Below are positions 1 through 52,704 of a stretch of DNA of 52,704 nucleotides, piece by piece. Location: positions 1 through 52,704 of the forward strand of contig JAFUGH010000011.1 of NCBI GenBank assembly GCA_017469465.1, read 5' to 3'. Every line of letters starts with the position of its first letter. Within the stretch, counting starts at the first letter, position 1. Origin of the DNA: Clostridia bacterium. GTDB taxonomy: Bacteria; Bacillota; Clostridia; TANB77; UBA1234. Position numbers and translations under genes: made by a program. A model generated the notes under the pieces. The model was not told the origin of the DNA and made no database searches. It saw only the letters and a program-made list of their open reading frames with translations.

Positions 1-105
1 AATGGACGTCCCCATTGTGCACCCATTGTGCATTCAGCCAAAATCCTCCGTCCCTATTGGTCGAAAATCCCTCCGTCTCCGTCCCCAATGGCCTAACCAG
101 CAAAT
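1..105. repeat. GC-rich repeat, inverted relative to the copy at the right window end
   Basis: The segment contains several units of the type CTCCGTCCCTATTGG and CCGTCCCCAATGG. Its reverse complement recurs almost base for base at 52540-52656. A related unit forms the 32-bp arms of the inverted repeat at 9959-10037. It is non-coding and much richer in GC than its surroundings. It looks like a dispersed intergenic repeat family; its position at both ends suggests the window is a contig that ended in repeats. Confidence 0.8.
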
Positions 106-133
106 TGTAATTTGAAGGATAGGAGTTTGTCAA

Positions 134-1730
134 ATGAAAAAAATTTGTATAAAATTCTTGTGTGTTACATTATTGATTGCAGTTGTTTATATGAATATTT
201 TTAGCATTAGTCAAGCTAAATTTAATATGGCGTATTTATATGGTAATTATGATTACATATCATTAGTGGAAAGAACAAAAGGAGCTTTAAATGAAGTATC
301 TCCAAGTTATTTTGATCTTGATGCTAATGGAAATTTGCAATTAAATGTTGTGGATGCAAAGCTTGTGACAAATATGCATGAAAAAGGAATTAAAGTGGTT
401 CCATTTTTAAGTAATCATTGGGATCGAGCAAAAGGGAGAAGAGCACTACAAAATGCAGACAAATTGGCTACACAAATTGTGAATGCAATTGAAAAATATC
501 ATTTGGATGGAGTCAATATAGATTTAGAAAACTTGACGGAAGTGGATAAAAATAATTATACAAATTTGGTAAAGACAATTAAAAGAAAATTACCAACAGG
601 AAAAACTATTTCCATTGCAGTAGCAGCTAATCCTAAGGGCTGGAATACGGGCTGGCAAGGGTCTTATGACTATAAAGAACTTGGTACTATTGCAGACTAT
701 ATTATGCTTATGGCTTATGATGAACATTATGAAGGAAGCGAAGCGGGTCCAATTGCTAGTATTGAATTTGTGGAAGATTCAATTAAGTACGCGTTAAAAT
801 ATATTTCATGTGATAAATTAGTGTTAGGTGTAGCTTTTTATGGACGCTATTGGAATAGAAATACACGGATTAGGAGGATATGGAGTTGTTAGTACGAAGA
901 TACAAAATTTATTGAACAATTATCCATCTGAAGTGATTTATGATGAAATAAGCGATTCTGCAAGGGCAACAATAACTATTCAAGAAGGACAAACTTATCC
1001 AGTAATTAGTGGAAGAACCTTGACACCAGGAACTTACATATTTTGGTATGAAAATGAGAGAAGCTTAACAAAAAAATTACAATTAATTCATCGATATAAC
1101 TTAAAAGGAAGTGGCATTTGGAGTTTAGGGCAGGAAACATCAGACACTTGGAATTATTATAACAATATAGTAAATGGAAAACTAGATAATAACATTAGGA
1201 TTAGTCAGGAATTTAGTGATGTACCAGTAAGTCATTGGGCACATGATGCGATTAAAGTAGCAAAAGAAAAAGGTTGGATTTTTGGAAGAAGCGAACGATA
1301 TTTTGAGCCAGATGGAACACTTACAAGAGCCGAATTTGCTACTTTAATGACAAGAATGATGGGATATAGTTATGCCAATACAGGAGATTTCTATTTAGAT
1401 ATCAAAGATCACTGGGCAAGAAATCATATTAATGCTATTACACAAGCACAACTCATGAATGGGTATCACAATGGTTTATTTTGGCCCGATAATGTTGTTA
1501 CAAGAGAAGAAGTAGCTAAAGTGTTATCATTATTAATAAATGATGCAAAGGAAAATAAAAATGATAATTTTTCAGATGTGTCAAAAGAAAGATGGTCATA
1601 TGAATATATTCAAAAACTTAGTAATTTAGGAGCTTTTGAGGGATATGCGGACGGAACTTTTCAACCTCAAAAACCAATCAAACGCTCAGAAATGGTGACA
1701 GTACTGCAAAGAATTTTCATTAATAATTGA
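134..1730 (+). CDS. GH18 glycosidase with three SLH domains, read through a CGG +1 frameshift
   Basis: Secreted glycoside hydrolase family 18 protein of the YaaH/SleL-like type, anchored by S-layer homology domains; probably acts on peptidoglycan or other cell-surface glycans. A signal peptide covers residues 1-28. The catalytic stretch DGVNIDLE places the presumed acid at E132. Frame 1 runs from ATG 134 and would stop at 890-892. The in-frame CGG at 866-868 (codon 245) is the break: skipping c866 continues as G-L-G-G-Y-G, the expected GH18 segment, and runs to 1730, about 531 residues in all. Three SLH repeats follow (FSDVPVSHW, FYLDIKDHW, FSDVSKERW). The paralogue at 3688 shares the catalytic domain but has no SLH domains. 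The TGA stop overlaps the -35 box of the next, foreign-looking gene. An ordinary frameshifted pseudogene is the alternative reading. Confidence 0.85.
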
Positions 1731-1755
1731 CAAATAGACATAATCATGCTACAAT
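1727..1755 (+). promoter_or_regulatory. Promoter of the small membrane protein cassette
   Basis: TTGACA at 1727-1732 and TACAAT at 1750-1755 are separated by 17 bp. The -35 box overlaps the stop codon of the GH18-SLH gene. A short leader with an ATGCAT-containing hairpin follows, then AAGGAGG upstream of the ATG at 1847. Confidence 0.6.
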
Positions 1756-1846
1756 AACGATTGAGTGTAATTGACATAAATGGGAGTATGCATTTGCGTA
1801 TATGCATTCCTGGACGCTTTGACAAATATTTTTAAGGAGGCAGAAT

Positions 1847-2086
1847 ATGTTCTCGAGAGTTGTTCGGTCACTTCTTATCATGCTTTTGGTTCCATTGGCA
1901 GTACTGATCATCTATTGGGTGATTCGTACTGGAGAAGCTGGATTCCAAAATGCGTGGCAGATGGTCGTTAGTCAGGTTACTGATTTTTGGGCAACCATTG
2001 CTAATGAACCCAAGAAGCTGGTTGCAGATGTGAAGTTCTGGCAGTTTGTTGGAACGGCACTTGTACTGGCGATGTTCAAAAACTAG
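1847..2086 (+). CDS. Small two-helix membrane protein 1 (79 aa), unknown function
   Basis: Not recognised. A basic N-terminus leads into a hydrophobic helix (about residues 8-26), then a roughly 30-residue polar/aromatic loop and a second helix near the C-terminus. The AAGGAGG ribosome-binding site is well spaced before ATG 1847. It is the first of four small genes (to 3255) with the same architecture, apparently diverged paralogues. Its codons (CTT, CTG, TCG, and CGG at 1865-1867 for Arg) are unlike those of the AT-rich neighbours, suggesting recent acquisition. If CGG is shifted in this host the product would be truncated after a short tail. Holin-like or bacteriocin-like roles are possible but nothing specific supports either. 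Confidence 0.6.
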   Translation: MFSRVVRSLLIMLLVPLAVLIIYWVIRTGEAGFQNAWQMVVSQVTDFWATIANEPKKLVADVKFWQFVGTALVLAMFKN

Positions 2087-2112
2087 AAGAAGAACTAGAA
2101 GGAGGAATCCTA

Positions 2113-2370
2113 ATGAAGAAGCGTCTTATCGGTTTTGGAATTTCAGTACTCGTCATGACCGTGATAATGCTGTGGCTTCCTTGTGTTTGGACTGGTCTTA
2201 AGGCCATTTGGGCACACGGTGGCCATGCATTTGCTAATGCTTTTATGAACGACGTAAGGGCTATCACGGTGGACAAAATCGTGGTTAGCCTCATTGATTC
2301 GATGGCGGCATACGGAGTCTTTAGTCTCGTACGGAGACTTCTTAAGAAGCCGCCGAGAACTACTACGTAA
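2113..2370 (+). CDS. Small two-helix membrane protein 2 (85 aa), unknown function
   Basis: Not recognised. Two hydrophobic segments (about residues 7-25 and 55-72) flank a polar loop, with a basic tail RRLLKKP. The stretch AITVDKIVV..Y..F.L.R aligns by eye with AITPHGVVV..Y..F.L.R in the protein at 3019, so the two are homologous. It lies 26 bp after the previous gene, behind a GAAGGAGG site, and is probably co-transcribed with it. A strong terminator follows at 2376. CGG at 2332-2334 encodes Arg in frame. Composition is higher in GC than native genes. Confidence 0.6.
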   Translation: MKKRLIGFGISVLVMTVIMLWLPCVWTGLKAIWAHGGHAFANAFMNDVRAITVDKIVVSLIDSMAAYGVFSLVRRLLKKPPRTTT

Positions 2371-2375
2371 TAAAG

Positions 2376-2419
2376 AGAGTGTGTGGAAATCCACGTTGTG
2401 GAGCCACACACTCTTTTTC
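2376..2419 (+). terminator. Terminator with conserved bulged double stem (copy 1)
   Basis: The outer arms AGAGTGTGTGG and CCACACACTCT enclose AAA, an inner stem TCCAC/GTGGA and a single G, then a T-run. The terminators at 2844 and 3261 repeat this layout with different outer-stem sequences. Confidence 0.85.
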
Positions 2420-2451
2420 TGACACCAAGGGGACAGAGTAGTTTGGTAAAA

Positions 2452-2480
2452 TTGACTAATTTACATAATTATGATATAAT
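2452..2480 (+). promoter_or_regulatory. Promoter of small membrane protein 3
   Basis: TTGACT at 2452-2457 and TATAAT at 2475-2480 with 17-bp spacing. The leader that follows contains a hairpin, GAGAGT pairing with ACTCTC (about 2505-2538), before the ribosome-binding site AAGGAGA. Confidence 0.7.
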
Positions 2481-2568
2481 AATACTAGAATTTAAATTTC
2501 TTTTGAGAGTTAGAATGAAGAGTCATTACTCACTCTCAGAATCGACCGAAAGGAAGGAGATTTACCAC

Positions 2569-2832
2569 ATGAAGAATATCACCAAGGTTGTATTTTTTTT
2601 CATTAATTCGGCAATTTGGGCGGCAGTGATTCTGCTTACCCCGGCGCTGGTAAATGCTCTTGAAAAGAGCTTTCAGCGAGGTTTTTCCAATTTTACTCCC
2701 ACGTGGAATGCAACGATAGACATGATAACCCTTAGGTATGTGCTAATCGCACTGCTTGCTGGTGTAATCATCAATCTCGTTGCTAAACTAATCAATATGA
2801 TTAGCAGCATTAGGAGAAAAGGAGGAAGATAA
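2569..2832 (+). CDS. Small two-helix membrane protein 3 (87 aa), unknown function
   Basis: Not recognised. The ATG at 2569 follows GGAAGGAG at good spacing; upstream in-frame codons lie inside the promoter and leader and are not part of the gene. Two hydrophobic helices (about residues 6-26 and 54-76) surround a polar loop, and the tail is basic (RRKGGR). Architecture and length match its three neighbours. It has its own promoter at 2452 and a terminator of the shared bulged design at 2844. Codon use is foreign to the host genes. Confidence 0.6.
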   Translation: MKNITKVVFFFINSAIWAAVILLTPALVNALEKSFQRGFSNFTPTWNATIDMITLRYVLIALLAGVIINLVAKLINMISSIRRKGGR

Positions 2833-2843
2833 TAGAGGATGAG

Positions 2844-2887
2844 AAAGGACGTGGAATCCCACAAGTGTGGAGCCGCGTCCTTTTTTT
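2844..2887 (+). terminator. Terminator with conserved bulged double stem (copy 2)
   Basis: Outer arms AAAGGACGTGG and CCGCGTCCTTT, an AA bulge, an inner CCCAC/GTGTGG stem, a single G, then seven T. Same layout as copies 1 and 3. Confidence 0.85.
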
Positions 2888-2907
2888 CGTTTAAAAATTA
2901 GTCATTA

Positions 2908-2936
2908 TTGACGAATTAACATAATTATGCTAAAAT
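2908..2936 (+). promoter_or_regulatory. Promoter of small membrane protein 4
   Basis: TTGACG at 2908-2913 and TAAAAT at 2931-2936 with 17-bp spacing. The leader folds with TTGGGGAT near 2960 pairing to ATCCCCAA near 2997, ending just before the AAAGGAGG site. Confidence 0.65.
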
Positions 2937-3018
2937 AATTGTTGAGTTAAAACTCTACTTTGGGGATGCCGTCCGGTGGATGGTAAATCTGAATCCCCAA
3001 AAAGGAAAGGAGGATCCC

Positions 3019-3255
3019 ATGAAGGGATTTGTTCGGTTCCTCATCGCCATTATTAGTGGCAGTGCTGTGCTGCTGTTCCGCAGCGCAGTTGTAACGTCCG
3101 CTATCTGCCTTTGGCAGAAAGGCGGACCTGCGGCCTACGCCACCTTGGTGGCATTTGGTCGCAAGGCGATTACCCCTCATGGGGTAGTCGTGGCTGCCAT
3201 TGAGGCCGCAATTCTCTACTGGCTGTTCGCCCTCATCAGGGGTAAGCGGAAGTAG
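3019..3255 (+). CDS. Small two-helix membrane protein 4 (78 aa), unknown function
   Basis: Not recognised. ATG 3019 follows AAAGGAGG. Helix 1 covers about residues 6-30, helix 2 about 53-72, and the tail is GKRK. The second half aligns by eye with the protein at 2113, so the cassette holds paralogues. GC content is clearly higher than in the surrounding genome, and CGG occurs twice as Arg (3034, 3247). It has its own promoter and a bulged terminator. Confidence 0.6.
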   Translation: MKGFVRFLIAIISGSAVLLFRSAVVTSAICLWQKGGPAAYATLVAFGRKAITPHGVVVAAIEAAILYWLFALIRGKRK

Positions 3256-3260
3256 AGGAA

Positions 3261-3306
3261 AAAGAGTGCTGGGAAAACCCACGGTGTGGAGTCCCACACT
3301 CTTTTT
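3261..3306 (+). terminator. Terminator with conserved bulged double stem (copy 3)
   Basis: AAAGAGTG pairs with CACTCTTT around an inner CCCAC/GTGTGG stem, followed by a T-run. The unpaired A-rich bulge on the 5' side and the G on the 3' side match copies 1 and 2. Confidence 0.85.
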
Positions 3307-3687
3307 CTTTATTTCATAGGAAAGTCATGCTTTCCGTATGAAACAACAAAAGCACATTCTTACGTTGCTGAAGGCAACATAAGAAAATTGAAAATCTTTG
3401 ATTTTCTAATTTCCTCTTTTGTTCTATAATAGGAAAATTATAGAAAATTTTGATTGCAAGATTTTTATTTTCGAAAAATATATAACTCATCTTTTTATTG
3501 CATGTCCGTAAGAAAAATGTAGAAATAGCTTTATAATTACGTAACATAACTTTTGAAAATCTTCTCGCTAAAATAAAAAAAGTTGACTAGGGAAGCTTGT
3601 TACACAAGACTTTCACCTGAATATGTATTGAAGTTACTAGCAAAATATGGTAAAATTATTATGTAACAAGAATAGAGGTGAGAGAAA
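3307..3687. other. AT-rich intergenic region
   Basis: No convincing gene. A small hairpin GTTGC-N5-GCAAC lies at 3364-3378. Before the second GH18 gene, TAAAAT near 3652 with a weak upstream TTGAAG could be its promoter, and AGAGGTGAG near 3675 is its ribosome-binding site. Confidence 0.5.
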
Positions 3688-5088
3688 ATGAAGAAATATG
3701 CAGTAAGTATTTTAATAGTAATTCTAATGTTAGTTCCAACAGTGGTTATGGCAATAAGTGGTGATAGAATAAGTTTGGGCTATATATATAATCCTTCAAA
3801 ATCTCACATAGAAATTGTTAATAGCTCGAATGGAAATATAAATACCGTTTCACCAACATGTTTAGACTTAAGTTTTGATGGACATTTGGTAGTGAATAAC
3901 ATATTTAGTCAAGAATTCGTTACGAATATGCATGAACAAAACATTTTAGTGACTCCGTTTTTAAGTAACCATTGGGCAAAAGGAAAAGCACAAGCCGCAC
4001 TTGCTAATGCAGAAAGTCTTGTTAATGAAATTGTTGATGTAATTAATATGTATGATTTAGATGGAATTAATGTTGATTTAGAAAACTTGAATGCAAGTGA
4101 TAAAGATAAATTAACTGAATTTATGAGAATCTTAAGAGAAAAGCTTCCTGAAGAAAAAATTGTATCGATTGCAGTTGCCTCCAATCCGGACAAATTAACT
4201 TTCAGTTGGGTTGCAGCATATGACTATGAAAATCTTGCTAAATATGCTGATTATTTAGTTTTAATGGCATATGATGAACATTCAAGCGGAGGGGTTGCTG
4301 GACCAGTAGCTAGTATTAATTTTGTGGAAGAATCAGTTAAATCAATATTAGATAGTGTTTCAAGAGATAAAGTGGTATTAGGAATGCCTTTATATGGTCG
4401 TTTTTGGAAGAATGAAAATTTAGAATTTGGTGAAGAACCTACTCCTGGTGGAGAAGCAATTATTTTATCGCAAGTGGAAAGAATTGCAAGTAGATATAAA
4501 ACAGCAATGCCAATGTACAATGAGTTTACTGGAACGGCAACTTTGACAATAGAAGTTGAATCAGGAGATAATAAAGCTTATGTGAATGGTAGATATTTGG
4601 AAGAAGGAAGTTATACAATTTGGTATGAGAATGAAGCAAGCATTACTAGAAAATTAGAAGTTATGAATCAATATGGCTTAAAAGGGGCAGCACTTTGGGC
4701 GATTGGAAATGAAGGAAGTAATTTTTGGAACTACTATGAAAAAGGATTCGATAATCAAGAATATGAATCAGAAAAAAGTATTCAGGAAAGAAAGTATTAT
4801 GAAGAAATAACTAGAATAATGAAAACGGTTAAACCACCTGAATTGACAGTTCCTTTGAAAGTTGATCATAAAATTGAAAAGGCGTTAAAAGAGAATACAA
4901 TTACTGATATTGAATTATTTGAACCAATGGAAGATGAAATGGTACATTTACCACAAGAAAATAAGCAAATAATGGTTGAACCTTTCTTAACAAATGAAAT
5001 TGTTATTATGCGAGAAAAAAACTATAAGGCATTAGAGAAAATTTCGATAGTGCATATGAGAAGGAGTTGTTTCTTAGCATCTTATTAA
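3688..5088 (+). CDS. GH18 glycosidase, YaaH/SleL-like, secreted
   Basis: Paralogue of the protein starting at 134. A signal peptide covers residues 1-22 (cleavage near VMA). The GH18 barrel carries DGINVDLE with the presumed catalytic glutamate at E132, and the family segments FLSNHWAKGKA, LMAYDEH and PLYGRFW are intact. The catalytic domain ends near residue 355 with ALWAIGNEGSNFWNYY. The last ~110 residues are charged and not recognised, replacing the SLH domains of the paralogue. Such enzymes in spore formers act on cortex or cell-wall glycans; the substrate here is inferred. No in-frame CGG and no frameshift. Confidence 0.85.
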   Translation: MKKYAVSILIVILMLVPTVVMAISGDRISLGYIYNPSKSHIEIVNSSNGNINTVSPTCLDLSFDGHLVVNNIFSQEFVTNMHEQNILVTPFLSNHWAKGKAQAALANAESLVNEIVDVINMYDLDGINVDLENLNASDKDKLTEFMRILREKLPEEKIVSIAVASNPDKLTFSWVAAYDYENLAKYADYLVLMAYDEHSSGGVAGPVASINFVEESVKSILDSVSRDKVVLGMPLYGRFWKNENLEFGEEPTPGGEAIILSQVERIASRYKTAMPMYNEFTGTATLTIEVESGDNKAYVNGRYLEEGSYTIWYENEASITRKLEVMNQYGLKGAALWAIGNEGSNFWNYYEKGFDNQEYESEKSIQERKYYEEITRIMKTVKPPELTVPLKVDHKIEKALKENTITDIELFEPMEDEMVHLPQENKQIMVEPFLTNEIVIMREKNYKALEKISIVHMRRSCFLASY

Positions 5089-5106
5089 ATAATAAAATAT
5101 AAAACG

Positions 5107-5143
5107 AATCAGCATCCTTTGATGAAGAAAGGATGCTGATTTA
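5107..5143. terminator. Bidirectional terminator
   Basis: AATCAGCATCCTTT and AAAGGATGCTGATT are perfect inverted arms around a 7-nt loop, with T/A tracts on both sides. It sits between the convergent GH18 and rqcH genes and can serve both. Confidence 0.9.
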
Positions 5144-5155
5144 ATGATGTCTATT

Positions 5156-6826
5156 TTAAACAATAATGGAATTATAATCTGTATAAACTACCATTCCAGG
5201 CTTGCTACCTGATTCTTTATGTACATACTTAACTAGAGTGTAATCTACTTCCACACGGCTAGCATCTTTAGCTTGACTATGTTTGGCAGCAATTTGTGCA
5301 GCATAAAGTAGAACTTCATCTGGTATATCATTGCTTCTAATAATGACATGGCTTCCATGTATCTTTTTGGCGTGAAGCCAAGTATCTGTTTTTCTAGCAA
5401 TTTTAAATGTTAATTTATCGTTTTGAAGATTGTTTCTTCCAACTAAAATTTCAATTCCATCTTTTTCATATCGAATTGGCTCAGAAGGTAAATCTCTATG
5501 TTTATTCCTTTTACCATTTTTTTTCATGATACCAGAAGAGATTAGTTCATCACGAATGTCATCTACTTCATTTAAAACTTGTGCTTCTTGTAAGTTGAAA
5601 AGTACAGATTCTAAATAGTGAATATCTTTTTCATAAGACTGTTTATTTTCAGCAGCATACAAAATAGATTTCTTTAATTTGGCATATTTTTTAAAATATT
5701 GTTGAGCATTTTGAGCTGGAGTACGATTGGATATTAAAGGAATTTCTATCATTTTATTATTATCATAAAAGTTTTCTACTTCTAATTTTTCCATTCCAAT
5801 TTTCATTCGATAAATATTTGAACTGATTAAATCACCATATTGCCTATATTTTTCTAAATTATCTTCTTCCTTTAAAATTTCTAAAGATTGAGTCAATTTT
5901 TTATTTAGTTTTCCAAGCTGTGTATTGATTTCTCTCTCAATATTTAATTTAGCATTTTTTAAAATAGAAACTTGTTCCTTTGAACTATAAAATTGATCTA
6001 AAAGCTGTGAACAAGAAGTAAAAGAAGGCTCTGAAGCATTGGTAATATAATAATCCTTCCCGTTTGTAGTAAAAGTTACGTTGATTTGATTTAACTGAAT
6101 ATTTGTTATAACCTCCTTAATATAGTCATAAACTTTCATTAGTTTATTGGTAGAGGTATTAGCTACAAGTTCATTTTCATCAAGATTTAATGTAATGCAA
6201 GCACCTTGTAAGAAAGATTTGCTAATTCCCACATACTTATTAGCAATAGCGTTGCTAATAGAAAGTTCTTTTTCTAAAGAATTTTCAAATTCTTGAAAAG
6301 ATGTTTCTAGAAAGTTTAATTTTCCAAGAGAGGAAGGAACAATGTATTTTCTTCCTGGTAATACTTCTCTTACAGAACTCATAAAACTCGTAACATGCTT
6401 CATTGAATCTATAATCTTATCCTCATCAATTAAAATAACATTACTATACTTACCCATTAATTCTATGACAAGCTGTTTTTGGACATAGTCACCAAAATCG
6501 TTAATGTTTTCAAATCTGATAAAAATGACTCTATCTAAATCCTTTTGAGTAATTTCAAGGATTTTACCACCTTGCATATATTTCCTTAAAATCATGCAAA
6601 ATTGTGGGGCAGTGATAGGATTTTCACGTGTTCCATTTGTTAAGTGTAACCTTGAATTGTTTGCATCAATTGATATTAATAATTTAACATTATTTCTATC
6701 TTGAGTATGAACTGATAAAATGATTTCACTTTTATTAGGCACATATATTTTTTCAATACGACTATTTGTAAGGGTATTGTTTAATTCGTTTACTATGCTT
6801 TTAGTAGTAATTCCATCAAATGACAT
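5156..6826 (-). CDS. rqcH: RqcH (NFACT family), ribosome-associated quality control
   Basis: Bacterial Rqc2 homologue that binds stalled 50S subunits and directs alanine tailing of the nascent chain; also annotated as fibronectin-binding protein FbpA. The start is ATG at 6826 (MSFDGITTK), after AAAGGAAG on the minus strand; 26 further upstream codons are open but lack family similarity. Length 556 aa is typical. The NFACT-N domain includes the conserved D98-R99 pair in QKDLDRV, a coiled-coil follows (about residues 290-420), and the NFACT-R motif TWLHA..IHGSHVII lies near the C-terminus. A ribosome-rescue factor is relevant here because in-frame CGG codons may stall ribosomes in this organism. 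Confidence 0.93.
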   Translation of the reverse strand: MSFDGITTKSIVNELNNTLTNSRIEKIYVPNKSEIILSVHTQDRNNVKLLISIDANNSRLHLTNGTRENPITAPQFCMILRKYMQGGKILEITQKDLDRVIFIRFENINDFGDYVQKQLVIELMGKYSNVILIDEDKIIDSMKHVTSFMSSVREVLPGRKYIVPSSLGKLNFLETSFQEFENSLEKELSISNAIANKYVGISKSFLQGACITLNLDENELVANTSTNKLMKVYDYIKEVITNIQLNQINVTFTTNGKDYYITNASEPSFTSCSQLLDQFYSSKEQVSILKNAKLNIEREINTQLGKLNKKLTQSLEILKEEDNLEKYRQYGDLISSNIYRMKIGMEKLEVENFYDNNKMIEIPLISNRTPAQNAQQYFKKYAKLKKSILYAAENKQSYEKDIHYLESVLFNLQEAQVLNEVDDIRDELISSGIMKKNGKRNKHRDLPSEPIRYEKDGIEILVGRNNLQNDKLTFKIARKTDTWLHAKKIHGSHVIIRSNDIPDEVLLYAAQIAAKHSQAKDASRVEVDYTLVKYVHKESGSKPGMVVYTDYNSIIV

Positions 6827-6954
6827 AAAAATCTTCCTTTCATGTTGGGGCTTTTCACGAACGTCCCCAAGTCCAAGTATAACATAAATAGGAAGTATTT
6901 GCAATTTACATCAAAAGTTAATATAATACTTGTATATAGGAGGCATCAAATTCA

Positions 6955-7632
6955 ATGAAAAAAAATAAGAAAGTAGAGAAAAGAGTTTATAAAACAAATA
7001 CTAAATTACTGGGAAAAATGTTAATTGCAATAGTTATCCTATTTTTTATTGTTATATTGGCAGTTCCAGTGAAAAACGGTATCACATATTTATATTTAAA
7101 TAGTTGGGAATGGCATGATATCAGTAATTATAATATAAAATTCAAACTTCCTCGAGCCTATAAAAATTTGGAAACTACTAAAAACAATAATTTAGATTTG
7201 TCATCTTCATTAATTTCAACTGATACATCAATAAAAGTAAATGAAAATTATGTTTCTAAAAGACCGGAAATAGTCTATTCAGGCGGAAACACTTTCAGTG
7301 GAGTAAGTTTGATGATTCAGTGTTTAGCTACGCCGAAGACTACTAAAACATTAGAAGAAATTGCTGACAGTCAACATGTTTTGGTAAAAATATATTACGA
7401 AGATGATTATACAATTGACGAACCCAAAAAAGAATATGTTAGTGTGCTTGGAACGGATGCGATTAGAACATCTACTAATTTGATAAATAAGGATGGTGCT
7501 AAAACAATCATTAATTATTTAGTACCAATGGACAATCAAGAAGTAACTATAACATTCATGGGAGAACAAAAAAATGTACAAAATGCTGAAAATGAAATAA
7601 GAAGAATTATTGAACAAATGCAGTCTGCATAA
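6955..7632 (+). CDS. Membrane-anchored extracytoplasmic protein, unknown
   Basis: Not recognised. The 225-aa protein has a lysine-rich cytoplasmic start (residues 1-20), one transmembrane helix (about 21-45), and an extracytoplasmic domain of mixed beta/alpha composition. The helix-plus-domain layout and the segment WHDISNYNIKFKLP resemble small lipoprotein-like surface proteins, but no catalytic motif is visible. GGAGG precedes ATG 6955. It is divergent from rqcH and about 90 bp upstream of the nrdD-like gene. Confidence 0.6.
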   Translation: MKKNKKVEKRVYKTNTKLLGKMLIAIVILFFIVILAVPVKNGITYLYLNSWEWHDISNYNIKFKLPRAYKNLETTKNNNLDLSSSLISTDTSIKVNENYVSKRPEIVYSGGNTFSGVSLMIQCLATPKTTKTLEEIADSQHVLVKIYYEDDYTIDEPKKEYVSVLGTDAIRTSTNLINKDGAKTIINYLVPMDNQEVTITFMGEQKNVQNAENEIRRIIEQMQSA

Positions 7633-7722
7633 AATGATAAGCTTTTTGATAAAGATTTTTAGAGTAACCGAAATCTTTTGTGTACATAAAATATAAAGAG
7701 TACGAAAGATGGAGGTGATAAA

Positions 7723-9603
7723 ATGGATGAGAATATTATCATACCATTTTCTGAAGTGACCACTATGATAGAAAATGCTAATAAAGAAAATGGAAATACT
7801 TCTCATAATCCAGAAGCGATTAATTTTACAATTGCAGAAAAAGTATTAAAAGAGTATGCACTGAAAAATATTTTTCAATCTGATATATCAAAAGCACATC
7901 TTTTGGGTGAAATTCACATACATGATTTAGGAATGATAGATAGATTTTATTGTTCTGGTCATTCACCAGAATATGTCAAAAAGAATGGCTTAAAAAATAT
8001 TCCTACTATTTCTATAAATTCGAATCCGGCAAAAAATGCATATGTGTTAGCAAGACATATTTGTTGTTTTACTGAATTTCTTCAAACGCAGTTTGCTGGT
8101 GCTATTGGTTGGGAAGCAATTAATGTTTTTTTTGCTCCTTTTTTATTGAATATGAAATATCAAGAGATTAAGCAGGTTGCACAATCACTAATATTTGATT
8201 TAGCTCAGCTGACAGGAGGAAGAGGCGGTCAAGTTGCTTTTTCAGATTTCAATGTCTATATTTCTATTCCAGAACATTATAAGAAAGTGTATGCAATGGG
8301 ACCACAAGGAAAATATATGGTTATAGATAGCACAAAGAAAATATATAGGCTTGATACACAGGATGAAGCAAAAGAATTTGCAGAAAAAAATCATTTTAAG
8401 ATTTTAACTTATTCAGACTTTGAACAAGAATCTCGTTTATTTGCACAAGCAATTTTAGAAATTGTTGGAGAGGGAGATGCGAATAGGATGCCAATCCCAT
8501 TCCCAAAAATTAATTTGCATATCAATGAAGAAAGTTTTAAAGATGGTAGAGCTAGTCAATTGCTAATGAAAGCATGTGAAACTTCAAGTAAAAGTGGTTG
8601 CCCATATTTTATATTTGATAGAAATGCTTATTCAGTTTCTCAATGCTGTAGATTGAAGATAGATTTTACAGATGACGATAAGAAATTAATTAATACTCCT
8701 GAAGAATTAAGATTTGTTGGTGGTCAAAATGTATCGATAAACTTGCCAAATATTCCTTTAAAAGTCGGAAAAAATATGGATGACTTCTATCTAGAACTTG
8801 GAAAAAGAATGGAAATGGCGGCAAGAGCTCATATTCAAAGAAGAGATTATGTATGGAAAATAGCTAATATAAAAAATTCTCCAATAAGTTTTTATACGAA
8901 AGGTATGGATTTAAAACCGTATGTTAGATTAAAAAATATTTCTTATTTAATTGGTATTGTTGGACTTAATGAGTGCGTATATAACTTAATGGGAAAAGAG
9001 CTTCATGAATCAAATGAAGCGTATTTTTTAGGAATGGAAATAATATCTTTTATGTATCAAAAAACGAAGGAACTTTCTAAAAAATATGATATCGCAATAA
9101 AACTAGAGGAAACTCCTGCAGAAAGCACAGCAGGTAGATTTGCAAAATTAGACATACAACATTATGGTAAGAAAGCTTATCACAAACAAAATCAATTTGG
9201 CGTATACTATACTAATTCAGTTCATTTTGCTGCAGATAGTGATGTAGATTATATTACTCGAATTCAAAAACAATCAAAGTTTCATAGTTTAATTGAAGCG
9301 GGAAGCATGATTCATATATGGACTGGAAATAATGCACCTAGTCCAAACGCAATTTTTAAATTACTCGAAACAACATGGTATCAAACGAAATGTGTACAAT
9401 GGGTATTATCGCCAGAGTACACACTTTGTCATGATTGCAATATGAGGAGTAACGGACTTTTGGAAAAATGCCCAAACTGCGGAAGTAGAAATTTAAGAGG
9501 AGTTACAAGAATTACAGGTTACTATGTTTTTATTGATAAATTTAATCATTCAAAGCGTGCAGAACTTTCGGATAGAAGGCGAGAAAATATAGACATGAAC
9601 TGA
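7723..9603 (+). CDS. nrdD: Class III (anaerobic) ribonucleotide reductase, NrdD2-like
   Basis: Oxygen-sensitive glycyl-radical enzyme that reduces ribonucleoside triphosphates. At 626 aa it is shorter than the second NrdD in this window and lacks the N-terminal ATP-cone. Seen directly: IHDLGMID near the N-terminus, CFTEFLQTQFAGA, and a C-terminal zinc ribbon CHDC..CPNCGS followed by RITGYY, whose glycine is the expected radical site. It is followed by a small CxxC redoxin and a radical-SAM activase, the arrangement known for redoxin-dependent rather than formate-dependent class III enzymes. GGAGGTG precedes ATG 7723. Confidence 0.9.
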   Translation: MDENIIIPFSEVTTMIENANKENGNTSHNPEAINFTIAEKVLKEYALKNIFQSDISKAHLLGEIHIHDLGMIDRFYCSGHSPEYVKKNGLKNIPTISINSNPAKNAYVLARHICCFTEFLQTQFAGAIGWEAINVFFAPFLLNMKYQEIKQVAQSLIFDLAQLTGGRGGQVAFSDFNVYISIPEHYKKVYAMGPQGKYMVIDSTKKIYRLDTQDEAKEFAEKNHFKILTYSDFEQESRLFAQAILEIVGEGDANRMPIPFPKINLHINEESFKDGRASQLLMKACETSSKSGCPYFIFDRNAYSVSQCCRLKIDFTDDDKKLINTPEELRFVGGQNVSINLPNIPLKVGKNMDDFYLELGKRMEMAARAHIQRRDYVWKIANIKNSPISFYTKGMDLKPYVRLKNISYLIGIVGLNECVYNLMGKELHESNEAYFLGMEIISFMYQKTKELSKKYDIAIKLEETPAESTAGRFAKLDIQHYGKKAYHKQNQFGVYYTNSVHFAADSDVDYITRIQKQSKFHSLIEAGSMIHIWTGNNAPSPNAIFKLLETTWYQTKCVQWVLSPEYTLCHDCNMRSNGLLEKCPNCGSRNLRGVTRITGYYVFIDKFNHSKRAELSDRRRENIDMN

Positions 9604-9625
9604 AAAATGTAAAGGGAGGCTAACA

Positions 9626-9850
9626 ATGATAAAAGTATATGTACTACCCAATTGTCAGAGATGTGAAGAACTAAAAATGTATATGAAGAAAAACAATTTA
9701 GTGTATAAAGAATTGAATGTTGAGAAAAATCCTAAAGCATTGGCAAAGATAACAATGGAAGGGATAGAGCAATATCCTGTGATAGAAATAGATGGAAAAC
9801 TTTATTCTGATGATGTGAGTAGATTAAAGAAAATTGTGTCAGTATATTAA
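9626..9850 (+). CDS. Glutaredoxin/NrdH-like redoxin
   Basis: A 74-aa thioredoxin-fold protein with the active site CQRC at residues 10-13, the cis-Pro segment QYPVIEIDG, and a short C-terminal helix. It lies 22 bp after the class III reductase gene behind AGGGAGG, in the same apparent operon. The likely role is electron donor to that reductase (inference from known NrdD2-NrdH pairs). Confidence 0.85.
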   Translation: MIKVYVLPNCQRCEELKMYMKKNNLVYKELNVEKNPKALAKITMEGIEQYPVIEIDGKLYSDDVSRLKKIVSVY

Positions 9851-9958
9851 TTTTACACAGAAGAGACGGAGAAATGTGGACATGAGGACGTCTAGAACCA
9901 CTGAAAAAGTCACAATCGTAGTGGCCGAACAGTGTTCGACATAAAACAAAAAATCAAT

Positions 9959-10037
9959 GCCAATGGGGACGGAGTTTTTGGCATCAAATCCCTTTTTCGT
10001 TCCGAGATTTGATGCCAAAAACTCCGTCCCCATTGGC
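9959..10037. repeat. Long perfect inverted repeat (32-bp arms)
   Basis: The arms at 9959-9990 and 10006-10037 are exact reverse complements around a 15-nt loop. They contain GGGGACGGAG, shared with the repeats at both window ends. It sits between the redoxin gene and the activase gene, a few bases before the latter's coding region, so the mRNA would form a very stable hairpin there. Confidence 0.9.
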
Positions 10038-10073
10038 TAGATGAAATCTAATTTATCAAAAAGGAGAATGAAA

Positions 10074-10740
10074 TTGATTAAAGCAGTTATATGGTCTAGC
10101 ATGGTGGATTATCCACATAATATTTGCACTACATTGTTTACATGTGGCTGTAATTTTAATTGTGAGTATTGTTATAATAAAAATCTTTTAAAAGAAAAAA
10201 CGTTAAAATTGGAAGAAGACATTTTACCCAAATTACTAGAAAGAAAAAATTTCATAAATCATATTATTATTTCTGGTGGGGAATGTACTGTTTCGAATGA
10301 TTTTTTAGAGATAATAAATAGATTATATGAAAATAATTTTAAAATAGGAATTCAAACAAATGGATATAGACCAGACATCATTGAAAAGGTTATTAAAAAA
10401 TTAGATTATATAGGCATGGATATTAAAAATGATTTTGAAAACTATGATAAAATTTCACGGTGTACATGTTGATGTGGAAAAAATAAAAGAATCAATTAAA
10501 ATAATATTAAAAAGTAATGTTTACTATCAATTTAGAACCACGGTATATCCTAAATATGTAAGTGCACAAAATGTTGAAAGGATAGCAAAATATTTGAAGC
10601 AAGTAGGTGCGAAAGAATATATGCTACAAAATTATTTTGACTATGATAATAAAGTCAAACCATATTCTCCAAAAGAGTTAGAAGAAATGGCGGAAAAATG
10701 TAAAGTATATATACCAACTACCATAGCAGGAATAATCTAA
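10074..10740 (+). CDS. Anaerobic RNR-activating radical SAM protein, read through a CGG +1 frameshift
   Basis: NrdG-type activase that would install the glycyl radical on the reductase at 7723. The radical-SAM cysteines are CNFNCEYC. TTG 10074 is chosen as start because AAGGAG (10061-10066) lies 7 nt upstream; ATG 10068 and 10041 are alternatives. The first frame stops at 10470-10472. The in-frame CGG at 10458-10460 is the break: skipping c10458 gives ..DKIS-G-VHVDVEKIKES.., the expected continuation, to 10740 (about 221 aa). All other motifs are intact, which argues against an old pseudogene. Confidence 0.82.
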
Positions 10741-10844
10741 TTATATAAAGAATAGAATGAATAAACACAAGCAATAATTATCAGAATATATTTTGTTAAC
10801 TTAAATAAATAGTTAAATAAATTTGTAAAAAAATAAATTTTTTG

Positions 10845-10873
10845 TTGACATTAATAATAAATTAAGTTATACT
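10845..10873 (+). promoter_or_regulatory. Promoter of the tRNA pair
   Basis: TTGACA at 10845-10850 and TATACT at 10868-10873 with 17-bp spacing, 18 bp before tRNA-Met. Confidence 0.75.
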
Positions 10874-10890
10874 AACATTTGTCAGCTGAT

Positions 10891-10967
10891 GGATCTTTAG
10901 CTCAGTTGGTTAGAGCAACCGGCTCATAACCGGTCGGTCCGGGGTTCGAGTCCCTGAAGATCCACCA
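10891..10967 (+). tRNA. tRNA-Met (anticodon CAT)
   Basis: The cloverleaf is clear: acceptor GGATCTT/AAGATCC, D-arm GCTCAGTTGGTTAGAGC, anticodon loop CTCATAA, T-arm with GGTTCGAGTCC, and encoded CCA. It looks like the elongator type; a lysidine-modified Ile2 tRNA also has CAT but fits less well. Confidence 0.93.
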
Positions 10968-10988
10968 CTAACTTAAGTAAATAGTAAT

Positions 10989-11073
<85 letters not shown>

Positions 11074-11078
11074 TAAAA

Positions 11079-11107
11079 AATAGTCGTGCAAAGCACGGCT
11101 ATTTTTT
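11079..11107 (+). terminator. Terminator after the tRNA genes
   Basis: AATAGTCGTGC and GCACGGCTATT form a stem followed by a T-run. Its right half belongs to a 71-bp segment duplicated at 11244-11314. Confidence 0.85.
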
Positions 11108-11161
11108 ATGTGGTATGCAGGGGTGAGATTCGAAAAGTCGTAGGAGTTGGCAGAGCGGAGC
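11091..11161 (+). repeat. 71-bp direct repeat, copy 1
   Basis: Identical over 71 bp to 11244-11314. It starts inside the tRNA terminator and ends at GGCAGAGCGGAGC. The segment between the copies contains GATCGAATCCACCC, which resembles a tRNA T-arm, so the duplication probably came from recombination around the tRNA-Tyr locus. Confidence 0.9.
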
Positions 11162-11243
11162 GATAGACAACGAGTAGAAACAGTCCAGTGGACTGTTTCG
11201 TTACGACGCGGATCGAATCCACCCAAAGAAGAGCGAGAAGAAA

Positions 11244-11314
11244 AAGCACGGCTATTTTTTATGTGGTATGCAGGGGTGAGATTCGAAAAGTCGTAGGAGT
11301 TGGCAGAGCGGAGC
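11244..11314 (+). repeat. 71-bp direct repeat, copy 2
   Basis: Second identical copy, 153 bp after the first. The foreign-looking small gene at 11421 begins about 100 bp downstream with its own promoter. No integrase lies nearby. Confidence 0.9.
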
Positions 11315-11333
11315 TATCTTAAAACACTATTTT

Positions 11334-11362
11334 TTGACAAATAATGATTAATGTGCTATAAT
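11334..11362 (+). promoter_or_regulatory. Promoter of the 63-aa gene
   Basis: TTGACA at 11334-11339 and TATAAT at 11357-11362 with 17-bp spacing. Confidence 0.8.
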
Positions 11363-11420
11363 ATACATGGTTTGAACCTATCAAATACTTGCAAGGTTAT
11401 TGCGAGAAAAGGAGGATTAG

Positions 11421-11612
11421 ATGTTTAAAGAAACTTTTAGGTCTAATTTTTGGGGTACCAAGACTCGGGCACAAGAAATCTTGTGCGAGATTCGTGCACT
11501 CCATTCCGAAGAGAAGGGATGGCATGAAGATGATGCTTATCTTGAGGAAAGGGTAAGCAAAAATGGTACGAAAGAGTATCGTGCCGTACGTGTTCATCAC
11601 AAGGAAGATTGA
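11421..11612 (+). CDS. Small soluble charged protein (63 aa), unknown
   Basis: Not recognised. Highly charged and apparently helical at the N-terminus (RAQEILCEIRALHSEEKGW), with a short strand-rich end. AAAGGAGG precedes ATG 11421. It is a single-gene unit with a strong promoter and a clean terminator at 11618. Codon use (GGTACC, CGTGCCG, and CGG for Arg at 11466-11468) is unlike neighbouring murF and like the cassette at 1847-3255, suggesting the same foreign origin. Confidence 0.6.
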   Translation: MFKETFRSNFWGTKTRAQEILCEIRALHSEEKGWHEDDAYLEERVSKNGTKEYRAVRVHHKED

Positions 11613-11617
11613 ACCTT

Positions 11618-11652
11618 AAAGACTGTTGACAATTATGTCGACAGTCTTTTTC
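11618..11652 (+). terminator. Terminator of the 63-aa gene
   Basis: AAAGACTGT and ACAGTCTTT arms, an inner GAC/GTC pairing, and five T. Confidence 0.85.
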
Positions 11653-11735
11653 CTTTTTAGAAAGAATTTCTTTTCAAAAAAACAATAATGCGATACAATG
11701 CATATAAATGAAATAAAAGATGGGAGAATGATGAG

Positions 11736-13151
11736 ATGGATGTAAGGGTAAAAGATATCATAAAAATATGTAATGGGACATTAATTTGCGGAAACGAAGA
11801 AACAATTTGTGAGAACTTTTCGAAAGACACTAGAACAATACAAAAAAATGATACTTATGTTGGGATAAAAGGTGAGAGATTTGACGGTAATTGTTTTTAT
11901 GAAGATGCGTTAGAAAAAGGGGCAAAAGTTTGCATCTTACAAAACATGGAGATATTAGACGAAGTGAAAAAAAAATATGAAGATAGATGCATTATCTTAG
12001 TAGAAGATACAATAAAAGCAATTCAACAAATAGCATCTTATAAAAGAGATTTATACAATATTCCAGTAGTTGCTGTAACAGGGAGCGCAGGAAAAACAAG
12101 TACGAAAGATATGATAGCTAGTGTAGTTGGGACTTCTTATAATGTTTTAAAAACAGCAGGCAATTTAAATAATCATATAGGAGTACCAATGACAATCTTG
12201 GGGTTGAAAAAACATAATGCATTAGTAGTAGAAATGGGTATGAATAATTTAGGAGAAATCAGTGTACTTTCAAAAATTGCCAAACCTAATATTGCAGTGA
12301 TTACCAATGTGGGAACGGCACATATTGGAAATTTGGGTTCTAGGGAGAATATTTTGAAAGCAAAATTGGAAATAGTAGAAGGCTTAAAAGAGGATGGTAT
12401 TTTAATTATTAATAATGATAATGACTTATTACATGAATGGCAAAAGGACCAAAAAGGGAATTTAAAAATAGAAACTTATGGGATAGAAAATGACAGTAAC
12501 TTAACTGCTTTGAACATACAATTAGAAGATAATTCTAGTAATTTTTATGTACATTTTAAGCAAAATGAAAATAATCGAATGGATGATGAAAATATATTGG
12601 TTCCAGTAGGAGGACTACATTTTATATATAATGCATTATGCGCAATTGCGGTTGGTAAAATTCTTGGAATTTCAATGGAGAAAATAAAAATAGGAATTGC
12701 TAATTTTGAATTAAGTAAAAATAGAATGGAAATTGAAAAAACAAATGGTGTGACTATTGTAAATGATTGCTATAATGCTAATTTTGATTCTATGAAGGCG
12801 GCTTTGGAAAGTGTTTCAAAAATGGAAGGCAAAAGAAGAATTGCAATACTTGGTGACATGTTAGAACTAGGAGAGTTTTCAAAGGAATTACATAATAAAG
12901 TTGGGCTAGAAGTAGTGAAAAATAATATTGACATATTAGTTACAGTTGGAAAAGAAGCAGAAAACATTGCTAATATTGCTTGTGAAAAGGGAATGAATGA
13001 AACATATACCTTAAAAAGCAATGAAGAAGCAATTAATCTGATGAGAAGCATTGTAAAAAATGGAGACATAATATTAATAAAAGCTTCTAATGGTATGAAA
13101 TTTATAGAAATTGTGAATTCACTAAAAGAAATGGTTCTTAAAAAACTATGA
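11736..13151 (+). CDS. murF: UDP-N-acetylmuramoyl-tripeptide--D-Ala-D-Ala ligase MurF
   Basis: Cytoplasmic Mur ligase that adds D-Ala-D-Ala to the peptidoglycan precursor. The 471-aa protein has an N-terminal substrate domain with FSKDTRTIQKNDTYVGIKG, the ATP-binding loop VTGSAGKTSTKD (near residue 115), NAGNLNNHIGVP-type substrate contacts, and the C-terminal motif VNDCYNANFDSM with ILGDMLELGE. GGGAG precedes the ATG. It is native in composition and contains no in-frame CGG. Confidence 0.93.
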   Translation: MDVRVKDIIKICNGTLICGNEETICENFSKDTRTIQKNDTYVGIKGERFDGNCFYEDALEKGAKVCILQNMEILDEVKKKYEDRCIILVEDTIKAIQQIASYKRDLYNIPVVAVTGSAGKTSTKDMIASVVGTSYNVLKTAGNLNNHIGVPMTILGLKKHNALVVEMGMNNLGEISVLSKIAKPNIAVITNVGTAHIGNLGSRENILKAKLEIVEGLKEDGILIINNDNDLLHEWQKDQKGNLKIETYGIENDSNLTALNIQLEDNSSNFYVHFKQNENNRMDDENILVPVGGLHFIYNALCAIAVGKILGISMEKIKIGIANFELSKNRMEIEKTNGVTIVNDCYNANFDSMKAALESVSKMEGKRRIAILGDMLELGEFSKELHNKVGLEVVKNNIDILVTVGKEAENIANIACEKGMNETYTLKSNEEAINLMRSIVKNGDIILIKASNGMKFIEIVNSLKEMVLKKL

Positions 13152-13181
13152 TAGGTTTTGTCGAAAAAAGATACAATTTGT

Positions 13182-13210
13182 TTTACAAATTACATAATTC
13201 GTGATATAAT
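13182..13210 (+). promoter_or_regulatory. Promoter of the Clp/M41 fusion gene
   Basis: TTTACA at 13182-13187 and TATAAT at 13205-13210, 17-bp spacing. A 65-bp leader ends in AGGAGGGAG. Confidence 0.75.
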
Positions 13211-13274
13211 GCAGCCGTGTTGAATAACACTTTTGAAATAAACCATAACTATAATTAGTTAGGAGGGAGTAAGT

Positions 13275-15263
13275 ATGATGTTTAAAGTTTGGATATCTGA
13301 GAAAACAATCAATATGCTGGATAGATGCAAGGGTAAGCTTGATTATTGGCATTTTGATGCTATTAATTCACCTATTTTGCTCGATCAGATTGCCTATAGC
13401 GATTGTTATTTGGAACCATATCTTTTGGCAGAGGGTATGGATGAGGAAGATGATATTCATGATTATACATCAGACTTCTTAACATTGAGAAGATCAGCTA
13501 ACAAAGTGCAAGACAAATCGAAAGAAAGTTCAAAAGATGCTGCTGATAGTAATGAAAACGAAGAGGACAATCCTACTCAATTGTATAGAACGGAAGCATT
13601 TTCAGATGTTACTTTTGATGATGAAAAAGGAAATAAACATTATTATACCGTGGCTGAAGAAGTATATAGTATCATTACGCAAGCTGTAGAAATTTGCATA
13701 GAAAAGAAGTTTCCTTGTATAGAACCTATTCACATACTCGCTGCAATGTTTGATGTTGAAGATATTACTTTGCAAGATTTGTTCTCAGAACTTGGGATGA
13801 ACTTTCAACTGGCAAGAAAATACTTTACGAGTGATGAAGTATATAAGTTGGAAGTTATTCCTTATTCTCTTTCGGGGTTTATGTCATGTTTGAATGAGAA
13901 AGTAGATGTCAGAAAACCTTGCGAAATTCTGATGCGTGATAAAGAAGTGGAGCAGATTTGGAATATTTCGCTGAAGAAAAATAAACGGAATACGGTTATT
14001 GTTGGCGAAGCTGGTGTTGGTAAATCTGCATTGATTGAAAAAATGACGTATGAAATCGTGAAGGGGACTTGCCCAGAAAGATTTAAGAATTTCTCTGTTA
14101 TTAGTTTGGATGTCAATAGTTTAATTGCTGGTACTACGTATAGAGGACAGGCAGAAGAAAGAATTAAGCAGTTAATTAAGTTCCTGGAAGAACGAGATAA
14201 CGTCATTTTGTTTATTGATGAAGTACACACCATTTTGGGAGCAGGTTCATGCTTCGAAGGTGAAATGGACTTGTCGAATGCACTAAAGCCCATTTTGGCT
14301 CGTGGTGATACCATCGTGATTGGTGCTACTACTGACGAGGAATATGAACGATACTTTGCTAGAGATGCAGCACTCTCCCGCCGCTTTGAAAAAGTGGTGG
14401 TAGAAGAACCTGTTTCTAGCAAGGTATATCCTATGATTAAAAACAAAATACGTGTTCTTTCTGAATTTCACCATGTCAAAATTACAAAAGCAATGGTGGA
14501 ATACATTATTATGATTGCACATTGCTTTGCTTTTGAAAAAAAGAATCCTGATAAAACACTAGACTTGATTGATAGGAGCATGGTCGTTGCATATCGAAAG
14601 GGAAAAGACCAAGTTGATAAGGAATGTGTACTTGCCAACTTTGGTATATTCTTTGAACTCTTTGAAGGAATGGAAGAAGATTCTCGTAAAGAAGTTGCTT
14701 ATCATGAAGCAGGGCACTATCTTGTTGGCAAATTATCTGATAAGCTAGTACAATATCAAATGCTTGCAGTTTCCATTATGCCGGCAGAAGATTACTTGGG
14801 AGTTACTTGCTATGAATTTCGTAAAGATAAGGTACCTTTTACCAATAAAGATTATTACATTGATGAAATTGCATTTTCTCTTGGTGGAAGGGTTGCTGAA
14901 AAACTATTCAGAAAAGTATATACTAGTGGAGCATGTGCTGATTTGAATAGTGCTACTCGCAGAGCCTTCCAAGTTGTTTCACAATTTGGTATGACTAGTA
15001 AAGAAAATGGTGAACGAAATGTAATTTTCTTGAACTCTGAAAATTATCCAATGTTTTCAGAAAAGTCCATAAATATGGTAAATGAAGAAGTACAAGCTTT
15101 GGTAGATATTGCTTACAAAAGGGCAGAACACATTATTGAAGAGCACAAAGAGTTGCTTGAAATTATTGTGACCAAACTTCTTGGAAAGCAAATTATGAGC
15201 GAAGCGGAACTTGATAGAGTTTGTCAGCAATATTTTAAGAAAAAAAATAGACAAAAGAAGTAA
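13275..15263 (+). CDS. Clp-N / AAA+ / M41 peptidase fusion protein
   Basis: A 662-aa ATP-dependent protease-like protein with an unusual domain order. Residues ~1-110 are acidic and unrecognised. Residues ~120-190 resemble a Clp N-domain (CIEPIHILAAMF). A ClpB/ClpC D1-type AAA+ module follows, with Walker A GEAGVGKS (near 244), Walker B VILFIDEVHT and arginine finger ALSRRFE. The C-terminal third is an FtsH-type M41 zinc peptidase: HEAGH near residue 480 and SGACADLNSATRRAF, whose Asp fits the third zinc ligand. No transmembrane helix is visible, unlike FtsH, and Clp ATPases normally recruit ClpP instead. Codon use is foreign, with one CGG read as Arg (13986-13988, KNKRNTV). ATG 13275 or 13278 starts it after AGGAGGGAG. 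Confidence 0.85.
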   Translation: MMFKVWISEKTINMLDRCKGKLDYWHFDAINSPILLDQIAYSDCYLEPYLLAEGMDEEDDIHDYTSDFLTLRRSANKVQDKSKESSKDAADSNENEEDNPTQLYRTEAFSDVTFDDEKGNKHYYTVAEEVYSIITQAVEICIEKKFPCIEPIHILAAMFDVEDITLQDLFSELGMNFQLARKYFTSDEVYKLEVIPYSLSGFMSCLNEKVDVRKPCEILMRDKEVEQIWNISLKKNKRNTVIVGEAGVGKSALIEKMTYEIVKGTCPERFKNFSVISLDVNSLIAGTTYRGQAEERIKQLIKFLEERDNVILFIDEVHTILGAGSCFEGEMDLSNALKPILARGDTIVIGATTDEEYERYFARDAALSRRFEKVVVEEPVSSKVYPMIKNKIRVLSEFHHVKITKAMVEYIIMIAHCFAFEKKNPDKTLDLIDRSMVVAYRKGKDQVDKECVLANFGIFFELFEGMEEDSRKEVAYHEAGHYLVGKLSDKLVQYQMLAVSIMPAEDYLGVTCYEFRKDKVPFTNKDYYIDEIAFSLGGRVAEKLFRKVYTSGACADLNSATRRAFQVVSQFGMTSKENGERNVIFLNSENYPMFSEKSINMVNEEVQALVDIAYKRAEHIIEEHKELLEIIVTKLLGKQIMSEAELDRVCQQYFKKKNRQKK

Positions 15264-15270
15264 AATGAAA

Positions 15271-15307
15271 ACATCCTCACAATTTTATTGTGAGGGTGTT
15301 TTTTTAA
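15271..15307 (+). terminator. Terminator of the Clp/M41 gene
   Basis: ACATCCTCAC pairs with GTGAGGGTGT around AATTTTATT, followed by seven T. Confidence 0.9.
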
Positions 15308-15440
15308 ATAAGAACAATTACATTGAATAGTTTTTTGAAAAAAAGATAATTTGATATCGATAATAAAATGTGATAAGGTAAATAGTGATAATATTTTTTT
15401 GTGTAAGAAAATAATATATGTATCAGATGGGGGAAAACGT

Positions 15441-16241
15441 ATGAGTAAATTTAGTAAAATGATGGTGAAAAAATACAAAGAAACGAGAAAAAGTGCACTT
15501 TTTATATATCTATTTTTAAGAGCACTTGTAATAATTTGTGCAATAAGGGAAACAATAAAAGGGAATTATGGAAATACTTTTTTATGTGCACTTTCACTTA
15601 TTTTATTTACAATTCCTACTCTTATAAAAGATAAATTTAAAATAGAATTACCAAATGTATTAGAAGCAATAATCTATATTTTTATATTCGCAGCAGAAAT
15701 ATTAGGAGAGATTAATAATTTCTATGGAATCATTCCATATTGGGATACGATATTGCATACTTTGAATGGCTTCCTATGTGCGGGAGTTGGATTCTCTTTG
15801 GTGGATTTATTAAATAATAATAGTAAAAGAATTAGTTTGAGCCCATTATATGTTGCAATAGTTGCTTTTTGTTTTTCAATGACAGTGGGCGTTTGCTGGG
15901 AATTTTTTGAATATGCAGCAGATGAAATAGTAAGAACAGACATGCAGAAAGATGCAATTGTTTCATCAATATCATCAGTAAAATTAAATGATAATAAAGA
16001 AAACAAAGCAGTTGTCATTAAAAATATCACATCTACAGAAATAAAAACAGTAAATGGAAAAAATTATATTATCAAAGGTGGATATTTAGACGTAGGAATT
16101 CATGACACAATGAAAGACTTATTTGTTAATTTAATCGGAGCTACAGTGTTTAGTATAATTGGATATATTTACGTTAAATTGAGAGATAAAAATGGATTTG
16201 CAAGTAATTTTATCCCACAAAAGATGGAAAGTGATAAGTGA
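15441..16241 (+). CDS. Polytopic membrane protein, YjdF/DUF2238-like
   Basis: A 266-aa integral membrane protein with about six hydrophobic helices. The segment YWDTILHTLNGFL and VCWEFFEYAADEI resemble the conserved YjdF (DUF2238) core; function unknown. The ATG at 15441 follows GATGGGGG; codons open further upstream lack a ribosome-binding site. A soluble insert (about residues 165-215) separates the last helices. The next gene starts 26 bp downstream and is probably co-transcribed. Confidence 0.7.
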   Translation: MSKFSKMMVKKYKETRKSALFIYLFLRALVIICAIRETIKGNYGNTFLCALSLILFTIPTLIKDKFKIELPNVLEAIIYIFIFAAEILGEINNFYGIIPYWDTILHTLNGFLCAGVGFSLVDLLNNNSKRISLSPLYVAIVAFCFSMTVGVCWEFFEYAADEIVRTDMQKDAIVSSISSVKLNDNKENKAVVIKNITSTEIKTVNGKNYIIKGGYLDVGIHDTMKDLFVNLIGATVFSIIGYIYVKLRDKNGFASNFIPQKMESDK

Positions 16242-16267
16242 CATGACGAAATGATGACGGAGGGATA

Positions 16268-18082
16268 ATGGAAAAGGTAAAAAAGACATTGAATATATGC
16301 GAAAATGTAATGCTAACTTTTTTTTCGTTATTATGCACATTTGGATTAACTACTGATCCATCTAAGAATGATGCACTATCTTTTTCTTTCAATACAAATA
16401 TTTATTTAGCTATTTTTTTGGTAGTAATGATATTTGTAATACTAAAATATACATTAAGAATAAGGGAAAAGAGACTAATTGTTTGTTCTTTGATTATTGC
16501 AATTATATTTGCATGCTTCGAAGTGATTGGTCATAGTCTAAATAGAACCTTTGATTTGGCAGAAATACTTTATAATCGAATTTCGATAGTGCAACTACTA
16601 CTAAGAATAATTAGTTTTACCATTATTGGTTATTGCCTCATTTCTAATTTATATTTAATAATTAGTGAAAAAGTGAAAGCAAATATCAATAATAGTAATG
16701 AAATGGCGAATAGAAAAAATAATCAATTAAGTCATACTGCAATTTTTTTTATTTGTTTCATTCTTATCTTTATGTGTTATGTACCGTATTTTTTACAAAA
16801 TTACCCTGGTGTTTTAACGCCGGATTCACTATATCAAATTGCACAAGTAATTGGAGAAAAAGAGTTAACCAATCATCATCCAATATTTCATACGTTTATC
16901 ATATTTTTATGTATGAAGGTTGGCGAGATATTTGGTAATTACAATATTGGTGTGGCATTTTATAGCATCTTACAAATGATTTTTTTATCTGCTATTTTTT
17001 CTTATTTGATTAGTTATATGGTAAAAAGAAATATCAATAAAATAATTATTATATTATCCTTACTGTTTTTTGCGTTATATCCAATAAACGCCATGTATAG
17101 CTTTACCATGTGGAAGGATATACCTTTTGCTTGCTCTATGATTTTACTTACTATTTGTATTTGGAATATGTGTATTAAAAAAGAGTTATTTTGGAAAAGT
17201 AAAAAGAATGTTTTATTTTTTATTATTTCTATGCTTTTAGTAATGATGCTTAGAAATAATGGAGTTTATATTGCTATTCTTTTTATGCCAATATTATTAC
17301 TATTTGAACGAAAGAATTTAAAAAGAATAGTAACTGCCTGTTTGATAATTATATGTATTTTTAGTGGATTTAAAATAATGACAACTAAAATATTTCATGT
17401 ATCAAAATCAGAAAGTGTGGAAGCACTTTCAATACCATTACAACAAATAGCAAGGATAGAAAGAGATAACTATCATGAGTTAACTAAAGAAGATCAAATG
17501 AACATAGAAAAATATATTATATCGGTGGAAAATATAGCTAAGGAATATAATCCTACTTTATCTGATCCTGTAAAAACAGAACTAAATGAAGAAAACTTTC
17601 AAAAAGATAAAATAGGATTTTTTTTATTATATTTCAAGTTAGCATTTAAATTTCCGAAAACCACGATCCTATCGTTTCTATGCCAAAATTTTGGATATTG
17701 GTACCCAGAAATTAATAACTGGAAAATAGCAAAAGGAATTTCGTCTTATTTACAAATACCTGAAAAATTAAATATATATGAAAAACCAATTATAAATTCT
17801 AAAATAATAGATATGTTAATAGATAGTGCCATGAAAGATAAGATACCAGTCATATCATTAATATATAGTATCGGTTTTGCATTTTGGTGTATATTAATAT
17901 GTATGGGCTATGTTATTTATAAAAAGGAGTATCGTTTGTTATTAATTTATATTCCTTTATTGCTATTGTGGCTAACGTCTATTGCTTCTCCAGTGTATGG
18001 TGAATATAGATACGTATATAGCATGTTTGTGTGTATACCATTATTAATAGGAAATGTGAGCTTGATTGGAAAAGAAGAATAA
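16268..18082 (+). CDS. Large membrane protein, DUF6020/GT-C glycosyltransferase-like
   Basis: A 604-aa protein with about 12 hydrophobic segments. The region after residue ~175, with GVLTPDSLYQIAQ and NHHPIFHTFIIF, matches the pattern of DUF6020-type proteins, which resemble GT-C membrane glycosyltransferases. A loop near residues 385-500 is probably extracytoplasmic. Substrate unknown. The GGAGG-led start is 26 bp after the previous gene. The 3' end shares an inverted repeat terminator with the convergent regulator gene. Confidence 0.7.
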   Translation: MEKVKKTLNICENVMLTFFSLLCTFGLTTDPSKNDALSFSFNTNIYLAIFLVVMIFVILKYTLRIREKRLIVCSLIIAIIFACFEVIGHSLNRTFDLAEILYNRISIVQLLLRIISFTIIGYCLISNLYLIISEKVKANINNSNEMANRKNNQLSHTAIFFICFILIFMCYVPYFLQNYPGVLTPDSLYQIAQVIGEKELTNHHPIFHTFIIFLCMKVGEIFGNYNIGVAFYSILQMIFLSAIFSYLISYMVKRNINKIIIILSLLFFALYPINAMYSFTMWKDIPFACSMILLTICIWNMCIKKELFWKSKKNVLFFIISMLLVMMLRNNGVYIAILFMPILLLFERKNLKRIVTACLIIICIFSGFKIMTTKIFHVSKSESVEALSIPLQQIARIERDNYHELTKEDQMNIEKYIISVENIAKEYNPTLSDPVKTELNEENFQKDKIGFFLLYFKLAFKFPKTTILSFLCQNFGYWYPEINNWKIAKGISSYLQIPEKLNIYEKPIINSKIIDMLIDSAMKDKIPVISLIYSIGFAFWCILICMGYVIYKKEYRLLLIYIPLLLLWLTSIASPVYGEYRYVYSMFVCIPLLIGNVSLIGKEE

Positions 18083-18113
18083 AATCTTTTTTTTTATCAA
18101 GCTCACATTTTAT
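18052..18113. terminator. Bidirectional terminator between convergent genes
   Basis: AAATGTGAGCTTGAT and ATCAAGCTCACATTT are inverted arms, with a T9 tract between them and A/T tracts outside. The arms overlap the 3' ends of both genes. Confidence 0.8.
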
Positions 18114-18733
18114 AAAAGTGTTATTTTATTTTTAGTCTTTTTTATAATTCCCTCGTCTTTCATTCTTTTAATTTCTCTCATCATTGCTGTTCTTTCCACC
18201 ATTAAGTAGTCTGCCAAATCTACAAGAGAGAATGGAAGCTCGAATGTTTTTTTCTTTGATTCAATAGATTGATTTTCAAAATAGGTTAATAATTTTTCAC
18301 GGACACTTTTTTTGGTTAGCAAAATCATTCGAAAGTTTTGCTCTGCAATGCTATGCATAATTAAATCAGGTAGTTTTCGTAGAAGTTCTGTGTGATAAAA
18401 ACAGCTTTCAGTACAACGTTCTGCAACATCATAAGGATAAAATAAAACGTTACATTTTTTCTTGGCTAAAACAAAAAGTTCTCTATCAGTATATACTTTA
18501 AATAGTGCTTCACCAAAAATATCATTTTTCCTATAATAATACAAAATCTTTTTTGTACCATTCTTATCGTAAGTAACAAGTTGTGCCTCTCCATCCATTA
18601 ATACGCAAAATTGATTCCTTTTTTGCAAAAAAGTAGTGATAACTTCATTTGCTTGAAATTCTTTGATTTCAACAATTTTACAGTTATATGGAAGTCTATT
18701 TACAAAATTATCTACATCAAATTTTTCACGCAT
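18110..18733 (-). CDS. Crp/Fnr-family transcriptional regulator
   Basis: A 207-aa protein with an N-terminal cyclic-nucleotide-binding-like beta barrel (CVLMDGEAQLVTYDKNG, NDIFGEALF), a long dimer helix, and a C-terminal winged helix with recognition helix VERTAMMREIKRM. The cysteines (positions ~18, 43 and a CTESC cluster) do not match the four-cysteine FNR pattern, so the sensed signal is unclear. AAGGAGAT precedes ATG 18733. It is divergent from the ribonucleotide reductase operon, and two GTTGC-N4-GCAAC palindromes lie between them, which are candidate operators. Confidence 0.85.
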   Translation of the reverse strand: MREKFDVDNFVNRLPYNCKIVEIKEFQANEVITTFLQKRNQFCVLMDGEAQLVTYDKNGTKKILYYYRKNDIFGEALFKVYTDRELFVLAKKKCNVLFYPYDVAERCTESCFYHTELLRKLPDLIMHSIAEQNFRMILLTKKSVREKLLTYFENQSIESKKKTFELPFSLVDLADYLMVERTAMMREIKRMKDEGIIKKTKNKITLL

Positions 18734-19029
18734 TTTGAAATCTCCTTTCTTATGATTGGGTTTTGAGGTTTACTTTAATATATCACAAAAGTGTTGCACA
18801 AGCAACAGCAATTATGTAAAAAAATTGTTTTCCATAGTTTTTTAACAGGACAATTTTTGTAACATAAATGTAATATAAAATTTTTTTCTTAGAAATAATA
18901 GCGTTTAGAGGAGGTTACAAAATAAAAAGCTAAAAAGTTGCTATAGCAACTTTTTTATTTTTTGACTTAGACTAGAATATAATTGTAGTAAAAAAGAGTA
19001 AGATTTATACCAAAGAAATGAGGTAGATA
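18734..19029. promoter_or_regulatory. Divergent regulatory region with two GTTGC-N4-GCAAC palindromes
   Basis: TGTTGC-ACAA-GCAACA lies at 18792-18807. AAAAAGTTGC-TATA-GCAACTTTTT lies at 18933-18956; with its T-run it could also act as a terminator or attenuator. The 5-4-5 geometry is that of FNR-family sites (TTGAT-N4-ATCAA), with a different core. They lie between the Crp/Fnr gene and the reductase operon. An extended TATAAT at 18978-18983 may be the operon -10 box. Confidence 0.55.
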
Positions 19030-20598
19030 ATGCAGGTAGCTAAACGTGATGGAAGAATAATGGAATTTAACAAACAACGTATTGTTGATGCCATAGTGAA
19101 AGCAATGATACAAACTAGTGATGGAGTAGATAGGGAATTAGCAGAAAAAATTGCAAGTAGTATCGAAAAACAACTAGAAACAAGGGATGAAGTAAGTGTG
19201 TATGAAATACAAGATTTAGTTGAAAAAAAACTTATGGTATCAAGTAGAAAAGAAGTTGCAACAGCGTACATTACATATAGATATACAAGAGATGTTGCTA
19301 GAAAGTCTAAAACAAAAAATATTTTTTTAGACATCATTACTTCTAAAACAAGTCCTTTAAAAAGTGGAGATGGCTCATATAAAAATATTAATGATATGAT
19401 GAATACTTTTGCAGCTGAGTCAATTAAGCCATATGTCGATACAATTCTACTTTCAAAGGATGTAAAAAATGCTGAGAATAATGGATACATCGATATTAAA
19501 AACAAAAGATATTATCCAACAAAGGCAATTAAAACGTTTGAAATTCCTCTTATTCATGAAACAGAAATTTTAAAAAATTGTAAGAATATTGAAAGCGCAG
19601 TTTGTAATATTATGTGTTTGGTAAGTAGACTTAAAGTAGAAGTATGTGAAAGTCTTGTTTTACCGCCGATTGACATTACATTAAAACCGTTTGTAAAAAA
19701 AACATATAAAGAAGAACAAAAGAACATCAGTGAAATTTTAGTGGTAAGCGATTTTAAATCAAATTCTAAGTATGATTCATTGATAGAAAAAAATGTTGTA
19801 AATAGAGTATACAATTCTTTAAAATTTTTGATTCAAGGTCTTTCATCATCATGTGAAAGTGACAAATTTAACTATATTACTTTTGGAACTGATTCATCTC
19901 ATGAGGCAAGGATGATTACGAGAGAAATGTTAGAATTAAGTTCTCAAAAGACAAAGTTAAAAGAGATTTGTGAAGAAACAAATAGTGCTAATTCAGATTT
20001 GTATGAACTTGCATTTAAAGTATCTTTAAAAAACCGTTTACTTACGTTATCTGAAACAAAGTTAAATTACTCTTATGGTAGAGGGATTGTAAATGCAATT
20101 ACGATTAATCTACCTAAAATAGCTTATGAAGCTTTTTACCATACAAAAGATACAAATATTGGGTTCGACCCTGATTTAGAAACTAATGAAGATAAAATAA
20201 TAGAAATAAATTTTTTAAGTAGTTTAAAGAAAAGTGTTTTTGTTGCATTTAATGGTTTAGTTGAAAGACTTGAGTTTCAATCTACTGCGACTAAAGGTCA
20301 ATTTCCAACATTAATGTCAGGACTGTGGATTGACAGTGAAAAACTAAATGTAGAAGATACAATAGGAAATGTATTGAAAAAAGGCACTTTAGAATTGGAA
20401 TTATATGGATTGGATAGAGTTACTGAAATATTGAAAAAAAATAAAAATCCAAACCAAATAAAAGAATTTAAAGATGAAATAATTCAAGAAATTAATAATA
20501 TGTTAAATGAATTTTCAAAAGAGTATAAATTAAACTTTACTCTAAAAGAAACAAATGATAATGAAAAATTTGGGGGAGAAAATTATGAAAATAGTTAA
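19030..20598 (+). CDS. ATP-cone protein related to NrdD but lacking radical machinery
   Basis: A 522-aa protein. Residues ~1-95 form an ATP-cone (VAKRDGRIMEFNKQRIVDAI..YITYRYTRD), the nucleotide-sensing domain of ribonucleotide reductases, closely similar to the N-terminus of the next gene. The remainder is weakly NrdD-like (for example INLPKIAYEAFYH) but has no zinc ribbon and no glycyl-radical motif, so it cannot be a reductase on its own. It overlaps the following nrdD start by 14 nt, indicating translational coupling. It may be an allosteric or structural partner of the reductase, or a degenerate duplicate; I do not know a named family. Confidence 0.7.
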   Translation: MQVAKRDGRIMEFNKQRIVDAIVKAMIQTSDGVDRELAEKIASSIEKQLETRDEVSVYEIQDLVEKKLMVSSRKEVATAYITYRYTRDVARKSKTKNIFLDIITSKTSPLKSGDGSYKNINDMMNTFAAESIKPYVDTILLSKDVKNAENNGYIDIKNKRYYPTKAIKTFEIPLIHETEILKNCKNIESAVCNIMCLVSRLKVEVCESLVLPPIDITLKPFVKKTYKEEQKNISEILVVSDFKSNSKYDSLIEKNVVNRVYNSLKFLIQGLSSSCESDKFNYITFGTDSSHEARMITREMLELSSQKTKLKEICEETNSANSDLYELAFKVSLKNRLLTLSETKLNYSYGRGIVNAITINLPKIAYEAFYHTKDTNIGFDPDLETNEDKIIEINFLSSLKKSVFVAFNGLVERLEFQSTATKGQFPTLMSGLWIDSEKLNVEDTIGNVLKKGTLELELYGLDRVTEILKKNKNPNQIKEFKDEIIQEINNMLNEFSKEYKLNFTLKETNDNEKFGGENYENS

Positions 20599-22807
20599 AA
20601 GAGACGGGACAATAGTACCATATGATCCACAAAAAATTAAAAATGCCATTGGAAAAGCAAATAATGAGGTATCCAAAAAAGAAAGGGCTACTGAAGAACA
20701 AATAAATCAGATTATTGAGTTTATAGAAGAAAAAAATAAATCAAGAATATTGGTTGAAGATATACAAGACATTATTGAACAAAAACTAATGGAATTTGGA
20801 AATTATCAATTGGCAAAACAATATATTACATATCGTTATACTAGAGCATTAGTTAGAAAAGCAAATACAACAGATAAGTCAATTAAAGAATTAATTGATG
20901 GCGAAAGTGAGTATTGGAATACAGAAAATTCAAATAAGAATTCGAAAGTCGTAACTACGCAAAGAGATTATATTGCTGGTATTACAAGTACAGATATCAC
21001 AAGAAGGTTTTTACTACCAGAAGATATTGTTAAAGCACATGACGAAGGAATTATTCATTTTCATGATGCCGATTATTTTGCTCAAAATGCACTTCATAAC
21101 TGTGATTTAATTAACTTAGAAGATATGCTTCAAAATGGTACCAATATTAATGGTGTTATGATAGAAAAACCACATAAGTTTTTAACGGCGATGACAATTG
21201 CTACACAAATTATTACTGCTGTTTCTTCAAGTCAGTATGGTGGAGCAACTGTAACTATGACTCACTTAGCACCATTTGTTAGAGATAGTTATAATTTCTA
21301 TCTAAAAAGATATAAGGATAGAAACTTATCTGAATTTGAATGTGAGAAGTTTGCTAAAGAGGATTTAGCTAAAGAAATTACGGATGGTGTACAAACATTC
21401 CAATATCAAATTAATTCTATGACAACAACAAATGGACAAGCGCCATTCTTAAGTGTAAGTTTTTATTTAGGTGAGACAGAGGAATATAAAGCTGAACTTG
21501 CTATGATTATTGAAGAATTCTTAAAACAAAGAATTCAAGGAATGAAAAACGAAAAAGGTGTATATATTACACCAGCATTTCCTAAATTATTATACGTACT
21601 AGAGGAAGACAATATTCATGAAGATAGTAAATATTGGTATTTAACAGAACTTGCTGCTAAATGTACAGCAAAGAGAATGGTACCTGACTATATTTCAGAA
21701 AAAATGATGTTGGAATTAAAGAAAAATGAAAAAGGCGAAGGAGATTGTTACCCTTGCATGGGATGTCGCTCATTCTTAACACCAGATAGAACGATGAGCT
21801 TAGGAAATATTGCAAAAGCTAAAAACTATGTGGAAGGAAAAGGAAAATATTATGGCAGATTCAATCAAGGTGTTGTTACGATTAACTTAGTAGATGTTGC
21901 TTTATCTTCTAAAAAAGATATGGATAAGTTTTGGAAAATATTTGATGAGAGACTTGATTTATGTCATAGAGCATTGCAATTAAGACATGAAAGACTAAGT
22001 CATGCAACAAGTGACGTTGCACCAATTTTATGGCAACATGGAGCTTTAGCAAGATTAGAAAAAGGGGAATCAATTCATGAATTACTACATCATGGATATT
22101 CAACTATTTCACTTGGTTACGCAGGTCTATATGAATGTGTAAAATATATGACAGGAAACAGCCATACGGATGAAGCAGAAGGAGAAGAGTTTGGATTAAA
22201 AGTAATGCAAAGAATGAATGATAAATGTAAGGAATGGAAACTAGCAGAAGACATTGACTACAGTGTTTATGGAACTCCAATTGAATCTACTACATATAAG
22301 TTTGCAAAATGTTTGCAAGAAAGATTCGGAAAAATTGAAGGAATTACTGATAGAGGATATATTACAAATTCGTATCATATACCTGTATTTGAAGAAATTG
22401 ATGCTTTCACGAAACTTGGAATTGAAAGTAGATTCCAAAAACTAAGTCCAGGTGGTGCTATTTCTTATGTGGAAACACCAAACTTACAAAATAATATTGA
22501 TGCGGTACTTCAAATTATTCAATATATTTATGATAACATCATGTATGCAGAACTAAACACCAAGTCTGACTATTGTCAAGTTTGCGGATTTGACGGTGAG
22601 ATTTTAATAGATGACGACTTAGAATGGTATTGCCCAAATTGTGGTAATAGAGATCATGATAAACTAAATGTTGCAAGGAGAACTTGCGGATACATTGGAA
22701 GCAATTTTTGGAATAAAGGAAGAACACAAGAAATAAAAGAAAGAGTATTACATGTAGATAATAAAGACTATGTTGAAAAACCAAAAGAGCAAGAGGTGGC
22801 AAGCTAA
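20585..22807 (+). CDS. nrdD: Anaerobic ribonucleoside-triphosphate reductase NrdD
   Basis: Full-length class III reductase (740 aa). ATG 20585 (MKIVKRDG) is used because GGGGGAG lies 6 nt upstream, inside the end of the previous gene. The ATP-cone covers residues ~1-95. The body contains HFHDADYFAQNALHNCDL and GQAPFLSVSF. The C-terminus has the zinc ribbon CQVCGFDG..CPNCGN and the radical loop RTCGYIGSNFWNKGRTQEI, whose glycine carries the radical. It is followed by nrdG with overlapping stop and start (TAATG). Regulation by the divergent Crp/Fnr protein is plausible. Confidence 0.96.
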   Translation: MKIVKRDGTIVPYDPQKIKNAIGKANNEVSKKERATEEQINQIIEFIEEKNKSRILVEDIQDIIEQKLMEFGNYQLAKQYITYRYTRALVRKANTTDKSIKELIDGESEYWNTENSNKNSKVVTTQRDYIAGITSTDITRRFLLPEDIVKAHDEGIIHFHDADYFAQNALHNCDLINLEDMLQNGTNINGVMIEKPHKFLTAMTIATQIITAVSSSQYGGATVTMTHLAPFVRDSYNFYLKRYKDRNLSEFECEKFAKEDLAKEITDGVQTFQYQINSMTTTNGQAPFLSVSFYLGETEEYKAELAMIIEEFLKQRIQGMKNEKGVYITPAFPKLLYVLEEDNIHEDSKYWYLTELAAKCTAKRMVPDYISEKMMLELKKNEKGEGDCYPCMGCRSFLTPDRTMSLGNIAKAKNYVEGKGKYYGRFNQGVVTINLVDVALSSKKDMDKFWKIFDERLDLCHRALQLRHERLSHATSDVAPILWQHGALARLEKGESIHELLHHGYSTISLGYAGLYECVKYMTGNSHTDEAEGEEFGLKVMQRMNDKCKEWKLAEDIDYSVYGTPIESTTYKFAKCLQERFGKIEGITDRGYITNSYHIPVFEEIDAFTKLGIESRFQKLSPGGAISYVETPNLQNNIDAVLQIIQYIYDNIMYAELNTKSDYCQVCGFDGEILIDDDLEWYCPNCGNRDHDKLNVARRTCGYIGSNFWNKGRTQEIKERVLHVDNKDYVEKPKEQEVAS

Positions 22808-23301
22808 TGCGTTATAATAAAATTAGAAAAATGGATATTTCAGATGGACCAGGAGTAAGAGTTTCTATATTTATGCAAGGATGTGGTTTTCATTGTAAAA
22901 ATTGTTTTAATCCAGAAACACATGATTTTGAAGGTGGTACAGAATTTACGGATGAAACGATTGAACAAGTTTTAAAACTATGTGACAATAAAAATATCAA
23001 AGGCTTATCGATACTTGGAGGAGAACCAATGCATCCGAAAAATGTAATAGGAACTACTAAACTTGCAAAAGCTTTTAAAATGAAATTTCCAGAAAAAGAC
23101 ATATGGATGTGGAGTGGATTTCAATTTGACAAGGATTTAAAAACGAAAGAAGCAATGAAATACATTGATGTTCTCGTTGATGGTCAATATGTGGATAGTC
23201 TTCATAATCCCATGTTAAAATGGAAAGGTTCATCAAACCAAAGAGTAATTGATGTACAAAAGAGTCTAAGACAAAACAAAGTTGTTTTAGCAGTGGAATA
23301 A
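22807..23301 (+). CDS. nrdG: Anaerobic RNR-activating protein NrdG
   Basis: A 164-aa radical-SAM activase for NrdD, of typical length. The N-terminal SDGPGVRVSIFMQGC leads into the cluster motif CGFHCKNC. LSILGGEPMHP and DVLVDGQYV are family landmarks. Its ATG overlaps the nrdD stop codon by one base, so it is translationally coupled. AAGAGG near 22790 serves as ribosome-binding site. Frame intact, unlike the activase-like gene at 10074. Confidence 0.95.
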   Translation: MRYNKIRKMDISDGPGVRVSIFMQGCGFHCKNCFNPETHDFEGGTEFTDETIEQVLKLCDNKNIKGLSILGGEPMHPKNVIGTTKLAKAFKMKFPEKDIWMWSGFQFDKDLKTKEAMKYIDVLVDGQYVDSLHNPMLKWKGSSNQRVIDVQKSLRQNKVVLAVE

Positions 23302-23327
23302 ACAAATGAATTAAATTTTCGTTCGTT

Positions 23328-23390
23328 GAGGGTGTCCTGCAATAGGAAATGATTGTATTGTTTCCTATTGCGGGACATCCTCTTATTTAA
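23328..23390 (+). terminator. Terminator of the nrdD-nrdG operon
   Basis: Arms of 22 bp at 23328-23349 and 23361-23382 (GGTGTCCTGCAATAGG with its complement, one or two mismatches), followed by TTATTT. The length is unusual for a simple terminator. Confidence 0.8.
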
Positions 23391-23520
23391 ATTTACATAA
23401 AATGAGCTAATAAATGTTGAAAAATAGCTAAATATTTGATAAAATAATAAAGATTTTAAAAAGTAACAATGGAGAATGTGAATCTTCAATAAAAAACATA
23501 AAAGCAGAAAAGGTGAAAAT

Positions 23521-24570
23521 ATGAGTAAAGGAAAAGTTTTACTTGGAATGAGTGGAGGTGTAGATAGTAGCGTTGCTGCTATTTTACTAAAAGAACAAGG
23601 ATATGATGTTATTGGCGTAACGATGCAACTTTATGAAGGTGGTTGTTGTAATTTAGATGCTTCATGGGATGCAAAAAGAGTATGCAATTCTTTAGAAATT
23701 CCCCATTTTATTATTGATTTTAGAGAGAGTTTTCAAAAATATGTAATCAATGACTTTATATGTGAATATAAAAATCAAAGGACGCCTAACCCTTGTATAG
23801 AGTGTAATAAGTACTTAAAATTTGGAGCAATGTATGAAAAAGCAAAAAAAATGGACTGCGATTATATCGCAACAGGTCACTATGCAAAAATAGAGTATGA
23901 TGAAAACTATGGTCAAAAAGTACTAAAAAAGTCAAATGCGGGTAGGAAAGATCAAAGCTATGTTTTATACAATTTACCAAAAAACATGTTAGATAATGTT
24001 TTGTTCCCACTTGGAGAATTTCATGATAAATCAGAAATAAGAGAAATAGCTCAAAAATGTAATTTGCCAGTAGCCAAAAAGCCAGATAGTGAAGATATAT
24101 GCTTTGTTCCAAACGGAGATTATAAGGATTTCTTAGAAAGAAATTCAGATATTAAAAGTAAAGAAGGAAATATAGTTTTAAAAGATGGAACAGTTCTAGG
24201 TAAGCATACTGGGTTATACAAATACACTATTGGGCAAAGAAAAGGAATGGGAATTGCTTACAAAGTCCCACTTTTTGTTATTGGTTTCAATCCGGCTAAG
24301 AATGAAGTGATTGTTGGAGAAGAAAAAGAACTATATTCAACGGAATTTTGGGTAAATGAGATTAATTTATTAACGATGGATAAGATTGTTAAACCAATGG
24401 ATGTAGATATTAAGATAAGATATTCTGCCAAAGCTGTTCCAGGAAAAATAATGCAACATGGTGATAAAATTAAGGTGGAGTTTGATGAACCACAAAGAGC
24501 AGTAACCCCAGGACAGTCAGCAGTATTTTATATTGATACAATCGTTATTGGTGGTGGAAAAATAATTTAA
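23521..24570 (+). CDS. mnmA: tRNA-specific 2-thiouridylase MnmA
   Basis: Cytoplasmic PP-loop enzyme that thiolates U34 of tRNA-Lys, Glu and Gln. Seen: GMSGGVDSSVAA (PP-loop), PNPCIECNKYLKFG with the first catalytic Cys, and DSEDICFV with the second. The C-terminal barrel includes GQRKGMGI and AVTPGQSAVFY. Length 349 aa is standard. AAAAGGTG precedes the ATG. Confidence 0.96.
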   Translation: MSKGKVLLGMSGGVDSSVAAILLKEQGYDVIGVTMQLYEGGCCNLDASWDAKRVCNSLEIPHFIIDFRESFQKYVINDFICEYKNQRTPNPCIECNKYLKFGAMYEKAKKMDCDYIATGHYAKIEYDENYGQKVLKKSNAGRKDQSYVLYNLPKNMLDNVLFPLGEFHDKSEIREIAQKCNLPVAKKPDSEDICFVPNGDYKDFLERNSDIKSKEGNIVLKDGTVLGKHTGLYKYTIGQRKGMGIAYKVPLFVIGFNPAKNEVIVGEEKELYSTEFWVNEINLLTMDKIVKPMDVDIKIRYSAKAVPGKIMQHGDKIKVEFDEPQRAVTPGQSAVFYIDTIVIGGGKII

Positions 24571-24655
24571 TAATTAATTTTAATTTTTTTAATGAAAAGG
24601 AAAAAAGAGTTAATACTATTATATATACATAAGAAGAGAATTAGGAGAGTGAAAC

Positions 24656-25606
24656 ATGATTTTAAATTCAGTAATTTTAGTAATACTGGGATTCTTTTTA
24701 TTAATAAAAGGTGCAGATTTCTTAGTAACGGGAGCAAGTAATATAGCTAAAAAATTAAGAATACCAGAAATTGTAATTGGTTTAACCATTGTATCAATTG
24801 GCACGTCAATGCCAGAGTTAGTAGTAAGTGTTACATCTGCCATAAAAGGCTATCAAGATATTACAATTGGAAATGTAATTGGAAGTAATCTAGCTAATTT
24901 GTTGTTAATATTAGGATTATCTTCTTTTATAAGTCCTGTAAATATAAAAAAAAGCACGCAAGATTTTGAAATTCCAATATGTTTACTTGCTACACTTATA
25001 TTTGCTGTAATGTGTGTATGGAAGAATGGAATTACACGAGTAGAAGCTTTATTTTTAATGGTACTATTTGTACTTTTCATTGGCTATACAATATATTTAA
25101 CTCATAAATCTCACAAAATAGAAAATAATACAAATGTTGAAACATCAAATGAAAAATTAGGAAAAAGTGTTTTATTAGTATTATTGGGTATTGTTGCATT
25201 AAAAATTGGAGGAGATTTTACCGTTAATAATGCAACTAATATTGCTAGAATTTTAGGATTAAGTGAAAAAATAATCAGCATTACCATTCTTGCAATTGGA
25301 ACAAGTTTGCCAGAACTAGTTACTAGTGTAATTGCAGCAATAAAAGGTAGAAGTGATATTGCCGTTGGAAATATTATTGGCTCAAATATTTTCAATGTAT
25401 TACTAATAGTTGGTACTTCAGCATTAGTAAAACCAATTGTATATAACAATGTATATAATATTGATATTATTATATTATTATTTTCAACGTTATTATTAGC
25501 TTTTTTCCCGCTGTTCCCACCAAAAGATAAAATGGGAAGAGGAGAAGGGATACTATATATGTTTATTTATACGCTATATATGATGATATCTTTCCACTCT
25601 TTATAG
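24656..25606 (+). CDS. CaCA-family calcium/sodium antiporter (YrbG-like)
   Basis: A 316-aa membrane protein with about ten helices and two internal alpha-repeats, GTSMPELVVSVTSAIKG (near residue 45) and GTSLPELVTSVIAAIKG (near 215), each followed by IGNVIGSN/VGNIIGSN. These are the ion-binding repeats of Na+/Ca2+ exchangers. A polar loop near residues 145-170 separates the halves. AGGAG precedes the ATG. Confidence 0.92.
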   Translation: MILNSVILVILGFFLLIKGADFLVTGASNIAKKLRIPEIVIGLTIVSIGTSMPELVVSVTSAIKGYQDITIGNVIGSNLANLLLILGLSSFISPVNIKKSTQDFEIPICLLATLIFAVMCVWKNGITRVEALFLMVLFVLFIGYTIYLTHKSHKIENNTNVETSNEKLGKSVLLVLLGIVALKIGGDFTVNNATNIARILGLSEKIISITILAIGTSLPELVTSVIAAIKGRSDIAVGNIIGSNIFNVLLIVGTSALVKPIVYNNVYNIDIIILLFSTLLLAFFPLFPPKDKMGRGEGILYMFIYTLYMMISFHSL

Positions 25607-25650
25607 TTATTAAAAAATATAATATAGACAGTTAGAAAGGAGAAAATCTA

Positions 25651-28225
25651 ATGATGCAAAAGGCGAAATTTGATATTCAAGGAATGACGTGTAGTAGTTG
25701 CTCATCACATGTAGATAAAGCAGTTAATCGCTTAGATGGAGTAAAAAATGTAAGCGTTAATTTACTTTCTAACAGCATGACCTTAGAATTTGATGAGAAA
25801 AAGCTTTCAACAGAAGATATTGTGAATGCGGTTGATAAAGCTGGATATCAAGCAACACTTGCAACAAGTGATATAAAAGATTCTAATGGTAACATACATA
25901 ATACTTTCAAAAATAATAGATATGATAATACAAGAACTATTAAGTCTATGAAAAAAAGATTAATACTATCATTTTTCTTTCTAATTATTTTAATGTTTAT
26001 TTCAATGCACCATATGATATTTAAGGCATTAGGAATGGATACTCCAGTTTTATTAGAAAAATTTTTTCACGGAAATGAAAATTCTTTAACATATGCCTTC
26101 ACACAATTGCTATTGTTATTACCTATTATCTATCTAAATAGAAATTATTTTATAACAGGTTTTAAAAGGTTATTAAAATTATCACCAAATATGGATTCAT
26201 TAATTGCAATGCGGAAGTGGAATTGGAACACTATATGGAATATTTGCTATTTATCGAATTGGGTATGGCTTAGGACATGGACAATTTGATGTTGTTAACC
26301 ATTATAGTAGCGATCTTTATTTTGAATCAGCTGGAATGATACTTACCTTAATAACGTTTGGAAAATTTTTAGAAGCAAAGTCAAAAGGAAAAACGAGTGA
26401 TTCAATTAGTAAACTAATTAATCTTACTCCTAAAACAGCAATTGTGTTACGAGATGGAAAAGAAATTGAAATAGCTACAGAAGAGATAATACGAGGAGAT
26501 ACGATTGTTATTAAACCTGGAAGTAGTATCCCGGTTGATGGAATTATTTTAGAGGGAAGTTCATCAGTAGATCAGTCAAGTATTACAGGGGAAAGTATTC
26601 CTGTTGTAAAAAACATTAATGATGAAGTTATTTCAGGAACAATTAATAAAAATGGTTCTTTTAAAATGCAAGCTACAAAAGTAGGAAACGATACGACAAT
26701 TTCACAAATTATTAAATTAGTAGAAGAGGCAAGTAATTCAAAAGCACCTATTTCAAAACTTGCAGATAAAGTTAGTTTGTTTTTTGTACCAGCAGTTATT
26801 ATCATCGCAATAATTGCAACTATTTTTTGGATATTGAATGGACAAACATTTGAATTTGCAATGGGCATGGGGATTGCAGTATTGGTAATTTCTTGCCCAT
26901 GTGCATTAGGACTCGCTACACCAGTTGCAATTATGGTTGGAACTGGTAAAGGAGCAGAAAATGGAATTTTGTTTAAGACTGCAGAAAGTTTAGAATTACT
27001 CCACAAGATAAATACAGTTGTATTAGATAAAACTGGTACAATTACACAAGGAAAACCGACTGTCACAAATATAATTTCACCCGTTTCAAAAGAGAAACTA
27101 TTAAAAATTGTTGGAAGCTTAGAAAAAAATTCTGAGCATCCACTTAGTGAAGCTATCATTGAAAAAGTAAATGAATTGAAAATAAATACTGTTTCAGTCA
27201 ATAACTTTAAATCAATTCCTGGAAGAGGCGTAATGGGTGAAATAGATGGCACAAATTATTTAGTTGGAAACATTCTATTCATGCAAGAAAAACATATTGA
27301 AGTCAATGAAAATGAAAGTGAAAAATTGCTGAAGGAAGGAAGGACAGTTTTATATATTTCAAATGAAAATAAATTGATTGGAATGATTGCTTGTCAAGAT
27401 ATGGTGAAAGATACAAGTAAAATTGCAATTGAAGAATTACAAAAAAATAATATTAAAGTAGTAATGTTAACAGGAGATAATCAATTGGTTGCAAATACCA
27501 TTGCAAAAGAAGTTGGAATAGCAGAAGTAATTGCAGAAGTACTGCCAGCAGATAAAGAAAAAGAGGTTTCAAGACTTCAAAAAAGTGGCAGAAAAGTTGC
27601 ATATGTTGGTGATGGAATCAATGATAGTCCAGCATTGGTAAAAGCAGATGTTGGTGTAGCTATTGGAAGTGGTACAGACATTGCAATAGAGTCAGCAGAC
27701 GTTGTTCTTATGAAAGATAGCTTACAAGATGTTGTAACAGCTATTGAGCTTAGTAAAGCTACTATCAATAATATAAAATTAAATTTGTTTTGGGCATTCT
27801 TTTATAATTGCGTTGGAATTCCAATTGCTGCGGGAGTATTTTATTTATCACATGGATTAAGATTAAGCCCAATGATAGGTGCAGCAGCTATGAGTTTAAG
27901 TTCTGTTTGTGTTGTTTCTAATGCGTTAAGACTTAGGAGGTTTAAAGCAAAATTGCAAAGTAGAAATAGTTCAATAACTAATCATATGAGTGAGGAGAAG
28001 AATGAAATGAATGATTTGAAAAAAGAAATTTTTATTGAAAAAATGATGTGTGAACACTGTAAAATGAGGGTAGAAAAAGCATTGCTGTCAGTAGAAAATG
28101 TTTCCAAAGTTGAAGTTAGTTTAGAAAATAAAAAGGCAGTAGTTTACTTATCTTCACAAGTGTCGGATGACATTTTAAGGAATGCAATTGATGAAGCTGG
28201 ATATGAAGTAATTGATATAAGATAA
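25651..28225 (+). CDS. copA: Copper-translocating P1B-type ATPase, read through a CGG +1 frameshift
   Basis: Membrane copper exporter of about 857 residues once the frame is joined. An N-terminal heavy-metal-binding domain carries GMTCSSC. The first frame stops at 26287-26289. The in-frame CGG at 26212-26214 (codon 188) is the break: skipping c26212 gives DSLIAM-G-SGIGTLYGIF, exactly the conserved segment of CopA proteins. Downstream are TGES, the CPC ion motif (VISCPCALGLATP), DKTGTITQGKP and GDGINDSP. A second heavy-metal domain with MMCEHC sits at the C-terminus after a linker, an unusual position. Every catalytic motif is intact. Confidence 0.9.
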
Positions 28226-28272
28226 AAAATAAGAGTTTAAAGAATGTGTAATATATAAAAGGAGAAATAATA

Positions 28273-29022
28273 ATGCTCAATCAATTTTCAAGAACAGAAT
28301 TATTAATAGGAAAAGAAGCGTTAGAAAAATTAAATAAATCAAAAGTTGCAATCTTTGGACTTGGTGGAGTTGGTTCATTTGTTCTAGAAGGGTTAGCTAG
28401 GGCAGGAATAGGTAATTTTATATTAGTAGATGACGATAAAATTTGTCTTACTAATATTAATCGACAACTTTTAGCAACAAGAAAAACAGTAGGAAAGCCA
28501 AAAGTTGAAGTTGCAAAAGAGAGAGTTTTAGAAATAAATTCTAAAGCAAATGTGGAAATTTATCAAGAGTTTTTTTTACCTGAAACAAAAGGGATTATAG
28601 ATGAAAGTGTTTCATATGTGGTAGATGCAATTGATACAGTTACAGCTAAAATTGAATTAGTAATGAGAGCACAAAAATTAAATATTCCAATCATTTGTAG
28701 CATGGGAACAGGAAATAAACTAGATCCAACAAAATTTGAAATCACAGATATTTACAAGACAAGTATTTGTCCACTTGCAAAAGTGATGAGAAAAGAGTTA
28801 CGTAGTAGAGGTGTAAAAAAATTAAAAGTTTTGTATTCCAAGGAAGAACCAATTAAGCCTGATGAAACTTTAGAATGTAGTTGTAAAACAGGTTGTATTT
28901 GTCCACCAGGGACGAAAAGAAAATGCTCAACAAGAAATCAAGTGCCAGGAAGCATTTCATTTGTGCCATCAGTAGCAGGTTTAATTATTGCAGGAGAAGT
29001 AGTAAAAGACTTGATAAAGTGA
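28273..29022 (+). CDS. tcdA: tRNA threonylcarbamoyladenosine dehydratase TcdA
   Basis: A 249-aa ThiF/E1-like ATP-dependent enzyme that cyclises t6A37 of tRNA. Seen: GLGGVGSFVLEGLARAGIG nucleotide loop (19 residues) near residue 30, DDDKICLTNINRQ, and SMGTGNKLDPTKFEI. A cysteine-rich insert, CSCKTGCICPPG, precedes GSISFVPSVAGLI. Length is typical. GGAG precedes the ATG. Three tandem palindromic repeats follow the stop. Confidence 0.9.
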   Translation: MLNQFSRTELLIGKEALEKLNKSKVAIFGLGGVGSFVLEGLARAGIGNFILVDDDKICLTNINRQLLATRKTVGKPKVEVAKERVLEINSKANVEIYQEFFLPETKGIIDESVSYVVDAIDTVTAKIELVMRAQKLNIPIICSMGTGNKLDPTKFEITDIYKTSICPLAKVMRKELRSRGVKKLKVLYSKEEPIKPDETLECSCKTGCICPPGTKRKCSTRNQVPGSISFVPSVAGLIIAGEVVKDLIK

Positions 29023-29133
29023 GTAGCGGCGAACAGCGTTCGCCATGTACAAAGCAATACGTAGCGGCGAGCAGCGTTCGCCATGTATAAAGCAATACGT
29101 AGCGGCGAACAGCGTTCGCCATGTACAAAGCAT
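29023..29133 (+). repeat. Three tandem 38-bp palindromic (REP-like) units
   Basis: Units begin at 29023, 29061 and 29099 and read GTAGCGGCGAACAGCG followed by TTCGCCATGTA. Each forms GGCGAAC/GTTCGCC with a 3-nt loop (one unit has G in place of A in the stem). Related units with different but compensated stems lie at 33102, 35388, 51608 and 51682. Confidence 0.9.
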
Positions 29134-29158
29134 CATGAAAGAAATGGAGTAAATATAA

Positions 29159-30067
29159 ATGGATAGAAACGAAAAAAGTAAAGAAGTTGAAAGAAGTATT
29201 ATTACTACATATAGGAAAAAAATATGGAATAAGTTTATTCAAGGCATTACTGAATATGACATGATAAAAGATGGCGATAAAATTGCTGTATGTATGTCAG
29301 GTGGAAAAGATTCAATGCTTCTCGCAAAATGTTTTCAAGAATTACAAAAACATGGTAAGAAAAATTTTGATGTGATATATTTATGTATGAATCCAGGATA
29401 TAACGAAGTCAATAAACAAAAAATATTAAGTAATTGCGAACTTTTAGATATTCCAGTAACAATGTTTGAAACAAATATATTTAATGCAGTAGATACCATA
29501 GATGCTCACCCTTGCTATGTTTGTGCAAGAATGAGAAGAGGACATTTGTATAAAAAAGCACAGGCATTAGGTTGTAATAAAATTGCATTAGGTCATCATT
29601 TTGATGATGTAATTGAAACTATATTAATGGGAATGTTTTATGGCTCACAAGTGCAAACAATGATGCCTAAATTATATAGCTCTTTCCACGCTGGAATGGA
29701 ATTAATAAGACCATTGTACTTTGTAAAGGAAGCAGATATTTTAGCATGGAAAGAAAGAAATGGTTTAGAGTTTATTCAATGCGCATGCAAAGTGACAGAA
29801 AAACGAGGGCTAACCTCACAAGATGTGGTAGGTTCTAAAAGGGAAGAGATGAAGAATCTTATTAAAGATTTAAGAAAAGTATACAAAAATATAGACGTAA
29901 ATATTTTCAGAAGTGTACAAAATGTTAATTTAGATACTATTATTTCGTATAGAAGAGGGGATGAAGTTCATCATTTCTTAGACGATTATGATGAAAGAGG
30001 AAGAGCAAAACAGGCGAATATAACGGTTGTTGATACATGGGGAATTGATAGATTTCCAAAGAATTGA
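29159..30067 (+). CDS. TtcA-like tRNA thiolation PP-loop ATPase
   Basis: A 302-aa cytoplasmic enzyme of the TtcA/TtuA class, which sulfurates a tRNA base using an Fe-S cluster. Seen: PP-loop CMSGGKDSMLLA, the cysteine pair CYVCARMRRG, and ALGHHFDDVIET. A further cysteine pair, CACK, lies near residue 204. Whether the target is C32 (TtcA) or another position cannot be told from sequence. The start follows GAAATGGAG at 29143-29151. Confidence 0.87.
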   Translation: MDRNEKSKEVERSIITTYRKKIWNKFIQGITEYDMIKDGDKIAVCMSGGKDSMLLAKCFQELQKHGKKNFDVIYLCMNPGYNEVNKQKILSNCELLDIPVTMFETNIFNAVDTIDAHPCYVCARMRRGHLYKKAQALGCNKIALGHHFDDVIETILMGMFYGSQVQTMMPKLYSSFHAGMELIRPLYFVKEADILAWKERNGLEFIQCACKVTEKRGLTSQDVVGSKREEMKNLIKDLRKVYKNIDVNIFRSVQNVNLDTIISYRRGDEVHHFLDDYDERGRAKQANITVVDTWGIDRFPKN

Positions 30068-30149
30068 GCCATTTCGTTGATGAATAAATTCGAAGCAGTG
30101 CATGGCCTCTGAATATAAAGTAATGTGCGCCATAGAAGGAGTAATAGGT

Positions 30150-31059
30150 ATGGTAAATCGGAATTCCAAATTTTTTGTATGAAAAATTAAAATTACAATA
30201 TGATGAAGAAGACTTAAAAAAAATAATAGAAGGATATACTACAAAAAGAAAAACCACTTTTCGTGTAAACACATTAAAATCTAATATAGAAGAAATTGAA
30301 GAAGTATTAAAAGAAAATAATATTTCATATAGTAAGGTAAAATGGTATGATGATGCATTTGTTATAAATGATGTGAAAGAAAATGAGATAAGAAATTTAA
30401 AAATATATGAAGAGGGAAAAATTTACTTGCAAAGCTTATCTTCTATGATGCCAGTAATCTTTTTAAATCCAAATTCAGGTGAAAATATTTTAGACATGTG
30501 TGCTGCACCTGGAGGTAAAACTACGCAAATAGCAACTCTTTCTAATAATACTTCATTAATAACAGCATGTGAAAAGAATAAAATAAGAGCGGAAAAATTA
30601 AAGTATAATATTGAAAAACAAAAAGCACAAAAAACAACTGTATTAGAGCAGGATGCAAAAAATTTAAGTGAGTTTTTTTCATTTGATAAAATTCTTTTAG
30701 ACAGTCCATGTAGTGGAAGTGGTACCATTAATATAGAAGATAAAAAGTTAGAAAAGTATTTTACGGAAGATTTAGTCTCTCACTCTATAAAAGCGCAACA
30801 AATTTTATTACATAAAGCTATTAGTTTACTAAAACCAGGCCATGAAATGATATATTCGACATGTTCCATTTTAAAAGAAGAAAATGAAAATAACATAGAA
30901 AAAGTATTGAAGAATAATCAAGTGGAAATAATACCGTTAAACACTGAAAAGTTAGAAGATGTTCCATTATTGCCTAGTAAGATAGAAGGTGTCATTACGG
31001 TTTGTCCAACGGAATTATATGAGGGTTTTTTTATAGCAAAATTATTAAAAAAGAAATAA
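30150..31059 (+). CDS. RsmB/RsmF-type RNA m5C methyltransferase, read through a CGG +1 frameshift at codon 4
   Basis: NOL1/NOP2/Sun-family SAM-dependent cytosine methyltransferase of about 302 residues. The start is ATG 30150, because GAAGGAG (30135-30141) is 8 nt upstream. Codons read ATG-GTA-AAT and then CGG (30159-30161). Staying in frame gives a stop six codons after the CGG; skipping c30159 gives M-V-N-G-I-P-N-F-L-Y-E-K.., the expected N-terminus. A TTG at 30175 downstream lacks any ribosome-binding site and would remove the family start. Further motifs: DMCAAPGGKTTQ (SAM site), DSPCSGSGT and STCSI, which carry the two catalytic cysteines. Confidence 0.87.
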
Positions 31060-31075
31060 AAAGGAGTGAATAATA

Positions 31076-32173
31076 ATGGAGAAAAAATTAGGTTTTGGAT
31101 GTATGAGACTTCCGATGAATGGTACTACTGTTGATTATGAGGAATTTAATAAGATGATAGACTATTATATGGAGCAGGGTTTTAATTATTTTGATACTGC
31201 ACATGGTTATTTGGGTGGTCAAAGTGAAATTGCAATTAGAGAATGTTTAGTAAAGAGATATCCAAGAGAAAGTTATGTTTTGACAAATAAACTAACTCAA
31301 CCATATTTTAGAACACAAGAAGAAATTAAAACTTTTTTTGAAAAACAATTAGAATGGTGTGGAGTTGAATATTTTGATTATTATTTAATGCATGCGCAAG
31401 ATAGAAATACATATTCTCATTTTCAAAAAAACAATGCCTACAGTGAATGTTTAAAATTAAAAGAAGAAGGAAAAATAAAACATTTAGGAATCTCTTTTCA
31501 TGATACAGCAGAAATGTTGGAACAAATATTAACGGAGCATCCTGAAGTTGAAATTGTTCAAATTCAATTTAATTATGCAGATTATGAATCTGCGAGCGTG
31601 CAATCCAAAAAAGTTTATGAAGTTTGTCGTAAATTTCATAAGCCTGTGTTAGTGATGGAACCAGTAAAGGGAGGTGGATTAGTTAATCTACCAAATGAAG
31701 CTAAAAAAATGTATGATGATTTAAATCAAGAGGCAAGTTATGCAAGTTATGCAATACGATTTGCTGCTAGTTTTGATGGCATATATAAAGTGCTATCTGG
31801 AATGAGTAATTATGAACAACTAAAAGATAATGTAGACTATATGAAAAATTTTTCTCCTTTAAGTGATAAAGAAATGCAAACAGTATTAAAAGTTGGAGAA
31901 CTATTGAGAAACATGAAAGGAATTCCTTGTACAGCATGTAGATATTGTATAGAAGGATGTCCTATGAAGATTTCAATTCCTGATTTATTTTCATGTTATA
32001 ATACAAAAAAACAATTCAATGATTGGAATGCTGGCTATTATTATAACATACATACTCAAAATGGACACGGAAAAGCATCCGATTGTATTAAATGTGGTAA
32101 GTGTGAAAAAGTTTGTCCACAACATTTGGAAATTAGAAAATTATTAAAAAATGTAAGTGAAACATTTGAATAA
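31076..32173 (+). CDS. Aldo/keto reductase with C-terminal 4Fe-4S domain
   Basis: A 365-aa oxidoreductase. The N-terminal barrel has GFGCMRLPM, the catalytic DTAHGYLGG (Asp, Tyr), TNKL (Lys) and YLMHAQ (His). The C-terminus holds cysteine clusters CTACRYCIEGCP and CIKCGKCEKVCP, typical of iron-sulfur aldo/keto reductases of strict anaerobes. Physiological substrate unknown. AAGGAGTG precedes the ATG; the gene is 16 bp after the methyltransferase, probably in the same operon. Confidence 0.9.
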   Translation: MEKKLGFGCMRLPMNGTTVDYEEFNKMIDYYMEQGFNYFDTAHGYLGGQSEIAIRECLVKRYPRESYVLTNKLTQPYFRTQEEIKTFFEKQLEWCGVEYFDYYLMHAQDRNTYSHFQKNNAYSECLKLKEEGKIKHLGISFHDTAEMLEQILTEHPEVEIVQIQFNYADYESASVQSKKVYEVCRKFHKPVLVMEPVKGGGLVNLPNEAKKMYDDLNQEASYASYAIRFAASFDGIYKVLSGMSNYEQLKDNVDYMKNFSPLSDKEMQTVLKVGELLRNMKGIPCTACRYCIEGCPMKISIPDLFSCYNTKKQFNDWNAGYYYNIHTQNGHGKASDCIKCGKCEKVCPQHLEIRKLLKNVSETFE

Positions 32174-32252
32174 AAATTGTTCAAGCACCTGACAAGTTAG
32201 GACTGAATATACTTTAAATGTATATGGGTTTTAGTTTGGAGGTGCTTTCTTT

Positions 32253-32946
32253 ATGCTCGGTGTTATGTCTTTATTTGAGTTCATGAAGGAATTCTTTTTT
32301 CTTTTTGGATATGTAACAAGTTATAGCTTGTTTCCTGAACCACTATCGCAAGAAGAAGAAAGCTATTATTTAGAACTATTAGAAAATGGAGATGAGAATG
32401 CTAAAAAGATTTTAATTGAAAGAAACTTAAGATTAGTTGCTCATATAGCAAAAAAATACACAACTTCAAATATAGAACAAGAAGATATTATTTCAATTGG
32501 TACTATTGGATTGATTAAAGGAATCAATAGCTACCAAAAAAGTAAAGGAGTAAAACTTGCTACATATGTTGCTAGATGTATTGAAAATGAGATACTGATG
32601 CATTTCAGAAGTACGAAGAAGTTAGCTCAAGAAGTATCGCTTAATGATGCACTTCGGTCAAGATAAAGAAGGAAATGAAATTACATTTATTGACGTAATT
32701 GAAAATGGTGGGATGAGTGTTGAAGATGAAATTGATTTAAAGCTAAAAGTAAAAAAATTATATAAAAAGATTTCAGAAGTATTGCAAGATAGAGAAAAAA
32801 TGATTATTGAATTTCGATTTGGCTTAAACGGTAGAGAACCGAAAACTCAAAATGAAATTGCTAAAATGCTTGGAATATCTCGTTCTTATGTCTCAAGAAT
32901 CGAAACAAAAGCAATTGGAAAATTAAGCAAAGAATTTGAAAACTAA
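32253..32946 (+). CDS. sigK: Sporulation sigma factor SigK, read through a CGG +1 frameshift
   Basis: Late mother-cell sigma factor. The N-terminus has a hydrophobic pro-sequence (SLFEFMKEFFFLFGYVTS) like that removed from pro-sigma-K by SpoIVFB, followed by PLSQEEESYY and NLRLVAHIAKKY (region 2). The first frame stops at 32664-32666. The in-frame CGG at 32655-32657 (codon 135) is the break: skipping c32655 gives SLNDAL-G-QDKEGNEI, matching the SigK consensus DPIGTDKEGNEI. Region 4 ends in NEIAKMLGISRSYVSRIE. Joined length is about 230 aa, normal for SigK. No skin-like element interrupts this gene; instead spoIVB downstream is interrupted. GGAGGTG precedes ATG 32253. Confidence 0.9.
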
Positions 32947-33101
32947 GTTGGATTCTAAAAACAATTAACGGCGAACACTACTTTGTATACGGAGGCTGTG
33001 CTGTGCATACTTTATCTATAATTCACTTAATTCGAACTAACATATTAATACAGGAACACCCTCATGTGTGTTTGCCACTACAAAAATACTGAAGAAAATT
33101 T

Positions 33102-33129
33102 GTAGCGGGGCACAAAGTGCTCCATAAAA
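33102..33129 (+). repeat. REP-like palindrome
   Basis: GTAGCGGGGCACAAAG then TGCTCCATAAA: stem GGGGCAC/GTGCTCC with a 3-nt loop, same flanks as the units at 29023 and 35388. It lies in the ~200-bp sigK-patatin gap, which shows no gene. Confidence 0.85.
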
Positions 33130-33145
33130 TGTGGGAGGTGATCAA

Positions 33146-33986
33146 TTGAAGAGAGGTCTTTCTCTTGCAGGTGGTGGAATCAAAGGCGCTGCACATATTG
33201 GCGTCTTAAAAGCTTTTGAAGAGAATGGTATTAAAATAGATATGATATCTGGTGCTTCTTCAGGTAGCCTTGTTGCAACAATGTATGCAGTTCGGATATG
33301 GAGCAGATGAAATATATGACTTCTTTAAAAAATATGCAAAAAATATTAAATACTTTGATGTTAAAAATATTTTAAAATTAGTTAGTGGACTAATTATAAA
33401 AAAGGAAATTACCATAACTGGTTTAACTAATGGAAACAAATTAGAAAACTACATAAAAGAAAAATGTGCGGAAAAAGGAGTATATAATATTAAACAAATT
33501 AAATTTCCACTGTATATAACAAGTGTAGATTTAATGAATGGAGATATTTATTTTTTTACAAATTCAAAATGCCCTAATAAAGAAAAATTAAAGCTGGTAA
33601 AGGACATTGAGATTTGTAAAGCAGTTCGAGCAAGTTGTAGTTTCCCTGGTATTTTTGAACCTGTAAAATGGAATGGCACAGAATTAATTGATGGTGGGAT
33701 TAGAGAAAACATTCCTTGGAAAGTTTTAAAGGATTGCGGTTGTGATGAAGTAATCAGTGTTGTATTTAAAAATAAACACAAAAAAGATTGTGATAAAAAT
33801 ATGATAAGCGTCATTGATAGTGCGAAAGAGTATTTAAGCGATGAACTTTTACAATACGAAATTAGCGGTAGTGATAATATCATAGAGGTTGAGACATCTG
33901 GAATTAATTTACTAGATTATTCAAAAGTTGATTATTTATATCGCTTAGGTTATGAAATGGCGATGAAAAAAATTAAAACATTTTAA
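33146..33986 (+). CDS. Patatin-like phospholipase, read through a CGG +1 frameshift
   Basis: Bacterial patatin/RssA-type lipid hydrolase, about 279 aa. TTG 33146 is the start, after GGGAGGTG. LAGGGIKGAAHIG is the oxyanion motif, SGASSGS holds the catalytic Ser, and LIDGGIREN holds the catalytic Asp. The in-frame CGG at 33293-33295 (codon 50) is the break: skipping c33293 gives ATMYAV-G-YGADEIYDFF, the usual family sequence. Staying in frame gives a stop five codons after the CGG, so the catalytic Asp would be lost. The following terminator and spoIVB are in normal spacing. Confidence 0.87.
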
Positions 33987-33992
33987 AATTAG

Positions 33993-34030
33993 TACCTTGC
34001 CAAAATGTCCGCGGCAAGGTAATTTTTTTT
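33993..34030 (+). terminator. Terminator after the patatin gene
   Basis: TACCTTGCC and GGCAAGGTA are perfect arms, followed by eight T. Confidence 0.9.
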
Positions 34031-34089
34031 GCTCTCATAACTTTGATGTTTTTTGGACAACTTAAATTTGAGGAAGGAGCACAAAAAAC

Positions 34090-35259
34090 ATGAGGCAAAA
34101 AAAGATTTTTTTTCTAATTATAGTATTTGCAATTTTTTTTGCATATATGACAAATATCGAAAAAATTCCTAAAAATATTACTTTATATCAAAATGAAAAA
34201 TATCAAGTAAAGTATTTGAAAGGTATTGAAATAGAGGGAAGTAACATAGTTACTGAGGAAAATTTTTGGAGCAAATTGGCAACGATAAACACTGATATTA
34301 TAGGAGATATAGAATTAAAGCTTTCTTCTTTGGGAGGACTGTTTAATAAAAAAATAACGGTAAATGTTTTACCAACTATGGAAGTAATTCCTGGTGGTGA
34401 TTTAATCGGAGTAAAAATGTATAGTAAAGGTGTTTTGATTGTCGGTGAATCTAAGATACAAGGAATAGATGGAAATTGGTATGATTTATTTGAGGAAGAT
34501 ACTTTTAGAGCAGGAGATATTTTATTAAAAATAAATGAATATGAAATAGAATCAGCAGAAGAAATTTCTAAAATTGTGAATAACATTGGTGAAAAAGAAA
34601 TTGAGCTTACTTATCAACGAAATGATTTGATATTAAAAACAAAAGTGACACCAGTAAAAAGTTTTGAAGATGGCTTATATAAAATTGGATTATGGGTAAG
34701 AGATGGAGCAATGGGAGTAGGAACACTTACATTCTATTCGCCAGAATATTTAAAGTTTGCAGCACTTGGACATGGAATCTCTGATGAAGATTCTAAAGAA
34801 TTAATTGAAGTAGGAGAGGGAGAAATATATGATGCAAAAGTAATTTCAATAACAAAAGGAAGAAATGAATATCCAGGAGAATTGAAAGGATTTTTAAACG
34901 AATACGAAGAATTTGGTAAGATAGAAATTAATTCTAAAAATGGTATTTATGGAAATTATAGTGGTGATTTTGAAATTAATTCTAGAGGAAAAATAGAAAT
35001 AGCTTCTAAGAATGAAGTTCAACTTGGAAAAGCTAAAATTCTATGTACCGTAGATGAGTCTCAAGAAATTAAAGAATATGATATTGATATTTTAAAAATG
35101 TCAACTTCAAATTTTTCAGCTTCAAGAGGAATGATAATTAAAGTTACTGATGACGAATTAATTAAAAAAACTGGTGGAATTATTCAAGGAATGAGCGGTA
35201 GCCCAATCATACAAAATGGGAAATTAGTAGGAGCAGTCACACATGTGATTGTCTGTTAA
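34090..35259 (+). CDS. spoIVB: spoIVB 5' part, interrupted by an integrated element
   Basis: Forespore S55 serine peptidase that is secreted into the intermembrane space and triggers pro-sigma-K processing in the mother cell. The N-terminal membrane anchor covers residues 5-22, a PDZ domain about 95-190 (FRAGDILLKINEYEIESAEE), the catalytic His lies in ALGHGI (H228) and the Ser in GMSGSP (367-372). The frame leaves the family after GAVTHV: only I-V-C and a stop at 35257-35259 follow, encoded by element DNA. The missing C-terminus is at 48326-48395. Joining the two through the 13-bp repeat gives a 408-aa protein, close to the usual ~425. As it stands the truncated product lacks the last strands of the peptidase fold and is probably inactive. 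Confidence 0.95.
   Translation: MRQKKIFFLIIVFAIFFAYMTNIEKIPKNITLYQNEKYQVKYLKGIEIEGSNIVTEENFWSKLATINTDIIGDIELKLSSLGGLFNKKITVNVLPTMEVIPGGDLIGVKMYSKGVLIVGESKIQGIDGNWYDLFEEDTFRAGDILLKINEYEIESAEEISKIVNNIGEKEIELTYQRNDLILKTKVTPVKSFEDGLYKIGLWVRDGAMGVGTLTFYSPEYLKFAALGHGISDEDSKELIEVGEGEIYDAKVISITKGRNEYPGELKGFLNEYEEFGKIEINSKNGIYGNYSGDFEINSRGKIEIASKNEVQLGKAKILCTVDESQEIKEYDIDILKMSTSNFSASRGMIIKVTDDELIKKTGGIIQGMSGSPIIQNGKLVGAVTHVIVC
35234..35246 (+). other. attL core of the spoIVB element
   Basis: CAGTCACACATGT, identical to 48313-48325. It lies in the spoIVB codons for A-V-T-H-V. The predicted crossover dinucleotide is CA at 35242-35243, the centre of the dyad in the reconstructed attP. Confidence 0.9.
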
Positions 35260-35320
35260 GAGGAAAAATAGAATGTAAGGTTTAACGACAGAAGATGGTA
35301 GAAAAGGAAATTACATATTG

Positions 35321-35355
35321 AGTATGAGAAGTGTCAATGTTAAAGTTGGCACTTT
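35321..35355 (+). terminator. Terminator-like hairpin inside the left end of the element
   Basis: AAGTGTCAA pairs with TTGGCACTT (one G-T), followed by TTTATTTT. It could end transcription arriving from spoIVB before it enters the element. Confidence 0.6.
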
Positions 35356-35387
35356 TTATTTTGTGTCAACAATGATGGCACATACTC

Positions 35388-35415
35388 GTAGCGGAGCACT
35401 GTGTGCTCCATAAAA
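35388..35415 (+). repeat. REP-like palindrome inside the element
   Basis: GTAGCGGAGCACTGTG then TGCTCCATAAA: stem GGAGCAC/GTGCTCC. Nearly identical to the unit at 51682 in the U32 gene, so the family is shared by element and chromosome. Confidence 0.85.
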
Positions 35416-35443
35416 AAGCAATTAAGAGAAAGAAGGCGATAAA

Positions 35444-35992
35444 TTGAACATACCAAATTTTGAAAGTTTGGCAATACCATCAGAAATTCTATTTAACAAA
35501 GACTTATCAGACAGAGAAAAAATCTTATTATCCATCGTCTTAAGTTTAAGTAGAAAGAGTAATTTCTGCTATGCAGGTAATAAATACATATCGGATATTT
35601 TTAATGTAACTGATGAAACAATATCAAGAGCATTTAGTTCATTGAAGGATAAAAAATATATAAAAATGAATTATAATAATAAAACGACAAATTCGAGAAA
35701 AAGAGAGATTGTTCCTATCAAAGAAAACATATTTAAGAATACTCAAAATGAACAAGATGGTATTGATGAAAATGACAATGGGTATCTTCAAAATCGACAA
35801 GAGAGTATTGTCAAAAATAATAAGGAGTATCATCAAAATAATCAAGGAGGTATAGTCAAAAACGACAAATATATAAATAATAATTATATTAATAATAATA
35901 AAAGTAATAATAATATAATAAAGGACATACCAAATCGATATAAGACGGATCAGTATGATAATATTGACTGGAGTCAATATTACGCTAATTAA
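35444..35992 (+). CDS. Helix-turn-helix protein, replication-initiator-like
   Basis: A 182-aa protein, TTG start after AAGAAGG. Residues ~1-85 form a winged-helix domain (DREKILLSIVLSLS..YISDIFNVTDETISRAFSSLKDKKYI) typical of HTH proteins at the left end of clostridial mobile elements. Residues ~95-165 are low-complexity, Asn-rich and contain two imperfect ~17-residue repeats (SIVKNNKEYHQNN and GIVKND). The end YDNIDWSQYYAN is a short conserved-looking tail. A role in replication of the circle or in transcriptional control is inferred. Confidence 0.7.
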   Translation: MNIPNFESLAIPSEILFNKDLSDREKILLSIVLSLSRKSNFCYAGNKYISDIFNVTDETISRAFSSLKDKKYIKMNYNNKTTNSRKREIVPIKENIFKNTQNEQDGIDENDNGYLQNRQESIVKNNKEYHQNNQGGIVKNDKYINNNYINNNKSNNNIIKDIPNRYKTDQYDNIDWSQYYAN

Positions 35993-36028
35993 AGAGCTTT
36001 ATTCTTGGAGAAAGAATAAGGCTCTTTT
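35992..36028 (+). terminator. Terminator after the HTH gene
   Basis: AAGAGCTTTATTCTT pairs with AAGAATAAGGCTCTT (one bulge), followed by TTTAC. Confidence 0.75.
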
Positions 36029-36068
36029 ACTGTGCCTATTCAGAAGCAAGATACTTATGAAAGGCACA

Positions 36069-36220
36069 CATCAAATAAGATGCTAAAAGCAATCTTATTT
36101 GATGCCATAAAAGTGGGTTCCACTTTTATGGAAAAAGAGATGCAAGGGAAAGAATTTCCTTTGCCACACAGACACTTTTTAGCTATAGCGTGAAAAAAGT
36201 GTTGTAGTGTGTTATAACAC
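36069..36220 (+). other. Candidate oriT: cluster of five inverted repeats upstream of the relaxase
   Basis: Consecutive hairpins: 36069-36104 (CATCAAATAAGAT arms, 13 bp, perfect), 36105-36131 (CCATAAAAGTGG arms, 12 bp, perfect), 36142-36164 (GCAAGGGAAA arms, one mismatch), 36172-36202 (ACACTTTTT arms) and a perfect palindrome GTGTTATAACAC at 36209-36220. They sit directly before a MobV relaxase gene, where oriT of such elements lies. The nick site is not assigned. Confidence 0.65.
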
Positions 36221-36265
36221 TTTACTTGCGGAGTGTTCTTTAGTTTGAGCGAGAGGAGGAATTTT

Positions 36266-37477
36266 ATGAGCTATGCAATCATTAGAAATGTGAAATATAA
36301 ACGTGCAAATTTGACACTAGCATATAGACATAACGAAAGAAAAAATAGTCATTATTCCAATAAGAATATCGATAAATCACGCACATATTTAAATTATCAT
36401 TTGAAAGAACCAATGCAAAGTTACGAAAAAGAATTTGAGAGAATCAGAAAAGAACACAATCTAAAAGGACAGATAAAAGATGTTAGCAATATTGCTTGTG
36501 AGTATATAATTACATCAGGAAAAGAGTTTTTTGAACAGATTGGAGAAGAAGAAACCAAAAGGTATTTTAAAACAGCCTATGATTTTGTATGTGAATATAA
36601 AGACTTGGGCGAACAAAATATATTATCAGCAGTAGTACACATGGATGAGGAGACACCTCATATGCACTTGGTGTTTATACCTGTAGTACATACATTAAAT
36701 AAACAAGGGCAAGAAATAGATAAAATTGCATGTAGTGAATTTTGGAAAGCAAAAGATAGTTACAGAAAGTTGCAAGATGCTTATTATGAGTATATAAGAA
36801 ATCATCATTTTGAAGTCGAAAGAGGAATTGAAAGTGATAGAATTCATTTATCAGTAAAGGATTATAAAGAAGTTACAAACTTTGAGAAAACAGAGAAAGT
36901 ATTGAAAGATACTTTGTTAGAACTAACTGAAATGCCAGAAGTAAAAGATATAAGAAAATTTATGATAAATCGTGATGAAAAAATCCAAAATGAGATTATT
37001 AAGCCACGAGATGATTTAATACAAGAATTGTATAAGGATAATGTGGCATTACATAAAGAACTTACTAAACAAGCTATGATTATCGATAAAGCTGAAACTT
37101 TTGAAAGGGAAAGAACAAATATATATTATAGCAATGAAAAATTACAAGAAAAGTGTAATAAGCTAGAAAAAGAATTAGAGGATACCAAGTTTGATATGAA
37201 ATTTGACCATCAAAATGAAATAAATCAATTGAATTATCAGCATCAGAGAGAAATTAAGAGATTGAAGAAACAAATTGAAAAAATTGAGAGAATTTTAGAA
37301 AATGTAAAAGAAAAAATTCAAGCATTTATACAATGGGTTTGTAAGAAATTATCTGTTCCAACTGAAGAGAAGATAATTAAAGAATTCGAAAATGATACAT
37401 ATATAAGTTTTGATATTGAAAGACAAATGACTATTAATAATGATATAGAAAAAGAGAATAATGCGATGGAAAGGTAG
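36266..37477 (+). CDS. mobV: MobV-family relaxase (Mob/Pre)
   Basis: A 403-aa plasmid-mobilisation protein. ATG 36266 (MSYAIIRNVKYKR) is used, as GAGAGGAGG lies 6 nt upstream. Motif I is HNERKNSHYSNKNIDKS and the metal-binding motif III is HMDEETPHMHLVF. A coiled-coil covers about residues 260-370. It would nick oriT and allow transfer by a helper conjugation system. A sub-lethal loss of motifs is not seen. Downstream cargo has its own promoter. Confidence 0.93.
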   Translation: MSYAIIRNVKYKRANLTLAYRHNERKNSHYSNKNIDKSRTYLNYHLKEPMQSYEKEFERIRKEHNLKGQIKDVSNIACEYIITSGKEFFEQIGEEETKRYFKTAYDFVCEYKDLGEQNILSAVVHMDEETPHMHLVFIPVVHTLNKQGQEIDKIACSEFWKAKDSYRKLQDAYYEYIRNHHFEVERGIESDRIHLSVKDYKEVTNFEKTEKVLKDTLLELTEMPEVKDIRKFMINRDEKIQNEIIKPRDDLIQELYKDNVALHKELTKQAMIIDKAETFERERTNIYYSNEKLQEKCNKLEKELEDTKFDMKFDHQNEINQLNYQHQREIKRLKKQIEKIERILENVKEKIQAFIQWVCKKLSVPTEEKIIKEFENDTYISFDIERQMTINNDIEKENNAMER

Positions 37478-37531
37478 AATGGAACTTTAACCACAGATTT
37501 AAATAAAAATAGGTAAATATAGGTATTTACA

Positions 37532-37560
37532 TTGATTTTTATGCCAAATTATTGTATAAT
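37532..37560 (+). promoter_or_regulatory. Promoter of the cargo operon
   Basis: TTGATT at 37532-37537 and TATAAT at 37555-37560, 17-bp spacing, 68 bp before the first cargo gene. Confidence 0.7.
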
Positions 37561-37627
37561 GATTCACAGAATAACGAATATTATGAATTTATTTCAATTT
37601 TAAATCTATTATAGGAGGATGATACAT

Positions 37628-38437
37628 GTGGAAGAGAACGAACATAATCTGATTATTGAAGAATTAGATGACATTGTTATGAACATACTTCATGATAAAT
37701 GTGTAAATATTGAAAAAAATGATGAATCTTCTGATGGAAATGTTTATATTATTGAAACTATTGGTAATAAGTATGTTGCTAAAGTATATGAAGATAAGGA
37801 ACACGCAGAATCAATGATTCTTTTGCATAAATCGTTACCATTATTAATTAGTGTACCTAAATTAATATATACAAATTATGAGTGTATTAATGATTCGAAA
37901 AAATATTATATTGTGATTTATTCATTTATTAATGGGAAACCAATTGATAAAACTTTAAATGATGGAAAAGTTGGAAATGATACAATTATAAGTGTTGCAA
38001 AATTGGTTAGAAAAATGCATGATATGACTTTAAGTGGAAATAAGTTTAAGTTACCTGAATTGCCTTTTGATACTATTAATAAAAGAAAAACATTATTACA
38101 CTTTGACTTAACGAAAAGTAATATTTTTCTAGATGAATGTAGTAATATATCCATTATAGATTTTGATGATGCAATGTATGGTTCTGCAATTTATGATATA
38201 GCTATTCTGATTTCTACTTTCTTCTTTTCAAAATCAAGAGGTATTGATATAGATGGAATGAATATTTTTTTGGATGCTTATTATGGAAATGATTTAAATT
38301 TAAAAAATGAAGAAATTAACTATATTAAAGAATGTTCTATTCAATGGATTGATTATTTAATATCTAATAATAAGCTTTCTCAAAATTTAATTGATAGTTT
38401 CAAAATCAAACGAACTTTGATAAGTGAAAATTTATAA
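37628..38437 (+). CDS. APH/ChoK-type small-molecule kinase
   Basis: A 269-aa phosphotransferase of the aminoglycoside/choline kinase fold. GTG 37628 is chosen: TAGGAGG lies 8-9 nt upstream, whereas ATG 37619 abuts it. N-lobe: NKYVAKVYEDKEHAESM with the ATP-binding Lys. Catalytic loop: LLHFDLTKSNIFL (HxDxxxxN) and metal motif IIDFDDAMYG. In a cluster with a sugar nucleotidyltransferase and glycosyltransferases it probably phosphorylates a sugar or polyol; antibiotic resistance is possible but not indicated. Confidence 0.8.
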   Translation: MEENEHNLIIEELDDIVMNILHDKCVNIEKNDESSDGNVYIIETIGNKYVAKVYEDKEHAESMILLHKSLPLLISVPKLIYTNYECINDSKKYYIVIYSFINGKPIDKTLNDGKVGNDTIISVAKLVRKMHDMTLSGNKFKLPELPFDTINKRKTLLHFDLTKSNIFLDECSNISIIDFDDAMYGSAIYDIAILISTFFFSKSRGIDIDGMNIFLDAYYGNDLNLKNEEINYIKECSIQWIDYLISNNKLSQNLIDSFKIKRTLISENL

Positions 38438-38463
38438 ATATTAAAAGAATGAAGTGATGAAAC

Positions 38464-38916
38464 ATGAAAGCAATTGGAATTATATGGAATATGGGAGAGC
38501 AATTTTTTACAGATATTTTAAATGATATTAATTCAATTCAAAATATTTCTTATATTAAAAAATATGAACTGAAAGATGAATATAAAAACTTTGTCCTTGA
38601 TTGTTACTTCGGTGATTCAGAAGCTTTTTTGGAAGGATATATTTATGAGAAAATAAATTCTATGAAATTAAATACTAACACGACTATTACTATTTTTGAG
38701 ATTGTAATTACGAATCCTTCTTTTAAAATTAATCCAGAGACTAATATTAAGCAATGTGTAGAAACCAAATTTATAAAACAAAAGATAAGAGAAAAATACT
38801 CTAATAAGATTAATGGATATTTTTTCGACAATTTAATTCATATTACTGATAATGAAGATGAGTATAATAATATGCAAAGGATACTGCCAAAGTATGATAG
38901 ATATATAGTAATTTAA
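38464..38916 (+). CDS. Unknown 150-aa protein of the cargo operon
   Basis: Not recognised. It is soluble, with alternating predicted strands and helices; the start MKAIGIIWNMGEQF and the C-terminal FFDNLIHITDNEDEY..RILPKYDRY look conserved in style. There is no membrane segment or metal motif. It is 26 bp after the kinase gene and 30 bp before the nucleotidyltransferase gene, so it belongs to the same operon and likely to the same pathway. Confidence 0.7.
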   Translation: MKAIGIIWNMGEQFFTDILNDINSIQNISYIKKYELKDEYKNFVLDCYFGDSEAFLEGYIYEKINSMKLNTNTTITIFEIVITNPSFKINPETNIKQCVETKFIKQKIREKYSNKINGYFFDNLIHITDNEDEYNNMQRILPKYDRYIVI

Positions 38917-38946
38917 AAAGCAATCAGTATTGAAGGGTGTGATACG

Positions 38947-40021
38947 TTGAATAAGTATTTATTAATTATGGCTGGTGGAGCCGGCACAAGATTATGGCCT
39001 ATTAGTACTACAAATAATCCAAAACAATTTTTAAAATTGTATAATGATGAAATAATGATTAATGAAACAATCAAAAGAGTAGAAAACTTATTTGATTTCG
39101 ATAATATTTTTATAGTAATTAATGAAAGCCAAAAAGAAATGGCAAAACGTTATGTTGACTCAAAAATACCAAGAGATAATATAATAATTGAACCAATGGC
39201 TAAAAATACGGCGATGTGTATTTTCTATTCCACCTTAAAGATAAAGAAGATGAAAGGTGATGGAGTCATAGCAGTTTTTTCATCTGATCATTATATTAAC
39301 AATGAAAAAGCACTACAAAATAGCATACAAGAATCTCTTATGATTGCAGAAAAAAATGAGTATCTTGTTACAATTGGAATTTTTCCATCATATCCTGCAA
39401 CATGTTATGGATATTTGGGTGTAAAGGAAAAAAATGATGAAAATGGATATATTGTTGATGAATTTAAAGAAAAACCTAATTACGAAAAAGCTTTAGAATA
39501 TGTAGAAAGTGGTCATTATTTTTGGAATAGTGGTATGTTTTTTTGGAAAACGAGTGTTATACTTAAAAATTTTGAAGAGAATTTGAAAGATATTAGTTTT
39601 TTTCAAAATGAAATTATGAAATGTATAAATACTGAGTTTGAAAGCAAAAAAATGATGCAAATCTATCAAAACATTGAAAATATATCAATTGATAAAGGAA
39701 TAATGGAGAAGGCTAATTCTATTAGAATGGTTAAAGCGGATTTTGAATGGAGTGATATTGGCAATATTAAAAGCTATTTTGATACCTTACGGTTTAGATT
39801 GTAATAATAACAGAATGATTGGTAAAATAGTGAGTAAAGGAACAGATAATTGTAATTTATACAATCAAGGAAATGAATTATTAGTTACCATTGGATTAGA
39901 GAACATTACTGTTTTACATTGTAATAATGTCATTTTGGTAAGTAATAATGATGAAATAGGTAAAACAAAAGAAATTATAAATGAATTATCCAAAAATAAT
40001 GAATATAAGGATTTTCTATAG
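38947..40021 (+). CDS. Mannose-1-phosphate guanylyltransferase-like, read through a CGG +1 frameshift
   Basis: ManC-type sugar-1-phosphate nucleotidyltransferase of about 357 aa, single-domain. TTG 38947 starts it after AAGGGTG. MAGGAGTRLWPIS is the nucleotide-binding signature, and IIEPMAKNTA, FKEKP and FWNSGMFFW are family landmarks. The first frame stops at 39802-39804. The in-frame CGG at 39790-39792 (codon 282) is the break: skipping c39790 gives ..SYFDTL-G-LDCNNNRMIGK.. to 40021, supplying the C-terminal beta-helix. It would make GDP-mannose or a related NDP-sugar for the glycosyltransferases downstream. Confidence 0.85.
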
Positions 40022-40033
40022 GGGTATTAATAA

Positions 40034-41026
40034 ATGGAATATTTTTTAGAAGTAACGAAAAATACGAGGATTGATGAATTTTTACATCAATTGAATAATA
40101 ACACATTGGTGATTTATTCACCTACATCATTAAAAAAATTAAAAGGTTTTAAATTAAATGCTAGTATGATTGATTGGCATACTATCTCAAAAAATACGGA
40201 GACTATTCAAGAAATTATGGACAAGTATCAATATGTTGATGAGATAGTTTCTTTTGGTGGAGGAAGTACCATTGATATAGCTAAATATATATCATATAAA
40301 TTGAATAAAAGACATATCTGTATTCCTTCAATGTTATCTACAAATACATATGCTACCAATAAAGTAGCTCTTTTAGTGGAAGGTAAAAAAATAACTTTAG
40401 ATGCCAAAATGCCAGATTTAATACTATTAGATAATGATTTTTTAAGGAAATCACCAGAAGAAAATTTATTTGGATTTGCTGATGTATTATCTATACATAC
40501 AGCATTGTATGACTGGAAAATTGCAAATCAAACGATAAACGAAAAAATAGACAACAATGTTTATGAAATGGCTAAAAACCTTTTGGAAAAGGCTAAATTG
40601 TATATTGAAATAAATAATTATGACATGATTGAATACGATGTTGAAAATCTTTATAAATTTATAGGAGAGGCTGGATATATTACGAATTTATATGGTACAG
40701 GTAGACCTGAAAGTGGTTCGGAACATATATTTGCCAAAGAATTAGAAAGTATACTTGATGTTCCGCATGGATTATCTGTTTCAATAGGTATTATATTAAT
40801 GACGATGTTACAAATGAGAGAAGAAGATGAAATAGTAGAATTAATACGAAAAATTAAAGTGTTAGATTATTCTAAAAAGTATAACATTACAGTAAACGAG
40901 ATTAGACAAGCATTTTTAAATTTAAAGCCTAGAGAAAACAGGTTTTCAATTGTTGATATAAATAATGAAAATATTAGTTTTAAGGAACAGATTTTAAAAG
41001 AATTTATAAAGAAACAAATTATTTAA
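40034..41026 (+). CDS. sn-glycerol-1-phosphate dehydrogenase-like (iron-type alcohol dehydrogenase fold)
   Basis: A 330-aa protein of the EgsA/AraM group. NAD(P) motif SFGGGSTIDIAKY (near residue 75), STNTYATNK, and metal ligands in GFADVLS (Asp), GSEHIFA (His) and PHGLSVS (His). Known members reduce dihydroxyacetone phosphate to glycerol-1-phosphate. Together with a kinase, nucleotidyltransferase and glycosyltransferases it suggests a glycerol-phosphate-containing glycan or lipid, an inference. It is 12 bp after the previous gene. Confidence 0.8.
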   Translation: MEYFLEVTKNTRIDEFLHQLNNNTLVIYSPTSLKKLKGFKLNASMIDWHTISKNTETIQEIMDKYQYVDEIVSFGGGSTIDIAKYISYKLNKRHICIPSMLSTNTYATNKVALLVEGKKITLDAKMPDLILLDNDFLRKSPEENLFGFADVLSIHTALYDWKIANQTINEKIDNNVYEMAKNLLEKAKLYIEINNYDMIEYDVENLYKFIGEAGYITNLYGTGRPESGSEHIFAKELESILDVPHGLSVSIGIILMTMLQMREEDEIVELIRKIKVLDYSKKYNITVNEIRQAFLNLKPRENRFSIVDINNENISFKEQILKEFIKKQII

Positions 41027-41035
41027 AGGTGAAAT

Positions 41036-42100
41036 ATGATTATAATAAATGATTTTTTTGTAAGGTATAAAGAAGCCGTTTCCAACCAGATGGAACTTTT
41101 ATTAAAAGAATTTGGAGGAAAAATAATATCTGCTACTCGATTTATGAATCAAAAAGCTTTTGAGAAAGAAGATAGGAAAGATCAGATATATGTTTATCCA
41201 CCATTAGTTTATTATTTTGTTGCGATAAAAGAGATTGTTATTCATCCGAATGAAATTATTCATATTTTTGAAGAAGAACCTTGCTTGTGGAAAAGAATAC
41301 TTCTAAACATGAGTAAAAACAAAGTATTTATTTCTATGTATAGAAGACCTGATGAAAAGTATGCAAAACATATAAAAAAATTTCATAATCTGTGTAAAAT
41401 ATTTGTTGAACTTGAAGCACATAAGAAAATTCTTAGTCAGTATGGAATTGAAGAGGATAAAATAATTGTTACACCAACTCCAGCGAAAATTACAAGACAG
41501 TTTAGTACTAAAGAGTATAAATTATCAAACATTAATATTTTATTTGCTAGTTGGAATAATAAAGAAGGAGATGCTATTACAGAGAGAGGATTAAGATTTT
41601 TATTAGAGCTATTAAGAGATAATTTATCCTTTACGTTGACGATTCCATTAAGAGATAATGATATTGTATCTTTTGTAAAAATTGCTGAAGAATATGGAGT
41701 TTGGAATAGAATTAGTCTTGTAGATATTAATAATAACATAGATAAGCTTACAGAACTTTTTGAAAATTCAAATTTCGTGGCTTTTGTTCCTCAAAAAAGG
41801 ATTGTGAAAGATGTACCTAATTCATTAATTGATGGTTTAGTTAGAGGAAAGCCTGCAATTATTTCTGATATTATAGATTTTTCAGATGTTGTTCTTAATG
41901 AAAAAATAGGGATTGTTTTCAAAAGAGGTGAAAAAGCGGGTAAACTAGATATATCTGAACAAAAATACAAAGAATTAAGTTTGAATGCGTATAAATATTC
42001 AGAAAAACATATACCACAAAATTATGTTCAAATAATTAGTAATGAATATAAGCAATTTTTAAAAGAAAGGATTGATATAATTGAGAATAGCAATAATTAA
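41036..42100 (+). CDS. Glycosyltransferase-like protein (GT4 type)
   Basis: A 354-aa protein with a GT-B C-terminal half: NINILFASWNNKEGDAITERG, FVPQKRIVKDVPNS and LIDGLVRGKPAIISDI, the donor-binding pattern of GT4 enzymes. The N-terminal half is poorly conserved. No signal or membrane segment. It starts 9 bp after the dehydrogenase gene and overlaps the next gene by 20 bp. Confidence 0.75.
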   Translation: MIIINDFFVRYKEAVSNQMELLLKEFGGKIISATRFMNQKAFEKEDRKDQIYVYPPLVYYFVAIKEIVIHPNEIIHIFEEEPCLWKRILLNMSKNKVFISMYRRPDEKYAKHIKKFHNLCKIFVELEAHKKILSQYGIEEDKIIVTPTPAKITRQFSTKEYKLSNINILFASWNNKEGDAITERGLRFLLELLRDNLSFTLTIPLRDNDIVSFVKIAEEYGVWNRISLVDINNNIDKLTELFENSNFVAFVPQKRIVKDVPNSLIDGLVRGKPAIISDIIDFSDVVLNEKIGIVFKRGEKAGKLDISEQKYKELSLNAYKYSEKHIPQNYVQIISNEYKQFLKERIDIIENSNN

Positions 42101-43217
42101 TCCATGGTCAATTTCCAAAAAATCTGTGGGTGGTACAGAAAGATTTGTTATGGACTTGGCTGAAGCATTGCATAAAAATGGAAATGAAGTAGATGTATAT
42201 ATGTTTTCAGGAGAAAATCATATATTAAATGGGATTTCATATATTAATATTAATTTACTGGATATAGATGGGGATGCGGATGAATATATGCTTCAAGAGC
42301 ATTTTGGCAAATTTGATACAGATGATGCCTATGATAATTTAGCCAAACTTTTAGAAAGTAAAATTGATGTTACTAAGTATGATTTTATTCAATTAAACTC
42401 ATTATTGTTTTTACAAGCATGGAGATGGAAGAAAAGAGTATTTACAATACATACAAATCCGTTTGAATATGAGCTTGCATGGGGAAAAACTTCTTATACA
42501 AAGTGTTTAGAAATAATGAAAAGGTATAAAGAAAATCCTGATACTATTTTTGTTGCTCCATCAAAGTTCTATGCTGAACTATATAGCGAGTTAACCAATT
42601 GTAAAATAGAATATATTCCGCATGCAATAGATATTTCAAGATTAGAAACACAAAGCTTAAAAGAAAAAATAATTCATAAATATAGTTTAGCAGAAAATAG
42701 AATACATATTATTGTTCCTAGTAGGCTTGAACCAATACAAAAACAGCCGATGCTTTTATTGGATGCCTGTTGCTTATTACCGCAAGAAATGAAGGAACAA
42801 ATTGAAATTATTTATACAGGTCTAGATAAACAATATATTAAATTTGTTGATGAATTAAAAAATAAGGCAAAAGAAAATAGTATTATTATTCATATAATTA
42901 GATTTGATGAAATGGCAGAGGTGTATAAAATAGGTGATTTTACAGTTCTTCCAAGTAAATCAGAGAGCTTTGGCTATTCGGCTTTAGAATCATTGTCTTT
43001 AGGAATACCAACTATTTTAAATTCAATACCTACATTTTTGGAAATAAGTACTGGAAACGAGAACGCCTATTTATTTAATAATTCAACTGTTGAACTAAAA
43101 GATTTAATTGCTAAATTCATAGAGCAAAATGATTTTAAAAGAGCTATACCTCCATTCGCATGGAGTGAACAATATAGTATGAACTCATTTGCAAATAATT
43201 ATTTGAAATTGATTTAA
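42081..43217 (+). CDS. Glycosyltransferase family 4 protein
   Basis: A 378-aa GT4 enzyme. TTG start (MRIAIINPW) overlapping the previous gene by 20 bp. The N-terminal acceptor loop is VGGTERFVMDLAEAL, and the donor-binding motif is SKSESFGYSALESLSLGIPTI with the conserved E-x7-E spacing. Probably the last biosynthetic step encoded in the operon; a terminator follows. Confidence 0.9.
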   Translation: MRIAIINPWSISKKSVGGTERFVMDLAEALHKNGNEVDVYMFSGENHILNGISYININLLDIDGDADEYMLQEHFGKFDTDDAYDNLAKLLESKIDVTKYDFIQLNSLLFLQAWRWKKRVFTIHTNPFEYELAWGKTSYTKCLEIMKRYKENPDTIFVAPSKFYAELYSELTNCKIEYIPHAIDISRLETQSLKEKIIHKYSLAENRIHIIVPSRLEPIQKQPMLLLDACCLLPQEMKEQIEIIYTGLDKQYIKFVDELKNKAKENSIIIHIIRFDEMAEVYKIGDFTVLPSKSESFGYSALESLSLGIPTILNSIPTFLEISTGNENAYLFNNSTVELKDLIAKFIEQNDFKRAIPPFAWSEQYSMNSFANNYLKLI

Positions 43218-43220
43218 TTT

Positions 43221-43254
43221 TAAAGGAGACGGCAAATGCCAGTCTCCTTTTATA
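43221..43254. terminator. Bidirectional terminator between the cargo operon and the HAD gene
   Basis: AAAGGAGACGGC and GCCAGTCTCCTTT are arms around a short loop, with T and A tracts on both sides. Confidence 0.85.
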
Positions 43255-43858
43255 GGTTAAAATCAAGCAAATCTTTAATGTCACATATTTTATAATCATA
43301 TTTTTTACAATTGCCAAATCCATAACTTGCCCATATAAAACTTATATTTGCTTCTTTTGCGGCTTTATAGTCGTTTTCTGTGTCACCAATATAAATGGCT
43401 GTAGAAATGTTGTTTCTTTTCATTAATATATTTATATTATTAGATTTTGGCAAGTTTGTATTACCAGAACATTCGAAATCCTTAAATAGACTCTGTAATT
43501 TATAATAGTTTATAAAGGACTCAATATACCCAATTTGACAATTACTAACAATGTATAAATTGTAATTGTTTTTTAGCTGTGTGATCGTGCTTATAGTATT
43601 TGGATAAATGTTACCACCATATTTTGAAAGGTACTTTACTTCTTCTAATTGGCTTTTTTCTATAAAAGCAGTGCCTAATTTTGAATCCTTGCTAAATAAA
43701 GTTGCAATTATCTCATCATTTGTCATACCCATAATTGATTTTATTGAAATATTAGAAGTATTGATATTAAATTGCTTGGAAACTTTTTTCCAAACGATTT
43801 CAATCTGTTTTGTAGAATCCCATAAAGTTCCATCTAAATCAAAGATTAGATTTTTCAT
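43250..43858 (-). CDS. HAD-family phosphatase (phosphoglycolate-phosphatase-like)
   Basis: A 202-aa HAD hydrolase. Motif I IFDLDGTLWDS (nucleophile Asp), motif II VSNCQ, motif III Lys in NLPKSN, motif IV GDTENDYKAA. A helical cap lies between motifs I and II. It probably removes a phosphate in the pathway encoded on the opposite strand, or in sugar-phosphate housekeeping. AGGTGGTG precedes the ATG on the minus strand. Confidence 0.87.
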   Translation of the reverse strand: MKNLIFDLDGTLWDSTKQIEIVWKKVSKQFNINTSNISIKSIMGMTNDEIIATLFSKDSKLGTAFIEKSQLEEVKYLSKYGGNIYPNTISTITQLKNNYNLYIVSNCQIGYIESFINYYKLQSLFKDFECSGNTNLPKSNNINILMKRNNISTAIYIGDTENDYKAAKEANISFIWASYGFGNCKKYDYKICDIKDLLDFNL

Positions 43859-43929
43859 TGTTTAAACACCACCTATCAATAAAAATTATATAACAGAAAT
43901 AATAATCTTACAAATGAAAAAATAGTGAA

Positions 43930-45030
43930 TTACAGGTAAGTTCTTTCAATCCATTTCTTAAACTCTTTTTTAGAAATTTCCCTTTTAAGGTAGTTTTCTT
44001 TCATTACAGCACCTTCGGATTTGTATTTTTCGAATCTCATTTTAGTTTTTTCTGTATGGTAGTGTGAATTACTACTAGCAAGTGACATATATCTTTTTCT
44101 GTACATCTCAAGTAATTTATCATTTTTGAGACTATTCTTATATGATTTCTCTTTTCCAATTTCTCTACATGTTTTTCCATTTTCAAAAATGTTATTGCAA
44201 TATTTGGTTGACTTTAAATTGTCTGGAATAAAATACTTACCACAATTTTTGCACTTTCTAATGGTATTGTGTTTATTCATTATAAATTCCTTGAATTCTA
44301 TTGCAAGAATACTAATAATATCTTCACTTTCAAAACCATAAGTGATGTTATATTTATAAATGGGAATGCCGGCTACTAGGTATTTACTTAATACATGATC
44401 TATACGTAAATCATCTATAAGTAAACTTATTTCATAATTATCAAACATATATGTATTGATTTTTCTATTCTCATTTTCCATTTGATATTTTTCTTTTGCC
44501 TTTTGGTATTCTTCAGGATGTTCTTTTATGTATTTTTTATATACTTCTACCTTTTTGTCAATGTATCTTTCAGCATCTTTATGTACATTAGATATTTCTT
44601 TTATTTTTTCCAAGTATTCATTTGGTTTTGGCGGAGAGTTTAACAGTTTACTATCATAAGGGAGATTCAAATTTTTTAAGAAAGTATTTTGTGAGTATTT
44701 AAAGAAATCTTGTACATTGTAGGAAATCATGACAAGTTGTTTGTAGTAATATTCAGAAGGAAGATTGATTTTTATAAGCTTAATTGGAATATCTATATCT
44801 GGATTATATCTAAAGTAATATGATTCAAAACAATATTTACTGATAAATAAGCCACATTCTGCAAGGTCGGATATATCTGTATTTAGAAATTCTACTAAAA
44901 GTGAGCCAGTACGTCTAACTTTGTATTTAGGAAGTGGATCCAAAGCGAAAGAATCTTTACAATTCACCATTTTTTTATAAAGCAATATTTCTGTATTTGT
45001 TTCTTTTTCAAATGCTATAGAAACATCCAT
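43930..45030 (-). CDS. DUF6076-like protein with C-terminal zinc finger
   Basis: A 366-aa protein of a type common in clostridial mobile elements. ATG 45030 follows GGAGGT; eight further codons upstream are open but lack a ribosome-binding site. The C-terminal third has the cysteine cluster CKNCGKYFIP..KYCNN..KTCREIG, likely zinc-binding. The N-terminal part is not recognised. Function unknown; family assignment is from the cysteine pattern only. The low complexity of its codons matches the element. Confidence 0.6.
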   Translation of the reverse strand: MDVSIAFEKETNTEILLYKKMVNCKDSFALDPLPKYKVRRTGSLLVEFLNTDISDLAECGLFISKYCFESYYFRYNPDIDIPIKLIKINLPSEYYYKQLVMISYNVQDFFKYSQNTFLKNLNLPYDSKLLNSPPKPNEYLEKIKEISNVHKDAERYIDKKVEVYKKYIKEHPEEYQKAKEKYQMENENRKINTYMFDNYEISLLIDDLRIDHVLSKYLVAGIPIYKYNITYGFESEDIISILAIEFKEFIMNKHNTIRKCKNCGKYFIPDNLKSTKYCNNIFENGKTCREIGKEKSYKNSLKNDKLLEMYRKRYMSLASSNSHYHTEKTKMRFEKYKSEGAVMKENYLKREISKKEFKKWIERTYL

Positions 45031-45224
45031 AAAATTTACCTCCACATCAAACAACCTGAAACTTCAAAATATTTTTTTGAGGTTGTGTAGTGTTAATCTT
45101 GCCGATACCCTAGTAGAATTAAGTCAGTTATTGTTGATAGTATTCTATAACGGATTACATAAAATGTCAACGAATAATGCACATTGAAAAATGAATAGTA
45201 GAAATTAGAACACATAATAATGAA

Positions 45225-45325
45225 ACTTTTGCCTGGCTAACGTGATGTCAAGGGGTAACTCGTCTGGAAGGGGAGAAGCAGGAAGCAGAGCCTGACTTAT
45301 GTGGTACGATTGAGTACCAGCTCTA
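45225..45325. ncRNA. Candidate structured RNA, unidentified
   Basis: A GC-rich island of about 100 nt in AT-rich surroundings. GTCAAGG near 45247 pairs with CCTGAC near 45291 (one bulged A), enclosing purine-rich GGAAGGGGAGAAGCAGGAAG with CTC/GAG pairing. A separate hairpin TGGTAC/GTACCA follows at 45302-45319. No ORF fits. It does not match the riboswitches, tmRNA, RNase P or SRP RNA that I can recall; strand undetermined. Confidence 0.4.
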
Positions 45326-45415
45326 ATTTTGTGATATGAAAAAAAGTTATTATTTTCACCAGAAAATACCATAAAGTAGTATTATATGGTGAAAATATAA
45401 CGTTTTAATAGTAAA

Positions 45416-45445
45416 TTGACAACTAGTATTAGCTTGCTATATAAT
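45416..45445 (+). promoter_or_regulatory. Promoter of the tandem-hairpin transcript
   Basis: TTGACA at 45416-45421 and TATAAT at 45440-45445 (18-bp spacing). Transcription would start near 45452. Confidence 0.7.
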
Positions 45446-45451
45446 AAACAT

Positions 45452-45600
45452 CGAAGTAAATGTTCTCGCTTGTAGTTGGTGCGAGTAACAAATCATACTA
45501 TTTTGTCAAATGTTCTCGCTTGTGGTTGGTGCGAGTAATGAAATCATACCATTTTGTACATAAAAGTCCTTTGTTGAAATGTGAATAAAGGACTTTTATT
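45452..45600 (+). ncRNA. Candidate small RNA: two ~50-nt tandem repeats plus terminator
   Basis: The repeats at 45458-45506 and 45508-45557 share AAATGTTCTCGCTTGT.GTTGGTGCGAGTAA with a hairpin CTCGC/GCGAG. They lie between a strong promoter and a terminator (45562-45599, arms AAAAGTCCTTT/AAAGGACTTTT), giving a ~150-nt transcript with no ORF. Promoter, short tandem repeats and terminator is the layout of type III toxin-antitoxin RNA antitoxins, but no matching toxin gene follows. Confidence 0.5.
45562..45599 (+). terminator. Terminator of the tandem-hairpin RNA
   Basis: AAAAGTCCTTT and AAAGGACTTTT form an 11-bp stem with a T-rich tail. Confidence 0.85.
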
Positions 45601-45628
45601 TGCATATAATATTGTATAGCGATAATGG

Positions 45629-45657
45629 TTGACAATGTATATACTTTGTGATATAAT
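45629..45657 (+). promoter_or_regulatory. Promoter of the toxin-antitoxin pair
   Basis: TTGACA at 45629-45634 and TATAAT at 45652-45657, 17-bp spacing, 26 bp before the antitoxin start. Confidence 0.75.
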
Positions 45658-45682
45658 AAATAAAAAAAGAGAGGTGGGTATG

Positions 45683-45970
45683 ATGGCTAAAACTACAAGT
45701 ATGAATATTAGAATAGAACCTAAATTAAAAGAAGAGGTAGAGGAAATATTAAAAGATTTAGGAATGAATATTGCTGATGCAGTTACGATTTATTTCAAAC
45801 AAATTGTATTGACTGATAGTATTCCTTTGCAAATAAAGAGACCAAGATTCAATAAAGAAACATTAGAAGCTATAAAGGAAGCTGATGAAATAATGAAGCA
45901 TCCAGAAGATTATAAAAGCTATAATAATGTTTATGAAATGTTAGAGGAGATTGATGATGAAGAAGAATAA
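45683..45970 (+). CDS. RelB/DinJ-family antitoxin
   Basis: A 95-aa ribbon-helix-helix protein: TTSMNIRIEPKLKEEVEEILKDLGMNIADAVTIYF is the DinJ-type DNA-binding region (shown here in outline only), and the acidic C-terminus EMLEEIDDEEE would wrap the toxin. ATG 45683 suits AGAGGTGG better than the adjacent ATG 45680. It overlaps the toxin start and probably represses its own promoter. Confidence 0.88.
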   Translation: MAKTTSMNIRIEPKLKEEVEEILKDLGMNIADAVTIYFKQIVLTDSIPLQIKRPRFNKETLEAIKEADEIMKHPEDYKSYNNVYEMLEEIDDEEE

Positions 45971-46248
45971 GTATGAAATAAAAATGACTGGTCGCTTTAA
46001 AAAGGATTTAAAAATAGTAAGAAAGAGAGAATATTTTGATGCAGAACTATTAAATAATGTTGTTGAAATGTTAGCAAATGATATTACATTACCAGCTAAA
46101 TATAATAATCATTTGTTAGAACCAAAAAGCAAACGGATTATGGGAATGTCATTTGAAACCAAACTGGCTATTGGAATATGAAAAAGATGGTAATATATTA
46201 GTATTAACTCTAACACGTACAGGTTCGCATTCAGATTTATTTGAATAA
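45954..46248 (+). CDS. YafQ-family toxin, read through a CGG +1 frameshift
   Basis: mRNA-interferase toxin of the RelE/YafQ fold, about 97 aa. ATG 45954 follows GAGGAG and overlaps the antitoxin end. The first frame stops at 46179-46181. The in-frame CGG at 46134-46136 is the break: skipping c46134 gives ..SK-G-LWECHLKPNWLLEYEKDG.., the YafQ consensus (G-x-ECH-x-K-P-x-WLL-x-Y), and continues through GSHSDLF with the catalytic His to 46248. Without the shift the catalytic end is lost. Expression of an active toxin would therefore depend on CGG decoding. Confidence 0.87.
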
Positions 46249-46263
46249 AAATGAAATGAGGTT

Positions 46264-46300
46264 AAACTACTTTCTAAAAATAGAAGGTAGTTTTTTTGTA
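46264..46300 (+). terminator. Terminator after the toxin gene
   Basis: AACTACTTTCTA and TAGAAGGTAGTT arms (one mismatch) around AAAA, followed by seven T. Confidence 0.85.
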
Positions 46301-46359
46301 TACAAAAAATCAAAAAGGTAAAAAATACATTTGTAACATAATAGAAAGAGGTGGTGTGT

Positions 46360-46497
46360 ATGACAAAACAAAAAGAAGCAAAGAAGAAGAAAGATGAATT
46401 TAAAATAAATTACTTTTTCTGCGAGAGTGGCAAGAATATTAAAGTCATTATTGAAGAGGCTTTTCAAAATTATCATGAAGCACAGTTTGCAAAATAA
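46360..46497 (+). CDS. Small basic protein (45 aa) upstream of the recombinase
   Basis: Not recognised. AGAGGTGG precedes ATG 46360. The N-terminus is lysine-rich (TKQKEAKKKKDEFK), followed by a short strand and a helix (KVIIEEAFQNYHEAQF). Small ORFs beside large serine recombinases sometimes encode recombination directionality factors or regulators; that is only a positional hint. No in-frame CGG. Confidence 0.55.
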   Translation: MTKQKEAKKKKDEFKINYFFCESGKNIKVIIEEAFQNYHEAQFAK

Positions 46498-46563
46498 TTG
46501 GAGAATTGCCTCAATTCTTTTTCAAACTGGTTAGTAACTAACAATAATAGGATATATGGTTGA

Positions 46564-46608
46564 AATCGCACAAAAATGGTTGTCCCTTTTGTGCGATTGT
46601 TGTATAAT
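46564..46608 (+). promoter_or_regulatory. Recombinase promoter overlapped by a perfect 12-bp inverted repeat
   Basis: TTGTCC at 46580-46585 and TATAAT at 46603-46608 (17-bp spacing). AATCGCACAAAA at 46564-46575 and TTTTGTGCGATT at 46587-46598 are exact inverted arms; they flank the -35 box and fill most of the spacer. This geometry suits a repressor operator controlling the recombinase. Confidence 0.65.
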
Positions 46609-46664
46609 GAATTCAAAGTGAAAACCTTATATTCTATTATATTGCTTCGAGTATGGGAGTGATT

Positions 46665-48290
46665 ATGAGAGAGAATATAATAGAAAATGTACAAAAGTAC
46701 AAAGTCGGTATCTATATTAGATTATCGAAAGAAGATTATGAAAAGCCACAAGGTAGTGAAAGTGAGAGTGTACAAAACCAAAGAAATTTGTTAATCCAGT
46801 ATATTAAGCAAAATCATTTGTATATAGTGGATGAGTATGTTGATGATGGTGTGTCTGGCACAAGTTTTGATAGACCAGAGTTTAATAGAATGATACAAGA
46901 TATTGAAAACAAAAAGATTAATATGATTATTACAAAGGATTTATCAAGGCTTGGAAGAGATTACATCATGTCTGGTTATTATACCGAGCAATATTTTCCA
47001 CTTCACAATGTAAGGTACATTGCATTACTAGATAATATTGATACTTATTTAGACAGCAGTAATAATGATATTGCACCATTTAAGTCGATACTAAATGATA
47101 TGTATGCAAAAGACATTTCCAAAAAGATTAAGAGTGTTTTGAAAAGCAAAAAGGAAATGGGGTTATTTGTTGGAAAAGAAGCTCCGTATGGTTATCAGAA
47201 GGATCCAAATAACAAGTATCAATTAATAATTGATGAATCAGCTGCAATGATTGTAAGGGAAATATTTGAAAGATACTTAAATGGTGATGGAACCAAAATT
47301 ATAGCAGATGATTTATCTCAAAGACATGTACCAATACCATCTGTGCACAAGAAAACTAATATAGGCTATAAAAGTCCAAGTTATGGTTTGTGGAATAATA
47401 CTGCGATAAAAAGGATTTTGCAAAATGAGGAATATACTGGTTGTTTAGTACAAAATAAATACAATAAGCTTAACTACAAATCGAAAAAGTTAGTTCATCT
47501 TCCTGAAGAAAAATGGGTAAAGACAGAAAACACACATGAAGCAATCGTAGATAAGAAAATGTGGGAGAGAGCACAGATATTATTAGAAAGGTCAAAAGGT
47601 ACTCGCATCAGAAACTATGATTACCTATTAAGTGGTCTTTTAAAATGTTATGAATGTAAATCAGCAATTGGGGTTTCTCATAAAACTGGAAGAAGCTATT
47701 CCTATGGTAGATGCCAAAGGTACACCAAGTATAGCAAATTAGGTGTATGCACTCCACATTCGTTTAATTACTTTAAATTAGAAGAGCAGATTATCAATAT
47801 GTTAAGAGATTTTTGTAATATCTATTCTGATAAGTCTAGACTTCAATTAGTGGCAAGTAAGAGTGAAAGAAAAGACAGAGAAGCAGAGCTAAAAGAGAAG
47901 ATAGAATATTATACTAATCTAGAAGAAAAAGAAAATACAAAACTAGAAAGACTCTACGATGATATGCTTGATAACTTAATTTCTCGAGAAGACTATAAAC
48001 GAATGTCTGACAAGGTTGTTAAAAACAGAGAAACCATTGTTCAAACGAAAAAGAGTTATGAGGAACAATATGAAGAATACAAAAGCAAAACGAAAAGTGA
48101 AGACAATAAAAAATTAGAAAAGTTGATTGATGAATTTTTAGCGATGGAAAATCCAACAAAAGAAATCATTGGGCAATTCATTGAAAAAATTGAAATTCAT
48201 CAAGATAAGCAAGTAGATATTCATTTTAGGTTTCAACCATTTTCTGAAATGATGGAAAGTCAAAATAAAGATGAAAGGAGATATGCTTGA
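46665..48290 (+). CDS. Large serine recombinase (site-specific integrase/excisionase)
   Basis: A 541-aa recombinase. ATG 46665 follows GGGAGTG. The catalytic domain has the nucleophile in YIRLSKED, then SVQNQRNLL, YVDDGVSGTSFDRPEF and ITKDLSRLGRDY. A recombinase domain (VREIFERYLNGDGTKIIADDL), a zinc ribbon (LLKCYECKSAIG..CQRY..GVC) and a long coiled coil (about residues 400-490) follow. This is the TnpX/phiC31-like large class. The stop codon is 22 bp from attR, the usual position of such enzymes next to their att site. It presumably catalyses integration into and excision from spoIVB. Confidence 0.95.
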   Translation: MRENIIENVQKYKVGIYIRLSKEDYEKPQGSESESVQNQRNLLIQYIKQNHLYIVDEYVDDGVSGTSFDRPEFNRMIQDIENKKINMIITKDLSRLGRDYIMSGYYTEQYFPLHNVRYIALLDNIDTYLDSSNNDIAPFKSILNDMYAKDISKKIKSVLKSKKEMGLFVGKEAPYGYQKDPNNKYQLIIDESAAMIVREIFERYLNGDGTKIIADDLSQRHVPIPSVHKKTNIGYKSPSYGLWNNTAIKRILQNEEYTGCLVQNKYNKLNYKSKKLVHLPEEKWVKTENTHEAIVDKKMWERAQILLERSKGTRIRNYDYLLSGLLKCYECKSAIGVSHKTGRSYSYGRCQRYTKYSKLGVCTPHSFNYFKLEEQIINMLRDFCNIYSDKSRLQLVASKSERKDREAELKEKIEYYTNLEEKENTKLERLYDDMLDNLISREDYKRMSDKVVKNRETIVQTKKSYEEQYEEYKSKTKSEDNKKLEKLIDEFLAMENPTKEIIGQFIEKIEIHQDKQVDIHFRFQPFSEMMESQNKDERRYA

Positions 48291-48312
48291 GCAAATTTTT
48301 CGCCGAATCAGA

Positions 48313-48325
48313 CAGTCACACATGT
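48313..48325 (+). other. attR core of the spoIVB element
   Basis: CAGTCACACATGT, identical to 35234-35246. In the reconstructed attP the left arm CAGACAGTCACA and right arm TGTGATTGTCTG are complementary at 11 of 12 positions around the central CA (48321-48322). Confidence 0.9.
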
Positions 48326-48395
48326 ATATGTCAATGATCCAACCAAAGGATATGCAATATTTGCAGATACCATGATTGATGAAATTGTAAAATAA
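48326..48395 (+). CDS. spoIVB: spoIVB 3' part, displaced by the element
   Basis: Encodes the missing SpoIVB C-terminus. Read in the frame set by the 13-bp core it gives V-T-H-V, then YVNDPTKGYAIFADTM and a final DEIVK followed by TAA at 48393-48395. VNDPTxGYGI is the family's conserved C-terminal motif. It has no start or ribosome-binding site of its own and is expressed only if joined to 34090-35246. A transcription terminator follows at 48419. Confidence 0.95.
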
Positions 48396-48418
48396 ATAAT
48401 TGAGTATAAAGCTTATAT

Positions 48419-48450
48419 TGATAGAGATGAAATGTTTCCTCTATCATTTT
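48419..48450 (+). terminator. Original terminator of spoIVB
   Basis: GATAGAGATGAAA pairs with TTTCCTCTATC (bulged), followed by ATTTTC. Confidence 0.65.
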
Positions 48451-48500
48451 CATTTGGGTGGTATAAGAGTATTTTGATATGGAATATGGTAAAAAAAAGA

Positions 48501-48530
48501 TTGACATAAAAAGTAAAACGATGTTATAAT
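48501..48530 (+). promoter_or_regulatory. Promoter of the 234-aa gene
   Basis: TTGACA at 48501-48506 and TATAAT at 48525-48530, 18-bp spacing. The leader is about 30 nt and shows no clear ribosome-binding site. Confidence 0.7.
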
Positions 48531-48567
48531 ATCAATTGTCGTAAATTTTTACAATTGCTCTGCAATA

Positions 48568-49272
48568 ATGAAAGAAGACGGGTTCGTGGACTATCAGAAG
48601 ATGTGGGAACAATTGAAAGATGAAATTCGGACTGACTTGAAGTTCCATTCATCTGGAGTAATGCAATCTATGTCGGAAGCTATTGAAGGAGAAGCTAAAT
48701 GCACTCAGATATTAAAATATATGAGTGATATTGAAGAAACGCAAAAAGATAAACAAGAAGTGCTCAATACCAAAATGAAGATAACACTTGAATTTGATAT
48801 TGATGATTGTGAATCTGGGTTCTTGATGGGAGTTGCAAAATTAATAAAAGATGAAAAAGTACTTCACCAGCTTGCTCTACATTTCAAAAATTCTGATGGT
48901 TGGAATGATGAATGGGATATACAAAGTGAAATTTGTAAAAATCCATATGCAGATGAACAAACTTTAAATATTTTGGTAGAAGATAATGAATCTACCGTAA
49001 GATACTTCGTTGCAAAGCGGGAAGATATTTCACAAGAGCTTTTTTGGAAACTTTCTGATGATTCTGATACATTGGTAATTTCAGAATTGCTTTCCAATCC
49101 AAAGCTCCCCAAAGAAGTTTTACATCATATTATCAATCGGATTATTTCAGGAAACTTTGTTTTTGATCCAGATGTTATAGAAAGAGGAAAATTTGCTGAA
49201 AAGATTCTTAACCATAGCAAAATAACTAAAAGTGATGCAAGAAAGATAAAAGAATGGTCACATAATGAATAA
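48568..49272 (+). CDS. 234-aa soluble repeat protein, foreign codon use, unknown
   Basis: Not recognised. The C-terminal half has LRV/HEAT-like repeats (NPYADEQTLNILVED, DSDTLVISELLSNPKLPKEVL) with the pattern 'NP..p..vL..L..d....vr..va'. The N-terminal half is helical and charged. The start is uncertain: ATG 48568 lacks a clear ribosome-binding site. It contains three in-frame CGG codons (48628, 49018, 49138) read as Arg within well-formed helices, unlike native genes. With the genes at 1847-3255, 11421 and 13275 it forms a group of single-promoter foreign genes. Confidence 0.6.
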   Translation: MKEDGFVDYQKMWEQLKDEIRTDLKFHSSGVMQSMSEAIEGEAKCTQILKYMSDIEETQKDKQEVLNTKMKITLEFDIDDCESGFLMGVAKLIKDEKVLHQLALHFKNSDGWNDEWDIQSEICKNPYADEQTLNILVEDNESTVRYFVAKREDISQELFWKLSDDSDTLVISELLSNPKLPKEVLHHIINRIISGNFVFDPDVIERGKFAEKILNHSKITKSDARKIKEWSHNE

Positions 49273-49700
49273 AATGAGAAAAAGCCATGCTAGCAGTTGC
49301 TAACGTGGCTTTTAACTACCTACATAATCATGAACTCACACGAATTACAGGTATACGTTGAATTGACATATCGTTTCCTTACGAAACTTTGACCATGATT
49401 TACGTATCATTTTATTACTTGGAAAGAGATTGGTGATTTGCCTTTGAAAATGATAGAAGAAGTGAAAGAAATATTTAACGAAATTTTTGATAAAAAACAC
49501 AGAAAAAATTTGCTGAAGAATTGGAAAAAGGTGAGGTGGAATTGACGATTGTGTCAAAAAAACTTTGGTATACAGATAATTCAAGTGGCTTAAAATGAAA
49601 AAATTATATACTATAACTTATGTACCAGCATTTAATATATGATGTGTTTTATGGAAGGATATCATATATTAAATGCTATTTTTTGCACATATAAAAATTT
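49273..49700. other. Intergenic region with gene remnant and hairpin
   Basis: AAAAAGCCATGCTAGC with GCTAACGTGGCTTTT (49276-49313) terminates the previous gene. From about 49440 to 49600 there are short open stretches in different frames (EEVKEIFNEIFDKKH, then a frame change to EELEKGEVELTIVSKKLW) that look like the decayed end of a gene; no CGG is involved. A 17-bp inverted repeat, AGCATTTAATATATGAT with its complement, lies at about 49628-49678 before a T-run. Confidence 0.55.
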
Positions 49701-49973
49701 TTAGAAGCAATCATCATTGCTTTCGCGATTTCCACGACCATGATGACGTCTTGTAAAGTAGTCGGTCAAGTAAGCAGCCACAAATGATGCAATGGTATAA
49801 ATTACTACCCATATAGCAAATATAGGCGTTAATGTTTCAAATAGTATAGCAAATATAATTAAAGTAATAATTGCAGTAATTCCCGCAATAATAAATGGAT
49901 TTCTAATAATTCTTTCAAAAACAATAGAGAAAAGAATCACTAGTAATAATCCAACGATTATTTCGAAAGTCAT
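49701..49973 (-). CDS. Small three-helix membrane protein, DUF2651-like
   Basis: A 90-aa protein. ATG 49973 (MTFEIIVGLLL) follows GGGAGG on the minus strand; an upstream ATG six codons earlier would overlap that site. Three hydrophobic segments cover about residues 4-22, 28-46 and 50-72. The tail is basic then acidic (RRHHGRGNRESNDDCF). DUF2651 is a tentative assignment from size and helix layout. No operon partner is evident. Confidence 0.55.
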   Translation of the reverse strand: MTFEIIVGLLLVILFSIVFERIIRNPFIIAGITAIITLIIFAILFETLTPIFAIWVVIYTIASFVAAYLTDYFTRRHHGRGNRESNDDCF

Positions 49974-50048
49974 AAAAATACCTCCCTTCATGATACATTA
50001 TATGAAGAGAGGCAAAGAAACGTGAAATTTGTCAAATAAGAATAGTAA

Positions 50049-52502
50049 TTAAACTGGTCTATTAGCGTGTGCATTTGTGTATTTTTCACCACTGATTTTT
50101 TCACCATTTTTATGAATATCAATTATTTTAGATATTTCTTTAATATCTTCATCAATTACATTAATTAGAATAGAGTCTACATTTACATTTTTAGATTCGA
50201 TTGAAGTAATTTTACAATTATATAAAGTCGATTGACAGTCGATATTATCAGGGATAACTCTAAAATCAACCCCCATTCTATCACGTAAATAATATTTATC
50301 ATTTTTTACACAAGGCATGCTACATTTTTTATCTTTTGAAAAGCCACCAACAATACTTCCTACAGGACAATATTCAGAAGTCATTACGCATTGATTTCCA
50401 TAGACCATTAATTCAGCTGGAAGAGAAGAGTACATGTTGTTGATTTGTGAATTAGTAAGCTCTGGAGACAAAATAACTTTATGAAATCCAAGTTCTTTAA
50501 GTCTATCAATAGTGTAGGAATTAAAAATATTAAAAGTGTAATTGGCAATTAATTTTGGAGCAAGCATTTCTCTCCAATATGGATGATTATCAAAAGCATT
50601 TTCAAAATACTTAAGCTGACAAATACTAGAAACTACAAATCCATTACATAAATTAATTAATTTAGTTAAATTCTTTTTTATCAAGTCCTCATATTTATTT
50701 TTTGTAATAGTTGGAAGAATAATATATTTCTTACATTCTAAGTTGATAAACAACTCTTCTTTGGTGATAGCTTCTTTTAAAGGAACGTAAATGCTATCTA
50801 CTTTTGGAAGAATTAAATTTAAATCATTATTTAAATATTTAACACATAAACTAACCTTTTTTGGAATGTTATAATGATGTGCATTTTTATTTACATCGTT
50901 GATATTAAGAGGTAGTTTTAATATTTGTGTTCTTTTAATTGAATTTAAATAGTACTCCTCATATAATTTAAAAGCATTTCTTCTTAATTCGTTTAATTTA
51001 CTAATAGGAATGAAAATATCTTCATTCATTTCAATTTGCAAGTCAGCAATGTCAAAGGGAGTATTTCCTGTTTTAATAAATTGTTCTATTATTTTTTCCT
51101 TAGTAACAGGAGATTTTTGAGGCATTTCTGGTATGATTTCGCTTGTATAAATAAAATCATTGATTTTTACGACGATTGGAGAATCAATTTTAATTTCTAA
51201 TATTACATTAACTGATTGCTTCCTCACAAATCCTCTAGAATAGGTTTCTTTTGCTTTTTGCATTAGTTCTTTATCATATGTTTTATAAACTTTATCTCCA
51301 ACATGAATATTGCCACTTATTCTGCCAATTTTCCCATTAGTTAGTTCGCTAATTATTGCAGAAGGAGATTCATTTTCTCCATTCCAAATTTCAATTCCGT
51401 CTCCAATGTTTAATTTGTTTTTTGAATCAATTTTGATATATCGTTTTCCATCATAGTTAGTTACCTTACCAACATATATTCCCCAATGCTTTGGTTTTTC
51501 GTAACACATCATATCTTTGCCGCTTTTTTGATGATGGTATCCATCAGAGAAACCGCCACGATTAAATACTTGTAATAAATCTTTTTTTAACGTATTCGAT
51601 GTGTTATATGGCGCACATTGTGCGCCACTACACAATTGTGTTTCGTGTTCATTCATACCGAATTGGATTGCATATTCATTCGTAGTGGAGCACTGTGTGC
51701 TCCATAAAGCATCTAACATTTTTCGATAACTTGAAACAACTGTTGCAACATACTCAGGAGATTTCATTCGTCCTTCAATTTTTAGAGAAGTGATGTTTGG
51801 AAGCTGTTCAAGATAATCAATTGTACATAAGTCTTTGGGACTAAGAAGATATCCATCTTGAATTGGTTGTTCATTATTTTTATCATCTACTTTGATTAGT
51901 TCATATTTCATACGACAAGGCTGTGCACATTTACCACGATTTCCACTTCTATCACCAATCATACTACTCATCAAGCACTGTCCGGAATAACAAACACATA
52001 AAGCACCATGTACAAAAATTTCAATTTCCATGTCAGTATTGTTGCAAATATATTGAATCTCTTTTAAGCTTAATTCACGTGCAAGAACTACGCGAGAAAA
52101 TCCTAACTTTTTTAATTCTTCTACACCTGCTAAGTTATATACACTCATTTGTGTACTAGCGTGTAGTGGAAGATGAGGAATGTTTTCATGTATTACTTTG
52201 GCAAGTCCTAAGTCTTGTACAATGACAGCATCAACACCAATGTTATATAAATCGTACGCAAAATCTAATGCATCACTTATTTCATGATTGTTGACCAAAG
52301 TATTTAACGTGACATGTATTTTTACATCTCGTAGATGTGCATATTCTACCATATTCTTTAATTCACTTAATTCGAAATTACTAGCATTAGCACGTGCATT
52401 AAATAATTTGCCACCAAGGTATACGGCATTTGCACCATTTTCCACAGCTGCTAAAAATGCCTCATAACTTCCTGCAGGTGCTAAAAGTTCGAAATATTTC
52501 AT
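50049..52502 (-). CDS. Peptidase U32-family protein with DUF3656 domain (RlhA/YdcP-like)
   Basis: An 817-aa protein. N-terminal U32 domain: ELLAPAGSYEAFLAAVENGANAVY, LHASTQMSVYN and the cysteine set GALCVCYSGQCLMS..GNRGKCAQPCR, which matches the Fe-S-binding cysteines of prephenate-dependent tRNA/rRNA hydroxylases such as TrhP and RlhA. The middle domain (WGIYVGKVTNYDGKRYIKI) fits DUF3656. A second cysteine cluster (QCVMTSEYCPVG..KKCSMPC) closes the C-terminal U32 half. Residues ~265-299 are an insertion made of two palindromic REP-like repeats translated in frame (LWSTQCSTT and CSGAQCAPYN), between MLDA and LKKDLLQVFNRGG. The role in RNA hydroxylation is inferred from the family. Confidence 0.9.
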   Translation of the reverse strand: MKYFELLAPAGSYEAFLAAVENGANAVYLGGKLFNARANASNFELSELKNMVEYAHLRDVKIHVTLNTLVNNHEISDALDFAYDLYNIGVDAVIVQDLGLAKVIHENIPHLPLHASTQMSVYNLAGVEELKKLGFSRVVLARELSLKEIQYICNNTDMEIEIFVHGALCVCYSGQCLMSSMIGDRSGNRGKCAQPCRMKYELIKVDDKNNEQPIQDGYLLSPKDLCTIDYLEQLPNITSLKIEGRMKSPEYVATVVSSYRKMLDALWSTQCSTTNEYAIQFGMNEHETQLCSGAQCAPYNTSNTLKKDLLQVFNRGGFSDGYHHQKSGKDMMCYEKPKHWGIYVGKVTNYDGKRYIKIDSKNKLNIGDGIEIWNGENESPSAIISELTNGKIGRISGNIHVGDKVYKTYDKELMQKAKETYSRGFVRKQSVNVILEIKIDSPIVVKINDFIYTSEIIPEMPQKSPVTKEKIIEQFIKTGNTPFDIADLQIEMNEDIFIPISKLNELRRNAFKLYEEYYLNSIKRTQILKLPLNINDVNKNAHHYNIPKKVSLCVKYLNNDLNLILPKVDSIYVPLKEAITKEELFINLECKKYIILPTITKNKYEDLIKKNLTKLINLCNGFVVSSICQLKYFENAFDNHPYWREMLAPKLIANYTFNIFNSYTIDRLKELGFHKVILSPELTNSQINNMYSSLPAELMVYGNQCVMTSEYCPVGSIVGGFSKDKKCSMPCVKNDKYYLRDRMGVDFRVIPDNIDCQSTLYNCKITSIESKNVNVDSILINVIDEDIKEISKIIDIHKNGEKISGEKYTNAHANRPV
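51608..51632. repeat. REP-like palindrome inside the U32 gene (unit 1)
   Basis: Stem GGCGCAC/GTGCGCC with a 3-nt loop, flanked by ATAT and CTAC, the reverse-orientation flanks of the family. It is translated as part of the U32 protein. Confidence 0.85.
51682..51708. repeat. REP-like palindrome inside the U32 gene (unit 2)
   Basis: GTAGTGGAGCACTGTG then TGCTCCATAAA: stem GGAGCAC/GTGCTCC. It is inverted relative to unit 1, 50 bp away, and nearly identical to the unit at 35388 inside the spoIVB element. Confidence 0.85.
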
Positions 52503-52539
52503 ATATGTTCAATCCTTTCAAATTACAATTTGTCGGTTA

Positions 52540-52704
52540 GGCCATTGAGGACGGAGACGGAGGATTTTCGACCAATAGGGACGGAGGATTTTGGCTTTTT
52601 TTCGACTAATAGGGACGGAGGATTTTGGCTGAATGCACAATGGGTGCAAAATGGGGACGTCCATTAAATGTGCATTCAGCCAAAATTCTCCGTCCCTATT
52701 AGTC
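52540..52704. repeat. GC-rich repeat array, inverted copy of the left window end
   Basis: Several units AATAGGGACGGAGGATTTTG alternate with a GAATGCACAATGGGTGC unit. The segment 52540-52656 is the near-exact reverse complement of 1-105. The array continues to the end of the window with a further unit in the opposite orientation. Confidence 0.8.

Follow-up and report, generated by a model that had tools for sequence, protein, structure and literature searches.

A Clp D1-type AAA+ module fused to an M41 peptidase in uncultured gut Clostridia

The textbook AAA+ proteases of bacteria are fixed pairs of motor and peptidase, namely ClpA, ClpC or ClpX with ClpP, HslUV, Lon and FtsH. An open reading frame in a 52,704-nt contig of a Clostridia bacterium (TANB77; UBA1234; JAFUGH010000011.1, assembly GCA_017469465.1), hereafter the window, raises the question of whether a Clp motor and an FtsH-type peptidase have been combined in one chain and, if so, what kind of protease results. 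The original prediction described a Clp-like N-domain and a ClpC-type AAA+ module followed by an M41 peptidase, encoded by a gene foreign in codon use.

The gene and its product

The gene is a single unbroken reading frame with an ATG start. The gene and its signals are:

13182..13210 (+): sigma-70-type promoter-like site, TTTACA-17-TATAAT with a TG extension, 11/12 matches
13261..13267 (+): ribosome-binding site (Shine-Dalgarno) AGGAGGG, 7 nt 5' of the ATG, read from the sequence
13275..15263 (+): Clp-N / D1 AAA+ / M41 fusion gene, 662 aa, from domain and profile searches
15267..15303 (+): intrinsic terminator hairpin with T-tract, -21.5 kcal/mol, z -7.3

The gene is probably transcribed alone, since the promoter-like site sits in the 123-base gap 3' of murF and a strong hairpin with a T-tract follows at the 3' side; promoter-like sites in the region are about as numerous as the shuffle mean, so the site itself is suggestive only. 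Upstream lies murF and downstream are genes for membrane proteins; no conserved partner in an operon was found for the gene. Among the 38 window genes, this one shows the largest deviation in codon use (excess divergence 0.088, z 11.8). This deviation and the patchy occurrence of the gene (two of the six genomes of the window's genus) speak for the foreign origin first proposed, but no donor was identified. Elsewhere in the window (7723-9603 and 19030-22807), translations alone point to two or three copies of anaerobic ribonucleotide-reductase-like genes, accompanied by radical SAM activase-like ORFs.

The product divides into the following parts:

13275..13859 (+): residues 1-195, N-domain; predicted Clp-N fold made of two four-helix repeats, with an acidic linker and beta-hairpin inserted
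13860..14609 (+): Clp D1-type AAA+ module and small domain, residues 196-445, from profiles, tree and model
14004..14027 (+): Walker A GEAGVGKS, residues 244-251, from motif reading and family alignment
14139..14147 (+): pore loop 1 YRG, residues 289-291, from motif reading
14202..14222 (+): Walker B VILFIDE, residues 310-316, from motif reading and family alignment
14379..14384 (+): arginine-finger pair R369-R370, from motif reading and family alignment
14670..15221 (+): Peptidase M41 domain, residues 466-649, from Pfam (E 1.9e-35) and tree
14703..14717 (+): zinc site HEAGH, residues 477-481; H477, E478 and H481 invariant in 47/47 family members
14940..14942 (+): third zinc ligand Asp556, invariant in 47/47

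Profile searches split the protein in two. Pfam places AAA at residues 242-375, upstream of Peptidase_M41. The NCBIfam models matching over the first AAA+ domain (198-437) are ClpA (E 3.7e-67), ClpB (E 1.2e-64), ClpV and ClpK/G, whereas the FtsH models match the peptidase part alone (best: FtsH_fam, 465-645). Searches against solved structures mostly gave the same division between a Clp motor and an FtsH peptidase. Sensor 1 is present as Thr352, and the HEAGH motif and third-ligand Asp had been correctly read as intact. No second AAA+ module (D2) was found in the window protein by domain search, motifs or model, M41 following directly after D1. A coiled-coil middle domain is likewise absent, the small domain of D1 being continuous in both sequence and model.

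Pfam Clp_N did not match the window protein, even at E 1. The Clp-like N-domain (about residues 5-195) is nevertheless recognizable in the predicted fold. Residues 1-198, predicted alone, reached a pLDDT of 82.9, and all of the 50 top matches in the fold search were N-domains of ClpC, ClpA, ClpB, Hsp104, ClpV, ClpT and relatives (best match: Z 13.7, 134/142 residues, 2.9 A). The window protein contains no transmembrane anchor (maximum 19-residue hydropathy 1.28 overall and 0.73 in the N-terminal part), and a clear N-terminal membrane anchor is absent, by hydropathy, from every member of the family.

A full-length AlphaFold2 model of the monomer was built from a 40-sequence alignment (mean pLDDT 85.7, pTM 0.69). 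Its residues 193-460 fit the D1 of ClpB/ClpC (2.4-2.7 A over about 260 residues, Z 28). Since residues 186-655 fit the full AAA+M41 unit of FtsH (425 residues, 4.4 A, Z 22.9), the predicted arrangement of D1 and M41 resembles FtsH in how the peptidase sits on the motor. In the model, the protein looks FtsH-like from the motor down and ClpC-like from the motor up.

Origin, selection and distribution

In phylogenies, the D1 modules of the family join Clp D1 with an SH-aLRT support of 100, and a long branch separates them from the AAA domains of FtsH. Motor profile and tree thus agree with the prediction of an unfoldase other than that of FtsH, and grouping of the AAA+ module with FtsH was not observed. 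An FtsH with a divergent motor is rejected by the NCBIfam profiles and the D1 tree. The label "ClpC-type" holds as far as the Clp/Hsp100 D1 type is concerned but not for ClpC itself, as in the tree the family lies outside the whole set of sampled Clp D1 domains; the window protein also lacks the middle domain and D2 of ClpC.

The M41 domains were compared with those of FtsH from seven phyla, of FtsH from the same genomes and of other odd M41 proteins. Those of the family form one clade (support 98-99, in trees not independently rooted), which was not seen nested among FtsH M41 domains. The M41 trees lend no support to a recent origin of this part from the host's own FtsH. As the M41 domains form one clade and the D1 modules join Clp D1, a single fusion event best explains the trees.

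Closely related pairs gave dN/dS values of about 0.05-0.11, indicating strong purifying selection, D1 included. Between the window protein and its nearest relative (G003), identity is 36% in the N-domain, 80% in D1 and 71% in M41. The N-domain is the fastest-evolving part of the fusion, as would be expected of a part that selects substrates. The four protease residues (H477, E478, H481 and D556) are invariant in all 47 proteins. The ATPase signature (Walker A K and S/T, Walker B DE, second Arg) is intact in 41/47 and damaged in six, through four changes on the tree, a number that weak branches could lower. The six ATPase-decayed members with an intact zinc site are those at L251, L276, L277, L278, L279 and L280. 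The aromatic pore residue is kept in 39/47 and missing in eight, among them some whose ATPase is otherwise intact (L268, the second copy at L263 and L274). With the zinc residues universal, against ATPase damage in six members and absence of the pore aromatic in eight, the peptidase appears to be the most firmly constrained part.

Within the window's order, the fusion was found in 43 of the 385 genomes (47 proteins, three families). In one genome (G576), two diverged copies lie about 3 kb apart (L263:6851-8761 and 11923-13914, +). A search of 391 genomes of the class, some 370 of which represent other orders, yielded no full-length fusion outside the window's order; in this search, full-length members scored 670-995 bits and ordinary Clp proteins at most 279 bits, their matches ending before the peptidase. 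Among 299 genomes of the phylum, the window's own was the sole source of a full-length match, and one other match covered the Clp part alone. A scan of named genomes retrieved at least seven records of the family, all Clostridia assembled from samples of sheep, buffalo and rabbit; most were contigs already counted, and the other matches listed were mainly FtsH. As far as searched, the fusion is confined to one bacterial order, and the family is patchily distributed among uncultured gut Clostridia.

No phage or plasmid record covers 80% of the fusion protein, and HExxH occurred in the same ORF as a viral D1 in none of 80 viral loci. A phage or plasmid origin was rejected on these grounds. Membership of a known defence family was also rejected, PADLOC giving just a weak P-loop match. 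Searches of the literature, mostly excluding subscription papers, returned papers on FtsH, plant FtsHi and Clp, and no description of a Clp-M41 fusion was found. Rather than common and characterised, the fusion is limited, in the genomes searched, to 43 genomes of a single order and, in the literature searched, undescribed.

Proposed function and alternatives

We consider it likely that the protein is an accessory, soluble, single-chain protease, dependent on ATP and zinc, in which a hexameric Clp D1 ring threads substrates into an M41 chamber; both the activity and the hexamer are inferred. The Clp-N-like domain would bind a specific adaptor or substrate. A ring of D1 modules, with its YRG pore loops and ATP, would unfold and thread the chain, which the chamber of C-terminal M41 domains would receive and the HEAGH/Asp zinc site would cut. 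In such a machine, the D1 ring would stand in for the AAA ring and membrane anchor of FtsH, and the fused M41 for D2 plus ClpP. The window genome also encodes FtsH, ClpP and ClpC-like proteins, so the fusion would be an additional protease.

Anchor-stripped mitochondrial M41 enzymes form no hexamers and do not hydrolyse ATP, and loss of the anchor abolishes the activity of mitochondrial M41 proteases, except where an artificial hexamer-forming element is supplied (PMC5095350). Because these anchorless enzymes fail to hexamerise (PMC5095350), the Clp modules of the fusion would need to drive assembly, a role in which the N-domain and D1 together would replace the anchor.

ATP-driven unfolding would not be essential to every member, since six have lost ATPase residues. 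With the zinc residues kept in all 47, this loss is what one would expect of a regulated metalloprotease of limited cleavage, in which D1 is a nucleotide switch or scaffold and M41 cuts one or a few partners with no processive threading; the absence of the pore aromatic from eight members, including some with an otherwise intact ATPase, points the same way. However, the ATPase signature in 41/47 and the pore aromatic in 39/47 have been retained, neither of which a mere switch would need, and D1 is under strong purifying selection in close pairs. We therefore regard limited cleavage as unlikely, though it is the strongest competitor of a threading protease.

The window's genus holds other unusual M41 proteins. 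One of 1,805 aa (L300:2848-8262, +, G005) carries three AAA+ modules with AAA_lid_6 before M41, and another of 1,523 aa (L301:2827-7395, +, G003) carries two. Their zinc motif is HETGH or HEVGH, and their AAA_lid_6 modules presumably belong to the CbbX/SpoVK group. Given these giant tandem-AAA+ proteins besides the Clp D1 fusion, M41 in this genus has been joined to at least two foreign motors. Genome G005 also encodes a 488-aa AAA+M41 protein without a membrane-anchor region (L303:6520-7983, -), apparently a soluble FtsH-like paralogue. A broader reading would make M41 a portable module in the order, re-coupled to unrelated motors into a new class of soluble one-chain proteases, some of them working with a beta-CASP RNase as an accessory module that removes RNA and protein; we hold this generalization to be quite improbable.

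Only one gene turns up near the fusion again and again. It encodes a beta-CASP metallo-beta-lactamase protein of about 470 aa, lies within six genes of the fusion in 12/46 loci and is directly adjacent in seven, against about 0.04 adjacencies expected by chance. The adjacencies occur in several orientations and contexts and are scattered over the tree (five changes); in G003, the two genes are divergently transcribed neighbours. The protein is present in 28/43 fusion-bearing genomes and 107/342 others (Fisher p 2.8e-5, ignoring relatedness), and in the window's genus two genomes have both genes while the other four have neither. The protein most resembles Cas14 of type VII CRISPR and archaeal aCPSF1, but scores far below the cut-offs of both. 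A beta-CASP gene is located at L241:5088-6494 (+), with an orthologue at L304:8237-9664 (+). In the window genome, the orthologue (68% identity) adjoins an Abi-type (AbiP2-type) reverse transcriptase, a type IIG restriction enzyme and DolAB homologues.

Recurrence, shared presence and these surroundings are consistent with a partnership of the fusion and a beta-CASP RNase in an accessory module removing RNA and protein, for defence, ribosome rescue or RNA decay. However, 15 of the 43 fusion-bearing genomes lack beta-CASP, many genomes carry it without the fusion, and the two coincide no more often than background within genus g10 (family f5; 10/13 versus 11/15). In the window genome itself, the two genes are on different contigs. 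Apart from beta-CASP, the genes next to the fusion mostly have housekeeping functions and vary from one genome to another, and a scan of 128 unrelated neighbours revealed no excess of defence genes. A defence-island location of the fusion gene was rejected on account of these housekeeping neighbours. We consider the partnership very doubtful, and regard the association as a starting point rather than an established function.

An assembly chimera, frameshift or decaying pseudogene, suggested by the odd architecture and nothing else, is refuted by recurrence (47 proteins of one clade in 43 separately assembled genomes) and selection (dN/dS about 0.05-0.1, with ORF and signals intact), and we give it practically no credence.

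Comparison with known systems

A natural Clp D1-M41 fusion tests whether an unfoldase and a peptidase without shared evolution can be wired into one machine. If it is the threading protease proposed above, D1 by itself would prove sufficient to drive degradation. The six ATPase-decayed members with a conserved zinc site are a natural experiment on the extent to which the protease needs unfolding.

Like ClpC, ClpA and ClpB (Hsp100, class I), the fusion has a Clp-N fold, as predicted, and a D1 with a YRG pore loop and RR fingers. In ClpA and ClpC, the loop that docks ClpP is carried by D2. The fusion has no middle domain, no D2 and no such docking loop, and its peptidase is fused instead of recruited. 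D1-only phage Clp proteins (458-502 aa; viral contigs L021-L023 and L029), which form their own clade, share with it an N-domain and a single D1, but have neither D2 nor peptidase.

With FtsH and the i-AAA and m-AAA proteases, the fusion shares a C-terminal M41 domain with HEAGH and the third Asp, a single AAA+ module, the one-chain organization and, in the prediction, a close AAA-to-M41 arrangement. It differs in that its motor is of the Clp D1 type, its M41 clade is apart from the FtsH sampled, and Clp-N occupies the place of the transmembrane part, with no anchor. hexYME1L is an engineered soluble i-AAA protease that retains its native FtsH-type motor and has a designed coiled coil in place of the anchor (PMC5095350). 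Both would be soluble M41 AAA+ proteases with membrane-free assembly, which for the fusion is predicted; hexYME1L is artificial, whereas the fusion is natural and has had its motor replaced too (PMC5095350). For in vitro studies, which have so far needed engineered enzymes (PMC5095350), the fusion thus offers an M41 protease predicted to be soluble by nature. As one defining feature tested for each of FtsH and Clp was found to be lacking, the fusion is fully neither of the two, and it probably works like both.
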